From positions 1 to 53,126 of IMG/VR virus record IMGVR_UViG_3300005577_000042: a stretch of 53,126 bases of DNA. One strand, written 5' to 3'. How positions within the stretch are numbered: position 1 is the stretch's first letter; each line of letters begins with the position of its first letter. Shown here one piece after another: positions 1-53,126 of this stretch. The translations under genes and the position numbers were made by a program. The stretch comes from a virus. Under the pieces are notes generated by a model. That model was not told the DNA's origin and did no database searches. It worked only from the letters and a program-made list of their open reading frames with translations.

Positions 1-373
1 TACTCATTATACCAACCGGATTTTCGATAGCAATAAAGGCGCATTCCAAGTCTGTAAATACTTTAAAAAAGTCAATGCCTTGTTGCTGTTCTCCGCTTTC
101 TCTTTTCTTAGCAAAATGCCGTGAACCACTTACAGCAAGGTGCGTACAGGGCGGGAAAGCTATAATCATATCCCATTTCTTTACCCAATACGATACACCG
201 CCTTGTGTTTGAAATATACCGCCATTTAAAATAGGTATAACATCCCCTTTATAATGCCATTCCGGATGACCGCCAGAGCAATCTTCCAAATCGCATGAGA
301 ATGCCTCTATCCCTAATTTGCGAAACTCAATGCATACTGCCTGACTTTCCTCACAAGCGACAAGTACTTTCAT
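1..373 (-). CDS. DNA (cytosine-5) methyltransferase, partial (C-terminus beyond left edge)
   Basis: The minus-strand frame is open from an ATG at 373 to the window edge, about 124 residues. It begins MKVLVACEESQAVC, the usual start of phage Dcm-like methylases (SAM-binding motif I region), and has the motif IV catalytic loop as FPPCTHLAVSG. The cysteine of PPC is the family nucleophile that attacks C6 of cytosine. An ENP-type motif follows (AIENPVG). The likely role is to methylate phage DNA against host restriction. The start codon overlaps the stop of the small gene upstream (ATGA), so both are probably read from the promoter at 591-622. The target-recognition region is not visible, so specificity cannot be stated. 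Confidence 0.85.
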   Translation of the reverse strand, partial: MKVLVACEESQAVCIEFRKLGIEAFSCDLEDCSGGHPEWHYKGDVIPILNGGIFQTQGGVSYWVKKWDMIIAFPPCTHLAVSGSRHFAKKRESGEQQQGIDFFKVFTDLECAFIAIENPVGIMS

Positions 374-543
374 TTAAACTTGAAAAATAATTGCATTTCA
401 AATTCCTCGATGCCGCCATTTTGAATAGAATAATCTAATTCAAATTTGTGAGTTGCATCATTATAAGATAAAACTTCAACTGAATTATCTTCTCTTAAGA
501 GAACCTGTGTTGTTTGGCCTGTTTGTATTTTTGTAATTTTCAT
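370..543 (-). CDS. Small hypothetical protein (57 aa) upstream of methyltransferase
   Basis: It starts MKITKIQTGQ and reads to a TGA that overlaps the methyltransferase ATG, so the two are translationally coupled. A longer frame reaches a start at 621, but that start lies upstream of the promoter-like site at 591-622, whose transcript would begin near 584. The start at 543 is therefore preferred. A GGAGA lies about 10 nt before it. The composition is beta-rich and acidic toward the end. No family is recognised. Confidence 0.6.
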   Translation of the reverse strand: MKITKIQTGQTTQVLLREDNSVEVLSYNDATHKFELDYSIQNGGIEEFEMQLFFKFK

Positions 544-590
544 CTTGCTTGGTTTCTCCTTTCCCCCTCCAATCTTTCGGGGTGTGGGAA

Positions 591-622
591 CAAAGATAAA
601 GAGCATAAAGGGTATTTGCAAA
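591..622 (-). promoter_or_regulatory. Bacteroidota-type promoter for the leftward genes
   Basis: On the minus strand, TTTG (619-622), a 20-nt spacer and TATCTTTG (591-598) match the known primary-sigma consensus of Bacteroidota (TTTG-N19-TAnnTTTG). Expected transcription start is near 584, about 40 nt ahead of the start codon at 543. It lies back to back with the rightward promoter at 678-707. Confidence 0.75.
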
Positions 623-677
623 TTTATTTTGATATTTTTGAAATAACATAGAAATAATAAAATAATTCATTTTGCTA

Positions 678-707
678 TTGTTTATATGAAAATTAGTTGT
701 ACCTTTA
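678..707 (+). promoter_or_regulatory. Bacteroidota-type promoter for the rightward small-gene block
   Basis: TTG (678-680), a 19-nt spacer and TACCTTTA (700-707) resemble the TTTG/TAnnTTTG consensus. Transcription would start about 711-714, directly at the ATG at 715, so the first message may be leaderless. Confidence 0.6.
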
Positions 708-714
708 CATCGTT

Positions 715-891
715 ATGACAACGATAGAAAAAATAAACATAGAATACACAGAGGCTATGGAAGCTATGGTGAGAGGTGATAAGTTAACCGCCAATCAAAA
801 AGCGGTAATTAATATATACAATTCATTGCACGCTAAAAAGGCTGGCAATTCGGGTAAAAGAACATTAAAAAATCATAATAATAATTGGTAA
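715..891 (+). CDS. Small hypothetical protein (58 aa)
   Basis: First gene of the rightward block. The ATG at 715 is used because an in-frame TTG at 697 lies inside the promoter. The protein begins MTTIEKINIEYTEAME and ends in a basic, asparagine-rich tail. The first 40 residues look helical. The next gene starts 1 nt after its stop. No family is recognised. First position after a strong promoter suggests early expression (inference). Confidence 0.6.
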   Translation: MTTIEKINIEYTEAMEAMVRGDKLTANQKAVINIYNSLHAKKAGNSGKRTLKNHNNNW

Positions 892-892
892 C

Positions 893-1063
893 ATGGCAGA
901 CGAAATAGTAAAATTACCATCATTCCCGGTTTATCTTCCGCAAGATAAATATGATAAGTTTAAAGAACTTTGCAAGGCTAAGCGTATGCCTATGACTAAG
1001 ATAGCTGAACAAGAGATTGATAAGTTTATTGCAAGGGAATCGGCAAAAGAACGCACCCTATAA
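893..1063 (+). CDS. Ribbon-helix-helix-like small protein (56 aa)
   Basis: A beta strand (VKLPSFPVYLP) is followed by two helices (QDKYDKFKELCKAKRM; MTKIAEQEIDKFIAR). This strand-helix-turn-helix order is that of CopG/Arc-type ribbon-helix-helix DNA-binding proteins, which act as dimeric repressors or plasmid and phage regulators. It starts 1 nt after the preceding stop codon, so the pair is probably co-translated. A role as an early transcription regulator is inference from fold and position. It could also be a small anti-host protein with the same outline. Confidence 0.55.
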   Translation: MADEIVKLPSFPVYLPQDKYDKFKELCKAKRMPMTKIAEQEIDKFIARESAKERTL

Positions 1064-1101
1064 CTTTTAACCCGCACCGCGTAACCATTAAAAATAAACA
1101 T

Positions 1102-1491
1102 ATGAAGCAAGGAATTATCTATTCCATATCATGCCCTATACATAAAAACATTTTTTATGTCGGTCAGACAATGAACCTTGAAAAGAGAATAAAATATTAT
1201 TTTCATGAGGTTTCGCCAAAAAGCACCCCGGCTGAATTGTATGTGAAAAAGATTAATGAAGCTGGGAATAAGCCGGTATTTACAATACACACAAGATGCG
1301 AAGAGGCTGAACTCAATATGCATGAATACGGGCTTATAAAAGAATGCATCGATAAAGGCTTATTATTACTTAACTGGAAAGGCAACAATAGGGATAATTA
1401 TAATTCTGCTCGCGAATTTTATTTGGGCGTATCAGTGCCGGAAATAAATGACAAAGTTGATATTGTAGACTTAACCGCTATCGCATCATGA
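1102..1491 (+). CDS. GIY-YIG nuclease superfamily protein (129 aa)
   Basis: The N-terminus carries GIIYSISCP and, 15 residues on, FYVGQTMNLEKRI. These correspond to the GIY and YIG strands and the conserved arginine of GIY-YIG nucleases. A later helix with glutamate (MHEYGLIKE) is placed like the catalytic metal-binding Glu, followed by LLLNWKGN, which resembles the usual asparagine-containing end of the domain. The family cleaves DNA with one divalent metal ion, as in homing endonucleases, UvrC and small stand-alone nucleases. No extra DNA-binding domain is seen and the length is that of a single domain. Its stop overlaps the start of the lipoprotein gene. It may be a free-standing homing nuclease or a host-DNA-directed enzyme; which is not decidable here. 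Confidence 0.75.
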   Translation: MKQGIIYSISCPIHKNIFYVGQTMNLEKRIKYYFHEVSPKSTPAELYVKKINEAGNKPVFTIHTRCEEAELNMHEYGLIKECIDKGLLLLNWKGNNRDNYNSAREFYLGVSVPEINDKVDIVDLTAIAS

Positions 1492-1721
1492 GAAAGTTTA
1501 GCCCCACCCAAACCGCCTGTCTCCTCGCCATTTTGATAATTTTGGGGATTGGGTGTGAGAGGCAACAGGCCGAAAGCCAAAAGATAGGACATGTCATACC
1601 AGTCAGCCCATACGTCAAACAATTGGATGAAGCACTTGAAAGAGATGTGCAGATCAGAGGTAGTGTAGCCGATACGATTCAGTCCATTGGGGAACATTCG
1701 GAACTACAGCCGGGGTATTAA
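1488..1721 (+). CDS. Small predicted lipoprotein (77 aa)
   Basis: The N-terminus is MRKFSPTQ followed by a hydrophobic stretch and LGIGC, a good lipobox with the cysteine at residue 23, so signal peptidase II processing and lipid anchoring are expected. The mature part of about 55 residues is polar and helical with no recognised domain. It overlaps the GIY-YIG gene by 4 nt (ATGA). Phage lipoproteins of this size can block superinfection or serve as outer-membrane spanins. It lies far from the lysis genes and in an apparently early block, which favours the first reading, but this is inference. Confidence 0.65.
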   Translation: MRKFSPTQTACLLAILIILGIGCERQQAESQKIGHVIPVSPYVKQLDEALERDVQIRGSVADTIQSIGEHSELQPGY

Positions 1722-1741
1722 TAGAAACTAAACTTAAGAAA

Positions 1742-1930
1742 ATGAAAACAGTAAAATTACCTCGCAAATTGAAGAAAGGCTTAAAGTCTGCATTATTGAA
1801 AATTTCATATCCGGGATGGCTCTCGAAAGAAATAGCTATTTGTGGAATATCAACAGAAGCAAGGTTTTTAAAAAGAAAATCTATCGCCAAATTTAAAGGA
1901 GTCGCATTAACGGCCCATAAAACGCTTTAA
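1742..1930 (+). CDS. Small basic hypothetical protein (62 aa)
   Basis: Lysine-rich from the start (MKTVKLPRKLKKGLKSALLK), with two short hydrophobic stretches and a predicted pI well above 9. It sits 20 nt after the lipoprotein gene in the same direction. The basic charge would suit nucleic-acid or membrane binding, but no family is recognised. Confidence 0.5.
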   Translation: MKTVKLPRKLKKGLKSALLKISYPGWLSKEIAICGISTEARFLKRKSIAKFKGVALTAHKTL

Positions 1931-1988
1931 TCACCCTATCCCCCTCTGATCTAATAGGTTTTGGATGGGTTAAAATGGATAAAGAAGT

Positions 1989-2324
1989 ATGAAAGACAAA
2001 ATCGATACATATTACGATAAGAGCGGGTGGGAAATCCGAAATGGTGACATCCTTAAAGTTCCTCATTTCAGAAGCCGAAAGCGCAATTACTATATGTGGA
2101 AGATAGCCTATTTGCTACCTGATTGGGGATGGGTTGCTATTCATTCAGGAACTTCATTTGACCCTGCTAAAATAATATTAGGCAAGCAATCATATAATCT
2201 TAGGGCGGCGTCTGACGAAAATGGGTATTGCAGCGATACTGAAATTATAAGCCGTGATATATGTTTCCCCGGCAATGCCAATGAACCTAAACGTAAGAGA
2301 TTATTAACCCCAACAAACAAGTAA
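1989..2324 (+). CDS. Hypothetical protein (111 aa)
   Basis: Begins MKDKIDTYYDKSGWEIRNGDILK. The WEIRNGDILKVPHF stretch recalls small YopX-like or SH3-like beta-barrel phage proteins, but the match is too weak for a call. Aromatic-rich middle (YYMWKIAYLLPDWGWVAIH) and basic tail. It is part of the rightward block; the next small gene starts 8 nt downstream. Confidence 0.6.
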   Translation: MKDKIDTYYDKSGWEIRNGDILKVPHFRSRKRNYYMWKIAYLLPDWGWVAIHSGTSFDPAKIILGKQSYNLRAASDENGYCSDTEIISRDICFPGNANEPKRKRLLTPTNK

Positions 2325-2332
2325 GTAAACCA

Positions 2333-2506
2333 ATGGCGTATAAAAATAAAGCGAAGCAGAAAAAGCACATTCAAGATTTAAAATCTATTGGGAGGCGTAA
2401 GGATAATGAAATACGAAGGCACTATCAAAAAATGATGGCAAGTCTGCCAAATACCTTATCAACCAATGAAAAAGAAGAAATTCTAAAAAGACGCGGACAA
2501 ATTTAA
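2333..2506 (+). CDS. Small basic helical protein (57 aa)
   Basis: Open from ATG at 2333 to TAA at 2506. The sequence is almost wholly charged and helical, starting MAYKNKAKQKKHIQDL and ending EEILKRRGQI. Spacing is tight: 8 nt after the previous stop and 11 nt before the next start. No family is recognised; nucleic-acid binding is possible from charge alone. Confidence 0.5.
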   Translation: MAYKNKAKQKKHIQDLKSIGRRKDNEIRRHYQKMMASLPNTLSTNEKEEILKRRGQI

Positions 2507-2517
2507 TTGATTAAGCC

Positions 2518-3015
2518 ATGAAACCAACCCCAATTACAGTAACCAACTACATGGGAAGACCGGTAAATCCACATCCTAAATGGTTTCAGGGTCAAAACGG
2601 ATTACCTATTAGTCAAAGTGGTATTTGGGAAATGTTTGAATCAGAAATTAAGTGTCATTTCTGCCCCTCACTCGCCAACACCGAACCAGGTAAAACTATT
2701 TTAGCTTATCTGCAATGGCAATTTTGGGCACCTAATAGCCTATATCCTGAATGGGAAGATTGTGATCCAAACGAAACTTGGCGTGAGGAATGGTGCAGAG
2801 GCAACGGCTGTAAAACCCGCCAAATATGGGTACCAATAGTCGAGCAGAAAGAGGGGGAGGGGAAGCCGGATTTTATTTTAGGCGAAGAAATTACGTTTTC
2901 ACAATTTGAAGGCCATGTTATAATATACTACAATGGGCAAGAAATCTTTACAATGGATCAGACTGAAATTAACGACCTTGTCAAATACTTATCTTCCCTC
3001 ACCACCAATAACTGA
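2518..3015 (+). CDS. Hypothetical protein (165 aa), cysteine-containing
   Basis: Has CHFCPS in the middle and CRGNGC about 45 residues later. The four cysteines could form a zinc site. Tryptophan content is high (PKWFQ, GIWEMF, WQFWAP, EWEDC, TWREEWC). The C-terminal third looks like a separate small beta domain. No family is recognised. It lies in the same direction as its neighbours with 11 and 6 nt gaps. Confidence 0.6.
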   Translation: MKPTPITVTNYMGRPVNPHPKWFQGQNGLPISQSGIWEMFESEIKCHFCPSLANTEPGKTILAYLQWQFWAPNSLYPEWEDCDPNETWREEWCRGNGCKTRQIWVPIVEQKEGEGKPDFILGEEITFSQFEGHVIIYYNGQEIFTMDQTEINDLVKYLSSLTTNN

Positions 3016-3021
3016 GAAATA

Positions 3022-3276
3022 ATGGAAATAATAATCGAAGGTCACAAGGTTGACACAAAAGATATTTGGGATGTGTCGTTGGAGAAGCATAGTAGAAGTG
3101 TTAGTGTTGTAGTACGAATTACCGGTAAACCCGATGTGGTAATACGTCGGACTATTCCATACGAAACATACCCAAGTGAATTTGCAGAAATCTACGCACC
3201 TTACGAAAAACTTTATAAATCGATCAAAGAAAAGTGGGACGCCGATAAATCAAATGTCCCAGTATTTAAACTTTAA
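3022..3276 (+). CDS. Hypothetical protein (84 aa)
   Basis: Begins MEIIIEGHKVDTKDIWDV and alternates beta strands with a C-terminal helix; acidic and soluble. It starts 6 nt after the previous stop. No family is recognised. Confidence 0.6.
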   Translation: MEIIIEGHKVDTKDIWDVSLEKHSRSVSVVVRITGKPDVVIRRTIPYETYPSEFAEIYAPYEKLYKSIKEKWDADKSNVPVFKL

Positions 3277-3291
3277 CCCCCACCCCATAAC

Positions 3292-3690
3292 ATGGAAAAG
3301 AAACAAAGCGAAATAAAAACCGCACAACAGGTTTTAGATGAAAAAGACCTTCATTGGACTTATGCCCCCAATGGAGATTACACACAACCAATGGTACACG
3401 ATTGCGATTGTAGATTTTGCGAGGTAGAGGATAGGGTATTGGAGGCTATGGAAGAATACGCACAACAATTTGACCGCGAGTCCCCACCAGTAATGCCAAA
3501 GCATGCAGGCAACAGATTTGAAATTGAAAATTCAGGTAGGCCATTTCTTGCATTTGAGACGGAGGCACATATTGTTGATGACCAAAATCCGGGATGTACT
3601 ATTATAGTTAAATCGGGTTACTCGACACTTGAAGAAACCTACGAATACGCTAACAAAATATTAAAAATATTGAACGATGGCAGTCTTTAG
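3292..3690 (+). CDS. Hypothetical protein (132 aa) with Cys cluster
   Basis: Residues about 37-45 read HDCDCRFCEVED, a compact cysteine/histidine cluster that could bind a metal. The helices before and after are acidic. The last 14 nt overlap the start of the next gene in another frame, which suggests coupled translation. No family is recognised. Confidence 0.6.
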   Translation: MEKKQSEIKTAQQVLDEKDLHWTYAPNGDYTQPMVHDCDCRFCEVEDRVLEAMEEYAQQFDRESPPVMPKHAGNRFEIENSGRPFLAFETEAHIVDDQNPGCTIIVKSGYSTLEETYEYANKILKILNDGSL

Positions 3691-4108
3691 AACAGCACCG
3701 AAATGCCCTAAATGTGGCAAAGAATACAGCGGCGTATATCGTAACAACGATGGTTCATTTATTGGCGACGACTTCGTTAAATGGGATATTGAAGGACACG
3801 TTTGCGAAAAAGAGTCCACACCAGTAACAGGTACGGCAGAGGAAATAACCATGTGTGTTATGGGATGCAGACATTTCACAGGGGGAGAAATAAAACATGA
3901 TAAAAATTGCCCACATTATCCTGATAGTTTAAGTCTAAAATTAGATGTAATGGAATCATATGTAGAAAGGTTGACTAAGGCACTGGGATGGGCAAGAACT
4001 GGCTATGTTAATTTAGTTGACCTTGGCATACTTGATTTCAAATACTGCGAAGACGCTAATAGAATGATTGATAGAATTGATAACGTCCTAAACAGTATTA
4101 AAAAGTAG
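3677..4108 (+). CDS. Zinc-ribbon-like hypothetical protein (143 aa)
   Basis: The N-terminus has CPKCGKEYSG with a later HVCEK, a zinc-ribbon outline. A second group follows (CVMGCRHFTGG...KNCPHYP). The C-terminal 60 residues are helical. The ATG at 3677 lies inside the preceding gene; later in-frame ATGs would remove the first CxxC, so the early start is kept. A role as a nucleic-acid-binding accessory protein is a guess from the zinc motifs. Confidence 0.6.
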   Translation: MAVFRTAPKCPKCGKEYSGVYRNNDGSFIGDDFVKWDIEGHVCEKESTPVTGTAEEITMCVMGCRHFTGGEIKHDKNCPHYPDSLSLKLDVMESYVERLTKALGWARTGYVNLVDLGILDFKYCEDANRMIDRIDNVLNSIKK

Positions 4109-4113
4109 AAAGA

Positions 4114-4323
4114 ATGAAAATATGCAAAGCCTTTAAAATATTCCTCTACCTACTCCATTCCGACCAATGGTATATCGTTGCAGAGGATAAATATAAGAGA
4201 AATCATACTGTAGAGTGCAGTATAAATATTGGCAGTTTGGCTAAATTTGTTAATGACAGTATTGATGATGCTATAGGTCAAGACGAAATATTACAAGAAG
4301 TAAAAGATTTATTAAATTTATAA
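4114..4323 (+). CDS. Hypothetical protein (69 aa)
   Basis: Begins MKICKAFKIFLYLLHSDQWYIV, a mixed beta-type sequence without a clear membrane segment, and ends in an acidic helix. The TAA shares its A with the ATG of the next gene (TAATG), a typical coupled arrangement. No family is recognised. Confidence 0.6.
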   Translation: MKICKAFKIFLYLLHSDQWYIVAEDKYKRNHTVECSINIGSLAKFVNDSIDDAIGQDEILQEVKDLLNL

Positions 4324-4607
4324 TGAAGAAAATCTACATAACACTCGCTCTGGCTTTTGCAGCATTGGCCGGATTTGCGCAAACAACGAAAAAGGACACC
4401 GTCACGTACAAGCTAACTGAGTCCCAAATTATCCAAATCAGTCAATTGCTATCCTTTGGCGAGGTCGCTGCAGGTAATTCGGACAAGATTAGCACAAAGG
4501 ATTACAACGCTTATCACGCGGCTGTTTTGCACATGGATTCTGTACTTCGCGCTCAGTGGGCTAAATTTCATCTGGTTAAGGAGCAACCAAAAAAACAAAC
4601 AAATTAA
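4323..4607 (+). CDS. Small secreted protein (94 aa) with Sec signal peptide
   Basis: The first 20 residues (MKKIYITLALAFAALAGFAQ) are a classic Bacteroidota signal peptide with likely cleavage before or after AQ. The mature part is about 75 residues, helical and basic at the end (PKKQTN). There is no lipobox, so a periplasmic or envelope location is expected. Together with the lipoprotein at 1488-1721 it suggests this block alters the host envelope (inference). Confidence 0.65.
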   Translation: MKKIYITLALAFAALAGFAQTTKKDTVTYKLTESQIIQISQLLSFGEVAAGNSDKISTKDYNAYHAAVLHMDSVLRAQWAKFHLVKEQPKKQTN

Positions 4608-4612
4608 AAATC

Positions 4613-4852
4613 ATGTTCAAGCTTAGAAAATTACGCGCAGACAAGCACTTTGCCATTGTTGATTTCAGCGGCCCCTTTACCATATTACCTGGTTACATAA
4701 TCGAATATATGGGAGTATTCTATGAATGTAAGTTTGTTATCATTCATACGCAGGATCACATCCCATACAATAATAAAGCACCGGTAATGACTGATGAACA
4801 AATACAAGAATCATTGCCTGAACTTATCGTGGAAAGTTTCCCCCTAATCTAA
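4613..4852 (+). CDS. Hypothetical protein (79 aa)
   Basis: Begins MFKLRKLRADKHFAIVDFSG, with mixed beta strands and an acidic C-terminal helix. It follows the secreted protein gene by 5 nt. No family is recognised. Confidence 0.55.
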   Translation: MFKLRKLRADKHFAIVDFSGPFTILPGYIIEYMGVFYECKFVIIHTQDHIPYNNKAPVMTDEQIQESLPELIVESFPLI

Positions 4853-4860
4853 ATTAATCA

Positions 4861-4868
4861 TACTTTTA
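4861..4868 (+). promoter_or_regulatory. Possible promoter -7 box
   Basis: TACTTTTA matches TAnnTTTG at seven of eight positions and lies 24 nt before the start at 4893. No clear TTTG is found 19-20 nt upstream, so support is modest. It would give the last gene of the block its own expression. Confidence 0.35.
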
Positions 4869-4892
4869 CATAAACAAATTAAAATCAAGACA

Positions 4893-5387
4893 ATGAGCAA
4901 CAACCCCTTTCAAGACATCGGAAAATTCCTGTCAAACTTATTTCAAAAAATATTTGCCTGGATCACGGCAGCGGAGCATGTACTTAGCCCGATTATCGCC
5001 ATTGCAGAAACGCTGTTAAACGCCCTTAAGGACTTCGACAGTTCGGTTGTAGGCCAAACAGTAGAAGGTATTATCGAAGCGTATATACCGGCTTCTACGG
5101 GGCTTATAAATGCGTTTAAATTACAGCTACCGATTTGGCTTATTGATTTAGGATGGATTAAGAACGAAGCAGGCAAGACACTTGATGAACAATGGCAGGA
5201 CGCATTAAATTATATATCAACTATTCAAGACCCGAAAGTTAAGGCGGTTCAATTGGCTTCATTAAAAGCATTGTTCATGCATTTCTTTGGAACTAATACC
5301 GGAGCGTTGGTTAATGGCAAGCAGTTAACAATTCAGCAAATGATTGTGTTAAGTCCGCCGACCCACGATGCGGATATAGTGGCATAA
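4893..5387 (+). CDS. Hypothetical protein (164 aa), last gene of the rightward block
   Basis: The N-terminal half is a series of amphipathic to hydrophobic helices (FLSNLFQKIFAWITAAEHVLSPIIAIAETLLNAL). No segment is hydrophobic enough to be a sure membrane span. The C-terminal half is soluble. It ends 75 nt before the intrinsic terminator at 5463-5490. No family is recognised. Because it directly faces the holin/lysozyme genes it could be lysis- or membrane-related, but this is only position. Confidence 0.6.
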   Translation: MSNNPFQDIGKFLSNLFQKIFAWITAAEHVLSPIIAIAETLLNALKDFDSSVVGQTVEGIIEAYIPASTGLINAFKLQLPIWLIDLGWIKNEAGKTLDEQWQDALNYISTIQDPKVKAVQLASLKALFMHFFGTNTGALVNGKQLTIQQMIVLSPPTHDADIVA

Positions 5388-5462
5388 GAACTAGGTGCTG
5401 GATCGGGAAATGACTAGTGTTTGACGACTCCATAAAAGTACCATCCATGCCTTCTTTTTCAG

Positions 5463-5490
5463 AACCGGACTAATCATCCGGTTTTTTTAT
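5463..5490 (+). terminator. Intrinsic terminator of the rightward block
   Basis: AACCGGA (5463-5469) and TCCGGTT (5477-5483) form a 7-bp stem with a 7-nt loop, followed by a run of T. It lies between convergent transcription units and its U-tract is on the plus strand only. The preceding 75 nt (5388-5462) hold no gene that I can see. Confidence 0.85.
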
Positions 5491-5798
5491 TCCACTTTGT
5501 TAATCGGATTTTCAGGCTGCGGAGTGACATTAACCGTTGGATTGTCTCCTGTAACCGATGGATTGCCTAAGTTAGCCGTCATAGCATCATCTTTTTTAGA
5601 ACTGCCAGATGATGAACCGAACCAATAGCTTAATACCTGACCATTAGCTGCAACCACCGCTATTAATATCTGAGGGTCTGGTTTAACTGATGTTATGAAG
5701 CATACAAAGAAGTATGAGAATGTCAGAACTATAACCAATACTGATAGGATTGATTTGATATTGGCCGATAGCCATGATTGTGAGGGCTGTGGGTTCAT
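5487..5798 (-). CDS. Holin-like membrane protein (103 aa)
   Basis: Short polar N-terminus, then two hydrophobic segments at about residues 16-38 and 43-60. The second ends in YWFGSSSGSSKKD, a motif very common at the end of the last membrane helix in phage holins of the Holin-3/LLH type. A proline- and asparagine-rich soluble tail follows. Holins permeabilise the inner membrane to time lysis. Its ATG overlaps the stop of the lysozyme gene upstream (ATGA), the usual holin/endolysin pairing. Order is endolysin then holin. Confidence 0.8.
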   Translation of the reverse strand: MNPQPSQSWLSANIKSILSVLVIVLTFSYFFVCFITSVKPDPQILIAVVAANGQVLSYWFGSSSGSSKKDDAMTANLGNPSVTGDNPTVNVTPQPENPINKVE

Positions 5799-6433
5799 GT
5801 TGTTATGTTTGCTAAAGAGTTAAGTTCAGCTAATGTACCATTAAACAAATCCATATCCAAATCGCCCCCAGTAAGCTCGCCTGATATTTTACCGTATTGA
5901 CTATTCTGCCAAAATTGGAACGAGTTATATCCTACAGGCAATCCCGGTGGTGAAGATTGATAAGACGCTAACCATAATCCGTTATCAGGCCATGAATGAT
6001 TATTCAAATATTCAGCGAAAAAGTTCTTGTAACTATAAATAACTGGTTTTCGACCTGTCTTGGTTTCAACAATCTCTAACCACGCTGATATAAGGTCTAT
6101 AAACGCTTGTTTGTCTTTGGTAATGTTGGCATTCAGATAAGCAGGAACTTGGTCTTCTACGTCAATAAAAGGTGGTAAACAGCCCGGTTTAGAGAAGTCA
6201 ATACCTCGAGATAGAAAATTATCTGCTTGCGATTGTGCGGTATCGGTTGCTGTCAAGAAATGATACGCGCCTCTGATTAGTGAAGTGCCTTTAAGATGCT
6301 GCCAATAATTATTGAATTGTGGGTCTTTAAATGTAGCGCCTTGAGTTGCCTTACAGATGACGAACTTAATATCAGGGCTTATATGTGTCCAGTTAATGTC
6401 ATTATTATGGGAACAATCGAATCCGCGTATCAT
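5795..6433 (-). CDS. Endolysin, glycoside hydrolase family 25 (lysozyme, 212 aa)
   Basis: Full-length single GH25 domain. Family motifs in order: GFDCSHNNDINW near the start (first catalytic-site Asp), KATQGATFKDPQF, RGAYHFL, QADNFL, then PPFIDVED with the DxE pair that holds the catalytic acid, and PVIYSYKNFF. The enzyme cuts the beta-1,4 bond between N-acetylmuramic acid and N-acetylglucosamine. It has no signal peptide and no wall-binding domain, so release depends on the holin encoded next to it. It overlaps genes on both sides by 4 nt. Confidence 0.95.
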   Translation of the reverse strand: MIRGFDCSHNNDINWTHISPDIKFVICKATQGATFKDPQFNNYWQHLKGTSLIRGAYHFLTATDTAQSQADNFLSRGIDFSKPGCLPPFIDVEDQVPAYLNANITKDKQAFIDLISAWLEIVETKTGRKPVIYSYKNFFAEYLNNHSWPDNGLWLASYQSSPPGLPVGYNSFQFWQNSQYGKISGELTGGDLDMDLFNGTLAELNSLANITT

Positions 6434-6615
6434 TTATTATAGCTTAAGGTTACAGTTTCTTTAGTCCCGTCTTTATGGGTATAGATTTGAGTGATATATG
6501 TTATCCCACCAGTTGTCTTAGTTTCCATCGTGGCAACATCTACAATGGGATTAGGATTTAATGTCTGATCATGCACGAGATCCCCATTGGCCAATGTTAC
6601 CCATCCACGTATCAT
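6430..6615 (-). CDS. Small hypothetical protein (61 aa) upstream of endolysin
   Basis: Begins MIRGWVTLANGDLVHD, beta-rich, with threonine-rich strands, no signal peptide and no membrane segment. Overlaps the endolysin start by 4 nt and the preceding micro-gene by 4 nt. No family is recognised. Confidence 0.6.
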   Translation of the reverse strand: MIRGWVTLANGDLVHDQTLNPNPIVDVATMETKTTGGITYITQIYTHKDGTKETVTLSYNK

Positions 6616-6704
6616 CTCCTCCCCTGCCTTTCATCCAACTCCATGCAGAGGCCAGTCAAGAAAATGAACAAGGCAAATGCAATAAGGAAAAGTGTGAGTA
6701 CCAT
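6612..6704 (-). CDS. Micro-protein with one membrane segment (30 aa)
   Basis: Reads MVLTLFLIAFALFIFLTGLC followed by the polar tail MELDERQGRR. An almost uninterrupted hydrophobic helix of about 20 residues with a short charged cytoplasmic-type tail is seen. Its TGA overlaps the next ATG (ATGA) and its ATG comes 1 nt after the previous stop, so it lies in a chain of coupled genes. Possible roles are a lysis accessory, pinholin or antiholin; nothing proves translation. Confidence 0.5.
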   Translation of the reverse strand: MVLTLFLIAFALFIFLTGLCMELDERQGRR

Positions 6705-6705
6705 G

Positions 6706-6819
6706 TCAATCAGTATTGTTTTTGAAACTCTTCTTCGGCATCACGACCCATTTACCATTGAACTTATAGGCTTTATACTTCTGCCTGTCTTTTGGCGATA
6801 TGTAGGGCTTGGCGCTCAT
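6706..6819 (-). CDS. Basic micro-protein (37 aa)
   Basis: Begins MSAKPYISPKDRQKYKAYKF and ends MPKKSFKNNTD; strongly basic and soluble. It lies 13 nt after the membrane peptide upstream and its stop is 1 nt before the next ATG. No family is recognised. The regular packing of start and stop codons is the main evidence that it is a gene. Confidence 0.45.
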   Translation of the reverse strand: MSAKPYISPKDRQKYKAYKFNGKWVVMPKKSFKNNTD

Positions 6820-6832
6820 TACTTAAAGTTAC

Positions 6833-6967
6833 CTATTCCATCCCATAATTCCAAACACTCAACATCTTATCGCCAATCAGTATGAAAAGGCAGAGGATAA
6901 CTAAGCAGAACAGTAGCCATAGGAATGGATTAGGGGGGAGGTGAAAGCGGAGGTATTGATTATTCAT
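6833..6967 (-). CDS. Micro-protein with one membrane segment (44 aa)
   Basis: Polar N-terminus (MNNQYLRFHLPPNP), one hydrophobic helix (FLWLLFCLVILCLFILIG) and a short tail. The ATG overlaps the stop of the upstream gene (ATGA), which fixes the start. Topology is most simply N-in, one span. Position two genes upstream of endolysin and holin suggests a lysis accessory, but no family is recognised. Confidence 0.5.
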   Translation of the reverse strand: MNNQYLRFHLPPNPFLWLLFCLVILCLFILIGDKMLSVWNYGME

Positions 6968-7239
6968 ATCAATTTAGCTACACGTTGAAGTTCGGTATCA
7001 TCTTTTGCCCAATAGCATTTAGACGCAAGCGCCATCAGCACTTCTTCACGATGGGTATAAGCCCATCCAGCTTTCATTAGCCTATTCCACATCTCGATAC
7101 GTGCATTCTCAGGTGTATCGGATAGTTCATACATATCAAGGCCGTTCCATGTACCGTAGCAATCCCAATGGCCTTTAAACTCTTTTACCCTAAACTGTTC
7201 TGTGAATTGCTTTGCGGTAATCTTTTTGTATGTTTTCAT
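6964..7239 (-). CDS. Hypothetical protein (91 aa)
   Basis: Begins MKTYKKITAKQFTEQFRVKEFKGHWDCYGTWNG; soluble, mixed alpha/beta, with a helical C-terminal half rich in Ala and Trp. It is coupled by a 4-nt overlap to the micro-gene downstream. No family is recognised. Confidence 0.6.
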   Translation of the reverse strand: MKTYKKITAKQFTEQFRVKEFKGHWDCYGTWNGLDMYELSDTPENARIEMWNRLMKAGWAYTHREEVLMALASKCYWAKDDTELQRVAKLI

Positions 7240-7249
7240 GTAATTAGGT

Positions 7250-7342
7250 TTAATCAGTCATCATTAACCAAATTGGAACACCAATAGACATTATGAGTAA
7301 TGCCGCCCAAAGAAGGATGCTATAGAGCGTGGGTTTATCCAT
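7250..7342 (-). CDS. Micro-protein with one membrane segment (30 aa)
   Basis: Reads MDKPTLYSILLWAALLIMSI and continues through GVPIWLMM to TD. About 22 hydrophobic residues follow a short polar start. It is the first gene after the terminator at 7365-7398. It is one of several peptides of 30-44 residues with a single membrane span in this lysis region. Confidence 0.45.
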   Translation of the reverse strand: MDKPTLYSILLWAALLIMSIGVPIWLMMTD

Positions 7343-7364
7343 ATACTAATTTAGGAAAAAGTTT

Positions 7365-7398
7365 TTTAATAAAAAAGCCCTCACAAATGCAAGGGCTT
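7365..7398 (-). terminator. Intrinsic terminator after the primase-like gene
   Basis: On the minus strand AAGCCCTT and AGGGCTT form a stem with a 9-nt loop, followed directly by a T-rich run. It separates the primase-like gene (7424-8233) from the lysis-region micro-genes. Confidence 0.8.
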
Positions 7399-7423
7399 AT
7401 CGACTTCAACAAGGCAATCTCAC

Positions 7424-8233
7424 TCAACTTGCAGAGTCAATAGCATTCTGAGCCGCTTTACGGTCAAGTACGCATTCGTCTAATCCGTCAATGCAACGTC
7501 CGCAACATTGCTGTGCTAAGATATTTTCCGGTATAAAAAGAGTTGGTACAAAGCCTCCCTGATAACAACCCGCTATCGGTATCATATTATCGCCGTAATT
7601 ATTATGATCGCTTGAATATAATGATTGCAATTCATTCAAGCGATTATACCAACTCTTTTTATATTTATCCTTTATTTTGTCGGTTTCGACCAATACATGA
7701 TAGCCCCCTCTCGTTTTGAGTATATTAACAGCATCCTGATTAATAATATATTTCAATTCAGGGTAAAAGTCAGCTATCTGAAATTCCGGCTGAACATCGA
7801 AGTCAAAATCAACAAAAACAGTTCTGCTTTTAGCTTTCTGTATTTCGCTCATTATTTCTTGATGTGGATTATATCCGTTGTATTCTTTTGTTATTAATTC
7901 AGCAAGCTTTTTAAGTCCGTTTTTAGCGGCCCTTTCAAAACTACGCGGATTAGGACTGATATAAACAGCTAAACTTTCTTGTGGTGCTATTACATCTTTG
8001 ACCATATAAGAACCTACCGCACATTCCAATTGCTTTAACTTTTGAAACAGAAATTCTTTATTGCAAGTAAACCGTTTTAATTGTGCCTTATCACTTCTAA
8101 TATGAGTAGTTCCAGTACAATACTTTGATCTTGAAAACAGGCAAACGTAGTAGGTTTCGCCCTGTTGTAATTCTGGTAGCCAATCTATAAATGACCTTAA
8201 TTTAGTTTCGTCAGCTATTATTTGATAATTCAT
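7424..8233 (-). CDS. Putative archaeo-eukaryotic primase (AEP)-fold protein (269 aa)
   Basis: Three motifs fit the AEP superfamily in order and spacing. A strand with alternating acids, TVFVDFDFD (residues about 138-146), corresponds to the metal-binding Dx[11 protein letters not shown] (173-182) corresponds to the nucleotide-binding G-x-H motif. [15 protein letters not shown] (216-230) resembles the PGTxQGG stretch seen in several phage and plasmid AEP proteins. AEP enzymes make RNA or DNA primers. Here no helicase is fused and the gene sits alone between two terminators in a lysis/adhesin region. Four cysteines near the C-terminus ([14 protein letters not shown]) could bind zinc. The assignment rests on motifs only; it could be a degenerate or repurposed member. 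Confidence 0.5.
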
Positions 8234-8272
8234 TTCCGTGAGATTTTACCGCGTCTGAATTAACGCTTAATA

Positions 8273-8280
8273 CGAAGATA
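8273..8280 (-). promoter_or_regulatory. Possible promoter -7 box for the primase-like gene
   Basis: Minus-strand TATCTTCG follows the terminator at 8281-8311 and lies about 40 nt before the start at 8233. It fits TAnnTTcG. No clear TTTG at the expected distance, so support is partial. Confidence 0.4.
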
Positions 8281-8311
8281 CAAAAAAGTCAGAAACCTCG
8301 CGCTCCTGACT
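8281..8311 (-). terminator. Intrinsic terminator (second of a tandem pair)
   Basis: Minus-strand AGTCAG and CTGACT form a 6-bp stem with a 13-nt loop, followed by TTTTTTG. Together with the hairpin at 8335-8357 it isolates the primase-like gene from the adhesin gene. Confidence 0.7.
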
Positions 8312-8334
8312 CTACCAATTATTAACATCTACCT

Positions 8335-8357
8335 ATAAAAAGCGCTTAGCACAGCGC
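8335..8357 (-). terminator. Intrinsic terminator after the adhesin gene
   Basis: Minus-strand GCGCT and AGCGC form a short GC-rich stem with a 6-nt loop, followed by five T. It lies 10 nt after the stop of the gene at 8367-10199. Confidence 0.65.
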
Positions 8358-8366
8358 GTGAAAGGC

Positions 8367-10199
8367 TTAAATTTTCACCGGGCCGAATAAAACTCCGTTT
8401 AAAATATAATAGTGGTCAGATGGACTCGAATTTACCGCAAAATTCAAAGTCACATGCGCCGATCCTGATCCGTTAGTACATGTTATTGTCACAGGTGTTG
8501 GCGATTGCAATGATGTCGGACTACCTTGCAATGTCCCGGTCGTGCTCGATAGCGTTATGCCAGACGGAAGCGTGCCTGATGTAATACTAAAAGTTCCAAC
8601 GCCGCCCGTAGAAGCCGCTAATATAGTTATGCTTGTGTTTTGAGTTAAAACATAAATTGTTGACGGATATGTAAACGCCGGTATCTGTGGAGGTTGTGGA
8701 TTGACAGTCAGGGTAACTATTGCCGTGCTTGTTCCACTCGAATTAGTCGCACTAACGGTAAATGGGGTTGATGCCAATGTAACCAACGGCGTACCCTGTA
8801 TAACTCCGCTCGAAAACGTAATTCCAGTTGGTAACGATGGCGAAATTCCGTAGCTGCTAATTGGGCCTCCAGAATTTGACGCATTTAAAGTAGTTATTGG
8901 TGTGCCTACGATAGTTGTGGCCGAACTTGGGCTGTACGATATATTCGGCGCAACCACAACCGGATTGTTTATTGTGATTTGCAAATGGACAGAACTGCTA
9001 CCCCCGCCGTTCACGCAACTAACAGTATACACCCCCTGCGCCGTAGCTGACAATGGCACTCCCGAAATTGCCCCCGTAGAACTCAATGTAAGCCCCGCAG
9101 GCAACGCAGGCGATACGCTAAACGTCCCATTACCCCCACTATTCGTTGGCGCACCTATCGACGCTGAAACGCCAACCGTAAAGATGTAGATAGTCGGGTT
9201 ATACGCTATGTTAGGCCGTGTCGCTGTAGTCCCGCAAACGGGAATCAGCGATGCAGGCAAAATGTTAGCGGTTATATTCGCCTTCCAAGTGTTAGTGCTG
9301 AACCCCACAGGAGTGGGTGACGGAGTTGACCCGAGGTAATATTGTGTTTCACCATCCGAATACAGCACATTTAGGTTGTTGTAGTTTGTCCAGTTTGTTT
9401 GGTTATAACTGCATTCAATTTGGTTAGCATCCAATATGGTGATCGCCTGATGGGACACCGGCGCATACGTACTGAACATTTGGTTATGGTCGATCTTAAT
9501 ATGCGTCCCTGTGCCGTTACATTGGATGCCGGAGTAGCCCGTGTTGACGAGTATATTATTCCGGCACACTTGATACGAACCACCCACGTCACCCATAATG
9601 ATCCCCGCAGCACCACTATTAGCATCTGGCCAGAAGTAATACTGACCTCCTCTTACCCAGTTCCCTATGACCTGTATAGAATCGCCTGGCAGCCCATTTG
9701 ACTGGTACACATTGAGCATATCGTGAGGGTGGATAGCAATCCCTGCTATGTTCTCTACCCTGTTATTATTGATCTGGCTACCACCCCCATTAACCCCGTT
9801 AAACTGCACTGCATGCCCGAGAAAGGCGGTACTGATGCCGTTAATGTTGAGAAAGTAGTTACCATTGACCTTGATCTGCGACGACCCTGATTGCGCGTAT
9901 ACCCCAAAACCAACGTTAGATATATAGCAGGAATCGATGGTGATGTTTGTGCAGCCATTTAGCAGGATGCCGAAGTTGGTATTGTTGATGATCTTGCACT
10001 TGGTGATATGAACGTTAGTGACACTATTCCCTGTTATGCCTACTGTGTTCGCGCCTGCCAAGTCGATTAGCTTGCCACTTACAGTCGTGTTAGATGCGAG
10101 TGTTATCGGCCCTGAAGTGGTATACGGGCCGCAACCGGAAATGTATTGGGCGTGGGAGAATAGAGGGATGAGTAGGAGGAGGGTCAATAGTTTTCTCAT
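8367..10199 (-). CDS. Secreted-type beta-helix adhesin with Ig-like repeats (610 aa)
   Basis: Residues 1-18 (MRKLLTLLLLIPLFSHAQ) form a Sec signal peptide. Residues about 40-300 are a right-handed parallel beta-helix, with rungs rich in asparagine and glycine (NNTNFGILLNGCTNITI, NNRVENIAGIAIH and similar). Three putative Ig-type repeats follow (about 345-420, 425-505, 510-595), each with the signature LPxGxTxSSTG-xxxGxP of He_PIG domains. The short C-terminus (YYILNGVLFGP) may cap a trimer. Beta-helix proteins next to phage tail genes bind or degrade surface polysaccharide; no catalytic residues can be assigned. The signal peptide is odd for a virion protein because phages assemble in the cytoplasm. 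The protein could instead be exported to the host surface. Confidence 0.75.
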   Translation of the reverse strand: MRKLLTLLLLIPLFSHAQYISGCGPYTTSGPITLASNTTVSGKLIDLAGANTVGITGNSVTNVHITKCKIINNTNFGILLNGCTNITIDSCYISNVGFGVYAQSGSSQIKVNGNYFLNINGISTAFLGHAVQFNGVNGGGSQINNNRVENIAGIAIHPHDMLNVYQSNGLPGDSIQVIGNWVRGGQYYFWPDANSGAAGIIMGDVGGSYQVCRNNILVNTGYSGIQCNGTGTHIKIDHNQMFSTYAPVSHQAITILDANQIECSYNQTNWTNYNNLNVLYSDGETQYYLGSTPSPTPVGFSTNTWKANITANILPASLIPVCGTTATRPNIAYNPTIYIFTVGVSASIGAPTNSGGNGTFSVSPALPAGLTLSSTGAISGVPLSATAQGVYTVSCVNGGGSSSVHLQITINNPVVVAPNISYSPSSATTIVGTPITTLNASNSGGPISSYGISPSLPTGITFSSGVIQGTPLVTLASTPFTVSATNSSGTSTAIVTLTVNPQPPQIPAFTYPSTIYVLTQNTSITILAASTGGVGTFSITSGTLPSGITLSSTTGTLQGSPTSLQSPTPVTITCTNGSGSAHVTLNFAVNSSPSDHYYILNGVLFGPVKI

Positions 10200-10223
10200 G
10201 ATATAAAGCTAAGTAAATCAAAT

Positions 10224-10256
10224 GAATAAAAAAAGCCCCACTTCACAGCAGGGCTT
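10224..10256 (-). terminator. Intrinsic terminator upstream of the adhesin gene
   Basis: Minus-strand AAGCCC and GGGCTT close a hairpin followed by seven T. It ends the transcript carrying the gene at 10286-10699. Confidence 0.8.
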
Positions 10257-10285
10257 ATCAACGTTGCAGGGTAACTCTAATTAAC

Positions 10286-10699
10286 CTACGCGGTTAATGT
10301 GAAAAGTTCTTTAGCTTGTTTGGCCTCTGTTTCGGTGGCTTCGTGAATTTCTGAAAGAGCATTAACCACAGACATGAGGTCTGAGAACATATCATTATTA
10401 AGCCTGCCAGACTCAAAAGCCTTTTCAATTAAAGCCAATTCATATGGACTATACCCAGTAGAATCTATTTGTTTTTTAGCATTTCCTCGATATTCATTTA
10501 TATGAAATTCACTTCCGCACATAATGGTTGTAACGAAAACGCTATTCCAACTTGGATGAAAACACCTTATATCTATGCCCATGTTTGCGCATATCAAATT
10601 ACCTACGGCGCATCCACAAATTGAATGCTCTAACGTTCCATCAAAATAAGATTTTACTAAAATTCCCACAGTCTTGTGGAATAGTTCTGGATTTTTCAT
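10286..10699 (-). CDS. Hypothetical protein (137 aa)
   Basis: N-terminal half contains HSICGCAVGNLIC, a cysteine-rich helix, then mixed alpha/beta. C-terminal half is helical and acidic. It is a single-gene unit: its own promoter box lies at 10738-10745 and a terminator follows at 10224-10256. I know similar sequences only as uncharacterised Bacteroidota proteins and give no function. Confidence 0.6.
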   Translation of the reverse strand: MKNPELFHKTVGILVKSYFDGTLEHSICGCAVGNLICANMGIDIRCFHPSWNSVFVTTIMCGSEFHINEYRGNAKKQIDSTGYSPYELALIEKAFESGRLNNDMFSDLMSVVNALSEIHEATETEAKQAKELFTLTA

Positions 10700-10737
10700 T
10701 TTCTTAGAGTTTTACATTCGGCTGAATTACCGATAAA

Positions 10738-10745
10738 CAAAGTTA
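10738..10745 (-). promoter_or_regulatory. Promoter -7 box for the gene at 10286-10699
   Basis: Minus-strand TAACTTTG is a perfect TAnnTTTG. A TTTA about 22 nt upstream could serve as a weak -33 element. Expected transcription start is about 10731, giving a 30-nt leader. Confidence 0.6.
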
Positions 10746-10749
10746 GCTA

Positions 10750-10905
10750 TTATTTACTGTCTTTTATAAACTCTTTTAACTCGGCGATCTTTTCATCCTT
10801 CCGCTCCAATTCTCTTTTCAAATCCACATTGTCTACGTAAAGTTTAATAAACCCTGCTGCAAAACCTATGATAGCCAAAACCAGAGTAATAAGCCCCGCA
10901 TCCAT
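10750..10905 (-). CDS. Small membrane-anchored coiled-coil protein (51 aa), i-spanin-like
   Basis: One N-terminal hydrophobic helix (LITLVLAIIGFAAGFIKLYV) is followed by a charged helix with heptad-like spacing (VDLKRELERKDEKIAELKEF). This is the outline of inner-membrane spanin subunits or of small holin-associated proteins. The ATG overlaps the stop of the receiver-domain gene by one base (TAATG), so translation is coupled. No outer-membrane partner can be named. It could also be a membrane tether for the receiver protein. Confidence 0.55.
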   Translation of the reverse strand: MDAGLITLVLAIIGFAAGFIKLYVDNVDLKRELERKDEKIAELKEFIKDSK

Positions 10906-11297
10906 TACTGTGACAATTGCGCGCGTTGATGGATGCGTGGAAACAACTCGTTAACGTACTGCCCGATCTTATGAATCCATTCCGGCTTATTCTTTTGTAT
11001 CACCCTGTCAACGCCAAGTTCAAAAAGCCGTTCGTAAATGCCATCATCGAAATAAGCAGAGATAACAATAATATAAACGCCCTTGTTGATCTCATGGAAA
11101 TGTTCAAGTGTAGAGTATAGATCATAACCAGGTACACGCATGTCGGTAATGACGAGGTCGGTATCGGCGGTGAAGGCAGCTATAAATTCCTGTGGTTGTT
11201 TGAAGGTTTTTAGATCATACACCTCATCTTCAAATACGTGCCTCATCCATTCAAGGATTACGGGTTCGTCATCGAGGCAAAGCACACAGAGTTTCAT
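10905..11297 (-). CDS. Stand-alone response-regulator receiver domain, CheY-like (130 aa)
   Basis: All residues that define an active receiver domain are present: the acidic triad DDE at 9-11, phosphoacceptor Asp52 in LVITDMRVPG, the switch Ser80 in VISAY, and Lys102 in VIQKNKP. There is no output domain, so a phosphorylation-dependent protein contact is expected. The start at 11297 is chosen because it overlaps the preceding stop (ATGA); a longer reading from 11324 adds nine residues. Neighbours are a membrane/coiled-coil protein on each side. A phage-borne receiver could compete for host histidine kinases or sense host state; which is unknown. Confidence 0.85.
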   Translation of the reverse strand: MKLCVLCLDDEPVILEWMRHVFEDEVYDLKTFKQPQEFIAAFTADTDLVITDMRVPGYDLYSTLEHFHEINKGVYIIVISAYFDDGIYERLFELGVDRVIQKNKPEWIHKIGQYVNELFPRIHQRAQLSQ

Positions 11298-11542
11298 GAT
11301 ATGATCTTTTTCTCCAACGCCCAAATAGCTTTTTCTAAACTCTCGAAATTGCCGTTCAACCGTTCGATATCTGGCTTCACTTCTGTTCGTATAAGTTCCT
11401 TAACGGCTTCTTTCTGCTTATCGGAAAAGTATTTAAATACGAGGTCGAATGCTTTCCAACATAAACCAAAAACGGTGCAATACGGCAACAGGTCTTCAAA
11501 AAGCTGCAACCATTGATTAGTAGGGATAGGTAAATTTGCCAT
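11294..11542 (-). CDS. Small membrane/coiled-coil protein (82 aa)
   Basis: The start at 11542 (MANLPIPTNQW) lies 1 nt after the upstream stop and is preferred over longer readings from 11584 or 11563. One moderately hydrophobic segment (LLPYCTVFGLCWKAFDLVF) is followed by a long charged helix with coiled-coil spacing (IERLNGNFESLEKAIWALEK). It resembles small phage proteins annotated as holin-like or spanin-like. It overlaps the receiver-domain gene by 4 nt, so the two products are probably made together. Confidence 0.55.
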   Translation of the reverse strand: MANLPIPTNQWLQLFEDLLPYCTVFGLCWKAFDLVFKYFSDKQKEAVKELIRTEVKPDIERLNGNFESLEKAIWALEKKIIS

Positions 11543-11543
11543 T

Positions 11544-11915
11544 TTAGCTTTTATAGTAGCCATGCTTAATGAAGTTAATAACAATCAATACCGTAACTGC
11601 AAAAACCGAGCCGTTAAAAGCGTAGAACAACTCTATTGGTTTATTTTGATGTAACACTGTGTGATGTGTAAGGATTATTATTAAATAGTTAACTAATACG
11701 CACAATATACAAATAAAATTTATATGTTCGTGATATCTATTTACAAATCCTGCCTTCCAATCAGCTACATAAAAAACGGTCATTCCTGCCGTTAGGTAAT
11801 TGTAAAACAGTTTATAGGATTGAATATCGAGGCGCTTTATTTCAAATATATACAGGTTGAACAAAGCCAGATATAAGATTAGCGCGAATGTTGTTATAAT
11901 GAGCCTTGCCTTCAT
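11544..11915 (-). CDS. Multi-pass membrane protein (123 aa)
   Basis: About four hydrophobic segments: residues 4-22, 37-53, 65-84 and 98-116. The start at 11915 is fixed by an ATGA overlap with the upstream gene; a reading from 11933 would add six arginine-rich residues. No family is recognised. It is one of five coupled genes with the receiver domain, which suggests a membrane complex (inference). Confidence 0.6.
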   Translation of the reverse strand: MKARLIITTFALILYLALFNLYIFEIKRLDIQSYKLFYNYLTAGMTVFYVADWKAGFVNRYHEHINFICILCVLVNYLIIILTHHTVLHQNKPIELFYAFNGSVFAVTVLIVINFIKHGYYKS

Positions 11916-12091
11916 CCTACGTCTAAAACGCATTCAGAGCCGTTCCAGTAATAACCAGCAGGACATTTAGGTGGGACTACTGTGTCCTGACTTGCCAAGT
12001 GCTTATTTACCGCTTCCTGTACCGCTTCCTGTACCGCTTCCTGACCATGCTGATTAATCAGGTCGCTAATGATTTGTTGTAAATCTCCCAT
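11912..12091 (-). CDS. Small protein with QEAV repeats and a Cys pair (59 aa)
   Basis: Starts MGDLQQIISDLINQHG, then QEAV repeated three times in tandem, encoded by a 12-nt direct repeat. It ends with PKCPAGYYWNGSEC, a short Cys-x10-Cys loop of the type found in chitin-binding or EGF-like repeats. Both neighbours are close: it starts 7 nt after the previous stop and overlaps the next gene by 4 nt. Likely a helix with a small disulfide or metal-held knob. No family is recognised. Confidence 0.55.
   Translation of the reverse strand: MGDLQQIISDLINQHGQEAVQEAVQEAVNKHLASQDTVVPPKCPAGYYWNGSECVLDVG
12009..12043 (-). repeat. Three tandem copies of a 12-bp unit
   Basis: The plus strand shows ACCGCTTCCTG with T or A as twelfth base, three times in a row. 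The copies are identical except the last base, so the expansion is recent. It stays in frame and adds four residues (QEAV) per unit. Confidence 0.9.
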
Positions 12092-12098
12092 TGTGATT

Positions 12099-12293
12099 TT
12101 AATTTAGTTCGTGTTTAAAAATATGTGTATGTTCTCCTGTAAATTCTCCGTCAACCTTACAATACCCTAACCCTAACGCGTCACATCGCAACTGCGCCTG
12201 TTCCCAACTGTCAGCCTCGATCAGCGGGCCTGCGTACTCCGCAAATTCACCTGTATGTGGGTCGATGGCTTGTATGAGTGTGGTGAAGGTCAT
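12099..12293 (-). CDS. Small hypothetical protein (64 aa)
   Basis: Begins MTFTTLIQAIDPHTGEF and contains ADSWEQAQLRCDALGLGYCKVDGEF. Such short alpha/beta proteins with a W-E-x-A helix are frequent in phages and act as unknown accessory proteins. The start shares one base with the previous stop (TAATG). No function is assigned. Confidence 0.6.
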   Translation of the reverse strand: MTFTTLIQAIDPHTGEFAEYAGPLIEADSWEQAQLRCDALGLGYCKVDGEFTGEHTHIFKHELN

Positions 12294-12655
12294 TAGTGCA
12301 ATACTATCCTTGAAATTTGATTATGGATATAGTTGTCGATGGCTGTGAAAAGGCCTGACCACTTGTTATACGTGCTCTCCGAAATAATTATATTTTTTGA
12401 GACAAGGGGATTAGCATTCCTATCATATAAAGTCAAAAATATACTGGTTATTGCAGTCGAATCTCTAGAAATCGGAGATACTGTCCACAGATATGATCTG
12501 GCGGTATCCCCGTTAATTGTAACGATTATTGGTGCCAATTGCCTATAGCCTTTAACAACACTAATGCTATCATTTAGATAGCTTTTTATTTTGGTTGTTT
12601 GCCCCTCTGCCCCGATAGCTACTATCAGAAGCAATAAGATTATCAGTTTTTTCAT
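12293..12655 (-). CDS. Secreted hypothetical protein (120 aa)
   Basis: Residues 1-19 (MKKLIILLLLIVAIGAEGQ) form a Sec signal peptide. The mature part is a beta-rich domain of about 100 residues (SISVVKGYRQLAPIIVTING...) ending in a helix. It follows the large fibre gene by 1 nt, so it may be a chaperone or cap for the fibre. It could equally be a separate envelope protein. No family is recognised. Confidence 0.65.
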   Translation of the reverse strand: MKKLIILLLLIVAIGAEGQTTKIKSYLNDSISVVKGYRQLAPIIVTINGDTARSYLWTVSPISRDSTAITSIFLTLYDRNANPLVSKNIIISESTYNKWSGLFTAIDNYIHNQISRIVLH

Positions 12656-12656
12656 G

Positions 12657-15600
12657 TTAATATCCTTCGAGTATAATAAATCCTGTTGTTGAACTGCCCG
12701 TAATCGTCACCGCTGTTGTGCTTAAAGAAGTTACCACAGACGAAGCCGGCCCGTTTGTTGTCACAATAGCAGGCGTATTTGTAAATGGGACAGGGAATGT
12801 ATACGAGGCTGTACCATTTGCTGCATTACAATATGCAATAACCTTCTTATAAGACGTGCCTGCAATTGGCTGACTATAAGTGACTGTGCCACTGGTCGAA
12901 GCATTAACCGCTGTCTGATCCGCGTTAATAGCTAAATTGCCACCTATCTCCAATCCTATTTTTTGTAAACCGGTAAAGTTTAATGCAGTTAGTGTCCAAG
13001 TAAACCCGCTACCTGTACCGCCTATATCCCCTGCATTAGCCGAAAGAACATCGCCAACTTTATAATCATGACCATTATACCCTGATGTGATGGTCACCGC
13101 TGTAACAGTATTTCCTGAGACGACTATCGTTGCGTAGGCATCGCTTCCAGAACCGCCAGTTAATTTCACATTGGTATAAGTGCCATTGGTGTAGCTGCTA
13201 CCACCAGAAATAGTCCCGGTAGATGCGCCATTGTAATTTGAAAAATTTGGCCTTACATAAGTTCCTACTAAAACATCATTATTCGCAGCTGCTAATACTT
13301 GAGGATTAAGTATTGTTCCAACCCCTAAATTGCCAGTCGAAGTTATAGACTGGCCTATAAAATTGATACTTGATGTAATGGAAGTCGGTGGAGTTCCACT
13401 AGTTCCGGTTCCAGACCCATTGGTATCTAAAAATGACGCAGTTGTCGACGTGAAATATGCATTTTCTCCTGCTGCGCTGGTGCCTCTATATATTCGATAA
13501 ATATAAGCTCCGTTAACAGGAAGCCAGCTTAATGTATTAGAAGAAGTACTACCAGTTGATGTAACCGAAACCTCTGAAGAAACTCCCGAGGGCTTGCCGA
13601 ACACATCGTATGCCACTATTTTATAATAGGTGGTTTGTGCGGGAATAGACCCGCCTGTTGTTAATGTGAATACCTTAACGGCTGTTGGAGTTGATATATA
13701 AGACCCCTTAAGTCCTCCATTTGAAAATACATTAAACTGCCCTGATGTACCATCGCTGATTTCAAAAGACCCCTGCGGGACATTTGCACTGCTAAAAGTT
13801 GAATTAACTATCTGTGTAGATATGGCTGCAAACCCTAGCCTACTAAATTGGACACCGTTCCCTGTAGTAAAAAAAGCATTATCATTTCCAGTATTCCCGA
13901 GTTCAAAAAAGACGCTGCTTTGTGAATCTGTCCAAGCATTAGCCCGTAATCCTCTGAATATCTGATTACCTGATCCATCCTGTAAAATAGCTGCACCACT
14001 GCTGTTTCCAGAAATTACCCCATTTACTGTCAACTTACCCGATTGATCGAGCGACATCATCGTGCTATAACTTGGCGTAGATGTTGATGATGAAGAATAA
14101 CGCCAAAGCATCGACGATGTATTCCCGGATACTGACGGATACTCTTGCCAATCTATATAATTATCAGCCGAACCCCATCCGTGCCCCTGCCAATGCATCG
14201 CCGGAGCGTATTGTGATGTTACGCCCGATGTAGATAATGTAGAGTTTATTAAATTGAAACCATTAGTCGGAGTAGTTCCTAATGAATTTTTAGTTATCGT
14301 TTGAGCCTTAAGCCACGTATAATTTTGAGTCGTATCTAAAATAATGACTGTTGACGGTAGTAATATACCACGGCCTGCTGTAAGAGATGTTCCCGTCGCC
14401 CCAATCGTTATCGTTCCAGGCCCATACGTTACTGTTGCTCCGCTTCCAGCCACAAGTTTTGTCATCCTAAGTCCATGTGTGGTAGGATTGAATGCCATTA
14501 AGCTATCATTAGTTCCAGCTGCATCATATTGCGTTATCTTGGTACGTCCGTTTACTTGTAGTTTAAACCTAGTCGTATCAGAAGTCGTATTCAGCAATAC
14601 ATTACCTGTAAAAAACTGTTTTGGCGTAAAGGTTTTTGAGCCAGTAATGGTTTCTGAGCCTGCTATGTGGACTACATTAGCGAGCATAGCGGTTGTGTCA
14701 GTCTTTTTCAAATAACCGCCTAAATTCGTTGATAATCTGCCCTTGCTAACCAATCCTGTTGAACTCGTCGTGTCCCCAACTACCTTGATTCCGGCTGTAC
14801 CGCCATTGAAGGTAAACGGTACAATCCCGTACCCGCCACTAAGTGCATTTTGGGTTGTTCCCTTACCGCCGCCACCGCCACTTACTACGGTGCCACCCGT
14901 AGCAGGGATGTAGATATAAGCTATCAGGGCTTTATTTGCGGGGACATCCGGTTGGGCAGCATCAGCGCCAAGTGTACCTGAAACTTTAGTCAATACTCCC
15001 GATGCATCGCCAACGATCAAATCATATCTGTTCAAAGTGGCATCCTGTGCATCGATTGTCACATTCGTACTGCTAGCTTTTGTTATGAGCAAATTGTTCA
15101 GCCTATATACGCCGGATGGCACTGTCGCCGTTGTTCCACTGATAGTTGTTGGAGACATCCCGCTAACAATACCGTCCGGGCCAACGACAACCGAAGCGTA
15201 GTATTTAGTTGATATAGTCGAAACGGTATCCACATCCATAGTTCCAGACCCGGTTATTGCCGTGTGGCTTACAAAGCCGATACCTGGCGTAATAGATGTA
15301 ACTGTACCAACACTGACATTTCCACTGCCGACCAATGAGTTTGAATTGACCGTTTTGATGTTTGTTCCGCTGACTAACGTTGCTTGCTTGGCATTTAGCG
15401 CTGTTTGGGTTTGCGCCAATGTTAAACTATTGGCAGTAGTCCTAAAAACGGCGCTATCCACTTTAGGCGCAGCGTCCGATCGCATGAAGGTAGTAGCTGA
15501 GCCATTCACGGCGCTTGTGCCTGCTGTGGCTGTTGGATTTGCGCCTGAACTTCCTGATCCTATCGCAGCAAAATTATCAACTACCCATTTTTTAGGTACC

Positions 15601-16868
15601 AGGGTACTGTCTTGAAAATTAGAAAAAGCTATCCCGCTATAATTAATACCCCTTTGGAATTTAGTGTCATAATATTTACCTCCTGAAATGGTATCTATGG
15701 TAAATTGCTGTCGCCATGCTCCATGCGTTTGTAATAGCGATATAAAAATATTATCAGGATGAGCATTTATTTCAGACTGTCTTTGATCATCGTTTGATTT
15801 CAGATATGCAGTTCCGGTTGCGTCGCCACCAACTATAGACGAGATACCGGTTCCGCTAATATCATAAGCCGATCCTACAAAAAAACCAGGCCCTATATCA
15901 AAATACGAACTAGCTGCGGGGTCAATGTAGGTTGAAAATTCAAGTGTATGCGCTTTTAGGTTTACAGTTCTATCCGAATTATGAATTGAATCGTCAAGTT
16001 TGTATAAAGTAGTGTCTGAACCTCCACTACCCCCACACGCTATACAATGTATCGTATCATTCACAATGCTGAATTGGGTAGTATCGAAGTGTGCAGCGTT
16101 TTTACGCAGCGTATCCAACAGCGCAACAGTCGTTACAATCTTAGTCGTATCCACACTAAACGCCTGTGCATTCAAATTCAGCCCGAATCCCGGCGTATAA
16201 ATCGCCTGACTCGACCAGTACAGATGCCCTGAGCCATCCGTTTGCAATACCTGTGCTGATGTGCCGTCTATGCTTGGGAAGGTGTATTTGCCTGCAATTG
16301 TTAAAGTATCTGTTCGGTATGTCCGCGTCCATGGAGTAGCATTTTGCTGCGTTAACGGATTTGATAGTACGAATTGATTTACAGGCCCCGGCGGAACTAT
16401 TATAGTGCCAGTAGGGGTAATTAATACAGCCCCTACGCGAAGATCGCCATGTGGTATGCTTGGTTCTACAGGATTGGGAGATAGCGCTCCTACGGCGATG
16501 TGAATGCCATTATTTACGCTGTCGGCATAAACCGTCTCATATCTTGAATAAATAGTATCCCGCGCTTGCAGGGTAAAGTTTGCAGGAGAAGATAGGGTAT
16601 ATACAATATTACTAATATTCCAACTGCCTGTACTCACCGTTAATGTTGAGCCAACGACAGAAAGGTTAAGGCCGGATAATACCTGATTATAGGGTTGGTA
16701 TTGACCAAAGTCAAAGTATTGATAAGTAAGCCCATTAAACACCCACCTATGTTTGGTTGCCAAATCATAGTACATAGTTGCCTGAGGCATTTGAACTGGC
16801 TGCAATGGCTTCGTTTGAGACTTGACAACAAACGGGAGTAAAAGTAATATGTAAAGTATTTTTCTCAT
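12657..16868 (-). CDS. Large tail fibre / adhesin (1403 aa) with Sec-type signal peptide
   Basis: Residues 1-18 (MRKILYILLLLPFVVKSQ) look like a signal peptide. The rest is a low-complexity beta-rich fibre, high in Gly, Ser, Thr and Asn. Fibre-type repeats are seen, for example GSETITGSKTFTPKQFF near residue 740 and many SG-xx-T strands. A fibronectin-like stretch (PAQTTYYKIVAYDVFGKPSG) appears near residue 1085. A glycine-rich module at about 1217-1295 (SYTNGTYTNVKLTGGSGSDA onward) is shared with the ring protein at 35893-37077. The C-terminus (YSQPIAGTSYKKVIAY...ILEGY) resembles the C-terminal domain of phage tail proteins annotated as fibre tips. Likely role is host receptor binding. Cytoplasmic virion assembly is hard to reconcile with a true signal peptide. 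Confidence 0.8.
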   Translation of the reverse strand: MRKILYILLLLPFVVKSQTKPLQPVQMPQATMYYDLATKHRWVFNGLTYQYFDFGQYQPYNQVLSGLNLSVVGSTLTVSTGSWNISNIVYTLSSPANFTLQARDTIYSRYETVYADSVNNGIHIAVGALSPNPVEPSIPHGDLRVGAVLITPTGTIIVPPGPVNQFVLSNPLTQQNATPWTRTYRTDTLTIAGKYTFPSIDGTSAQVLQTDGSGHLYWSSQAIYTPGFGLNLNAQAFSVDTTKIVTTVALLDTLRKNAAHFDTTQFSIVNDTIHCIACGGSGGSDTTLYKLDDSIHNSDRTVNLKAHTLEFSTYIDPAASSYFDIGPGFFVGSAYDISGTGISSIVGGDATGTAYLKSNDDQRQSEINAHPDNIFISLLQTHGAWRQQFTIDTISGGKYYDTKFQRGINYSGIAFSNFQDSTLVPKKWVVDNFAAIGSGSSGANPTATAGTSAVNGSATTFMRSDAAPKVDSAVFRTTANSLTLAQTQTALNAKQATLVSGTNIKTVNSNSLVGSGNVSVGTVTSITPGIGFVSHTAITGSGTMDVDTVSTISTKYYASVVVGPDGIVSGMSPTTISGTTATVPSGVYRLNNLLITKASSTNVTIDAQDATLNRYDLIVGDASGVLTKVSGTLGADAAQPDVPANKALIAYIYIPATGGTVVSGGGGGKGTTQNALSGGYGIVPFTFNGGTAGIKVVGDTTSSTGLVSKGRLSTNLGGYLKKTDTTAMLANVVHIAGSETITGSKTFTPKQFFTGNVLLNTTSDTTRFKLQVNGRTKITQYDAAGTNDSLMAFNPTTHGLRMTKLVAGSGATVTYGPGTITIGATGTSLTAGRGILLPSTVIILDTTQNYTWLKAQTITKNSLGTTPTNGFNLINSTLSTSGVTSQYAPAMHWQGHGWGSADNYIDWQEYPSVSGNTSSMLWRYSSSSTSTPSYSTMMSLDQSGKLTVNGVISGNSSGAAILQDGSGNQIFRGLRANAWTDSQSSVFFELGNTGNDNAFFTTGNGVQFSRLGFAAISTQIVNSTFSSANVPQGSFEISDGTSGQFNVFSNGGLKGSYISTPTAVKVFTLTTGGSIPAQTTYYKIVAYDVFGKPSGVSSEVSVTSTGSTSSNTLSWLPVNGAYIYRIYRGTSAAGENAYFTSTTASFLDTNGSGTGTSGTPPTSITSSINFIGQSITSTGNLGVGTILNPQVLAAANNDVLVGTYVRPNFSNYNGASTGTISGGSSYTNGTYTNVKLTGGSGSDAYATIVVSGNTVTAVTITSGYNGHDYKVGDVLSANAGDIGGTGSGFTWTLTALNFTGLQKIGLEIGGNLAINADQTAVNASTSGTVTYSQPIAGTSYKKVIAYCNAANGTASYTFPVPFTNTPAIVTTNGPASSVVTSLSTTAVTITGSSTTGFIILEGY

Positions 16869-16873
16869 TTGTG

Positions 16874-18820
16874 TTACATATTAATAAAGACGTAAGGCGC
16901 ACCTATCCACTCTATCTTAATATTATTTACGGCATTAGCGGCTGTATTTAGAGTCCCAGTAACCGTAGCTCCGGTGAAAGTTAATGTTCTACCGCCTGTC
17001 GCATCTTGGATAACGATTAAATCGCCTCTGTCACCTACTACGAAACTTGAAAACCCCATAGTTGAGTTACCAGTAAGCGTGTACACATTATAGCTCGTCT
17101 TATCGATGTCAAAAGTTACCGATGTTCCCGAAAGCACAGATGATATTCTATTTCTTAAAATAGTGGGGTTATTGTAGTTGTTATTGCCGTAAAGTAATGT
17201 TTTTGCATAACCGGAAAAATTATTCATCCCTATATAAGTGGTTCCGCAGCTATCTACATCTAACAAATATTTGGTCGAGTTCGAGTTGGCAAGAACGTTA
17301 TTAGAAACATTTACATTAGTGTTATTCCTTAAAAATATACACTGAGCATCGTTGCCCGTACTGATCTGGTTGTCGTTAATCTGTAAATTCGGAAAAGTGG
17401 TTGTACATCTGCTAAATATTCCCGCAACAGTAAAATTTTCAATAGAATTAGCAAATATCTTACAATCAGCGGTTGATGCGTTAATTGCAATATCAATACC
17501 TTTCGAGTAAGACGATCCCGGAGCACCATTTAATTTATTACCCCATATCTTTAATCCGCCCCCATTTTCGTAACGTATCAACGCCAAAGTATTAGTATTG
17601 CCGTACAGCCAGTTAGCGTAAAAAGCCTGGTCGCCTGCATCCACTAAATTAACATCTGCGATTTTAACATTCCAATGATGCGAATTATAAAACAGGTTAT
17701 CGTGAATGCTCCAATCCCACCCATTCTCAATATCAAAATCATTATAAAAATTAAGTATAGAACAGTTTTGCATTCTAAACCCTATGGATTTTTTAACATA
17801 TATGCCTGCGCCTGCTGTTGGTGTCGTTTGATTATTTGTGATTGATAGATTATCAAACATCACATTGTCAGCATTTACATAAAACGCGTTCTTTGTGGTT
17901 GATGTAAATACTAATTGCGATACGGCATGATTATATTGCGTTCCACTGTAAACCGGGTTAACACCCCCGTAGCCCTCAAATGTAATTGCCTTAGTAACCA
18001 GTAACGTATCGCTTACAATGTATTTTCCTGCCGGAATAATTATCTTACAACCGTTAGAATTGGTACAAGCTGCTATGGCATTGCGAATGGCTGTCGTATT
18101 GTCTGTCGTGCTGTCACCTACGGCACCATAATCGATTATATTGATTACATATAAGTTTGACTGTTTCCCATTAAAAGTAGTCCAATCAGTATTTGTTAAA
18201 TACCCATTTTGCGAGGTGGTTGCAGCCTGTGATGAAATAACGCCCGTACTATTATTGTAAAATATTGGTGAAGTTGCAGATATTCCTGTTCTTGATATAT
18301 AATTAGAGGGATTGCTTGATTTATAATAACGGGTATCACCCTTTGGAAAGAAATTCAAAACGGTTTGAATAACGGCGGTATCTACCTTTTCAGTTACGTT
18401 AGCAGAGTTATTAAATGATCCCGACACAAGGCCCGTGCCAAAGGTTAAGGTGTTAGCTAATGTTCCGCCACCTATCTTAGCGTACCTAGTATCTCCTTTA
18501 GGAAAAAAGTTTAGTATGGTCTGTAGCTTCGTAGTATCAATTTGACTACTAACTGGCGCAGACCCGTTAAAAGAATAGGGTTGCCCTAAAAACCCATAAG
18601 TAAAGGACAGTGAATGCGTAGTGGTGCTACCCGATTTAATGGTGTCTTTTTTAATATTGCCACTCGCATCTACCGTAACCATCATATCTCCGCTTACAGG
18701 TGATTGAGGGATGGTTTTAATGCGCAACTTATCCGGTATAACTGTGGTTTGAGCAGAAGCACCCAACGTTACCAGCAGAAGTATCGCTATGAGTTTGGCG
18801 TGTAAGTTTGTAAGTCCCAT
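16874..18820 (-). CDS. Tailspike-like protein with pectate-lyase-type beta-helix (648 aa)
   Basis: N-terminus MGLTNLHAKLIAILLLVTLG plus ASAQ is signal-peptide-like. Residues about 80-190 contain two copies of a motif LNFFPKGDTRY. From about 228 the sequence INIIDYGAVGDSTTDNTTAI is the hallmark start of the Pectate_lyase_3 beta-helix found in phage tailspikes. Rungs such as NVMFDNLSITNNQ continue to about residue 560. A short C-terminal beta domain follows. Such proteins bind and often cut capsule or exopolysaccharide; catalytic residues cannot be fixed here. It overlaps the upstream structural gene by 34 nt and lies 5 nt before the large fibre gene. Confidence 0.8.
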   Translation of the reverse strand: MGLTNLHAKLIAILLLVTLGASAQTTVIPDKLRIKTIPQSPVSGDMMVTVDASGNIKKDTIKSGSTTTHSLSFTYGFLGQPYSFNGSAPVSSQIDTTKLQTILNFFPKGDTRYAKIGGGTLANTLTFGTGLVSGSFNNSANVTEKVDTAVIQTVLNFFPKGDTRYYKSSNPSNYISRTGISATSPIFYNNSTGVISSQAATTSQNGYLTNTDWTTFNGKQSNLYVINIIDYGAVGDSTTDNTTAIRNAIAACTNSNGCKIIIPAGKYIVSDTLLVTKAITFEGYGGVNPVYSGTQYNHAVSQLVFTSTTKNAFYVNADNVMFDNLSITNNQTTPTAGAGIYVKKSIGFRMQNCSILNFYNDFDIENGWDWSIHDNLFYNSHHWNVKIADVNLVDAGDQAFYANWLYGNTNTLALIRYENGGGLKIWGNKLNGAPGSSYSKGIDIAINASTADCKIFANSIENFTVAGIFSRCTTTFPNLQINDNQISTGNDAQCIFLRNNTNVNVSNNVLANSNSTKYLLDVDSCGTTYIGMNNFSGYAKTLLYGNNNYNNPTILRNRISSVLSGTSVTFDIDKTSYNVYTLTGNSTMGFSSFVVGDRGDLIVIQDATGGRTLTFTGATVTGTLNTAANAVNNIKIEWIGAPYVFINM

Positions 18821-19560
18821 TGTCCTGTTGATGAATTATCAAGTTTTTCGTATTTAGCAGGCACATTTGGCAATAATATAAGTTGCCCCCAAAGTGCGGT
18901 TGGGTATAACCCATTTAACGTAGCATTATCAAGCAATACTGAACTTGTATTAGTGATTGGTGGTGAAACGATATTTGCGCTTTCCGGCACAAAACCAGTT
19001 ATTTGTATATATCCAGTCGTTAGCATACCAAATGTCCAAGTATAGCTATCCGGTTTATTTACGTCACCGCCTAAATTTACTATTGTTGGCACTGTACCCG
19101 TGTCTTGCTGTACCGTAGCGAATGCGTCTGTAGTCACAAAAAGTTCAACAATAGCATTATCGCCATATCTATCAACGTAAGTAGCTTGGAAATTACTTAA
19201 TGACACCGTATCGACATTCTCAAATATAATTCTGTCATAATTAGCCTGCGCGTTAGTTACCGCAGTAACGTCATATACTACAGTTGAATTTTGGAAGTTC
19301 GGATCGAGATTGTTTACCGTAGTATCAAAACCTACCAGACTGTTAAGGCAGTTATACAGTGTCACAGTAGTCGTTGCGTCATACTGGCCTGTATTGTACT
19401 GATACTGCAAGGCATTTATATTTCTGTTTAGCCTGCGTATACTTGCCCAACTCAATTCATCATTCCCGACTTTTAACTGCGCCAAATTAGCTGTACACTG
19501 ATTTGCCATGAGCAAACTTGCACTTAGTAAGGTGTTTTCTATGGATTGTGCTGATGGCAT
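18787..19560 (-). CDS. Putative tail/adhesin-region structural protein (257 aa)
   Basis: The N-terminal 60 residues are helical (SIENTLLSASLLMANQC...). The rest is beta-rich and threonine/asparagine-rich, ending WDLQTYTPNS, a short aromatic C-terminus. No signal peptide, unlike the two following genes. Its start shares one base with the stop of the upstream gene. Position between internal virion proteins and tail fibres suggests a fibre-attachment or tail-collar protein (inference). Confidence 0.6.
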   Translation of the reverse strand: MPSAQSIENTLLSASLLMANQCTANLAQLKVGNDELSWASIRRLNRNINALQYQYNTGQYDATTTVTLYNCLNSLVGFDTTVNNLDPNFQNSTVVYDVTAVTNAQANYDRIIFENVDTVSLSNFQATYVDRYGDNAIVELFVTTDAFATVQQDTGTVPTIVNLGGDVNKPDSYTWTFGMLTTGYIQITGFVPESANIVSPPITNTSSVLLDNATLNGLYPTALWGQLILLPNVPAKYEKLDNSSTGQWDLQTYTPNS

Positions 19561-20018
19561 TAGCTCCCTGTAATTATAGCGTTTGCTGCAACAATATCGT
19601 TATTCGCAGCATTACCAAAACCGCCTAAGGCAAGGCGTAGTGCTGATGTGTTGTATAGCTCTGCGATGTCTGCGTAAGTAAGCTGTTCAGAACCGCAGTT
19701 GCAACTACAGCCTAATTGGGCTATGACATTCACGTATGTGCTTAAATAGATGCCGTTAGCTAAATAGTTCCTAACGGCCTGATAAGTACCTGTATTGTCA
19801 GTAACATCCAACGTAAATGACCAGTAAGCGTCTGCAGTTACCGGGTATTCAGCGGTAGCCGATGTAGGCGAGTCTATCACCTGCACTAAATCACCCAATG
19901 AATTGTATACGGTGAATGTACGGGCTGATACTGTACCTAGTCCGGTGCTGGTGTCGCTTAGAGTTAACACATTGCCTGCGGGGTTGCTCGAAACGCTCAT
20001 TGATGCTACTACTGCCAT
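19560..20018 (-). CDS. Putative structural protein (152 aa), Ig-like
   Basis: First 90 residues look like an Ig/PKD-type beta sandwich (VLTLSDTSTGLGTVSARTFTVYN...WSFTLDVTDNTGTYQAV). It then contains CSCNCGSE, a cluster of three cysteines in five residues. The C-terminal 40 residues are helical. No signal peptide. Likely a minor virion decoration or tail protein; not matched to a named family. Confidence 0.6.
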   Translation of the reverse strand: MAVVASMSVSSNPAGNVLTLSDTSTGLGTVSARTFTVYNSLGDLVQVIDSPTSATAEYPVTADAYWSFTLDVTDNTGTYQAVRNYLANGIYLSTYVNVIAQLGCSCNCGSEQLTYADIAELYNTSALRLALGGFGNAANNDIVAANAIITGS

Positions 20019-20029
20019 TTCTTAATAGT

Positions 20030-20368
20030 TTAAATAGTTGCGCCAGCAATGTACAGAAGGGCACTATAGTCTAAATATGCGTCTGGTATTTGCAATCTTA
20101 TAATAAGAGTGTCTCCATTGGCTATACCTGAGTCAATTGAACCGAATAGGTATGTGTAAACCGGAAGCCCCGCTACGTAAGATAATGTACATGACACAAC
20201 ATTTACCCCCAATGTCAAAAACTTCCCTGCATTAGTACTCCACACGCTTTGTAACGAAGACACTTCAAGGTCAAAGCCAGTGATATTAGAAAACGTTAAG
20301 GTCTTTGCTGAGGTGCTTAAGGCCCAAGTGTAAATATTGTTCTTATTACCCGCTAATACTGTTGCCAT
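20030..20368 (-). CDS. Putative small structural protein (112 aa)
   Basis: All-beta sequence, with strands such as KTLTFSNITGFDLEVSSLQS. It lies directly after the giant internal-protein gene's promoter-distal side and before two other beta-rich genes. A TATATTTA box is found 24 nt upstream of the start. No family is recognised; a tail or decoration protein is likely from position. Confidence 0.6.
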   Translation of the reverse strand: MATVLAGNKNNIYTWALSTSAKTLTFSNITGFDLEVSSLQSVWSTNAGKFLTLGVNVVSCTLSYVAGLPVYTYLFGSIDSGIANGDTLIIRLQIPDAYLDYSALLYIAGATI

Positions 20369-20400
20369 TGTCTTATTGTTTAGGGGTAAATATAGGGAAT

Positions 20401-23400
20401 TTATTCTTCGACTTTTTCGATGTCATAACCCCCTGTTTCAGAGTTGTGGTATTTGGACAGGACACGACGTTTACTAACTTTTGACGCCATAGATTTAAGC
20501 CGTTTAGTCAGTTTCTCTTTTTCAACTTTATTAGTCGTTTTGGCTATCTCCAACTTGATAGCTTTAGCGCCTTCAGTTTTCATAAAGTCGTCGTAGAACT
20601 TTTGACGTTCCTGTATCTGTTGGTTGTTGAGTTTGTATTCATGGTCGCCAATCATAATCTTATCAAATCCCGGATGAGGATTTTTTATAGGAACTTGTTC
20701 TCTAAGCCCAGGAATCCCCTCTTTTACCGCATCAAGAAGCCCTTTTGGTGAACGTTTTATTGGTTTACCTTCCTCGTCTTTATCGGTATATTCAGCTATA
20801 TTTTTAACATCCGGTGGTATCACCAACGAGCGTAACATATCACCTGCCCACGATGCCGCTTGTTGTCTGCCCTCCAATATACGCGCTACATCCTTTGGTG
20901 CTGTAAAAAACGGGGTGCTTTCAGCTAAATCTCCTGCCTCTGCCACGCCTGAGTCAGCCAATCCAGTGGCTATACCCTGCGCATCTTGCGCCCTTTTTAC
21001 AGTAGCACCTAATTGCAATATAGATAGTAGCGGGGTGTGCGTCAAAAAGTGAGGTAATTCAACGCCAAACAATTTAACATCGTTTGATTTCAACCCGTAT
21101 TTATCATCATTTTTCCCCTTAGTATACAGGCCGCCAAATGCTTGAGGATTTAAATATCCTAATGTTAACAATCCCATGCCTACACCTTGTCTTTTAAATA
21201 CGCGCATAACATAATCTGCCTCATATGGCTCAAGTTGACTTATTCCTTTTCGCATCAGTGTAAATGCGACTCTTGCAGCTCCCAACACAGGTACGTATTG
21301 TGACTTTTCAGATAAATAGTTAGTAGGCACTTTTACGATTGGCAATAGGAATTTTAATACAGAAGCTGATATTTCGCCTGTTTTTCCGAAGCCTTTTTGC
21401 TCTAAAGCAGGTGATTCAAGGTAGCTTAATAACATCCTATACGAGTTATTCGCTAAATTATCATTCATGAATATGGCCCTGTTCGCGTCTTTGTACGCTT
21501 CGATGCCAATACTCAATTCAACCATTGGGTCATTTACATTAAGCCCGTTTTTTTCAGCATATTCAGTCCGTAATTTTACAGACCTGTTAAATTCATTGTA
21601 TTTTGCAAATTCTTTGACGGCACCGTGAATATTACCAAATATATTCCACAGCCAATGGCCAACCTCTGCATGTTCTTTTTTATTGCCATATAGCAAGTCA
21701 AGGTTGTCTAATTTCCCATGTAGCTTTTTATTGGCTTCTTCCCATGTATTTTTATCCCAAATAGATGAAAAAGCCGATTTTTCAGCGCTTCTTCTAAATC
21801 CTGACCCTTCGCGTGGTGCGCGTTTTGCAATTTTGGGCACAAGACGGCGTATACCACTACCTGCAATTTCGTGTAATGGAGTACCAAGTACTCTATATAT
21901 AGCCGCTGTGCCTATTTTGACAATTGTTGGTATGGATGTCAACAATAAGCCGCGTCTGTATTTAATTAGGGTATCAATTGTTTTTTTAGTCTTACTTCTA
22001 TTAGCAAGCCTATCTTTTTGAAGCTCCAATTCAAACTCATGCCTGACGCGCTCTAATTCAGCCTTTGATTTTTGGGCTTCCCTATCCAATAAAGTTGGCG
22101 CTCTTTTCGGCGTTGGCTCAAAATCTTTCTCTGCTATCCTCCGCTGATATTCTTTTATTTGGTTGACTGTACGTGTTTTGATGGCTTTAAGTGAAATTTC
22201 GGGCTGCAAAAGTTCACGTACCTGCTTTTTAAGGTCTGCTATTCCCGAACTAATCTGCGCCTTTTTACGTTCTGGTGCTCTGTATTCTTTTGCCTGCAAG
22301 TCCTCTAACTTAGACAGTAATTTGGCCTGAGTTTTTAGTTCGGCCAACTTCTTCTCCAATTCAGGCTTAGTTTCGCGCTCTACAGGCTTTCCGTAACCGC
22401 TTAAAGCGTCGCGGATAGCGCGTTTGTCATACTCCGACAATTGCTCATGTATCTTATCAACCAAATCTTCCAATTTATCAATACCCTCAGCAATGTATGA
22501 CTTAGCCAGCTTTGCCAGTTCAGGTGAAATTTTGTACAGTTCCGCTACCTGCTGCGCGAATGGTATGGAAACATTCAAACGCTCAGAAGTACGTGCAATT
22601 TTTAATTTAGCGCGAATGTCTTGCACTAACTTTTCCCGTGTTTCTCCGCGCTGCTGTGAACGTTGCCCTCGTGCCTCTTTCCTTGCCTCGGCCTTCAACT
22701 TCTCAATCGCCTGCCGTTCTTGTAAATCACGGTTTTTCTGCGTTAGTTTATCAATGGTAGCCTGATACTCCTTCTCCTTTTTGGCGTACTCCTCATGTAC
22801 CTTACGCAAATCCTCCCGCTCATCCGCCGTCAACTTACGCCCCAAAGCCACCCGCTTCTTCGTTTCCAAGTTAGTCAATGACATATCATCCCGTATCATC
22901 ATTTTACGGGCGTTTAAGCCTGCTGAGGTCTTTGAACCAACCTTGCGCGACACTTCCTCGATCTTCTGTAAATTATCGCCTGCTGCGTCTAATTTGGCCT
23001 CCAAATCGGTTGTATCATGCCCGGCATCCTGTGCTTTGACAATTGCTTCGTTTACGCGGTCGTACTTATTTTTGGCTTCGGCTAAAGTGTGGGTAATTAA
23101 AGCCACTTCGGTATCGTCTACCGCACGTGGCTTATTATGCAATTCATCTACCAATTCACGCCCTGCATCGGGGTTTTCGTCGAGTTTTTTCATTGCGCCA
23201 TCCCAAACCGTACCGAAATCCTTACGTGCTTCGGACATGATTGGAGCCAGACCTCGTTTCTCCCTGTCTGTATCTATTTTTTTGTTTTTGATGGACGTTT
23301 CGGTGCCTTCTTCTTGTTTGACTTCCCTGCTACGTTCAGGGCTATTGCCACCGCCTGCCTCTGTGGCTTCCCTGCTGACATTTCCGTTTTGATGTTGGTC

Positions 23401-25287
23401 GATATTGTTTTGCGGCTCGACCCTTTCTGTAGTGGCATTACTTACTTCTTTTTGCCCATTTTCTTCATTGCTGGCTTGGCTTTGGCGGTTACTTTCTTCA
23501 TCGCCTTTTTGTCCTGTTTCTTGTCCATTTTGCTGTTCTCGTATTTCATTTTTTTGCTGTTTTGATGTACGTTCTAAATTTTCCAAATCATATCGTGACG
23601 GACTAATCTCCTCGCGAGTCCCGTCTGTAGTCTTATAAAATTTGCCTGCTTCCTCGTCCTTGCTGTAGGTAGTTCGCTTCCCTGTTACGAGTTGCCGTAT
23701 CTTATCATTAGCCTGGTCAATCTTATCAGTCAAGTACTGCTCATGTGAAGACGCTGTTTCTTGCAATGATGGGTCAAGTTGGCTACGTTGCGATTGCAAT
23801 TCATCCAAATCTTTCTGCAAATCGTTTCTGTCCAGTACCAATCCAACTGCCTTTTCTTTCTTCGGAGTCGCCATGTCCGGCGGGAGTGACTTAACTGCGC
23901 CTGCAATTTTATCTACATGGTCTTTGGTAGCCTGTACTTCTTCAGGTGTCCATCCCTGTTCCTGACCATGTTGCTCAAGTGTAGACTTCACGGATTCGGT
24001 ATCGTTAGGGTGGTCAAGCAAGTGTTCAACTACGCTATTTTTGTAATTAGATAGGGGAGTTAATTTAGTCAGTTCACGACCCATCGGTATAGCAGCAAAC
24101 AAAGGCGCATCTTGCGTAACCATTTTGTACTCATTCGCGGCCAAATCGCCCGGAGTTTCATTGAATACTGGTTTGTTATTAATAGCGTCTACGGCCTTGT
24201 GCAGAGCAAAATTGCCTACGTTGAGTTTGGTTAATGATGAAACAGTATTATTATAGTGTGACAACGCCTCTAATGGAGCGCGTTTTAATTTTTCAGCAAA
24301 TGTATTAGCACCTTTTTCTAAAAGCGACTTAAATTCGGTTGATGACAGGTCTTTTCCTGCTGACTCTTTTAGTGCATCTAAAGCAATTCCTGTCGCAACG
24401 TTGCCTTTTAGAGCAGATGGCAACTTGCCGAATATTTTGAGGTCTGACAGCGCCAAATTCACCACACCAGTACCCTGTATGAGCGCTTCTTTTGCGATAG
24501 GATTGTCGATTTGCAATTTATCAGCCAAATCTTTACCCTGACCTACGCCTTGCAGAAACATTAATGCCTCTGGCGCTTTTGAAGCCGCTCCCCCTGCTAT
24601 GGCAGGTGCAAATTCTGCCGCCATCCCTGCCGCTGATAGGACTTTACTATTTTCAGCCTGTGCAATATCATTCTTCGTTTGGCCTAAGTTAGCTGCCTCG
24701 GATAGCTTGCCCGTGACAATGTCATTACCAATATCTGCTGCGGGGCTGCCCATAGCCTTATTCCATTCGTGCGTAGCACCCTTAATAACATCTACTGTTC
24801 CGCCTAATGCTTTGCTTGTCAGATATTTTGTAGCTCCCACAACTTTACCAACCGGAGTATCCATAAATTTCCAGTGCGCTATTTCTTCGTCTAAAGGTTG
24901 GCGCAGTTCGTCCGGCCGCCTGTTAGCTGCCTGACTTATCTTCTGCCATGTCTCTTTAGTTTGTGGGTCAAGTTTTGCATAGTCGCTTTGTAACTGCTTA
25001 TTAGCCTTATCTACAACAGCTTGCCTATTTGCTTCCTGCTGTTTTTTTTGGTTGTCAATATACTCTTGTATATATGGAACAGTAGATGGCTCAGTAAGCG
25101 TCTGGATACTTGGGATAGTCCCTAATCCACTTGGCAATGAGGGTGAGGTAGAGTTTGAAGCGGGCGAACTGGGATTTTTTTTTACTTCAGACCCGCCATA
25201 TTTGGCAAATGGGTCGCCTGTCGAAGTGGTTTTTACTTCACTTCCACCATACTTTGCAAATGGATCACCTTCAAATTCTTCTGCCAT
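20401..25287 (-). CDS. Giant internal virion / DNA-ejection-type protein (1628 aa)
   Basis: Begins with two tandem copies of [13 protein letters not shown] (residues about 7-20 and 24-37). A glutamine/lysine-rich helical region follows. A long charged, coiled-coil-like region spans about residues 440-1080, including a very polar stretch near 540-660. A last part (about 1085-1480) has hydrophobic helices ([35 protein letters not shown]). This arrangement resembles the large polyvalent or internal proteins of podoviruses that enter the cell with the DNA, analogous to T7 gp16. No transglycosylase or RNA polymerase active site (DFDGD) was found. It is third in a run of three internal-protein-like genes. 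Confidence 0.65.
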
Positions 25288-26765
25288 TACTCGTTTAATA
25301 ATTCCGCATCGGGGTATTCACTCTTAAACTTCTTTAAATTGCCTACTGGTATCTGCCCTACTTTCCCATTTAGCCGCACTTTAACCATGCCACCTTGTTG
25401 CGACTGCTGCTGTCCGTAAACAGGTGTTTTATTCAGCCCACTCAAGGCTGTACGCACATCTTTTTGATTGGCTACGTTTTTAGGCAGGTTTTCGTAAGGA
25501 ACGAGATGGCTTGAAACGACATCTGACCCATCTGCTGACTTTTGCTGAACATGTACCATGCGTTTATACACCACATCATTTGGATGCTGCTTAGCCCAAT
25601 TAGGCTGCGCTATTTGTCCAGTTACCTTAGATACAGGAAAATCGCCTGCTCCCACTATGGAATAAGTATCAGATGAAGATAAGGACTTTTCTGGCTTACC
25701 TGTTTCTAAATTCACCCCGACTGCTCCTGCAAAGTTTTTGTTAGGCAGCGATAGCGGAACATAATTTGGTGCATGAACTACGCCAGTTCCAGCAAATGGT
25801 ATCGTTATACTTTGCGGCTGTGCAGGTGGGCCATTCTGCGCGTTAGGGTTATTTTGCCAATCCCAAAGTTTATGTTCGTAATATAAATCTGGCCTATAAT
25901 TCGGCTTAAACTCAGGCTTAGTCTTTTCGTTAACCGCTGTTTGTAACTGCCCATTTGGCCCAACTGTCAAATCTCCTCTATCTATAGCATTCTGACGTAA
26001 CCTGAGCATCATAGTTTCCTGCGGGGTACTTCCGTTTATATCGGCATACCTCTTGTCAATACTTGCTCGTATGTCAGGTGAAAGAGTATACATGTGAGCA
26101 TGTGTAGCTAATAAATCCCCCGGCTCTACCTGGCGTTCATTATGCACCACTACACCTGTTTTATTACCTTGTCTGTCTCTGCCCTGTGATTGTATAGGAT
26201 TGCTCCATTCCTGCTGCTTAAGCGCCTCTTTATTTGCAGCGTCAAAACCTTCATCTACTTTCGTATGATCGATATAACGCTCTAACCTATTGTAATTATT
26301 GCCCGGTATAAAATCAGAATGCGACATTGGTGACTGCATGGATTTTATCAGTTGTCCATGTGCCTCATCGCTAAACATATGGGGATTCTGAAGTAACATA
26401 TTAGATACGCCATGCTCATTAGCCGCCTCTTTTTTACTCTCGTAAATGAAGTTATTCAAATCATTGTATTTCTGCTGCGCTGTTGCTAATTGATCTAAAC
26501 GCTGACGGGAATTAGTCGGAAGTTGATTGGCCTGCATCTGCGTCTGCTTCCAATCGTTGTATTTATTGATATAATCCTGCCTATCTGCATCGCGTATGGC
26601 TTCAGGGTTAAGTTTGGATGCCTGATTTATTAAATCCTGATCCTTCTTAGCCTGTTCTGCTTTACGCTGCGCAAGTACATTGGTAAAAGCCTGTATAGCG
26701 GGAGTTGTATCCCAATACGCACTTTCGCCAACACCGGGAGCGATATTTAGATGATTGCCTGCCAT
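25287..26765 (-). CDS. Putative internal virion protein (492 aa)
   Basis: N-terminal 150 residues are helical and charged (NVLAQRKAEQAKKDQDLINQ...). The middle is Gln/Asn-rich with HMYTLSPDIRASIDKRY. The C-terminus is a small basic beta domain (MVKVRLNGKVGQIPVG). Start and stop overlap the adjacent genes by single bases. Its place between a glycine-zipper protein and the giant protein matches the gp14-gp15-gp16 order of T7-like phages; homology is not shown. Confidence 0.6.
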   Translation of the reverse strand: MAGNHLNIAPGVGESAYWDTTPAIQAFTNVLAQRKAEQAKKDQDLINQASKLNPEAIRDADRQDYINKYNDWKQTQMQANQLPTNSRQRLDQLATAQQKYNDLNNFIYESKKEAANEHGVSNMLLQNPHMFSDEAHGQLIKSMQSPMSHSDFIPGNNYNRLERYIDHTKVDEGFDAANKEALKQQEWSNPIQSQGRDRQGNKTGVVVHNERQVEPGDLLATHAHMYTLSPDIRASIDKRYADINGSTPQETMMLRLRQNAIDRGDLTVGPNGQLQTAVNEKTKPEFKPNYRPDLYYEHKLWDWQNNPNAQNGPPAQPQSITIPFAGTGVVHAPNYVPLSLPNKNFAGAVGVNLETGKPEKSLSSSDTYSIVGAGDFPVSKVTGQIAQPNWAKQHPNDVVYKRMVHVQQKSADGSDVVSSHLVPYENLPKNVANQKDVRTALSGLNKTPVYGQQQSQQGGMVKVRLNGKVGQIPVGNLKKFKSEYPDAELLNE

Positions 26766-27460
26766 TAGAATTGCTGCCAGTTAGTACCGATGGGGACAGA
26801 TGGTTGATTTTGATAGCCCAATCCCGGACTGTTCCAAAACTGTTGTGGTATTTGCAGGTTGGTCGCAGTTCCGGGTGCTAAACTGGTGGAACTTTGTTTC
26901 CCGAATCCTAAGTTATTACTTGCCAAACCACCTGCTAACCCTGCTGCGCCATTCAGCGCATTATTCCAATCCTGATTAGAGGCTGACCGTAATGCCTGCG
27001 CCCTATTAAAGTTTTCAGAATACTTATCGAAGTCATTATACTGCTGCGCCTGCAATTTTTGATTCGCAATGGCGTTATTAGCCGCCATCACAGACCGATT
27101 GCCCTGCTGTCTTGCCAAAGCATCCTGTGCGTTAAGTTGCCCTATGGAATTATTTCCTGCCCGAACTATAGCCGCCAAGTTACCGCCCGGATTACCAGAA
27201 TTACCCAATGCCGATACCGCGCCTGCTTGATTTGAAGCAATAGCGTTCTGCTGCTGGTTATACGCCTGCTGCGGCAGACCTATTTGAGCCATTTGTTTCG
27301 CTAAAGCCAAATTCTGCTTATACTCATCAGGTATCTGATAGGTTGGGCGCGAGTTGCTTTTTTCAAGCTGATTGGCTTTGCGAGAGGCCGATATTCCTTT
27401 AACTATACCAGTTCCTAATGAAATTGCGCCTATCCCAGCGCTAACAGCGACAAATGACAT
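26765..27460 (-). CDS. Putative internal virion protein with glycine-rich membrane-active N-terminus (231 aa)
   Basis: Starts MSFVAVSAGIGAISLGTGIV, a glycine-zipper-like hydrophobic helix that could insert into membranes. Alanine/glutamine-rich helices follow (LALAKQMAQIGLPQQAYNQQ). Further small-residue stretches (NGAAGLAGGLA) occur near residue 170. Comparable proteins in podoviruses form the DNA-ejection channel. A late-type promoter box lies upstream at 27490-27497. Confidence 0.6.
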   Translation of the reverse strand: MSFVAVSAGIGAISLGTGIVKGISASRKANQLEKSNSRPTYQIPDEYKQNLALAKQMAQIGLPQQAYNQQQNAIASNQAGAVSALGNSGNPGGNLAAIVRAGNNSIGQLNAQDALARQQGNRSVMAANNAIANQKLQAQQYNDFDKYSENFNRAQALRSASNQDWNNALNGAAGLAGGLASNNLGFGKQSSTSLAPGTATNLQIPQQFWNSPGLGYQNQPSVPIGTNWQQF

Positions 27461-27489
27461 CCGTTTTTATATTTAGTGCATTATTCGAC

Positions 27490-27497
27490 CAAATATA
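27490..27497 (-). promoter_or_regulatory. Candidate late promoter box (TATATTTG)
   Basis: The minus strand reads GTTATATTTGG, 29 nt before the start at 27460, with ATTAC 11 nt further upstream. The same box recurs before several virion genes. It follows the HNH gene, so it would restart late transcription downstream of it. Confidence 0.5.
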
Positions 27498-27501
27498 ACA
27501 A

Positions 27502-28035
27502 TTAAGATGTAATGTATTTATTAATCAAATTGTACTGCTTTACGGCCTCTTGGTAAGCGTATCTAGCTTCTTCTTCTGTGTTATAACATCCTAGTCCAAA
27601 TGGCTTGCCGCCATTAACGAATATGGCTCTCCATTTTTTATTATCTTTTCTCCAACTTACCCCTGTGTACTTTGACGTCTTCTTTGATATATCTACAGCA
27701 TGTGTACTATTCTCTCTTGCCGACACCCACTCTAAATTATCAACTCGGTTATCGAAATTAATACCATTAATATGATTAACTATGTATTTGTTATTGGGGT
27801 TAGGAATAAATGCAATCGCTACCAATCTGTGTATAGAAAAGTCGCATAATTTATCATTTTTATGGAGTGTTACAGCCAAATATCTTCTTCTTTCCCTCGT
27901 GGCTAATAATTGAGGCTTTGTATTTTTAACTCTACCTAAATTACTTACAAAGTACTTTCCCTCGTATCCTACTACGTCTTTCCAAATTTCTCCCTCTAAA
28001 TCAATTACAGGAGGCCAGTCTTTTCTTTTTGACAT
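27502..28035 (-). CDS. HNH homing-type endonuclease, NUMOD4-HNH-AP2 (177 aa)
   Basis: NUMOD4 motif: EGEIWKDVVGYEGKYFVSNL then GRVKN. HNH core: VNHINGINFDNRVDNLEWVS, with the paired histidine and asparagine ligands. AP2-like DNA-binding domain: SKYTGVSWRKDNKKWRAIF onward. The ATG at 28035 is chosen; three more codons upstream reach only a TTG. Such proteins nick or cut DNA to spread their own gene. It is co-directional with the late operon, between the cupin gene and an internal-protein gene. Unlike the other two HNH genes it lacks the N-terminal zinc ribbon. A structured RNA (28039-28137) precedes it. Confidence 0.9.
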   Translation of the reverse strand: MSKRKDWPPVIDLEGEIWKDVVGYEGKYFVSNLGRVKNTKPQLLATRERRRYLAVTLHKNDKLCDFSIHRLVAIAFIPNPNNKYIVNHINGINFDNRVDNLEWVSARENSTHAVDISKKTSKYTGVSWRKDNKKWRAIFVNGGKPFGLGCYNTEEEARYAYQEAVKQYNLINKYITS

Positions 28036-28038
28036 AAT

Positions 28039-28137
28039 TCGCAAGTATTAAAAAAGCCCATCGACCTTTCCCCGCTTGCGATCAGGTACTCAGCCAATGG
28101 GCTTTAAATGTTTTTTATTATCAAACTTCCTCGCAAG
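28039..28137 (-). ncRNA. Pseudoknotted RNA element A, upstream of HNH gene
   Basis: Proposed from base complementarity on the minus strand. P1: CTTGCGA (28131-28137) with TCGCAAG (28075-28081). P2: AAGCCCAT (28097-28104) with ATGGGCTT (28054-28061), followed by TTTTTT. P3: CCTG (28083-28086) with CGGG (28071-28074), with the P1 3' strand in its loop. A second CTTGCGA (28039-28045), 3 nt before the start codon, could compete for the P1 partner. A TTG-N20-TATATTTA promoter-like site lies just upstream. Elements B and C have the same helix order with different sequences. As a plain alternative, P2 plus the U-tract could be the terminator of the upstream cupin gene. Confidence 0.6.
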
Positions 28138-28157
28138 ACATTTGATATGTAAATATA

Positions 28158-28622
28158 CTAAATAATTTCTCTTTCTTCAATTAAATCCTGTTCAATTCTC
28201 ATTAATAATGCCTCTTTTTTAGCTTTTGACCAATTATTTTCCTCTCCGGTGATATACGGCAACAAATGAATTGTGGCCCATCGGCAGTCCTCAACGATAT
28301 GAAGCACTCGCCTTGTTCCGGCAGGCGTCATATCAATATAAGGCGCTTCTATCAGCCCAAAAAAGTCATCCGCCTTATTATAAACAGCAACTTTTCCCTC
28401 AGTAACAATGAAAGGATGCTGAGTTTTATGAATCTTGCTTATAACAACCGTTTCGACTTCTTCGCCCTTTGAATTGATGCTTTTAGAAGGCATAAAAATC
28501 TGACGCACATAAACCCCTTTCAAGAAAACATGCTTCAAAGGACAATCTACTGGCTCAAATTGTGTCAATGCTACTTGAAACAAATCAAGTTCTTCATCTT
28601 TGCTGAGTTCAATAGATTCCAT
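28158..28622 (-). CDS. Cupin-fold-like protein (154 aa)
   Basis: The central part reads VFLKGVYVRQIFMPS, HKTQHPFIVTEGKVAVYN, APYIDMTPAGTRRVLHIVED and WATIHLLP. This is the strand order of a cupin barrel, including the usual HxxxHPF and G-x-V-x-V elements. The typical three metal histidines are only partly present, so a structural or binding role is as likely as an enzyme role. It lies in the tail module, downstream of two tail protein genes, with its own late-type box 5 nt before the start. Confidence 0.6.
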   Translation of the reverse strand: MESIELSKDEELDLFQVALTQFEPVDCPLKHVFLKGVYVRQIFMPSKSINSKGEEVETVVISKIHKTQHPFIVTEGKVAVYNKADDFFGLIEAPYIDMTPAGTRRVLHIVEDCRWATIHLLPYITGEENNWSKAKKEALLMRIEQDLIEEREII

Positions 28623-28627
28623 CTGAC

Positions 28628-28635
28628 CAAATATA
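28628..28635 (-). promoter_or_regulatory. Candidate late promoter box (TATATTTG)
   Basis: Minus-strand TTATATTTGG ends 5 nt before the ATG at 28622. If used like a Bacteroidota -7 element, transcription would start at or next to the start codon, giving a leaderless message. Confidence 0.5.
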
Positions 28636-28640
28636 AGTAA

Positions 28641-29546
28641 TTATCGTGAACCAATTGGCGAATGTCTACTCACCACATTTATAGTATAAAGCAACAAACT
28701 TTCTGCTCCGGTACTGATTAACTCAACAATAATATAATTGCCGCGAAGTACGTCTCCGTCCAACAGCCCCGTGTTGGCATCCCTGTTGAAGTTGGCAGCA
28801 TATACGCCCTCCAACGCTTGCACATTCACCTGTGACACTCCGTCATCCAAAAATGATTTCACGAAGTCGATTGAAGCCAGCTCGCTTATTTGCCCCAAAC
28901 TCGTCTGTATGCCATTGAAGGTCGTTATCATTAGTTCATTGCACTGTATTGACAGAGATTGGAAAGTTTTTGGTACAGCAGGCTCGATATTATTTACAAA
29001 TTGTATGATAGACTGATACTGTACGCCATAAAAGTTGTTCCGACTATCGCTTCCGGCCTCATGTACGTAAATATCACCATCAAAACCGCTGAACACCTTA
29101 GTAAACATCGACATCGCCATTTCCGGTATGTATGAATAGAACGATACCCATTTCTTTGTCTTTTCGCTGAATGAGATGGTATTTTGCGCCTTGTTGTCGT
29201 TGATTGTTTCAACAAGCCGGATGGTGAAGTTGGTAATGGAGCAGTTCCCGTTAGAAAAAATGGAGAGTTGGGTGTCAGTCGCCACTTCTGTTTCATGAAC
29301 CCATCCTGTAGTCGAGTGTGACGCGCCAATATTGGTTTCTACGATCCCGCTTGTTATGGTCAATATCTCAAATGTATATTCGTAGGTAGCCCCTATGGTG
29401 AGCGGGTAGCCAAGTAAGTAGATGCTGCCACTATTACAAGATTCGTGCGACGCTATGCTACCAGACACACTCCATCCTGTTGACCGGGCGACGGCAGTCA
29501 GCAGAATTTGTAATTGATTGTTCTCTATTGCGGAGTAAGTTGGCAT
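28641..29546 (-). CDS. Putative tail protein (301 aa)
   Basis: N-terminal 110 residues form a beta-sandwich of carbohydrate-binding type (GWSVSGSIASHESCNSGSIY ... TITSGIVETNIG). The remaining 190 residues are mixed beta/alpha, with DGDIYVHEAGSDSRNNFYGV, a feature I associate with tail proteins of Bacteroidota podoviruses. It shares one base with the stop of the large tail gene upstream. Likely a tail-hub or nozzle component (inference). Confidence 0.55.
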   Translation of the reverse strand: MPTYSAIENNQLQILLTAVARSTGWSVSGSIASHESCNSGSIYLLGYPLTIGATYEYTFEILTITSGIVETNIGASHSTTGWVHETEVATDTQLSIFSNGNCSITNFTIRLVETINDNKAQNTISFSEKTKKWVSFYSYIPEMAMSMFTKVFSGFDGDIYVHEAGSDSRNNFYGVQYQSIIQFVNNIEPAVPKTFQSLSIQCNELMITTFNGIQTSLGQISELASIDFVKSFLDDGVSQVNVQALEGVYAANFNRDANTGLLDGDVLRGNYIIVELISTGAESLLLYTINVVSRHSPIGSR

Positions 29547-32500
29547 TACATTGTTATTAATGTGAATAATACAGGAGTCGGATCATTTGAAGGAGAGCCT
29601 AATGTTAATGTATAAGTCCCCGGCCCAGTAAAAGGCTTGCTATCTATTAGTACACTATTTACTTGTAAAGCTACGTAAGTATGCCCTGGTATCGCAGGCG
29701 ATCCATCCATAATCATCTGGTAAGTACCCGCTGTTAGCGTCGTATATGCCGTTGTAAGTGATTGACCCGGAACTAAATTACATGGATTATATCCAGAAGG
29801 TATGCCACTTCCGCTTCCATCCAATACACTGTCTATCGTGCCTCCATATTGAGCATACGCCGTAAAGTGACCAGACGCTCTTGTGGTAACTGTAAATGTA
29901 GCACTTTGACTATCAATAGTAAGCGTACAGGAAGTTGCTGTAGTTGCGCTCCCTGAGCTTGTCACTTGAACCTGAACGCTGTCTCCCGCGTTAACCGTTC
30001 CCGGTGCGTTTGTAAATGCGCCTCCGTTAATAGAATAAGCCGCGCCCGGATCACCAGTGATAGAAATAGTTACAGGATAATCATTCCCTGCCACTCCTAT
30101 AGTATTGCTATTTTCTAACGTGCTTAACGGAACCCCTGTAAGTGGTGTAAATGCAAAAGGATTTACGCTTCCACTTCCGGCAGTCCAACTAAAGCAAACG
30201 TTTTTGGTTACTGTCCCTACGTCTGGAACGGGAAAGCTGATAACCATCGTGTCCGAGCCTACATAGTTAGCATCTGGCGTAAGCGTAACAACTCCAGTAC
30301 CGCTGTCATAAGACGGGGTTGAGTGCGAAGGTGGCGTAGCAATAGTTATATCACCCGGTGCAATGGTATACGTCTCTAAATACTGCCAGTTGGCGGAGCT
30401 GAAAGCGAACGTACTAATAATACCACCCGGCTGTTGAATGGAAATAACATATTCATCATTAAATATGTCATACCACCCAATTATTTTATACCCCAATCCA
30501 AATGCAGCTTGCAATGTCGTTTTGAAATATTTAGACATTTTCAGCGAAATAGGGAAGCACCCATCACCTTCCCATCGTACAGGCTGCGACCTGTTAGGAT
30601 CAATCCAGTAAATAACGTTATTGTAAATGGCCACACTCTCCTTTGCATCGCCTATTCCGATGTGTTTACTCGTTGTGTACCGGATAGGGTTAAATAGCTT
30701 TTCACTAACAGCAACGGTGGTTTTCTGCAATGCGTCGGTATACACGACCTGATAAACTGGTATAGAGCCGTGATTTAGCTGCTGGAGGATCACCAACTCA
30801 TTATTCACTTGCAGCATCTTCACAATTCGCCCGTAGTTAGCTGATGTTTGGCCACCTTGCACTCCATACACATTTTCAGGGTAGAACCTTGTAAGCCCAT
30901 TTCGCTTACTACCCAATACGTAAGTATCAGACCGTGTAATAACCGCCTTTCGTTCCGTTTTTTCCAGTTCGTCATTATAATAGCGTGGACGCCCGAATGA
31001 ACCGAATGCGGATGGGTAAAAGTCCGAATAGTTAAAATCAGTTGCTAATACATCCACAGGTGGATTGGCGTAAGGAAGTAAAGCATCCGGCATTTGCCGG
31101 GTCTTGTAATAAACACCACCAGAAGCGAAAGTTCCTGATAATACATCGTGCTGCCCGTTAGTGATCGTAAAGCGCTCGCCAACTTCGTAATAAACCGTCC
31201 CGTTCAGAACCGCCGACGAAGATTGGTCTTGTGGCGCGGGAGAATATAGCCTTAAAAATATATTCAGCCCATTTATTTGTTGTCCATTATAAAGCACGTT
31301 GCCGCCAGATACCGTGAAGGAGGCTGATTTTTCTACTTTTACGATATAGGATGCTGCATCGAACCCGAAAACAGACAGGTTTACGCATGGTTGGTTGAAA
31401 TATTGTTTAGTTCCGCTGCCGTCAATATAATAGTGCAAAGTACACCTGTCATTAACGACATATTCATAGCCTAAAATAGTCGATACGCCCTGTGTCGCGT
31501 ATTCGGAATTGAATAACTGCAATGGGTTAAGTGAAAAGGCAAGTATATTTCCGGTGGAAGTCAGATCGCCAAAGTTTTTCGGCAAGACGTTCCAAAGCTG
31601 CCCGTTATAAACTACGTAATCCCCGGTATCATATACCGCGCCGTTGCCCAAATCATGGTAAGGCGTAAATTCAGGACGGGCAGGGGTTGTTACCTGATAA
31701 GTGTCACCTACTTTGGCGCTCCCATCATTCACAGCCAATGTTGGTGTATTGGTAGAAGCATTCCATGTGCCTTTGAAGTTTAAGATCGTAGCGGTAGTTT
31801 CCACTAATTGCGGTAATGCCGGTTTGGTTAATAGCCATTGGTAGTCTACTGCTCCGGCGGGTGCAGCCACATCATTGATAGTCCATGAGACTTCCACTGC
31901 CTGCCCGTTGACCTGCGCCCTCGACGGGGTAATAAATTGAAAGGAACTGTCTGTGCGCAACGGGAATGGCGTTCCATTGCTGTCCCTGTAAGATAATGCC
32001 GCCTGATAGGGCTGGTTATCCAATACGCTTTCAATTGAATTTGCTACAGTAGCTCCCGCAAAAAATAGCTGTATCGCTATATTCTGCATGGTAAAGTAAG
32101 GATCGTCCGTCCACGTGATACTATTGGTAGTATAAGAAGAACGCGGGAAAAATGGCGCGAATGCAGCAATTACTCCGGCTAAATTGCCATCCAATGCGCT
32201 TGGAACAGTGTAAGTGTAGTTTTTAGTAGAAGCTGAATTTCTAATGTCATATACAACGACGATGATCTTATCGCCTGTATGTGGAGTGCCACCAAGCGTA
32301 AAACTCATGATCCGTTTATGATCGCCTGCTCCACTGCCGGATGCGCCAGGAAAATAACTCAATACCTTCAGTGGGTCGGGATACGTTCCTGCCGGAATAT
32401 CAATGTTGGGATCATACCCTATACCAGTCACGGTAACACTTGTGGTTGGCCTTTCATACCCTGCATGAATATCCGCGTTGGCTATGATTGTGCCATTTAC

Positions 32501-33508
32501 AACCTCTGTTGCACCACAAGGCCATATATAGTCATAAAACAGGTCGGTTTCAAGTGGATTGACGGGGATGGTAATATCATTATTATAAAAGGCGAAACTA
32601 TACGTATTTGTCCCGGAATTGTATGCCTCGTAAATCTCATTATCTACATCTACTGCCGAATGGGGCAATGCGAGTATATAAGACCTATCAACCGACTTAA
32701 TAATGTTGAAAATATTAGTCCCGAACCTGCATGCTATGTTTAAAGTATTTGCCCGTTCAGAGCCAATGTTTACGCTAACAACAATGTAATTATTTTGAGA
32801 CACATCACTTCCTAAAGATGGGGTATCCTGCTGATAAGGGACAATGCGCTTTGACCACGTACCCCATGCGGAATAGTTAAATTCAGCATTAATATACTGA
32901 ACGGTAAATTGCGGTAATAACGCGAAAAGGTCATTCGATGGCTGTCCGTTATCGCTACCATACGTTCCTGTCGGTGGCGGTAATATTTGCGGCTTCAGCA
33001 ATGCCAAGTCTTCAGCTATTAATGTACCGTATCCACCCGCAAGCAACTTGGTTAGATTCGTATACCCAACAGGCGCTTTCCCATCGTTCCAAATCAGAAA
33101 ATCATCATTGACTAATTTTATATCCAGTACGTAATTATTCGGAGACAGCGCGAAGATGCCCACGTCGGCGGAGTCGGTCAGGTTTTCAAAGGCTATTGTC
33201 AGAACATTGGTATCGTAGTCCAATACTGCTATTTGGTGAAATCCTTCTGAATTGTAGATGAACCAAACGGATTTACGTATTTGCTCAAATCCCTGTGCGC
33301 CTACAATCTTATTGATGCCCGATGGAAGTGAGCCTTGAATTAGGATGTTTGATTCGATGTTGGTGATATAGCCATCTTCGCCTGAGACAGTTCCAGATGC
33401 TCTTATGTTGTATCCGACGATGAAGTCCGGGCGCTCTATGCGAGGTGGGGCGTCGTCGGTATTCATACCCGCATGGTAAAACTGTAAAAGGGAGTTGATT
33501 GCAGCCAT
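29546..33508 (-). CDS. Large tail protein, tubular/nozzle type (1320 aa)
   Basis: Starts MAAINSLLQFYHAGMNTDDA with PPRIERPDFIVGYNIRASG. The pattern GMNxDxxxRxxxPxxxxxxxNxR is one I associate with tail tube or tail-stabilising proteins of crAss-like and other podoviruses. Residues about 60-300 look like beta-propeller strands. The middle has many beta strands and aromatic-rich loops. Ig-like repeats follow near residue 1080-1240 (VTISITGDPGAAYSINGGA). It sits between the connector gene and the internal protein genes, where T7 gp12 lies. No enzymatic motif is seen. Confidence 0.7.
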   Translation of the reverse strand: MAAINSLLQFYHAGMNTDDAPPRIERPDFIVGYNIRASGTVSGEDGYITNIESNILIQGSLPSGINKIVGAQGFEQIRKSVWFIYNSEGFHQIAVLDYDTNVLTIAFENLTDSADVGIFALSPNNYVLDIKLVNDDFLIWNDGKAPVGYTNLTKLLAGGYGTLIAEDLALLKPQILPPPTGTYGSDNGQPSNDLFALLPQFTVQYINAEFNYSAWGTWSKRIVPYQQDTPSLGSDVSQNNYIVVSVNIGSERANTLNIACRFGTNIFNIIKSVDRSYILALPHSAVDVDNEIYEAYNSGTNTYSFAFYNNDITIPVNPLETDLFYDYIWPCGATEVVNGTIIANADIHAGYERPTTSVTVTGIGYDPNIDIPAGTYPDPLKVLSYFPGASGSGAGDHKRIMSFTLGGTPHTGDKIIVVVYDIRNSASTKNYTYTVPSALDGNLAGVIAAFAPFFPRSSYTTNSITWTDDPYFTMQNIAIQLFFAGATVANSIESVLDNQPYQAALSYRDSNGTPFPLRTDSSFQFITPSRAQVNGQAVEVSWTINDVAAPAGAVDYQWLLTKPALPQLVETTATILNFKGTWNASTNTPTLAVNDGSAKVGDTYQVTTPARPEFTPYHDLGNGAVYDTGDYVVYNGQLWNVLPKNFGDLTSTGNILAFSLNPLQLFNSEYATQGVSTILGYEYVVNDRCTLHYYIDGSGTKQYFNQPCVNLSVFGFDAASYIVKVEKSASFTVSGGNVLYNGQQINGLNIFLRLYSPAPQDQSSSAVLNGTVYYEVGERFTITNGQHDVLSGTFASGGVYYKTRQMPDALLPYANPPVDVLATDFNYSDFYPSAFGSFGRPRYYNDELEKTERKAVITRSDTYVLGSKRNGLTRFYPENVYGVQGGQTSANYGRIVKMLQVNNELVILQQLNHGSIPVYQVVYTDALQKTTVAVSEKLFNPIRYTTSKHIGIGDAKESVAIYNNVIYWIDPNRSQPVRWEGDGCFPISLKMSKYFKTTLQAAFGLGYKIIGWYDIFNDEYVISIQQPGGIISTFAFSSANWQYLETYTIAPGDITIATPPSHSTPSYDSGTGVVTLTPDANYVGSDTMVISFPVPDVGTVTKNVCFSWTAGSGSVNPFAFTPLTGVPLSTLENSNTIGVAGNDYPVTISITGDPGAAYSINGGAFTNAPGTVNAGDSVQVQVTSSGSATTATSCTLTIDSQSATFTVTTRASGHFTAYAQYGGTIDSVLDGSGSGIPSGYNPCNLVPGQSLTTAYTTLTAGTYQMIMDGSPAIPGHTYVALQVNSVLIDSKPFTGPGTYTLTLGSPSNDPTPVLFTLITM

Positions 33509-33512
33509 TCCT

Positions 33513-33520
33513 CAAATTTA
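33513..33520 (-). promoter_or_regulatory. Candidate late promoter box (TAAATTTG)
   Basis: Minus-strand TAAATTTG ends 4 nt before the ATG at 33508 and follows a terminator. It is a perfect TAnnTTTG; no TTTG at -33 is evident. Leaderless transcription would result. Confidence 0.4.
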
Positions 33521-33547
33521 ACATAAAATAGGCAGTCATTTTTGGGC

Positions 33548-33587
33548 ATAAAAAAAGTCCCCCGGATCGTGTATCGCATGGAGACTT
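33548..33587 (-). terminator. Intrinsic terminator between connector and large tail gene
   Basis: Minus-strand AAGTCTCC and GGGGACTT form an 8-bp stem (one G-U pair), followed by seven T. The U-tract side matches the 3' half of the HNH leader RNAs, but no upstream strand pairs with its loop. Confidence 0.75.
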
Positions 33588-33642
33588 CTTAAAAACCAAA
33601 AACTACTTCCTTATGAAAAACATTATAAATATAAATAATATC

Positions 33643-34428
33643 TCATGCTTTTGCAACCATTCTCCAACTTCTGCGCTCAATATTTTGCATTTCGTTAAGA
33701 ATAATTGGGTTTAGTCGCATTCTTGAGAGGCGCTTCTGATTATAATAGTCAAGTTTAAGTTTGTTTTTCTCGCCAATACCTACATTCTTCTTATCAATCT
33801 TATCCTGCCACCTCAGCCAACATTTCACTGCTTCCGCCATACGTATATCTACGGGGTAATCATCATTTTCCTCATCACTGCCGTCCGACATATACTCAAG
33901 CAGGAATTGAGTCCAGTTAAAACGCTCATTAAAAAGTATAATTCGATTAGTTTCGTCAATCTTGTATTCACCTACTTCTGCTGTTCCAGAACCAAGCCCG
34001 TATAGATTAAAAGTCGTCCCGCTATACCAGTAGTTAAGGTATGCGAAAGCGTTGTAGTCAACCAACCCACCATTCAAGCCTGCATACCATCCGTAAGTCG
34101 GCAATGTTGGTACGCCAGTGTTTCGATTGGTGGTTTGAGAAAAGTACTCGGCGTGATACATGGACAGACGATTATTGAGCTTAAATGTTGCAATCTCACC
34201 GTATGAGTTTACAACACCCATTTTGGATAGGGTTACATAGTCGCATGGCAGTTCGCAGGTCTTGTTGGGATTGATGTCGAGGAGGGCTGTGCGTATGTGA
34301 TTCTTAACATCAAGATTAAATTCAACCTTCATTCCCCACACGCCTAAATTGTATAATCTTCTGAAAGAATGGCTCGATTCGTCTTTTGAATCAATGAGCT
34401 GACCTACTACTTCTCTTAATGTTAGCAT
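33643..34428 (-). CDS. Putative head-tail connector / tail ring protein (261 aa)
   Basis: Starts MLTLREVVGQLIDSKDESSH with a helical N-terminus. The middle is a tyrosine-rich beta region (YNAFAYLNYWYSGTTFNLYG). The C-terminal third is helical (EAVKCWLRWQDKI...). Mixed helix-barrel-helix ring proteins of this size follow the portal and capsid genes in podoviruses. Assignment is by position and outline. It lies 6 nt after the next upstream structural gene and ends at a terminator. Confidence 0.6.
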   Translation of the reverse strand: MLTLREVVGQLIDSKDESSHSFRRLYNLGVWGMKVEFNLDVKNHIRTALLDINPNKTCELPCDYVTLSKMGVVNSYGEIATFKLNNRLSMYHAEYFSQTTNRNTGVPTLPTYGWYAGLNGGLVDYNAFAYLNYWYSGTTFNLYGLGSGTAEVGEYKIDETNRIILFNERFNWTQFLLEYMSDGSDEENDDYPVDIRMAEAVKCWLRWQDKIDKKNVGIGEKNKLKLDYYNQKRLSRMRLNPIILNEMQNIERRSWRMVAKA

Positions 34429-34434
34429 ATCCTT

Positions 34435-35064
34435 TTACTTTGACACGTTGTCATTAACGCCATCGGGGAGTACATTCCTCACCATATTCAACCTATTCAA
34501 TATCTTATCAACTATAGCCGATTCAACCGATTTTGGTAAGTTCAGTGGCAAATCAACCAATTCTGTGCCGACAGGAACGCTACCTACCAAAGTTAGGTTC
34601 ACCGTTGCTGAAACGAGGCTACTTACGTTATCCAAATAGATGTTACCACCCTCAATATAAGCCAACACCATCCACTTCGGAGTTTTAGTCATTTGCTGCA
34701 TAAACCTGTCCTTATTCCGCATAGGGAATATCTGCGTCTTTTTATTGCCGTTGAAGGCTATATACGCCAATTCGCGCCCTTGAGGTAGTCCGGCAGGTGT
34801 ATTTGGCATTGTGATATATTTTCTGCCTGTAGCCGACTCTGTTTGTATGGATAGCCCGTTGTAGGTGCATAAGAATTGGTCGTTGGAGTAGACGGACTCA
34901 CCGAGGCGGTCTTGCTCAAAAGCATCCACCTTAGCTTGGTAGGCGACTTCCTGTGCAACGTACTCAGCAATTTGACGCAGGGAATAGTTTGCATTATCGC
35001 TGCGATAATTTTTGTAGTACCCTGTTAATATAAGTTCTGCGAGTTTACCGTAGCTGTCCGCCAT
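34435..35064 (-). CDS. Putative tail/ring structural protein (209 aa)
   Basis: Helical N-terminus (MADSYGKLAELILTGYYKNY) is followed by beta strands with FMQQMTKTPKWMVLAYIEGG. It ends with a helical tail containing SAIVDKILNRLNMVRNVLP. No enzyme motif. It belongs to the head-tail module and is preceded by a late-type box (35082-35089). The HNH cassette B separates it from the ring protein gene upstream. Confidence 0.6.
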   Translation of the reverse strand: MADSYGKLAELILTGYYKNYRSDNANYSLRQIAEYVAQEVAYQAKVDAFEQDRLGESVYSNDQFLCTYNGLSIQTESATGRKYITMPNTPAGLPQGRELAYIAFNGNKKTQIFPMRNKDRFMQQMTKTPKWMVLAYIEGGNIYLDNVSSLVSATVNLTLVGSVPVGTELVDLPLNLPKSVESAIVDKILNRLNMVRNVLPDGVNDNVSK

Positions 35065-35068
35065 TTTA

Positions 35069-35100
35069 TTTGCATTTTTAACAAATATAACATATATTCG
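35069..35100 (+). promoter_or_regulatory. Promoter of HNH cassette B
   Basis: TTTG (35069-35072), 20-nt spacer, TATATTCG (35093-35100): good agreement with the Bacteroidota promoter consensus. Transcription would begin near 35107, shortly before RNA element B. It overlaps the oppositely directed late box at 35082-35089, so the two promoters probably exclude each other. Confidence 0.65.
35082..35089 (-). promoter_or_regulatory. Candidate late promoter box (TATATTTG)
   Basis: Minus-strand GTTATATTTG lies 17 nt before the start at 35064, with ATTAC 10 nt upstream of it. It belongs to the recurrent set also seen before 27460, 28622, 37077 and 44646. Confidence 0.5.
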
Positions 35101-35118
35101 TAATAGAATTTAAAGCTC

Positions 35119-35191
35119 ATGCCGGAGCAATCGAAAAGACATTTCAGCCCTTAGTGGGGGATTCCGCGGCATCGGATGAACTCGCTAAGGG
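35119..35191 (+). ncRNA. Pseudoknotted RNA element B, upstream of HNH gene
   Basis: P1: ATGCCG (35119-35124) with CGGCAT (35167-35172). P2: CCCTTAG (35148-35154) with CTAAGGG (35185-35191), followed by six T. P3: TCCG (35163-35166) with CGGA (35173-35176), whose 6-nt loop is exactly the P1 3' strand. The start codon follows 9 nt after P2. The element is antisense to the late operon and no plus-strand gene precedes it, so it is not simply an upstream gene's terminator. Same architecture as elements A and C with unrelated helix sequences. Confidence 0.7.
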
Positions 35192-35200
35192 TTTTTTAAT

Positions 35201-35896
35201 ATGGAAAAAGTATGTAGTAAATGTAAGTTATTATTGGATGAATCTATGTTTTCAAAAGATATAACTTCAAAAGACGGAATAAGATATACATGCAGGAGTT
35301 GCTATAGGGAAACTTATAAAAATTCAAGACAGCCTAAAATGGAAATTCTTTTAGAAGGCGAAATTTGGAAAGATGTAGTAGGGTGGGAGGCTTTTTATGA
35401 AGTTTCAAATTTTGGAAACGTACGCGGTAAAGAAAAAATAGTCAAAAATGTAAACGGGGTTAGAAAATTAGATAGATTAATCCCAAGAAGACCATTAAAG
35501 CCTCAAAGCAACCATTTAGGGTATAAAAGTGTTAATTTATACATGGATTCAAAAATGACAAAAAAGCCAATACATCGTTTAGTATCAGAAGCATTTTTGC
35601 CTAATCCTGAAAATAAACCTTGTGTGAATCATAAGGATTTTAATCCATCAAATAATCATGTCGATAATCTTGAATGGTGTACATATCAATATAATTATGA
35701 CTACTCGAAAGAAAGAATAATTAATAGCATGGCAAAGGGGGAGGATCACTTTTACGCGAAACTGACCTCCGACGAAGTAAAACAAATAAAAATGCTTAAA
35801 GGAATTATGAGAAATTGCGATATAGCAAGAAAGTTTAACGTGTCCCCTCCAGTTATATGTGATATATTAAATGGAAAGGCTTGGAAGCATATTTAA
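35201..35896 (+). CDS. HNH homing-type endonuclease with zinc ribbon, NUMOD4, HNH and HTH (231 aa)
   Basis: Residues about 5-35 have CSKC and CRSC, a zinc ribbon. NUMOD4: EGEIWKDVVGWEAFYEVSNF then GNVRG. HNH core: VNHKDFNPSNNHVDNLEWCT. C-terminal helix-turn-helix: LTSDEVKQIKMLKGIMRNCD onward, ending ILNGKAWKHI, as in NUMOD-type DNA-binding tails. It is antisense to the structural operon, and its TAA overlaps the TAA of the convergent ring-protein gene by two bases. It is AT-richer than its neighbours, which supports mobility. Its own promoter and RNA element lie directly upstream. Confidence 0.9.
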   Translation: MEKVCSKCKLLLDESMFSKDITSKDGIRYTCRSCYRETYKNSRQPKMEILLEGEIWKDVVGWEAFYEVSNFGNVRGKEKIVKNVNGVRKLDRLIPRRPLKPQSNHLGYKSVNLYMDSKMTKKPIHRLVSEAFLPNPENKPCVNHKDFNPSNNHVDNLEWCTYQYNYDYSKERIINSMAKGEDHFYAKLTSDEVKQIKMLKGIMRNCDIARKFNVSPPVICDILNGKAWKHI

Positions 35897-37077
35897 CTCG
35901 CTATGCCTCCATTCTTACTATTCGCCGTAGCATATCCTTCTAATTCTGAATCTTTCAAGAATGCGCCCATATCGGTTAAGAACATATAAATTATATTGTC
36001 TATGTCGATGTCCAACCAAACAGGGTCAACACTTGTTGCGGAATCATAAACCTGTCGTGCGTTAGTAATACTCGCAACTTTAAATGACCATCCCGTACCA
36101 ACAGGTAACGTTCCCGTCAGCGTATCGCCAACTTTATATTGAAACCCGCCATTGGTAATTGTTACAGATGTCACAGCCCCGCCCGAAACCACTACTGTGC
36201 CACTTGCGCTATTGCCTGCGCCTCCTGTAAAGTTTACATTAGGGTAAGTGCCGTTCGTATATCCACTACCGCCAACAAGCGTATTCGTAGTGCTAATTGT
36301 GCCATTCAACGTATACCCCCAATAACAGGTAGTCGGATTCATTAGATACGTCAATGTAGCCGATGTTAATGTAGTTGGATAGAATTGGAAATAATCCTCA
36401 TATTCCACGTAAATAGGAAACATTTCGGTTGGATATTCATAATAGCTGAATAGGTTGTCTGCCAAATCCTGTTTCTCAACACGTCTGACAGCCGTTGGAG
36501 TAGTTCCTACTGATAAGATGTAGTACGAAAATCCACTCCCCGTTCCGCCAATATTTGTAGCAAGGGCGCTTAGTGTATCGCCGGGTTTATATCCCGTTCC
36601 ATTTGTTGTGACCCGAACTTGCGTAGCCAAACCGCCTGCTATCGTTATTGTTGCTATCGCGCCAGTGCCGCTGCCGCCAGTTAATGGGATGCCAGTGTAT
36701 ACGCCGTTAGTGTATGCCGTTCCCGCTGTAATGCTACCATTTATTGAACCCCCATTTTCATACATTATATGACTAAGTGAGTCTACAAAGAACAAATCGG
36801 TAGGCTTTGGCGCGTGTCCATTTGCGTCGATGGTTAATATCTGCGGCGCTGAACTGAATTTAGATAGTGAAGAACTGACTTTTATTGTAGATGGATAGGC
36901 GATGCGAGGTACAGGATCGCCATAACGGTACTCATTCTGGTTGCCATAAAGTTTTTGATAATAGCGCCTTTCTGCGAACGGAAAATTTTGATTGAAATTG
37001 ACACTTGAAATCGTCCCGGTAAATCCAGACTTAGCTGAAAGCGTCAATGCCCTTTGAAAAACTTGGTCTACCGTCAT
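35893..37077 (-). CDS. Putative head-tail ring protein with two inserted glycine-rich modules (394 aa)
   Basis: N-terminal 110 residues (MTVDQVFQRALTLSAKSGFT ... RRYYQKLYGNQ) and the C-terminal 50 (WLDIDIDNIIYMFLTDMGAF) are helical and probably form the ring core. Between them are two copies of a module, about residues 116-192 and 257-335, with YTNGxY, LTGGSG or FTGGAG, a VxxVxITxxG strand pair and GDTL. The same module occurs in the tail fibre at 12657-16868. The insertions probably project from the virion surface. Start 4 nt after a TATATTTG box. Confidence 0.65.
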   Translation of the reverse strand: MTVDQVFQRALTLSAKSGFTGTISSVNFNQNFPFAERRYYQKLYGNQNEYRYGDPVPRIAYPSTIKVSSSLSKFSSAPQILTIDANGHAPKPTDLFFVDSLSHIMYENGGSINGSITAGTAYTNGVYTGIPLTGGSGTGAIATITIAGGLATQVRVTTNGTGYKPGDTLSALATNIGGTGSGFSYYILSVGTTPTAVRRVEKQDLADNLFSYYEYPTEMFPIYVEYEDYFQFYPTTLTSATLTYLMNPTTCYWGYTLNGTISTTNTLVGGSGYTNGTYPNVNFTGGAGNSASGTVVVSGGAVTSVTITNGGFQYKVGDTLTGTLPVGTGWSFKVASITNARQVYDSATSVDPVWLDIDIDNIIYMFLTDMGAFLKDSELEGYATANSKNGGIAS

Positions 37078-37081
37078 AGTC

Positions 37082-37089
37082 CAAATATA
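37082..37089 (-). promoter_or_regulatory. Candidate late promoter box (TATATTTG)
   Basis: Minus-strand GTTATATTTGG lies 4 nt before the ATG at 37077, with ATTAC 10 nt upstream. Such spacing would place the transcript start at the initiation codon. Confidence 0.5.
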
Positions 37090-37125
37090 ACAAAAACAAG
37101 TAATGTTATTTTGTGTTGAGATTAT

Positions 37126-37293
37126 ATGAGCATTTTACCAATCTACATTTGGATAAGCACGATAGTGTTTACCATAATCACGATTCTACCGTTTGCTGCG
37201 CCAACGTTTGTATTTCATTGGGCTATACGCGCCGCTTGTGCAGTGCTTATGGTATTAGGATGGGTGTTGTTAATAAAGGATTTTATTCACTAA
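37126..37293 (+). CDS. Small membrane protein on the opposite strand (55 aa)
   Basis: Two hydrophobic segments (IYIWISTIVFTIITILPFAA and ACAVLMVLGWVLLI) separated by a short loop with His and Arg. It is oriented against the late operon. The 3' end overlaps the convergent gene at 37283-37429 by 11 bp. No family is recognised; holin-like size and topology are noted but not decisive. Confidence 0.5.
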   Translation: MSILPIYIWISTIVFTIITILPFAAPTFVFHWAIRAACAVLMVLGWVLLIKDFIH

Positions 37294-37429
37294 GCGCACG
37301 CAATCCCGCCTCATACATCATTTCCTTAATAGCCAACGCCGGACTACCCGGTGCTAACCGTTTCAATGCCTCAATATGATATTTAAGGTCTTTGAGGTGG
37401 TTGCGGAGGGTGAGGTAGTGGTTATTCAT
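37283..37429 (-). CDS. Small helical protein (48 aa)
   Basis: Begins MNNHYLTLRNHLKDLKYHIE and continues with EALKRLAPG and a second helix. The start lies inside the end of the upstream gene (8-nt overlap, other frame). Helical hairpin outline; no family is recognised. Confidence 0.5.
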   Translation of the reverse strand: MNNHYLTLRNHLKDLKYHIEALKRLAPGSPALAIKEMMYEAGLRALSE

Positions 37430-37646
37430 ACAACCCATATCCGTCTAAATGTATTCTATTTATTTTAGACACATCATAAGATTGTGGCGATGGCGTTCTC
37501 CATTCTATTTTATTGTTAAGCGATTCATTTTTTAATTCATCGTAGAACTTTTTAGCCTCATCTTCGGTATCAAAGGTGTACTTGCCTTTAAATCCTTTTA
37601 TTAATTTGGCTTTGGTGAACTCTAACTTGGCATTTGGCTTTTTCAT
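37422..37646 (-). CDS. Small hypothetical protein (74 aa)
   Basis: Begins MKKPNAKLEFTKAKLIKGFK, basic start, then an alpha/beta domain with DTEDEAKKFYDELKNES, an outline common to small phage proteins of unknown role. It is followed by an overlapping helical gene. No function is assigned. Confidence 0.55.
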   Translation of the reverse strand: MKKPNAKLEFTKAKLIKGFKGKYTFDTEDEAKKFYDELKNESLNNKIEWRTPSPQSYDVSKINRIHLDGYGLYE

Positions 37647-37707
37647 AACCCATATTGCTTTAAAACCAAATCTACAAATTAATTATCTTTAATCAAAATT
37701 TAAAGTC

Positions 37708-37878
37708 ATGGCAAAAGGAATGGGGTTCAAAGCAGCCCAAGCATCTGTAGAAAAAGAAGGTTACGGGAAAAAGGCTGCCGGAGCCATCATAGCAAGCGCA
37801 AGCAGAAAGGCGAGCCCTTCAGCGAAACGGAAGAATAAAAATTTAAAGAAGGTATTGGGTAAGCCTAAGAAAAAATAA
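37708..37878 (+). CDS. Small highly basic protein on the opposite strand (56 aa)
   Basis: Begins MAKGMGFKAAQASVEKEGYG and contains KKAAGAIIASASRKASPSAK, ending in a Lys-rich tail (GKPKKK). I associate the pattern GFKAAQ...AAGAI(L/I)AS(S/A)SRKAS with small proteins found next to structural genes in many phages; their function is not known to me. The charge would suit DNA binding in the virion. It stands alone on the plus strand and ends in the bidirectional terminator at 37877-37902. Confidence 0.65.
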   Translation: MAKGMGFKAAQASVEKEGYGKKAAGAIIASASRKASPSAKRKNKNLKKVLGKPKKK

Positions 37879-37902
37879 AGCCCCAAATTTCTCCGGGGCT
37901 TT
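37877..37902. terminator. Bidirectional terminator between convergent genes
   Basis: AAAGCCCC (37877-37884) and GGGGCTTT (37895-37902) form an 8-bp stem with a 10-nt loop. A-rich sequence on the left gives a T-run on the minus strand; the plus side has only TTT. It separates the basic protein gene from the capsid-neighbour gene. Confidence 0.7.
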
Positions 37903-37907
37903 ACCAA

Positions 37908-38843
37908 TTAATCTTCAATCATCTTTCGCAACTGATTATATAGGTCAGTGGCTTTTTGGTCATTTCCCATCACCGCTGCGGATAGTTCCTCAATGGTGCT
38001 GTCTGTCCTCAAGTCGTATACTGGCCTGTCAGCTTCAACTAAATACACATGGCCGGGTATTCTCGTGTCAGATATGATATTCTGACCAAGCGCCGTCATA
38101 AAGATGTATTTATATTTGTTTTTAGGGTTAACGAACTCGCGACGAAATATGCCGGGATTGCTTCGTGCCTTCGTGATGAAATGCTTACGTATAGCCTCGT
38201 CAGTTTGCGCCAAGTCTATTCCGAAAAAGTACGCGAGTGCATACATTTCCTGTGGCGTGGCTTCTCTTGCAGCTTTCTCTGCCTCAAATTGCTCGTCCAA
38301 TTGGCTCAGCACTTCTTTATCGATCTTATCCTGATCCAACAACCTGTACTGATGCGGCACGTTCTTTAACGGCCTCTTACAACCCTCGAAAGCATCATTC
38401 AGCATAACAGCCTGCAATTTGGTCTGTTCATGCTCAAATACGCGCAATATCCCATTACGGAATACGATGTCATTAAGGTTGCTTGCAATTTCTTCTTTGG
38501 TAGGTTCGGGGTCTATCTGCTCATCTACCCATATGGTTGGGAAGCCATGAAGATAGCGCCATCTTCGTGACGCGCCCGGTTTTGCACCTTCTCTTGGGAC
38601 ATACGTTGCGTCCCATGCTAATCCTGAATTGACTACAGCGAAGAAAGGCTGATAGGGTGATAAGATTTCCCCGCCTAAGTCGCCCATCTTTGCGGAGATC
38701 GGCTTTTGCTTTTCGTGGGTTCTGATAAGTTGGAAAATGTACTCTTTGTGCAGGTTCGGAGCGTTGTTAATTCCTGCGATGTCCGGTTCTGCTGTTCTTT
38801 TAACGAAGTTCGGATTTCCGCGCTTCTTTTCGATAGTTGCCAT
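37908..38843 (-). CDS. Putative capsid-associated structural protein (311 aa)
   Basis: Begins MATIEKKRGNPNFVKRTAEP. It has a central helical, charged region (DQDKIDKEVLSQLDEQFEAE) and a beta-rich end. No enzyme motif was recognised. Immediately downstream of the major capsid gene, separated only by an attenuator-like hairpin, so a minor capsid, vertex or head-completion role is plausible. Homology could not be judged. Confidence 0.55.
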   Translation of the reverse strand: MATIEKKRGNPNFVKRTAEPDIAGINNAPNLHKEYIFQLIRTHEKQKPISAKMGDLGGEILSPYQPFFAVVNSGLAWDATYVPREGAKPGASRRWRYLHGFPTIWVDEQIDPEPTKEEIASNLNDIVFRNGILRVFEHEQTKLQAVMLNDAFEGCKRPLKNVPHQYRLLDQDKIDKEVLSQLDEQFEAEKAAREATPQEMYALAYFFGIDLAQTDEAIRKHFITKARSNPGIFRREFVNPKNKYKYIFMTALGQNIISDTRIPGHVYLVEADRPVYDLRTDSTIEELSAAVMGNDQKATDLYNQLRKMIED

Positions 38844-38869
38844 TTTAATTGTTTGTATAGATTAAGTTA

Positions 38870-38899
38870 AAAGGGACAAGCTCACTTTCCTGCCCCTTT
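38870..38899 (-). terminator. Attenuator-like hairpin after the major capsid gene
   Basis: On the minus strand AAAGGGGCAGG pairs with CTTGTCCCTTT over 11 bp including two G-U pairs, loop 8 nt, followed by the modest U-tract TTTTAACTT. A partial terminator here would lower expression of genes downstream of the capsid gene. Confidence 0.5.
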
Positions 38900-38906
38900 G
38901 ATAGTA

Positions 38907-40253
38907 TTACTGTTTGTAAGTAGTCAGGTACTGAATCGCGCCGTACAGTTTAACACCAAAGTAAGCGATGTTATGGTACGATTTGTTAGCGATAGAACCG
39001 TTCGGGTTATCTGCATAACCACCTGATTGCCACATGTGCCATTTGTTAGCACCGCCAATCTGCTGATAAGTCAGGCAGAAACGAGGTACGATGACCTGTG
39101 TTTTCTGATCTTGACCTAAGCCAGTGGTTTTGCCTCGTGGAACCCATAATGACAAGTTGGACTGAATACCAGTACCGCTTGCGCCGAACATGAACTGTTC
39201 GTCGAAGATTTGGTAGTTGGTTAAATTCAGTTTACGATTGTACATGGTGATGCTTTTGAAATTAGCTTTGATGTCATAACCACCCATAGGCGAGCCTTCT
39301 GCGTAGATAATAGCGCCATTGTTAATTTCATTGGCGATTGAGTTCTGCATGTCTTGGAACGGTAATTTCGCTGCCAAAACATCGTACTCTCCAGGAGCGC
39401 CTACAGCCGATAACATACGGTCAACCTGAGCCATTACAGTTTGAGTACCGAACTGGCTATAGTTTAAGGTCTGACCATTTGCGGCTACCTGTGCTAATAC
39501 ACCGTCAGATCCGGACTCATCATAAGGCAGGTTATTTGCCTGTATGCCGTTCATTAAGTTGTACTCGCGTTGCAGGTATTGACGCAACTCGTCTTTCTGC
39601 TGCTGGAAAGTAAACCATGCGTGTGAGCCGTTGCAGGAGAACTCCACCTTTTCCATCATCGCAAGGTCATCCAAAGTGGTGTCCCAGCGAAGTTCGGTGT
39701 TGTAGTTACTGTAACGGTCAACGGTAGGGATGATAGTTTCGGTAACATCCGAAGAACCACCTACCTGATAGAAGCCCATAGAAAGTAATTCTTCACCTGC
39801 TGCTACGGTAGCTGCTTGTGTAGAAACAATAGGGGTAATAGAAAATGTGTGTGCGAACGGAGTGGTACGGTTCACTGCGGTACAACGGGTAATGATACCT
39901 GTCTGTGCGCTACGAAACTCCATACCTACTGATGGAAGTGACAATGTACCGTTTGACCAGTAGTTACCTGCGCCTACAGTTACAGTGATACTTGCGCCTG
40001 CTGCGCCTGACACTGCACCTGCTGCGGTGACAAAGTTCAAAGCACGACCGTGTTCTTCGTACCAGCGTACCTGTTTGTTGTCTGATTTTTCTTCATTACC
40101 TGCTAATTCGTTCAAGCCGATATAGGGGGTAAAGCCGAATTTTTGTACTATCTCACCAAAAGCCGTAACATTGATTACGTTAAGGGAGTTGATTAATCCG
40201 TACCGGGTGACCTGCGGGGCGGAGAAACTTGCGGGGATGGTTGATGCTGCCAT
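38907..40253 (-). CDS. Major capsid protein (putative, 448 aa)
   Basis: Assigned by position after portal and scaffold-like genes and by a typical HK97-type layout. The N-terminal arm is flexible (MAASTIPASFSAPQ). A long helix-like region (MMEKVEFSCNGSHAWFTFQQ through DELRQYLQREYNLMNGI) fits the spine helix. A domain-like stretch QVDRMLSAVGAPGEYDVLAA fits the P-domain/A-domain transition. The C-terminus ends IAYFGVKLYGAIQYLTTYKQ. An insertion (residues about 75-160, Ala/Gly/Thr-rich) may be a surface domain. Starts 16 nt after the scaffold-like gene. Confidence 0.75.
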   Translation of the reverse strand: MAASTIPASFSAPQVTRYGLINSLNVINVTAFGEIVQKFGFTPYIGLNELAGNEEKSDNKQVRWYEEHGRALNFVTAAGAVSGAAGASITVTVGAGNYWSNGTLSLPSVGMEFRSAQTGIITRCTAVNRTTPFAHTFSITPIVSTQAATVAAGEELLSMGFYQVGGSSDVTETIIPTVDRYSNYNTELRWDTTLDDLAMMEKVEFSCNGSHAWFTFQQQKDELRQYLQREYNLMNGIQANNLPYDESGSDGVLAQVAANGQTLNYSQFGTQTVMAQVDRMLSAVGAPGEYDVLAAKLPFQDMQNSIANEINNGAIIYAEGSPMGGYDIKANFKSITMYNRKLNLTNYQIFDEQFMFGASGTGIQSNLSLWVPRGKTTGLGQDQKTQVIVPRFCLTYQQIGGANKWHMWQSGGYADNPNGSIANKSYHNIAYFGVKLYGAIQYLTTYKQ

Positions 40254-40269
40254 TGTTGTTTAATTTTTT

Positions 40270-41319
40270 TTACTTAGGGTTTAAATGTCCGAAGCCCAAT
40301 AAGCCAATGTCGGCTTGTGGCGCTGTGACTGTTGTTGAATTGTTTTGCGACAGGTCAAGGTTCTTGATCTCTGCCACTGTTGATTTAGTCCCTGCGGTCT
40401 TTCCTTGAGTGTAGGCGTTAGATATGAGTGTAGCCATTTTTTTCAATTTCAGCACATCCCCGGCTATCTTTGAAACATTTTGCTTACCTTCTTTATCTAC
40501 CCATCCCAATTCTTGCAGGATTTGGTTGCCGTTCGACTCCTTTAACAGCGTTGACATTTCTTTTCTTTCCGCATCGGACACCTGATAAGAGACATCCTCG
40601 TCCCCAACTTTGTAGGTGAAATCCTTTACTTCTGGAATGCTGCTGTCAACGTATGCCTGCCAATCTCTGCGTCCCTGCTCGATTGCTTCAGGTGTTGGTT
40701 GGTTATCTACTACGACTTCCTGTTGTTTTATTTTTGGTAGTTTAATTTCTTTTTTTGCTGATTCCAATGCAGCGCGAGCCTCTACAGCATCCAGCTTCAA
40801 TAGCTTCTGATTGCGCTCTACAGTCTTATTGTGTGCCACTGCTTCGGCGTACTCCTCACTGTCTGCGTCGAGGACGGACAGGTCAATTTTAACCACATCG
40901 CCATACTGCATCTCTATTTTAAGTGCCGCATCTTCATCCGAATAGTGTGGATTTGATTTCAGAAGGTTAGCCTTGATAGCATCGTAGTCGGACATTTTCT
41001 TATAGTCTCGGTGCTTTTCGGAAAGGTAGTTGAGTAAAACGTCCTCTTTCCCTTCCATTAAGGCAGTGAAAAGCTCAGAGGTATATTCATCCATTTCAGG
41101 ATACTTCTCGACTATTTTCTCTACCTCCTTAATGACTTCAACTGTTGTCGGTGCGGGAATCTCTGCGGGTACTTCAAGTGTAGGTTCAGCCGCAGGAGTT
41201 TCTTCTGTTACTACTGGCGGCGTTACTTCGGCAGTCACTTCAGCCGGAGTTTCGATTGGTGTTTCCGGGGTGTATACCGCGTCGGGTGCTACGGGCGAAA
41301 ACATTGGTTCGTTTGCCAT
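40270..41319 (-). CDS. Putative scaffolding / head-core protein (349 aa)
   Basis: The first 65 residues are rich in Pro, Glu, Thr and Val (TPETPIETPAEVTAEV and similar). The rest is highly charged and helical, with coiled-coil-like stretches (EARAALESAKKEIKL) and a disordered end. Phage scaffolds have this composition and lie just upstream of the major capsid gene. No protease triad was seen. A perfect 14-bp inverted repeat lies between its start and the gene before. Confidence 0.65.
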   Translation of the reverse strand: MANEPMFSPVAPDAVYTPETPIETPAEVTAEVTPPVVTEETPAAEPTLEVPAEIPAPTTVEVIKEVEKIVEKYPEMDEYTSELFTALMEGKEDVLLNYLSEKHRDYKKMSDYDAIKANLLKSNPHYSDEDAALKIEMQYGDVVKIDLSVLDADSEEYAEAVAHNKTVERNQKLLKLDAVEARAALESAKKEIKLPKIKQQEVVVDNQPTPEAIEQGRRDWQAYVDSSIPEVKDFTYKVGDEDVSYQVSDAERKEMSTLLKESNGNQILQELGWVDKEGKQNVSKIAGDVLKLKKMATLISNAYTQGKTAGTKSTVAEIKNLDLSQNNSTTVTAPQADIGLLGFGHLNPK

Positions 41320-41321
41320 AA

Positions 41322-41359
41322 AATTGTTTTAAATTATTCGTACGCAATTTAAAACAATT
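41322..41359. repeat. Perfect 14-bp inverted repeat upstream of scaffold-like gene
   Basis: AATTGTTTTAAATT (41322-41335) is repeated as its exact complement AATTTAAAACAATT (41346-41359), with a 10-bp spacer that contains CGTACG. The repeat starts 3 nt before the ATG at 41319, so in RNA it would form a long AU hairpin next to the initiation site. As DNA it has the shape of a dimeric operator. Confidence 0.85.
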
Positions 41360-41380
41360 ATTGATGTACTTTTCGAGTTG

Positions 41381-41860
41381 CTATTTTGAGCCAGTTATCC
41401 CCTGCGCCTTATCGTACGCCCCTATATCAGTCCCATAATCCTTCACCTGTTTCCCTTCTGGTGTAACAATTGTTATCTGCGCTGTAGGGAAACGACTACT
41501 TAGAGTTTTAGTTCCAGGCCACCCATCGACTTTGCTGATTCCAGACATCAAATCGCCTTCCGTCTTAACGCCCTCGATCGGCGCGATTCTCCCCGCTTTC
41601 CACTGATTGACCAAATTAGTACGATAATCCTGCAATTCCTGCTGCACACGGGGGACTATATCAGTTGGCAAAGCGTCTTTGGGGTTGGCTAAGTTGAACT
41701 TTTGTAAGAGACTCATGCCAACCTGTTTATTGCGCTGATCCAAAACAGGATTGTTCTTCATATTATTAGCCTCAACAAAGCCTATGAACTTATTCCATTT
41801 AGCCTTGTCTTGAGCTGTTAGCGGTTTCGGTTTTTCTCCGTAATTGTCTAATGGTGTCAT
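41381..41860 (-). CDS. Hypothetical protein between portal and scaffold (159 aa)
   Basis: Begins MTPLDNYGEKPKPLTAQDKA; the first 100 residues are helical (WNKFIGFVEANNMKNNPVLD ... VQQELQDYRTNLVNQWKAG). The end is a short beta domain. No family is recognised. Position suggests a minor head protein. Confidence 0.6.
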   Translation of the reverse strand: MTPLDNYGEKPKPLTAQDKAKWNKFIGFVEANNMKNNPVLDQRNKQVGMSLLQKFNLANPKDALPTDIVPRVQQELQDYRTNLVNQWKAGRIAPIEGVKTEGDLMSGISKVDGWPGTKTLSSRFPTAQITIVTPEGKQVKDYGTDIGAYDKAQGITGSK

Positions 41861-41874
41861 ATCATTTAATTTAG

Positions 41875-41882
41875 TAACTTTA
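41875..41882 (+). promoter_or_regulatory. Possible promoter -7 box (plus strand)
   Basis: TAACTTTA fits TAnnTTTg. Transcription would start near 41889, which argues that the plus-strand gene begins at 41983 with a 95-nt leader, rather than at the in-frame ATG at 41887. Confidence 0.4.
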
Positions 41883-41982
41883 CGCTATGAGATTCACACA
41901 CAGGCATCGTCATCGTTTCAGCGAAAACCTTTATGTGCATATCAATGGTAAAGAAGTATTAACAATTAAAAACATTCAAAAA

Positions 41983-42168
41983 ATGGCAATCATTTCAATT
42001 AACGTAGACGACAACCAAGCAGATTTGGAAGCCCTAAAAGCGAGAGTTCAACCCGCTGCTGACGCTTTAACAGCCGCTATTACCGAACTGCAAGCAGTTG
42101 CGACCGAATTTGCAGACTTTCAAATCACATTTACCGCTTCGGTAGCGCCTCCTCCGCCTTCAGCGTAA
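41983..42168 (+). CDS. Small helical protein on the opposite strand (61 aa)
   Basis: Begins MAIISINVDDNQADLEALKA; one long alanine-rich helix then a proline end (VAPPPPSA). A longer reading from 41887 adds 32 residues with MRFTHRHRHRFSEN; the promoter-like box at 41875 disfavours it but does not exclude it. It is oriented against the head genes and ends at a terminator of its own. No family is recognised. Confidence 0.55.
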   Translation: MAIISINVDDNQADLEALKARVQPAADALTAAITELQAVATEFADFQITFTASVAPPPPSA

Positions 42169-42174
42169 GAAATT

Positions 42175-42200
42175 AAAGCCTCGCTTGCCGGGGCTTTTTT
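42175..42200 (+). terminator. Intrinsic terminator of the plus-strand gene
   Basis: AAAGCCTC (42175-42182) and GGGGCTTT (42190-42197) form an 8-bp stem (one G-U), loop 7 nt, followed by T-run. It overlaps the last codons of the convergent portal gene. Confidence 0.8.
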
Positions 42201-44646
42201 ATGCCGCTTGCCCTTGCTCCGGTTGTTGCTCTTGCGGCTGTTCCTGTTCCGCTTGCTGCGCTTCTGCCTGTTGCTGCTGAACACCTGCCGCCTGTGCCAT
42301 CGTTTGTAAATAGTTCATTGCGTTGGCGTGGTCTATAGCGTGCTCCAACGGCAAGCCCTCAAAAACAAACGAAGGCAACGTCGAAATGCTTCCTCCTGGC
42401 TTAGCCAGTTCAGCCGTAACCAAATTAGCTTTTAATATGCCCAAGAACTTGGCATTTTCCACCATTAATTGCGTCTCCCTCTCTCTCAAATCAGCCGCCT
42501 CTTTCTGCGTTGCCGTAAACTGCGCCAACTGAAGTTCGCCCTGCGTCTTAGCTTGTGCCCCTGCAACTGCTGCCTGCGTATTCTGCTGACTGAGCGCCAT
42601 CTGATTCTCCTGCATCGTCTTCTGCCGCTTATTAATCCGCTGCGACATCACATATGAAGCCCACTTAACGTTAGTTACTGCCAATTCCCGTATATCAAGC
42701 GCATCCGAAAACTCAATCTTATCATTAGCCAAGGCCGCCTGAATATTATTCTCCAAAGCAACCTGTTCTGTATCGCCAATAATAGTTTTTATCTGAATAT
42801 CAAAGGCTGTTTGCCCCCAATCCGGCGTGGCTTCCAATTTCAGATATTCGACCTTGCCCGTCCCCAACGCCTGCCTATACCCATCGTAAAATTGTACGCC
42901 CCATTTCTTGCCGTACATAAGAATATCCCATCCGCGTAGCTGAACAACTTTGCTCGTGCGTTGCAAAACGTTTAGGAATGAATTGTAGATATAGTTAGAG
43001 GTGCTTTCGCCAGTCTGCTTAGCCTCCTGTAACACCTTCTGCCCCACAGCTTGGTTGCGGATGTTGCCACTGTCAAGTTCGTTGGAAATAATGTTGGTGA
43101 TGACGAGCAACTCGTTTTGCTTCAACTGTTGCAACGCTTCCAACTTAGGGCTGAACGGCACTTGGTTAGCTTGTACTGGTACGCGCCTTTGTCCACCCTC
43201 TATCCCCTCATCCGGTATCGACTTATAGTAACGTATACCCGTTTGCTTGTATACCTCATATAAGCCCTGTGGTGACATTGTAGTATTCCCGCCATCTAAA
43301 GATATGTCAGACATCAATGCGACGTCTATATCGTACCCATCCGGTGCTGCTGCGGCAACTATCTTCAATTGCTGCAATTCATACAGCGTCATCTTCTTAA
43401 CAGAAGGTATGAGCTGTTCCATCAAAGGCTTATTGGACATTTCCGTATTGTCGTACATATATACACAATACTGCGAAATGATTTCTTCCAAGTTCTTTTC
43501 AGGCTTCACCATGTTCTTGGACAACCCCCACCGCAAAACGTGGTTGGTGTCCATGATATAAACGCCAGTATAGGATACATAATAGGGCGTCGATTCCAAT
43601 TCGCTGACGTCTGCATTGGGGTTGGTTACCTCATCCACAATAGACTCCCGGCCAAACTTATTGGTGACAACTGACTTTTTCATGTTGTACAGCGTCTTGA
43701 AATCCATCTCGACAACTGGTACGCGCCATGCATCATAAGGCCGCGCTATACTGGTATAGTAAAGTGGCGTCCATGTGAATCCCCACATTGCAGGGTTCCC
43801 GTATTGGCCTACAAGGGTATGAGAGAGGTTATATAACTCCTGCTCATCTACTTTTCCGGGATAAAGTAGGCGAATTTCCATGATGGACAGGTAGTATATC
43901 TCGCCCAAGTACTGCCAATCTCTAAAGTCGTTCCACTCGCTGTAAGAAGTGATAAGGTTTTCGGGCTTGATGCATCGTATCTTGATTCGCCCAGTTCCGT
44001 CAACATAGGTCTTTGTCCCGGCTATTCCGCAATTAATCAAATCATCTAACAGTCTATCCTTCACCACATCAGTAAAGCCATTCTCATAGAAAACGATGTT
44101 GATTAGGTTTTCCATGATGACTTCTTCGCGCTCTTTGTAGCTGAAGCCAAACTCCATATTGATGTCGGCTTCGGTTTCAGGATCGTTATCACTAAACTCT
44201 TCGGTCTGAACGCCCGATTGTTGCTGAACGGCTTGTATATCGTCCTTGTGTTTTAACTTGAATAATGCTGTTTGCTTGGCCGTGTCTCGTTTGCCCAAGG
44301 TGAAGAGATCGACCGCATAGCACTGAATAAGTTCGTCGCGCTGGTTGTAACGATCTTTTAGTCTATTAAGATAAGGCTTAAGTATGTTCAAACTATCGTA
44401 GGGAAGATTTAATACCGAAAACTCGCCGTCAAGGTCAAGGATGTCTTTAAATTCATCCATATTATACTTACCCAACGCATAGGAACGGTTGTAGTCAAAG
44501 CGTTGTTTGCGTTGGAGTCTGGATGTACCTAAATAGCCTGTTTGCCACTGCGCGGCAGCCGCTTTCATCATTTTTAACCCATAAGCCTCAGTATCTTTTT
44601 CAGAATCAGAATTTAACGGATTGATAGCGGCTGATACTTCATTCAT
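42199..44646 (-). CDS. Portal protein (815 aa)
   Basis: Large helical protein directly downstream of the terminase. The middle has SYSEWNDFRDWQYLGEIYYL and LSIMEIRLLYPG, a pattern I associate with portals of Bacteroidota podoviruses including crAss-like phages. The C-terminal 130 residues form Gln/Ala-rich helices (QAAVAGAQAKTQGELQLAQF) ending in poly-Gln/Glu, typical of the portal barrel. The portal forms the dodecameric DNA gate at one capsid vertex. The length is near the upper range of the family. Confidence 0.8.
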   Translation of the reverse strand: MNEVSAAINPLNSDSEKDTEAYGLKMMKAAAAQWQTGYLGTSRLQRKQRFDYNRSYALGKYNMDEFKDILDLDGEFSVLNLPYDSLNILKPYLNRLKDRYNQRDELIQCYAVDLFTLGKRDTAKQTALFKLKHKDDIQAVQQQSGVQTEEFSDNDPETEADINMEFGFSYKEREEVIMENLINIVFYENGFTDVVKDRLLDDLINCGIAGTKTYVDGTGRIKIRCIKPENLITSYSEWNDFRDWQYLGEIYYLSIMEIRLLYPGKVDEQELYNLSHTLVGQYGNPAMWGFTWTPLYYTSIARPYDAWRVPVVEMDFKTLYNMKKSVVTNKFGRESIVDEVTNPNADVSELESTPYYVSYTGVYIMDTNHVLRWGLSKNMVKPEKNLEEIISQYCVYMYDNTEMSNKPLMEQLIPSVKKMTLYELQQLKIVAAAAPDGYDIDVALMSDISLDGGNTTMSPQGLYEVYKQTGIRYYKSIPDEGIEGGQRRVPVQANQVPFSPKLEALQQLKQNELLVITNIISNELDSGNIRNQAVGQKVLQEAKQTGESTSNYIYNSFLNVLQRTSKVVQLRGWDILMYGKKWGVQFYDGYRQALGTGKVEYLKLEATPDWGQTAFDIQIKTIIGDTEQVALENNIQAALANDKIEFSDALDIRELAVTNVKWASYVMSQRINKRQKTMQENQMALSQQNTQAAVAGAQAKTQGELQLAQFTATQKEAADLRERETQLMVENAKFLGILKANLVTAELAKPGGSISTLPSFVFEGLPLEHAIDHANAMNYLQTMAQAAGVQQQQAEAQQAEQEQPQEQQPEQGQAA

Positions 44647-44663
44647 TATTTGTCAATTTAATC

Positions 44664-44671
44664 CAAATATA
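44664..44671 (-). promoter_or_regulatory. Candidate late promoter box (TATATTTG)
   Basis: Minus-strand ATTATATTTGG lies 17 nt before the portal start at 44646. GTAAC occurs 11 nt upstream in the place where related sites have ATTAC. Confidence 0.45.
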
Positions 44672-44720
44672 ATGTTTTGTACGTTACGAATTTTTTACTA
44701 CCTTAGTATTGCAAATCGTG

Positions 44721-44793
44721 GTTCAGCATGATTAAAGAAATTAAACAGTCCTGTTTGGGATTGAAGGCTGAACACTTCAATTCTGACGGGACT
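44721..44793 (+). ncRNA. Pseudoknotted RNA element C, upstream of HNH gene
   Basis: P1: GTTCAGC (44721-44727) with GCTGAAC (44767-44773). P2: AGTCCTGT (44747-44754) with ACGGGACT (44786-44793), 8 bp with one G-U, followed by TCTTTTTT. P3: ATTGAAG (44760-44766) with CTTCAAT (44775-44781), a perfect 7-bp hairpin whose 8-nt loop holds the P1 3' strand. The ATG follows 10 nt after P2. It lies antisense to the late operon with no gene before it on this strand. Confidence 0.75.
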
Positions 44794-44803
44794 TCTTTTT
44801 TAT

Positions 44804-45481
44804 ATGAAAATTTGTACGAAATGTAAGGTAGAAAAGGAATTAAGTGAGTTTAATGTTAGCTTAGATAGAAAAGATGGGTATTATAATAGATGTAGGTTAT
44901 GCGTAAACATTACTAATTATGAACGAAAAAATAAAGTTTACGCAGGAGTAATTACTGAACCGCTTGTATCTTTTGAAGGAGAGGAATGGAAGACGGTAGA
45001 AAATTATCCTGATTACATGATAAGCAATTTTGGCAGAGTTTACAGCTATAGAAAATCTAGGGGGTATAATGGCAAGTTTTTAAAACAAAATAATTGTGGC
45101 GGATATTTAAATGTTGGGCTTTATGGAGATAACAATAAAATGAATACCGTATTAGTTCATTTATTAGTTGCCAATAGTTTTGTGCCTAAAATAGAAGGCA
45201 AGGAATTAGTTAATCACATTGATGGGGATAAATCTAACGCGCATTATTTGAATTTAGAGTGGGTGGATAATAGGGAGAATTTATCCCATGCATTCTTGAC
45301 AAAAAATGTAGCCTCAAAATACACGGGGGTTCATTTAAGAAAAGATTTAAATAAATGGATAGCTGCAATTAGAATAAATAAAAAACTTAAACATTTAGGG
45401 GTATTCTTAAATGAAGAAGATGCCGCCCAAGCCTACAAGGATGCTCTTATAGAGTATGGGTTAACTAACAAATATGCCTAA
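44804..45481 (+). CDS. HNH homing-type endonuclease with zinc ribbon, NUMOD4, HNH and AP2 (225 aa)
   Basis: Zinc ribbon at residues 4-33 (CTKC ... CRLC). NUMOD4: EGEEWKTVENYPDYMISNFG. HNH core: VNHIDGDKSNAHYLNLEWVD. AP2-type DNA-binding domain: SKYTGVHLRKDLNKWIAAIR onward. It is AT-rich and antisense to the packaging operon, between terminase and portal. Its stop overlaps the terminase stop by two bases. It shares the AP2 end with the HNH at 27502-28035 and the zinc ribbon with the HNH at 35201-35896, so the three look like domain-shuffled relatives. Confidence 0.9.
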   Translation: MKICTKCKVEKELSEFNVSLDRKDGYYNRCRLCVNITNYERKNKVYAGVITEPLVSFEGEEWKTVENYPDYMISNFGRVYSYRKSRGYNGKFLKQNNCGGYLNVGLYGDNNKMNTVLVHLLVANSFVPKIEGKELVNHIDGDKSNAHYLNLEWVDNRENLSHAFLTKNVASKYTGVHLRKDLNKWIAAIRINKKLKHLGVFLNEEDAAQAYKDALIEYGLTNKYA

Positions 45482-47562
45482 AACGGTATTTTATCACTAA
45501 TTGGATCATGATATTTCGATAAATCAATATACCCTCCATTAGCATCCTGCCTTTTCTGGCTATTCTTAAACTTCAGGAACTGCGGCGTACGCGTATCTTT
45601 CTTAGGCTGTTCACCTGTCTCCCATCCGCCTAACAGCGCCATAGAGAAAGCAATTACCTCATCTGACTTGGTACGGTCGTTCACATCGAAGTCGATTAAT
45701 TGGTCAATCAGTTCAATAAAATATATTTTGTGCCAACGGGCGTACAGGTACGATACCAACACCTGAAATTGCTTCTGAAAAGCGTATGGGTCTTTAGATA
45801 GCGTCCCCGGTCGCGGTGTATGGTTTCGCTTAGTCGGGTCAATAGCTACCTTTGGCGTCCACATGACATAGTTCCTGAATAGTTCGCGAACAAATGTTTC
45901 GTAATAGTCCGGTACGTCAGATTCGTAGTTTACCTTGCACCCGAAGTACTGTAGGATAATCATAACGTTTTTATGGAAATCCTCTACGCGCCTTGTGCGC
46001 TGTGCATAGCGTAGGATTGGAAGTCCACTATTTTCGTAGTCATCCGCATTGCCTTTACGGAAGATGTACAGCACACCCATTGATCCCGGCCCTGAAACAA
46101 TCGTTGCAGCAAACGGGTCACACCCTCCTACAAACTCCTCGCAGTTGAGCGGTCGCCACTGGTTAAGCTCTCCCGGCTTACGAGCATTGGACATAGTTGA
46201 CTTAGGAAAATCCCAAATGAATGAAGCGTGTCCTTGCGGATCGTCGCGCCACTTGGCTAACCCATCTATGTCGCGGTAGAAGGTGACGGTTCTTCTCAAA
46301 TTCTTAGGTGCTTTCTCACCTGTCAGGCTTGTTCCATCCAAATATTCTTTCTGTTGCTCTAAGTAGTCGTATATCTCTTGGTCGAATGTGCCGGAGTTTT
46401 CAGATACTTGGAAGGCGTGTTTGAGGGTTAATGGGTTTTTACGTTGTGCTGCTTTTAGCTTTTCATCTTTCAGGTTAGCCCACGTAGATAGAATGTACTC
46501 TCGCGCCAATTCCCTGTTTGATATACCATATTCATCAACGAAGGGCTGTTTTGTTATTGGATGATGTCCTGAAAAGCCGAAGTCCGCCGGGATGAACAGG
46601 TTTGTTAACATGGAGTTTGTACGATTTGTCTCAGGATTAAGGGTTGAAATCATACTATCGTCCCACGTTTTCTTTGCATTCTTGCCACCTCTGCGCTCCA
46701 TTTCCTCTACGGTGGTAGTGCGTATAGCTTTTCCTACAATATTAGCACCTATGACTAAACAGAACTGTACTACGCCCCATCTTGTATCGGTATTAACATT
46801 GACAGCCTTCCCAAACTCGTCTTCAAAGTAAGTATGTAATTCATCGCCATCATACCCGTCTTCTTCAGATGCCCTAAAGTCAATAGAGCTATCTAATACC
46901 TCACCGTATACTTTCTTTTCCTTGTTTGTGCTACGTGTTCGCGGCTCACTAAACTCTAACACAGTAGCAGGACGTGTTTCTCCGCTATCAATAGGTTTTA
47001 ACCAATTGGGCAATTTCTGCCACGACTTAATAAGTTTACTGAACACCAACTTGCCATCGGCATTCGTCTTGGATTGTATACCGCAACGATGGAAAGGATT
47101 GGTCATGGTTCTAAAATAAGCCAAGCCAGTAGACCATACTGTTTTACCAAAGCGTCGGTTGGTGATGAGATTACCGCCAGCCATATTATCCATCTGCTCT
47201 ATCTGCCAAAACCAGAGCGAGGCATAAAGTTGGCTATCAACAAACCTCATCCGCTTGCCTTTATCAGTCCAGTAGTTCAGGAAGAAATAGTAGAAAGGCG
47301 TGAACCAATATAGTTCGCCATTGATGAATAGCCAATAGCCGTATTTGAACCGGAGTGCTTCGGTAACTAAAAACTCTTGGGATGGATCGCGATTTCGGTC
47401 AGGTTGTACCGTATAAGTAAAAAATTGCTCCTTAGCAGGTAAATTCCAATTAGCAATAGTCTTGTAATCTTTTGGTGGCTCAGGTTGAATTACTGTTATT
47501 TCGCCTATCAGTCGCTCGCGATCGAACCTACCAATGGCATCTTTAATCTCCTGAACCGTCAT
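45478..47562 (-). CDS. terL: Terminase large subunit (694 aa)
   Basis: Two-domain packaging motor. Walker A-like: NRRFGKTVWS near residue 135. Walker B with catalytic Glu: LHTYFEDEFGK near 245. RNase H-type nuclease acids: VGGCDPFAAT near 475, NYESDVPDYYE near 540 and NDRTKSDEVIAFSMA near 645. The enzyme uses ATP to pump DNA through the portal and cuts concatemers. Its ATG overlaps the stop of the preceding gene (ATGA), as is usual for a terS-terL pair. It lies upstream of the portal, with the HNH cassette C inserted between them. Confidence 0.92.
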   Translation of the reverse strand: MTVQEIKDAIGRFDRERLIGEITVIQPEPPKDYKTIANWNLPAKEQFFTYTVQPDRNRDPSQEFLVTEALRFKYGYWLFINGELYWFTPFYYFFLNYWTDKGKRMRFVDSQLYASLWFWQIEQMDNMAGGNLITNRRFGKTVWSTGLAYFRTMTNPFHRCGIQSKTNADGKLVFSKLIKSWQKLPNWLKPIDSGETRPATVLEFSEPRTRSTNKEKKVYGEVLDSSIDFRASEEDGYDGDELHTYFEDEFGKAVNVNTDTRWGVVQFCLVIGANIVGKAIRTTTVEEMERRGGKNAKKTWDDSMISTLNPETNRTNSMLTNLFIPADFGFSGHHPITKQPFVDEYGISNRELAREYILSTWANLKDEKLKAAQRKNPLTLKHAFQVSENSGTFDQEIYDYLEQQKEYLDGTSLTGEKAPKNLRRTVTFYRDIDGLAKWRDDPQGHASFIWDFPKSTMSNARKPGELNQWRPLNCEEFVGGCDPFAATIVSGPGSMGVLYIFRKGNADDYENSGLPILRYAQRTRRVEDFHKNVMIILQYFGCKVNYESDVPDYYETFVRELFRNYVMWTPKVAIDPTKRNHTPRPGTLSKDPYAFQKQFQVLVSYLYARWHKIYFIELIDQLIDFDVNDRTKSDEVIAFSMALLGGWETGEQPKKDTRTPQFLKFKNSQKRQDANGGYIDLSKYHDPISDKIPF

Positions 47563-47825
47563 TTCTTAGTGCCGTTTAGTATGATGTCCTGAATATTGCG
47601 AACCTTAGCCCCTTCCGACTTCTCTCCCTCGCTACCCTCATCCGCCTGATTCAACTTCTTAATCTTATCAGACTTATCTAATAGCTTAATAACAACTTCG
47701 AACATATCTTCGTCGAGTAGATGCTTACCTTTCCCGTTACCTAATCGCCACTCGCGTAATTCGTTGGTATATATCTCGAAAATCTTATTCAGTTCTTCAA
47801 TCAGGTTTGCGCTTGCTGTTTCCAT
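47559..47825 (-). CDS. Candidate terminase small subunit or packaging accessory (88 aa)
   Basis: All-helical and charged (METASANLIEELNKIFEIYT ... VIKLLDKSDKIKKLNQADEG). It ends 4 nt into the terminase large gene. The position is that of a small terminase subunit, but no clear DNA-binding motif is seen. The wHTH protein just upstream is an alternative candidate. Confidence 0.5.
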   Translation of the reverse strand: METASANLIEELNKIFEIYTNELREWRLGNGKGKHLLDEDMFEVVIKLLDKSDKIKKLNQADEGSEGEKSEGAKVRNIQDIILNGTKK

Positions 47826-48336
47826 AATATTCCTTAAAGCTACTAAATAACTTTTGACCTTTCAAACTTGGTACAATTGTCATTGCTTTGGTGCTGTTCC
47901 TGAATACTTCTACCCATCCCTCTTGCTCCAAGTACTGCATACGGTATCTCAGAACGCTATAATCCCACCCGAATTGCTTTAATTTAGGTAAAGTCGGGTT
48001 CTCGACGGTTAGAATAGCTAATAAAATGGGGAAGATGGTAATATGAATGCCGCTTTCTGCGCAGAACCGGCTTACAACGATGGTATCAGACACCATATCG
48101 GCAAATTCGCCTCGTCCGCGCTGTATGGGAACGGTCACTTCTTTTGTAACCTTCTTAACTATCTTAACTTTCTTTATTTTTGGAGGTTTAACAGGTTTGC
48201 CAAGTTCCTTTACACACTTATTGTAGCCGTACATGTAGTACTGCTTGCGAATCCGGTGAAGATTTAAGTTCATTGACTTAATCTTTGCCCTTAGTTCGGC
48301 TATAACTTCATGCGATAGCTTCTTCTTTTTCGGCAT
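47797..48336 (-). CDS. Winged-helix-like DNA-binding protein (179 aa)
   Basis: Lysine-rich start (MPKKKKLSHEVIAELRAKIK) and a basic linker (KKVKIVKKVTKEV). The C-terminal half resembles a winged helix: ILLAILTVENPTLPKLKQFG, DYSVLRYRMQYLEQEGWVEV and a wing (NSTKAMTIVPSLKGQKLF). It could be the terminase small subunit recognising packaging sites, or a late regulator. It overlaps both neighbours by 29 nt. Confidence 0.6.
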   Translation of the reverse strand: MPKKKKLSHEVIAELRAKIKSMNLNLHRIRKQYYMYGYNKCVKELGKPVKPPKIKKVKIVKKVTKEVTVPIQRGRGEFADMVSDTIVVSRFCAESGIHITIFPILLAILTVENPTLPKLKQFGWDYSVLRYRMQYLEQEGWVEVFRNSTKAMTIVPSLKGQKLFSSFKEYYGNSKRKPD

Positions 48337-48916
48337 GGATAACTTTTCCTACAATTTCTTCTTTGGTGAGCCGGATGTATCTGTTTGGGTAGATAGTGAA
48401 CTCATAGTTGTACTTGTCTATAGACAATACCGTGTCGCCAACTGCTATTTCGTCGGCATCGGGCGGTATGTGCGTAATCCGTACCTGCAAGTTCTCTTTT
48501 TTGCCACCCAATTCATAGATAAGGCCCGACTGTGTGGTTTGTTCAGGCGTATAAACCTGTTTACCTAAGTAAGTTCCTGGCACAAGCTCCCACGTCCCCG
48601 ACTCGCGGAATGTGAAAAATACGTAGTCGGCTATGATGAAGGCTTCGTTGGTGACAATGTCGCCGCAGCTGGCCGTCTCGTGCGCCATGTAATGGACGAA
48701 TAGCCTGTCACCAACCTTATACGGGTACTTATCATTGGCTGCCAACACTGTGCATATCTGCGGTTTCGTTTCGAGATAATTTACGTTCTCCTGTGACTTT
48801 TCATCATATGTGTCGCGCCAGTCATCGGGGCGAATTAGTTGAACACCACCAACATCAAAAATCTTATTGTGAGTCGTCTCAAACTTTACACGTATGCGGT
48901 TATGGATGCACTTCAT
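48308..48916 (-). CDS. GroES-like co-chaperonin, two tandem Cpn10-type domains (202 aa)
   Basis: The first half (residues about 1-100) has IHNRIRVKFETTHNKIFDVG with GVQLI, then VLAANDKYPYKVGDRLFVHY and EAFIIADYVFFTF. This follows the Cpn10 order: a basic start, GG-I strand, V-x-VG, KVGD-x-V and a final I-x-E-x-I type strand. The second half repeats the pattern, ending IAVGDTVLSIDKYNYEFTIY and NRYIRLTKEEIVGKVI, close to the Cpn10 C-terminus. Phage co-chaperonins such as T4 gp31 adapt host GroEL for capsid protein folding. The mobile loop for GroEL binding cannot be identified with certainty. Confidence 0.6.
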   Translation of the reverse strand: MKCIHNRIRVKFETTHNKIFDVGGVQLIRPDDWRDTYDEKSQENVNYLETKPQICTVLAANDKYPYKVGDRLFVHYMAHETASCGDIVTNEAFIIADYVFFTFRESGTWELVPGTYLGKQVYTPEQTTQSGLIYELGGKKENLQVRITHIPPDADEIAVGDTVLSIDKYNYEFTIYPNRYIRLTKEEIVGKVIHAEKEEAIA

Positions 48917-49881
48917 GCCTTCAACCTTTCTATTCTTAACAAATTTACTTTAGACAATAATAAATTTTCTTTAATGTAATTCCAAGCCACTTCGTTGCTC
49001 TCTCTTAAATAATCACCGTGTTCCAAGTTGCATTCAAGGTATTTTAAGTCGGTAACAACCACATCTGGCAAATTATATTCTGGCAATCCAGTGTTGGCGA
49101 ACACAGCCGACCCGCAGTAAGCCATTTCCAAAAAGAAGATGTTAGACTTGCTGCGATTAAACTTCGTATTAGCAAGTGGGTAGAATGCTACGCAGGCGTT
49201 TTGATTCATCATCCACTGCATATACTCCACCATATTCAGGCCACCTGTATAGGCAATGTAGTTATCGCCGCATCTGTTCTCTAAATAATGAAAACGCTGC
49301 CCGAAGAAAACAAATCGCCAATCTTTTTTCCCGTTGACCATATTAATTATTTTCTCTGGTACGCCTATGTCGTACATGTCTCCGTAATGTGAGTCGCCGC
49401 CGCGATAGGTAGCTATTTTGTTATAAGTGAACGGGCGTTTGTTACGAACGGGGAAGGCATGATCGTCGTGGGCATTTGGTATAACGTGTATGTTTTTATT
49501 ATACAACCTGAACGCGCTCTTAATTTCGGGCGTGGATACCCAAACCTCATCAGCTAATGTAATGCAGTCAATAGTGGACTTCTTTTCATGTTCGTATTGG
49601 GTATATAGTGGATTCAGCGTACCCAGTGACAACGGGCTGTCGTCCCAATCTATTATCACCGTCTTGTGCCAACGCTTGGCGGTTTTGATAAAATCAATAG
49701 CGATTTGACCTTGTGGCCTCAGCAGGAACACGGTGTCGAAAGAATCGAGTAGTTGAAAGTTTAGTATTGAGTCACGGCATTCGACAAGAGTGAGTTGTTT
49801 GTCTTGTATATACTCGAGAGGTTTGATTCTATAGAACTCTGAGCCACCGTCAAAGAATTTGTAGTAAAGGATTCGCTTCAT
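48913..49881 (-). CDS. Glycosyltransferase, GT-B fold (322 aa)
   Basis: Motifs in order: DWDDSPLSLG, ADEVWVSTPEI, HVIPNAHDD (the family 4 hinge motif), and FNRSKSNIFFLEMAYCGSAV with FANTGLPEY, which equals the ExxxxG(x)P donor-binding region of GT4-type enzymes. It transfers a sugar from a nucleotide donor to an unknown acceptor. No membrane segment. It is the last gene of the modification cluster before the GroES-like gene and overlaps it by 4 nt. Confidence 0.8.
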   Translation of the reverse strand: MKRILYYKFFDGGSEFYRIKPLEYIQDKQLTLVECRDSILNFQLLDSFDTVFLLRPQGQIAIDFIKTAKRWHKTVIIDWDDSPLSLGTLNPLYTQYEHEKKSTIDCITLADEVWVSTPEIKSAFRLYNKNIHVIPNAHDDHAFPVRNKRPFTYNKIATYRGGDSHYGDMYDIGVPEKIINMVNGKKDWRFVFFGQRFHYLENRCGDNYIAYTGGLNMVEYMQWMMNQNACVAFYPLANTKFNRSKSNIFFLEMAYCGSAVFANTGLPEYNLPDVVVTDLKYLECNLEHGDYLRESNEVAWNYIKENLLLSKVNLLRIERLKA

Positions 49882-50000
49882 TTAAGTGTCCCCCTAACCC
49901 ATCCCCAGTGCCCTACAACCAGCCACGCCGCTACAGACATAAGAACAACGAAACCTATCGAGGCGAGGATGGCAGGCCAGTGTTGTTTAATAAAGGTCAT
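49878..50000 (-). CDS. Micro-protein with one membrane segment (40 aa)
   Basis: Begins MTFIKQHWPAILASIGFVVL, with the helix continuing MSVAAWLVVGHWGW and a short basic end. Both ends are coupled by ATGA overlaps: stop of the methyltransferase upstream and start of the glycosyltransferase downstream. Could anchor the modification enzymes at the inner membrane. No family is recognised. Confidence 0.5.
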   Translation of the reverse strand: MTFIKQHWPAILASIGFVVLMSVAAWLVVGHWGWVRGTLK

Positions 50001-50692
50001 ATTGATTTTCTCCTCAAAACTCTAAGGTGGACAACATTGCATACGAACTCAAAAGCAGAACTATCCCATTGGTCAAAAGCATCCTGAACGGATTGTATGC
50101 CTTGAAAATATCCGAAAGGCATGTGAAAGTCACAGCAACAATCGTCAATGACTAAATACCCACCTAATTTTACACACCTTGCGTAGTTATTAAGGTCGGC
50201 TAAAGCCCCAGCTTTACTATGATCTCCATCCACATAAATAATATCATACGGACGTGAGTGATATACTTGTTCAATGATTGGGGTTTCAGCACTTCCTCCC
50301 ACATACAACACTGGCATCTCCAATCCAAAATCTTGATGTATCTTAGTGATATGGGCAAAATAATCATCCTCTGTCCATCCTGTGCCGCGTCCATCAAGAG
50401 GGGTTACACCATAGCAGGTAGCATCAGGGCGTAGCATCTTCCACAGTGACATTGTAGCCGCTTTAAAAACTCCCACCTCAAGTAGCTTTGGGTTTTCAGG
50501 AAGTGTTTCGAGTAACAATTTCCATAGCCACCAAAACGACCTTTCGCCCATGCCGAATACTTTTGATTCAACATATGTTCTATGGGCGTCGAGCTGTGGG
50601 TCAGCGTTAACCAACTCAATAAAATGCTCGTGTATCGATTGGTGGAAGGCTGGCACGTCTTGCCAGTTGTCGCGGAGTTGCTCTAAGGTCAT
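49997..50692 (-). CDS. Class I SAM-dependent methyltransferase, TylF/Methyltransf_24 type (231 aa)
   Basis: SAM site: KLLEVGVFKAATMSLWKML; acidic loop after the second strand (CYGVTPLDG). IIYVDGDHSKAGALADLNNY carries the family DGDH metal/catalytic motif, and GGYLVIDDCC follows on the next strand. TylF-like enzymes methylate sugar hydroxyls, which fits the adjacent glycosyltransferases. The N-terminal 70 residues are helical. Coupled by ATGA overlaps at both ends. Confidence 0.8.
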   Translation of the reverse strand: MTLEQLRDNWQDVPAFHQSIHEHFIELVNADPQLDAHRTYVESKVFGMGERSFWWLWKLLLETLPENPKLLEVGVFKAATMSLWKMLRPDATCYGVTPLDGRGTGWTEDDYFAHITKIHQDFGLEMPVLYVGGSAETPIIEQVYHSRPYDIIYVDGDHSKAGALADLNNYARCVKLGGYLVIDDCCCDFHMPFGYFQGIQSVQDAFDQWDSSAFEFVCNVVHLRVLRRKSI

Positions 50693-50859
50693 GCTGTAGC
50701 GTTTGTGTCTAAAATTATATATTCGCCATCGTATTCTATGGTGTCTATATCTTGGTACTTACTTATAGGATCATATGAATCGAAATTCCATGAGCTTATT
50801 TTAACCATATCATTGTCATCATAAGAATCTAATTGCATTTTTAATTCTTTTACTGTCAT
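50689..50859 (-). CDS. Small acidic hypothetical protein (56 aa)
   Basis: Begins MTVKELKMQLDSYDDNDMVK; the first 20 residues match the helix-and-turn start found in many small phage proteins (TVKELK-x-L...D-D-x-V). The rest is beta-type and acidic. ATGA overlaps fix both ends inside the cluster. Unknown function. Confidence 0.6.
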   Translation of the reverse strand: MTVKELKMQLDSYDDNDMVKISSWNFDSYDPISKYQDIDTIEYDGEYIILDTNATA

Positions 50860-51536
50860 CCCAACATCTCCTTTACTAATTCATCTAATTTTGGGTCAAC
50901 CGATCTGCCGTTAGAGTGAACGAATATGGGCTCATTTCCCATTATTTGAACGCGACCATTGTTGTAAGTATATTCGCCTTCGGATATGAAGGAGTGGGAG
51001 TTGAATACTAATTGTTGTTTATCTAAAATAGCAGACGCACCCAATGCATTATACCCACTGTTTAATAACAACCAAATCATATTCATCCAAAACTGGTCAT
51101 CTGTTTCATATTGTGGCTTATACCTATCCATTATTTTCATGAATAATTCAGACGTAGAATAGTACAAACCACTATTTACGAAATTAAATTCGCCTTGTTT
51201 TGAATAGGCTGACCTAAATGGTTCTAATATCGGCGGCCACAATCCTTTTTCACAGCTTAGCCTCATTCTATCAGAGCCACCACTTGATTCTAACTTTTTC
51301 TCAAACTCCTCCGGCGTACCAAATACCACAACGTCAAATGCATCTGCAAATACGAACCGATCCACTTCAGGATGCGCCTTTAAGTAATTATAGGTTTCAA
51401 TAAGTTTCGTCCCAAACCCTCTCCATTCAGGAACGTGAATGCACACGAAATCCCACCCATACAGTTCCGCACTTCTTCTAAGGACTTCGGCATGCTCAGG
51501 GTGACTTGTGACAGTTATGAGTTTAATGTTTGACAT
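50856..51536 (-). CDS. Glycosyltransferase resembling the PLOD/procollagen-type GT domain (226 aa)
   Basis: Motifs: KLITVTSHPEHAEVL at the start, RFVFADAFDVVVFG (a DxxD nucleotide-sugar and metal site in place of DxD), SCEKGLWP, FNFVNSGLYYST, DDQFWMN and FVHSNGR. The order matches the GT domain of PLOD/procollagen glycosyltransferases seen in large DNA viruses and phages. It transfers UDP-sugars in known relatives. Acceptor unknown; a virion protein or host glycan is possible. Confidence 0.75.
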   Translation of the reverse strand: MSNIKLITVTSHPEHAEVLRRSAELYGWDFVCIHVPEWRGFGTKLIETYNYLKAHPEVDRFVFADAFDVVVFGTPEEFEKKLESSGGSDRMRLSCEKGLWPPILEPFRSAYSKQGEFNFVNSGLYYSTSELFMKIMDRYKPQYETDDQFWMNMIWLLLNSGYNALGASAILDKQQLVFNSHSFISEGEYTYNNGRVQIMGNEPIFVHSNGRSVDPKLDELVKEMLG

Positions 51537-51876
51537 ATAAGTTCAATATAAAAGATTTTATGCGTTGCCACAAGCTCTGGTAATTTTTACCATATTTATT
51601 ATAGTAAACATGTAGTTTTTCCTCATTAAAATGTTGTAACCCACGTCCGCTTCTTTTCCATTGGTAAGCATCCAACTCATCCAAATATTGAACTTCGCCA
51701 TGTTTAATTAAAGGATGTTCTTTATCTATTGTATGATGCCCCGGACTTCCGTATTCCCATATTTCTCCCTTTTTAATGACATAAATTCCATTCCAGTTAA
51801 GAAAATACTCACCACATGTTATATACCCAAACTCAAATAATAATTCTTTAGTTATAAGTTTATGTGGTACTTTCAT
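51523..51876 (-). CDS. Hypothetical protein in glycan cluster (117 aa)
   Basis: Begins MKVPHKLITKELLFEFGYIT; compact beta domain with many aromatic residues (EYFLNWNGIYVIKKGEIWEY). A basic C-terminal helix, SLWQRIKSFILNLYVKH, is amphipathic and could lie on the membrane. Overlaps the glycosyltransferase downstream by 14 nt. No family is recognised. Confidence 0.6.
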   Translation of the reverse strand: MKVPHKLITKELLFEFGYITCGEYFLNWNGIYVIKKGEIWEYGSPGHHTIDKEHPLIKHGEVQYLDELDAYQWKRSGRGLQHFNEEKLHVYYNKYGKNYQSLWQRIKSFILNLYVKH

Positions 51877-52487
51877 CTTTTCTGATATAAAGCCTTCTTA
51901 ACCCCCGTTTTTAAACATTCCCACCCATGTTTCAGCAACCAATCGTGCACACGAGAATGCGTGTAGAAAAAGTCCTCAACGCCAATATCATCGAATACGA
52001 ATGTTGCACCTGATGGAGTTCGGTAATGGAAAAAATGAACTTCAGAAAGCGCAGCCTCAGCAGTGTGCGGCCCATCAAAATGTATTGACGAATATTGTGT
52101 ATAGTAGTCTTCGGTAGTAGCATACTTGGGAACGCCATCGCAGTAAGTGTCGAAATATACCAAGTCAGTCATCTTAAAATGAACAAACTCCACCGGTTTA
52201 CCAATGATATGCGTAAATAAGTCTGCCATGCACTGCTTATACATATCGTTGGTATAATCCAGCCTACATGGTTCTATATTCTCTTTCATTGCGTAGGGGA
52301 TATTTCCGTAAGGATCGATACCGATGTGGGTTTTGCCGGGGCAGTACTCTACTATAGCGTCCATCATGGTGGCGCTCCCAAGACCAGATCGTACACCGAT
52401 CTCAACTGTAGGCGCATCTATGTGGGCAGACAAGCGTACCGCTTCGGTTAGAAATTCGTACTCACCGCTGTCTCCTTCTAAAGCCAT
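51873..52487 (-). CDS. Class I SAM-dependent methyltransferase (204 aa)
   Basis: SAM site: PTVEIGVRSGLGSATMMDAI; second strand acid in HIGIDPYGN. SIHFDGPHTAEAALSEVHFF replaces the DGDH motif by DGPH, and GATFVFDDIGVEDFF follows. Overall order is that of Methyltransf_24 sugar O-methyltransferases. The two methyltransferases of this cluster are only distantly alike, so they probably use different positions or substrates. Its ATG lies within the end of the micro-gene upstream. Confidence 0.75.
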   Translation of the reverse strand: MALEGDSGEYEFLTEAVRLSAHIDAPTVEIGVRSGLGSATMMDAIVEYCPGKTHIGIDPYGNIPYAMKENIEPCRLDYTNDMYKQCMADLFTHIIGKPVEFVHFKMTDLVYFDTYCDGVPKYATTEDYYTQYSSIHFDGPHTAEAALSEVHFFHYRTPSGATFVFDDIGVEDFFYTHSRVHDWLLKHGWECLKTGVKKALYQKR

Positions 52488-52570
52488 TTTAATATTAAAT
52501 TAACTATTGATAATACCAAGGCTATAAATACTATGATACCCGCGTTTTCGTTTAGCCACTTTTTCATCAT
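52478..52570 (-). CDS. Micro-protein with one membrane segment (30 aa)
   Basis: Begins MMKKWLNENAGIIVFIALVL and continues SIVNLILKWL. Basic start then one hydrophobic helix. It starts inside the stop codon of the upstream glycosyltransferase and overlaps the next gene by 10 nt. Same style as the 40-aa membrane peptide at 49878-50000. Confidence 0.5.
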   Translation of the reverse strand: MMKKWLNENAGIIVFIALVLSIVNLILKWL

Positions 52571-53126
52571 TCAAACGGATTATAATAAACGTCCAACGTA
52601 CCGTCCATATACTTATCACACACTATCGAAACCTCATTCATATGTTCGCCAGCCTCGCGCTTCTTCCACTCAGTGAATAACGTTCCACCCTCGTCAAGAT
52701 TTACTATGCGTATGTTTTTCATGAAGGCGTTCTTAAACCCTGCGCACTCAGACCTAACTGACATCGTGACGTCATCATATCCATATACCCCAGGACTCCA
52801 CATGTAGCCAACTTTCTCCAACATCTCCGGCTGAAACATCGTGCAAGTACCCATGATGTCCGAGTTCCAAAGCAACTCACCATCCTCAACTAACTCGCCA
52901 TAAACATCGTCACGCTTTAGGCCAAGTATACCAATCTCGGGATGTTCGCACAGGACACGAACCATGTCATCAACCCAACCGACGTGTCCCGTAGTCCAGT
53001 CATCGTCACATTTTATAGCGGGTTCGCCATACTCATGCAACTGCAACGCTAAATTTATATCCTCTGCTGTACCTAAGTTCTTGTCGGGTTCCAATAATGC
53101 AAACCACTCTTCTGCCGGGTGCAGGC
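52567..53126 (-). CDS. Glycosyltransferase family 2-like, partial (N-terminus beyond right edge)
   Basis: The frame is open to the window edge; the visible part, about 186 residues, starts in ...HPAEEWFALLEPDKN. IKCDDDWTTGHVGWVDDMV holds the DxD donor/metal site of GT-A enzymes. GTCTMFQPEMLEKVG and YGYDDVTMSVR match the acceptor side and the ED catalytic-base region of family 2. It is the most upstream visible gene of the cluster. Acceptor unknown. Confidence 0.8.
   Translation of the reverse strand, partial: LHPAEEWFALLEPDKNLGTAEDINLALQLHEYGEPAIKCDDDWTTGHVGWVDDMVRVLCEHPEIGILGLKRDDVYGELVEDGELLWNSDIMGTCTMFQPEMLEKVGYMWSPGVYGYDDVTMSVRSECAGFKNAFMKNIRIVNLDEGGTLFTEWKKREAGEHMNEVSIVCDKYMDGTLDVYYNPFE

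Follow-up and report, generated by a model that had tools for sequence, protein, structure and literature searches.

All three NUMOD4/HNH_3 endonuclease genes found by Pfam in the DNA analyzed here (IMGVR_UViG_3300005577_000042, positions 1 to 53,126; 53,126 nt, "the window") are preceded by a leader in which the loop of a 5′-terminal hairpin, H1, is complementary to the apical loop of a second hairpin, P2-P3, which is followed by a U-tract and then the start codon. Judging from its sequence features, we think it somewhat probable that this leader, at the 5′ end of mRNAs of early genes, acts as a transcription attenuator. The original prediction had described one upstream design shared by the three genes, with elements at 28039-28137 (minus), 35119-35191 (plus), and 44721-44793 (plus), here called E2, E1, and E3; the coordinates, strands, and pairings all proved accurate, and the design was indeed common to 3/3 genes. 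Its account of helix P1 as a free 5′ strand paired with the P3 loop was right about the pairing but not about the strand. On folding, the 5′ kiss strand of each element is the loop of its own 5′-terminal hairpin (GCTC-ATGCCG-GAGC in E1, TCGTG-GTTCAG-CATGA in E3, and ATCAAA..TTTGAT around CTTGCGA in E2), so P1 is a loop-loop (kissing) interaction. The predicted units are present, but they truly begin farther upstream, at a promoter directly before H1. Window coordinates of the features are as follows.

35053..35901, plus: E1 cassette (an inserted unit of promoter, leader, and HNH gene); 8 bp in a relative versus 849 bp here
35069..35072, plus: E1 −33 element TTTG, from sequence; 20 nt upstream of the −7 box
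35093..35100, plus: E1 −7 box TATATTCG, TAnnTTTG with one mismatch; the match to covariance model R2 begins here
35115..35128, plus: E1 H1 hairpin GCTC-[ATGCCG]-GAGC, from sequence and fold; its loop, 35119-35124, supplies the 5′ kiss strand
35146..35191, plus: E1 P2/P3 hairpin AGCCCTTAG.../CTAAGGG, from fold; P3 TCCG/CGGA; terminator score d = 26.8
35167-35172, plus: E1 kissing loop CGGCAT, within the P2/P3 hairpin, which has a GAU/UGA internal loop
35192..35197, plus: E1 U-tract, from sequence; start codon 3 nt downstream
35201..35896, plus: E1 gene, NUMOD4-HNH_3 endonuclease (Pfam), 231 aa, with an N-terminal Cys-rich zinc-ribbon-like stretch
27495..28157, minus: E2 cassette (approximate limits; −7 box, leader, and HNH gene); HNH gene missing in a relative
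28150..28157, minus: E2 −7 box TATATTTA, from sequence; TTG at 28180-28178, spacer 20
28120..28146, minus: E2 H1 hairpin ATCAAA/TTTGAT, from sequence and fold; encloses kiss strand CTTGCGA (28137-28131)
28054..28104, minus: E2 P2/P3 hairpin AAGCCCAT/ATGGGCTT, from fold; bulged-G type AGUA/GAA internal loop; terminator score d = 25.0
28081-28075, minus: E2 kissing loop TCGCAAG, in the P2/P3 hairpin
28050..28055, minus: E2 U-tract, from sequence
28039..28045, minus: second exact copy of the E2 kiss strand, CTTGCGA, 3 nt upstream of the start codon
27502..28035, minus: E2 gene, NUMOD4-HNH_3-AP2 endonuclease (Pfam)
44647..45477, plus: E3 cassette, between portal and terminase genes (both minus); 21 bp in a relative versus 831 bp here
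44676..44679, plus: E3 −33 element TTTG, from sequence; spacer 19
44699..44706, plus: E3 −7 box TACCTTAG, from sequence; TAnnTTTG with one mismatch
44714..44733, plus: E3 H1 hairpin AATCGTG/CATGATT, from fold; encloses kiss strand GTTCAGC (44721-44727)
44747..44793, plus: E3 P2/P3 hairpin AGTCCTGT/ACGGGACT, from fold; P3 ATTGAAG/CTTCAAT; terminator score d = 27.7
44767-44773, plus: E3 kissing loop GCTGAAC, in the P2/P3 hairpin
44794..44801, plus: E3 U-tract, from sequence
44804..45481, plus: E3 gene, NUMOD4-HNH_3 endonuclease with a weak AP2 match (Pfam)

The promoter upstream of H1 is of the Bacteroidota type in 3/3 window elements, with a −33 TTTG or TTG, a spacer of 19-20 nt, and a TAnnTTTG-like −7 box carrying one mismatch in each case; the −33 elements were identified by eye, in these three elements only. 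E3 is oriented opposite to its neighbors, a portal gene (phrog_6547; 42199-44646, minus) and a terminase large subunit gene (phrog_6681; 45478-47562, minus). When every ORF start in the window was scanned for H1, kiss, P3, and P2, the HNH starts scored 61, 62, and 67, and the runner-up scored 43. Chance origin of the window elements is excluded, because models of independent homologues, R1 and R2, recover them. A hairpin at window positions 10233-10305 (minus; AAGCCC/GGGGCTT, loop TGTGAA, TTCACA upstream), preceding a gene for a 610-aa beta-helix/Ig-like protein, came from our first, loose scanner; it is unconvincing as a further element and is probably a plain intergenic terminator.

That first scanner gave many chance matches. 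When loci fetched by HNH proteins were scanned, unrelated viral contigs turned out to share the arrangement, directly after a TAnnTTTG box and directly before an ORF, and one group of homologues preceded HTH_36/DnaD-like replication genes instead of HNH genes. MAFFT alignment of diverse leaders misplaced the stems; we therefore bootstrapped a covariance model from one homogeneous group, seven replication-gene leaders only (R1), and later widened it (R2), with no kiss pairs in either model and with E1 outside the R2 training set. R1 recovered HNH leaders, and its only two matches in the window were two of the window's elements; R2 found further held-out leaders and, weakly, E1 (25.6 bits; E value, 0.8). 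The covariance-model search proposed with the original prediction, as run here, recovered homologues, held-out window elements among them. A start-anchored scanner returned 125 matches at a score of at least 55 in 2.6 Mb, compared with 6 in dinucleotide shuffles. Scanners and models together yielded 32 nonredundant elements (<80% identity) from metagenomic viral contigs and named Flavobacterium and Polaribacter phages, and R2 extended the carriers to Croceibacter and Cellulophaga phages. R2 matches in crAss001, in Cellulophaga phage phi14:2, and at L400:1339 and L330:3616 were rejected as chance. The comparison with Rfam that had also been suggested gave no family match: Rfam 15 had none in the window at the gathering score, and a permissive search gave sub-cutoff, chance-level matches for two leaders (L264 and L096) and none for E1. 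Four of 396 Bacteroidota genomes gave borderline E values (0.1-0.5), none convincing on scanning; because this screen scored few candidates per genome, absence from these genomes is weak evidence. Relatives of the E1 protein mostly look like proteins of other-host phages and have no evident element. At two loci (L004 and L005, near 2950-3050), a GC-rich hairpin and T-tract immediately precede a Shine-Dalgarno-like site of a NUMOD4-HNH gene, with no evident kiss. Bacteroidota are not known to use Shine-Dalgarno sites.

Unrelated helix sequences with preserved pairing had been read as covariation from the window alone, and the homologues bear this out. Neither R1 nor R2 contains the kiss, so its count among R2 matches is free of ascertainment. 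In 34/38 R2 matches, the H1 region and the apical loop are strictly complementary over at least 6 nt; permuting the partners lowers this share to 8.7%, and shuffling the 5′ regions lowers it to 7.9%. Of the four exceptions, one is a false positive, and the other three have in common a 6-bp kiss that includes one G-U. Across the 32 nonredundant elements, the kiss averages 7.2 nt (1.5 when permuted), and all four Watson-Crick pairs are used at its central positions. Close leaders, 83-91% identical outside the kiss, differ on both sides at once at 3/7 kiss pairs; several kiss types occur within one gene family, and one kiss type occurs before different genes. Where helix extension allowed both mismatches equally, we counted 24 G-U versus 3 A-C, the bias expected if this strand pairs as RNA rather than forming a DNA cruciform. 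In 4/32 leaders, including E2, a further kiss-strand copy lies shortly upstream of the start codon (0.24 expected; maximum of 2 in 2000 permutations), and the P3 loop could pair with it in place of H1. Within-genome avoidance among kiss sequences was not significant, with about 20 pairs and <1 match expected. In a Bacilli MAG (L322:4872-4915, minus), a hairpin loop before a U-tract and a stretch upstream of it show 9-nt complementarity (TTTCCCCCA/TGGGGGAAA), a possible analogue outside Bacteroidota. In a viral contig (L249:2860-3000), a terminator hairpin that precedes a distant HTH_36 gene has a loop, TGTCAACCC, with 9 nt of complementarity to GGGTTGACA, which lies just upstream; this is possibly the same principle with another promoter type.

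Since the element precedes NUMOD4-HNH, T5orf172, replication initiator, and helicase genes, it is not HNH specific; the prediction that it leads NUMOD/HNH cassettes stands, but without that restriction. Protein families confirmed replication initiator, DnaD-like loader, helicase, and T5orf172 genes downstream, and small ORFs heading replication operons are also preceded by it. Flavobacterium phage mumin9-1 carries the element before an HNH gene and at the head of a helicase-primase operon, hattifnatt9-1 before a helicase gene, an HNH gene, and a small ORF preceding the primase gene, FCV-1.01 before an HNH gene and a small ORF, and FCL-2 before a replication initiator gene. It also precedes a small ORF in Flavobacterium phage 11b, a replication protein gene in Polaribacter phages P12002L/S, and a small ORF preceding an HTH gene in Croceibacter phage P2559S, and Cellulophaga phage phi19:1 is among the named carriers. 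The same leader can stand before different genes (T5orf172 in L265 versus HNH in L268; HTH in L260 versus T5orf172 in L267).

Promoter, leader, and HNH gene travel together, as indicated by a relative, 86-90% identical to the window phage, that is without all three cassettes. It has 8 bp in place of 849 bp at E1 and 21 bp in place of 831 bp at E3; its E2 site is also empty, with blurred limits, the right-hand one through divergence at the end of the upstream gene. This relative has leaders before its own helicase gene and another early gene. In contigs chosen for having elements, a leader is present at 20/36 HNH genes (one added by eye), and most leaderless HNH genes sit close behind an upstream gene on the same strand. 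The 483 bp at the E3 site of another relative (L409:5686-6168) include a TACATTTG box and an AAGCCC...GGGCTTTT hairpin along with other sequence, and may represent a cassette in decay. In two relatives (L410:4001-7081 and L412:234-3305), about 1 kb breaks up the terminase gene, likely as an intron or an HNH insertion.

The Bacteroidota sigma-ABfr promoter consensus consists of TTTG/TTG, about 19-20 nt, and TAnnTTTG (PMC6847099, PMC9723704), and the −7 box corresponds to positions −12 to −5 in Flavobacterium (PMC9723704). The window elements match this promoter, each −7 box differing by one base; in the leader set, the −7 box is an exact TAnnTTTG in 28/32, having been a selection criterion for most. 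With the box at −12 to −5, a G falls within the first three predicted transcript nucleotides in 22/28 leaders. The predicted start frequently opens the H1 stem (e.g., GUAG-A-N7-CUAC), and in E1 and E3 it lies several nucleotides upstream of H1. The −7 box is mostly 1-5 nt from H1 (maximum, 15), the linker between H1 and P2-P3 is A/U rich and 11-22 nt long, and P2 is 4-26 nt from the ATG in the curated set. Longer linkers go with shorter hairpins (rho = −0.64), but the placing of the P2 boundaries affects both lengths, and we draw no conclusion about geometry. The P2-P3 hairpin has a noncanonical internal loop, which is AGUA/GAA, as in bulged-G (loop E) motifs, in 9/32 elements, including E2, and of a G-A type (e.g., UGAU/UGAU) in 8/32, including E1. 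As in an attenuator, a GC-rich stem followed directly by a U-tract lies between promoter and start codon. T makes up 74% of the 12 nt that follow P2; control leaders from these phages (n = 352) have 31% T and 49% A. By our own implementation of the d'Aubenton-Carafa formula, d was >0 in 26/32 elements versus 0.6% of shuffles, with the window's three at 25-28; 6/32 elements fail this score, and some U-tracts are interrupted.

A cis-regulatory switch closing transcription was one option raised originally, and an attenuator now appears the most likely reading: the element lies between promoter and start codon, has terminator features (26/32), and is rich in U where leaders of these phages are usually A rich. 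We propose that Bacteroidota phages use the element as a module of promoter and leader. Host-type RNA polymerase would start at or near H1, giving an mRNA that opens with, or within several nucleotides of, a short hairpin; the A/U-rich linker of 11-22 nt would be followed by the P2-P3 hairpin, the P3 loop would kiss the H1 loop over 6-9 bp, and P2 with the U-tract would form an intrinsic terminator ending shortly upstream of the start codon. By default, the kissing complex and P2 would cut most transcripts short, leaving leader RNAs of roughly 80-110 nt. Read-through, which might be set by a factor reading the noncanonical P2-P3 internal loop or by exchange of kissing partners, would then be required to express the endonuclease or replication gene; termination, its regulation, and the regulator are the parts of this model that we infer. 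Inserting HNH genes would bring their own copy and thus sparing expression in any orientation. Several points count against an attenuator: some elements fail the terminator score or have interrupted U-tracts, the kiss is compatible with P2, so either state could be ON, no conserved antiterminator pairing was apparent on unsystematic inspection, and default termination in early-gene leaders of lytic phages would be unusual.

The structure might instead protect the 5′ end and/or tune translation without terminating transcription, a possibility that we place on the unlikely side. An mRNA beginning paired in H1 would block 5′-end-dependent decay, and in many elements the predicted +1 is at or near the start of H1. 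A hairpin beside the start codon would set ribosome access, and in E2-type leaders the P3 loop would pair with the start-codon copy of the kiss strand and shut translation; the excess of such copies (4/32 leaders versus 0.24 expected) favors this, as does the control of T4-type homing endonucleases by leader hairpins (PMC2988022). In those systems (I-TevI, segB, and mobE; seg43(25)), RNA structure likewise lies beside a phage endonuclease start codon, and single hairpins sequester the Shine-Dalgarno site in read-through transcripts (PMC2988022). The leader described here differs in coming from the gene's own promoter, in its kissing loop and U-tract, in its free start region, and in preceding replication genes too. 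Its stem ends before the U-tract and start codon and does not enclose a ribosome-binding site; seg43(25), with a stable hairpin just upstream of the start, is closest to it in shape. Control at the 5′ end or of translation would leave unexplained the U-tract that replaces these phages' usual A-rich leader; moreover, a start-codon copy of the kiss strand is absent from most elements, and the start codon and immediately preceding bases are outside the hairpin. The early-operon leader/CI RNA of satellite phage P4 is a replication-operon leader with termination and short complementary loop sequences, present as seqA-seqB-seqC copies. Similar RNA-based immunity or copy control here, in which the P3 loop of terminated leaders would hit the H1 loop of new transcripts in trans and shut down early operons of co- or superinfecting relatives with the same kiss sequence, seems to us unlikely. 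Short complementary loop sequences do occur in an early leader, at the gene position that P4 also uses; near-identical leaders change both sides of 3/7 kiss pairs, one gene family can have several kiss types and one kiss type several downstream genes, and some leaders have a third kiss copy upstream of the start codon. However, cis pairing is expected to beat trans pairing, chance would by itself give distinct kisses within a genome (cross-complementarity, only 3.5%), several carriers are probably lytic, and HNH genes have no need of immunity. P4 also differs in its processed trans-acting CI RNA, larger leader, and hosts, and trans action here is hypothetical. Just as doubtful is an RNA-only control system, widespread in Bacteroidota phages, in which leaders with exchangeable kisses would gate early replication genes, terminated leaders would silence in trans any relatives with a matching kiss (RNA-based superinfection control), and homing endonucleases would have captured the module.

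Three further readings have little in their favor. A separate small RNA partnering the HNH protein, guide or omega-RNA-like, is very unlikely; its own promoter, terminator-like end, and position directly upstream of a nuclease gene would suit it, but the same leader type precedes replication and helicase genes, and the start codon is ≤26 nt from P2 in the curated set. HEARO, the IscB omega-RNA, is likewise a structured RNA upstream of an HNH gene; here, however, there is no Rfam HEARO match, the leader is also found on unrelated genes, and the small NUMOD4-HNH proteins lack the RuvC-HNH architecture of IscB, those of the window having only NUMOD4, HNH_3, and AP2 domains by Pfam. Binding by the HNH protein, another option in the original prediction, is unlikely because unrelated genes carry the same leader. 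We regard a DNA-level hairpin serving homing or transposition as extremely improbable: it would account for movement together with the HNH cassette but not for the strand-specific G-U excess (24:3), the fixed order of promoter and start codon, or the presence of the leader before replication genes. A self-cleaving ribozyme of HDV-like topology, to which the interleaving of P1 and P2 had been compared, is scarcely credible. The helices do interleave, but P1 is a loop-loop contact, there is little sequence conservation beyond the internal-loop motifs, and no Rfam ribozyme matched. Instead of a nested double pseudoknot with the P1 3′ strand between P3 and P4, the topology is a kiss between two hairpins, in which the apical loop of P3 pairs with the loop of H1, and there is no sign of a catalytic core.

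An attenuator, the reading we prefer, has partial counterparts. Among attenuators with kissing loops or pseudoknots, those of the guanidine-IV riboswitch type have kissing loops beside an intrinsic terminator just upstream of an ORF; in these, the kiss joins two aptamer hairpins and competes with a terminator that is separate from them, whereas here the terminator's own apical loop kisses and the loop sequence is free to vary. The seven-nucleotide complementary hairpin loops of ColE1 RNA I and RNA II form a kiss that joins two RNAs, whereas the kiss here is inside one leader. We found no earlier description of the element in Rfam or the open papers searched, in line with the original prediction, which knew of no description of this pairing with NUMOD/HNH genes. 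A phage leader RNA or attenuator is of a known kind; a 5′-terminal hairpin kissing a terminator loop, common to replication and homing genes across a phylum's phages, appears to be new.

In phage genomes, early operons as well as mobile nuclease cassettes can be flagged with the R2 model and the scanner. If the attenuator model is true, a very large and poorly understood phage group, including phages of cultured hosts, would share a control element for early genes, and homing endonucleases would be linked to the expression signals of replication genes. The element would then bear on RNA control of early phage transcription in Bacteroidota.
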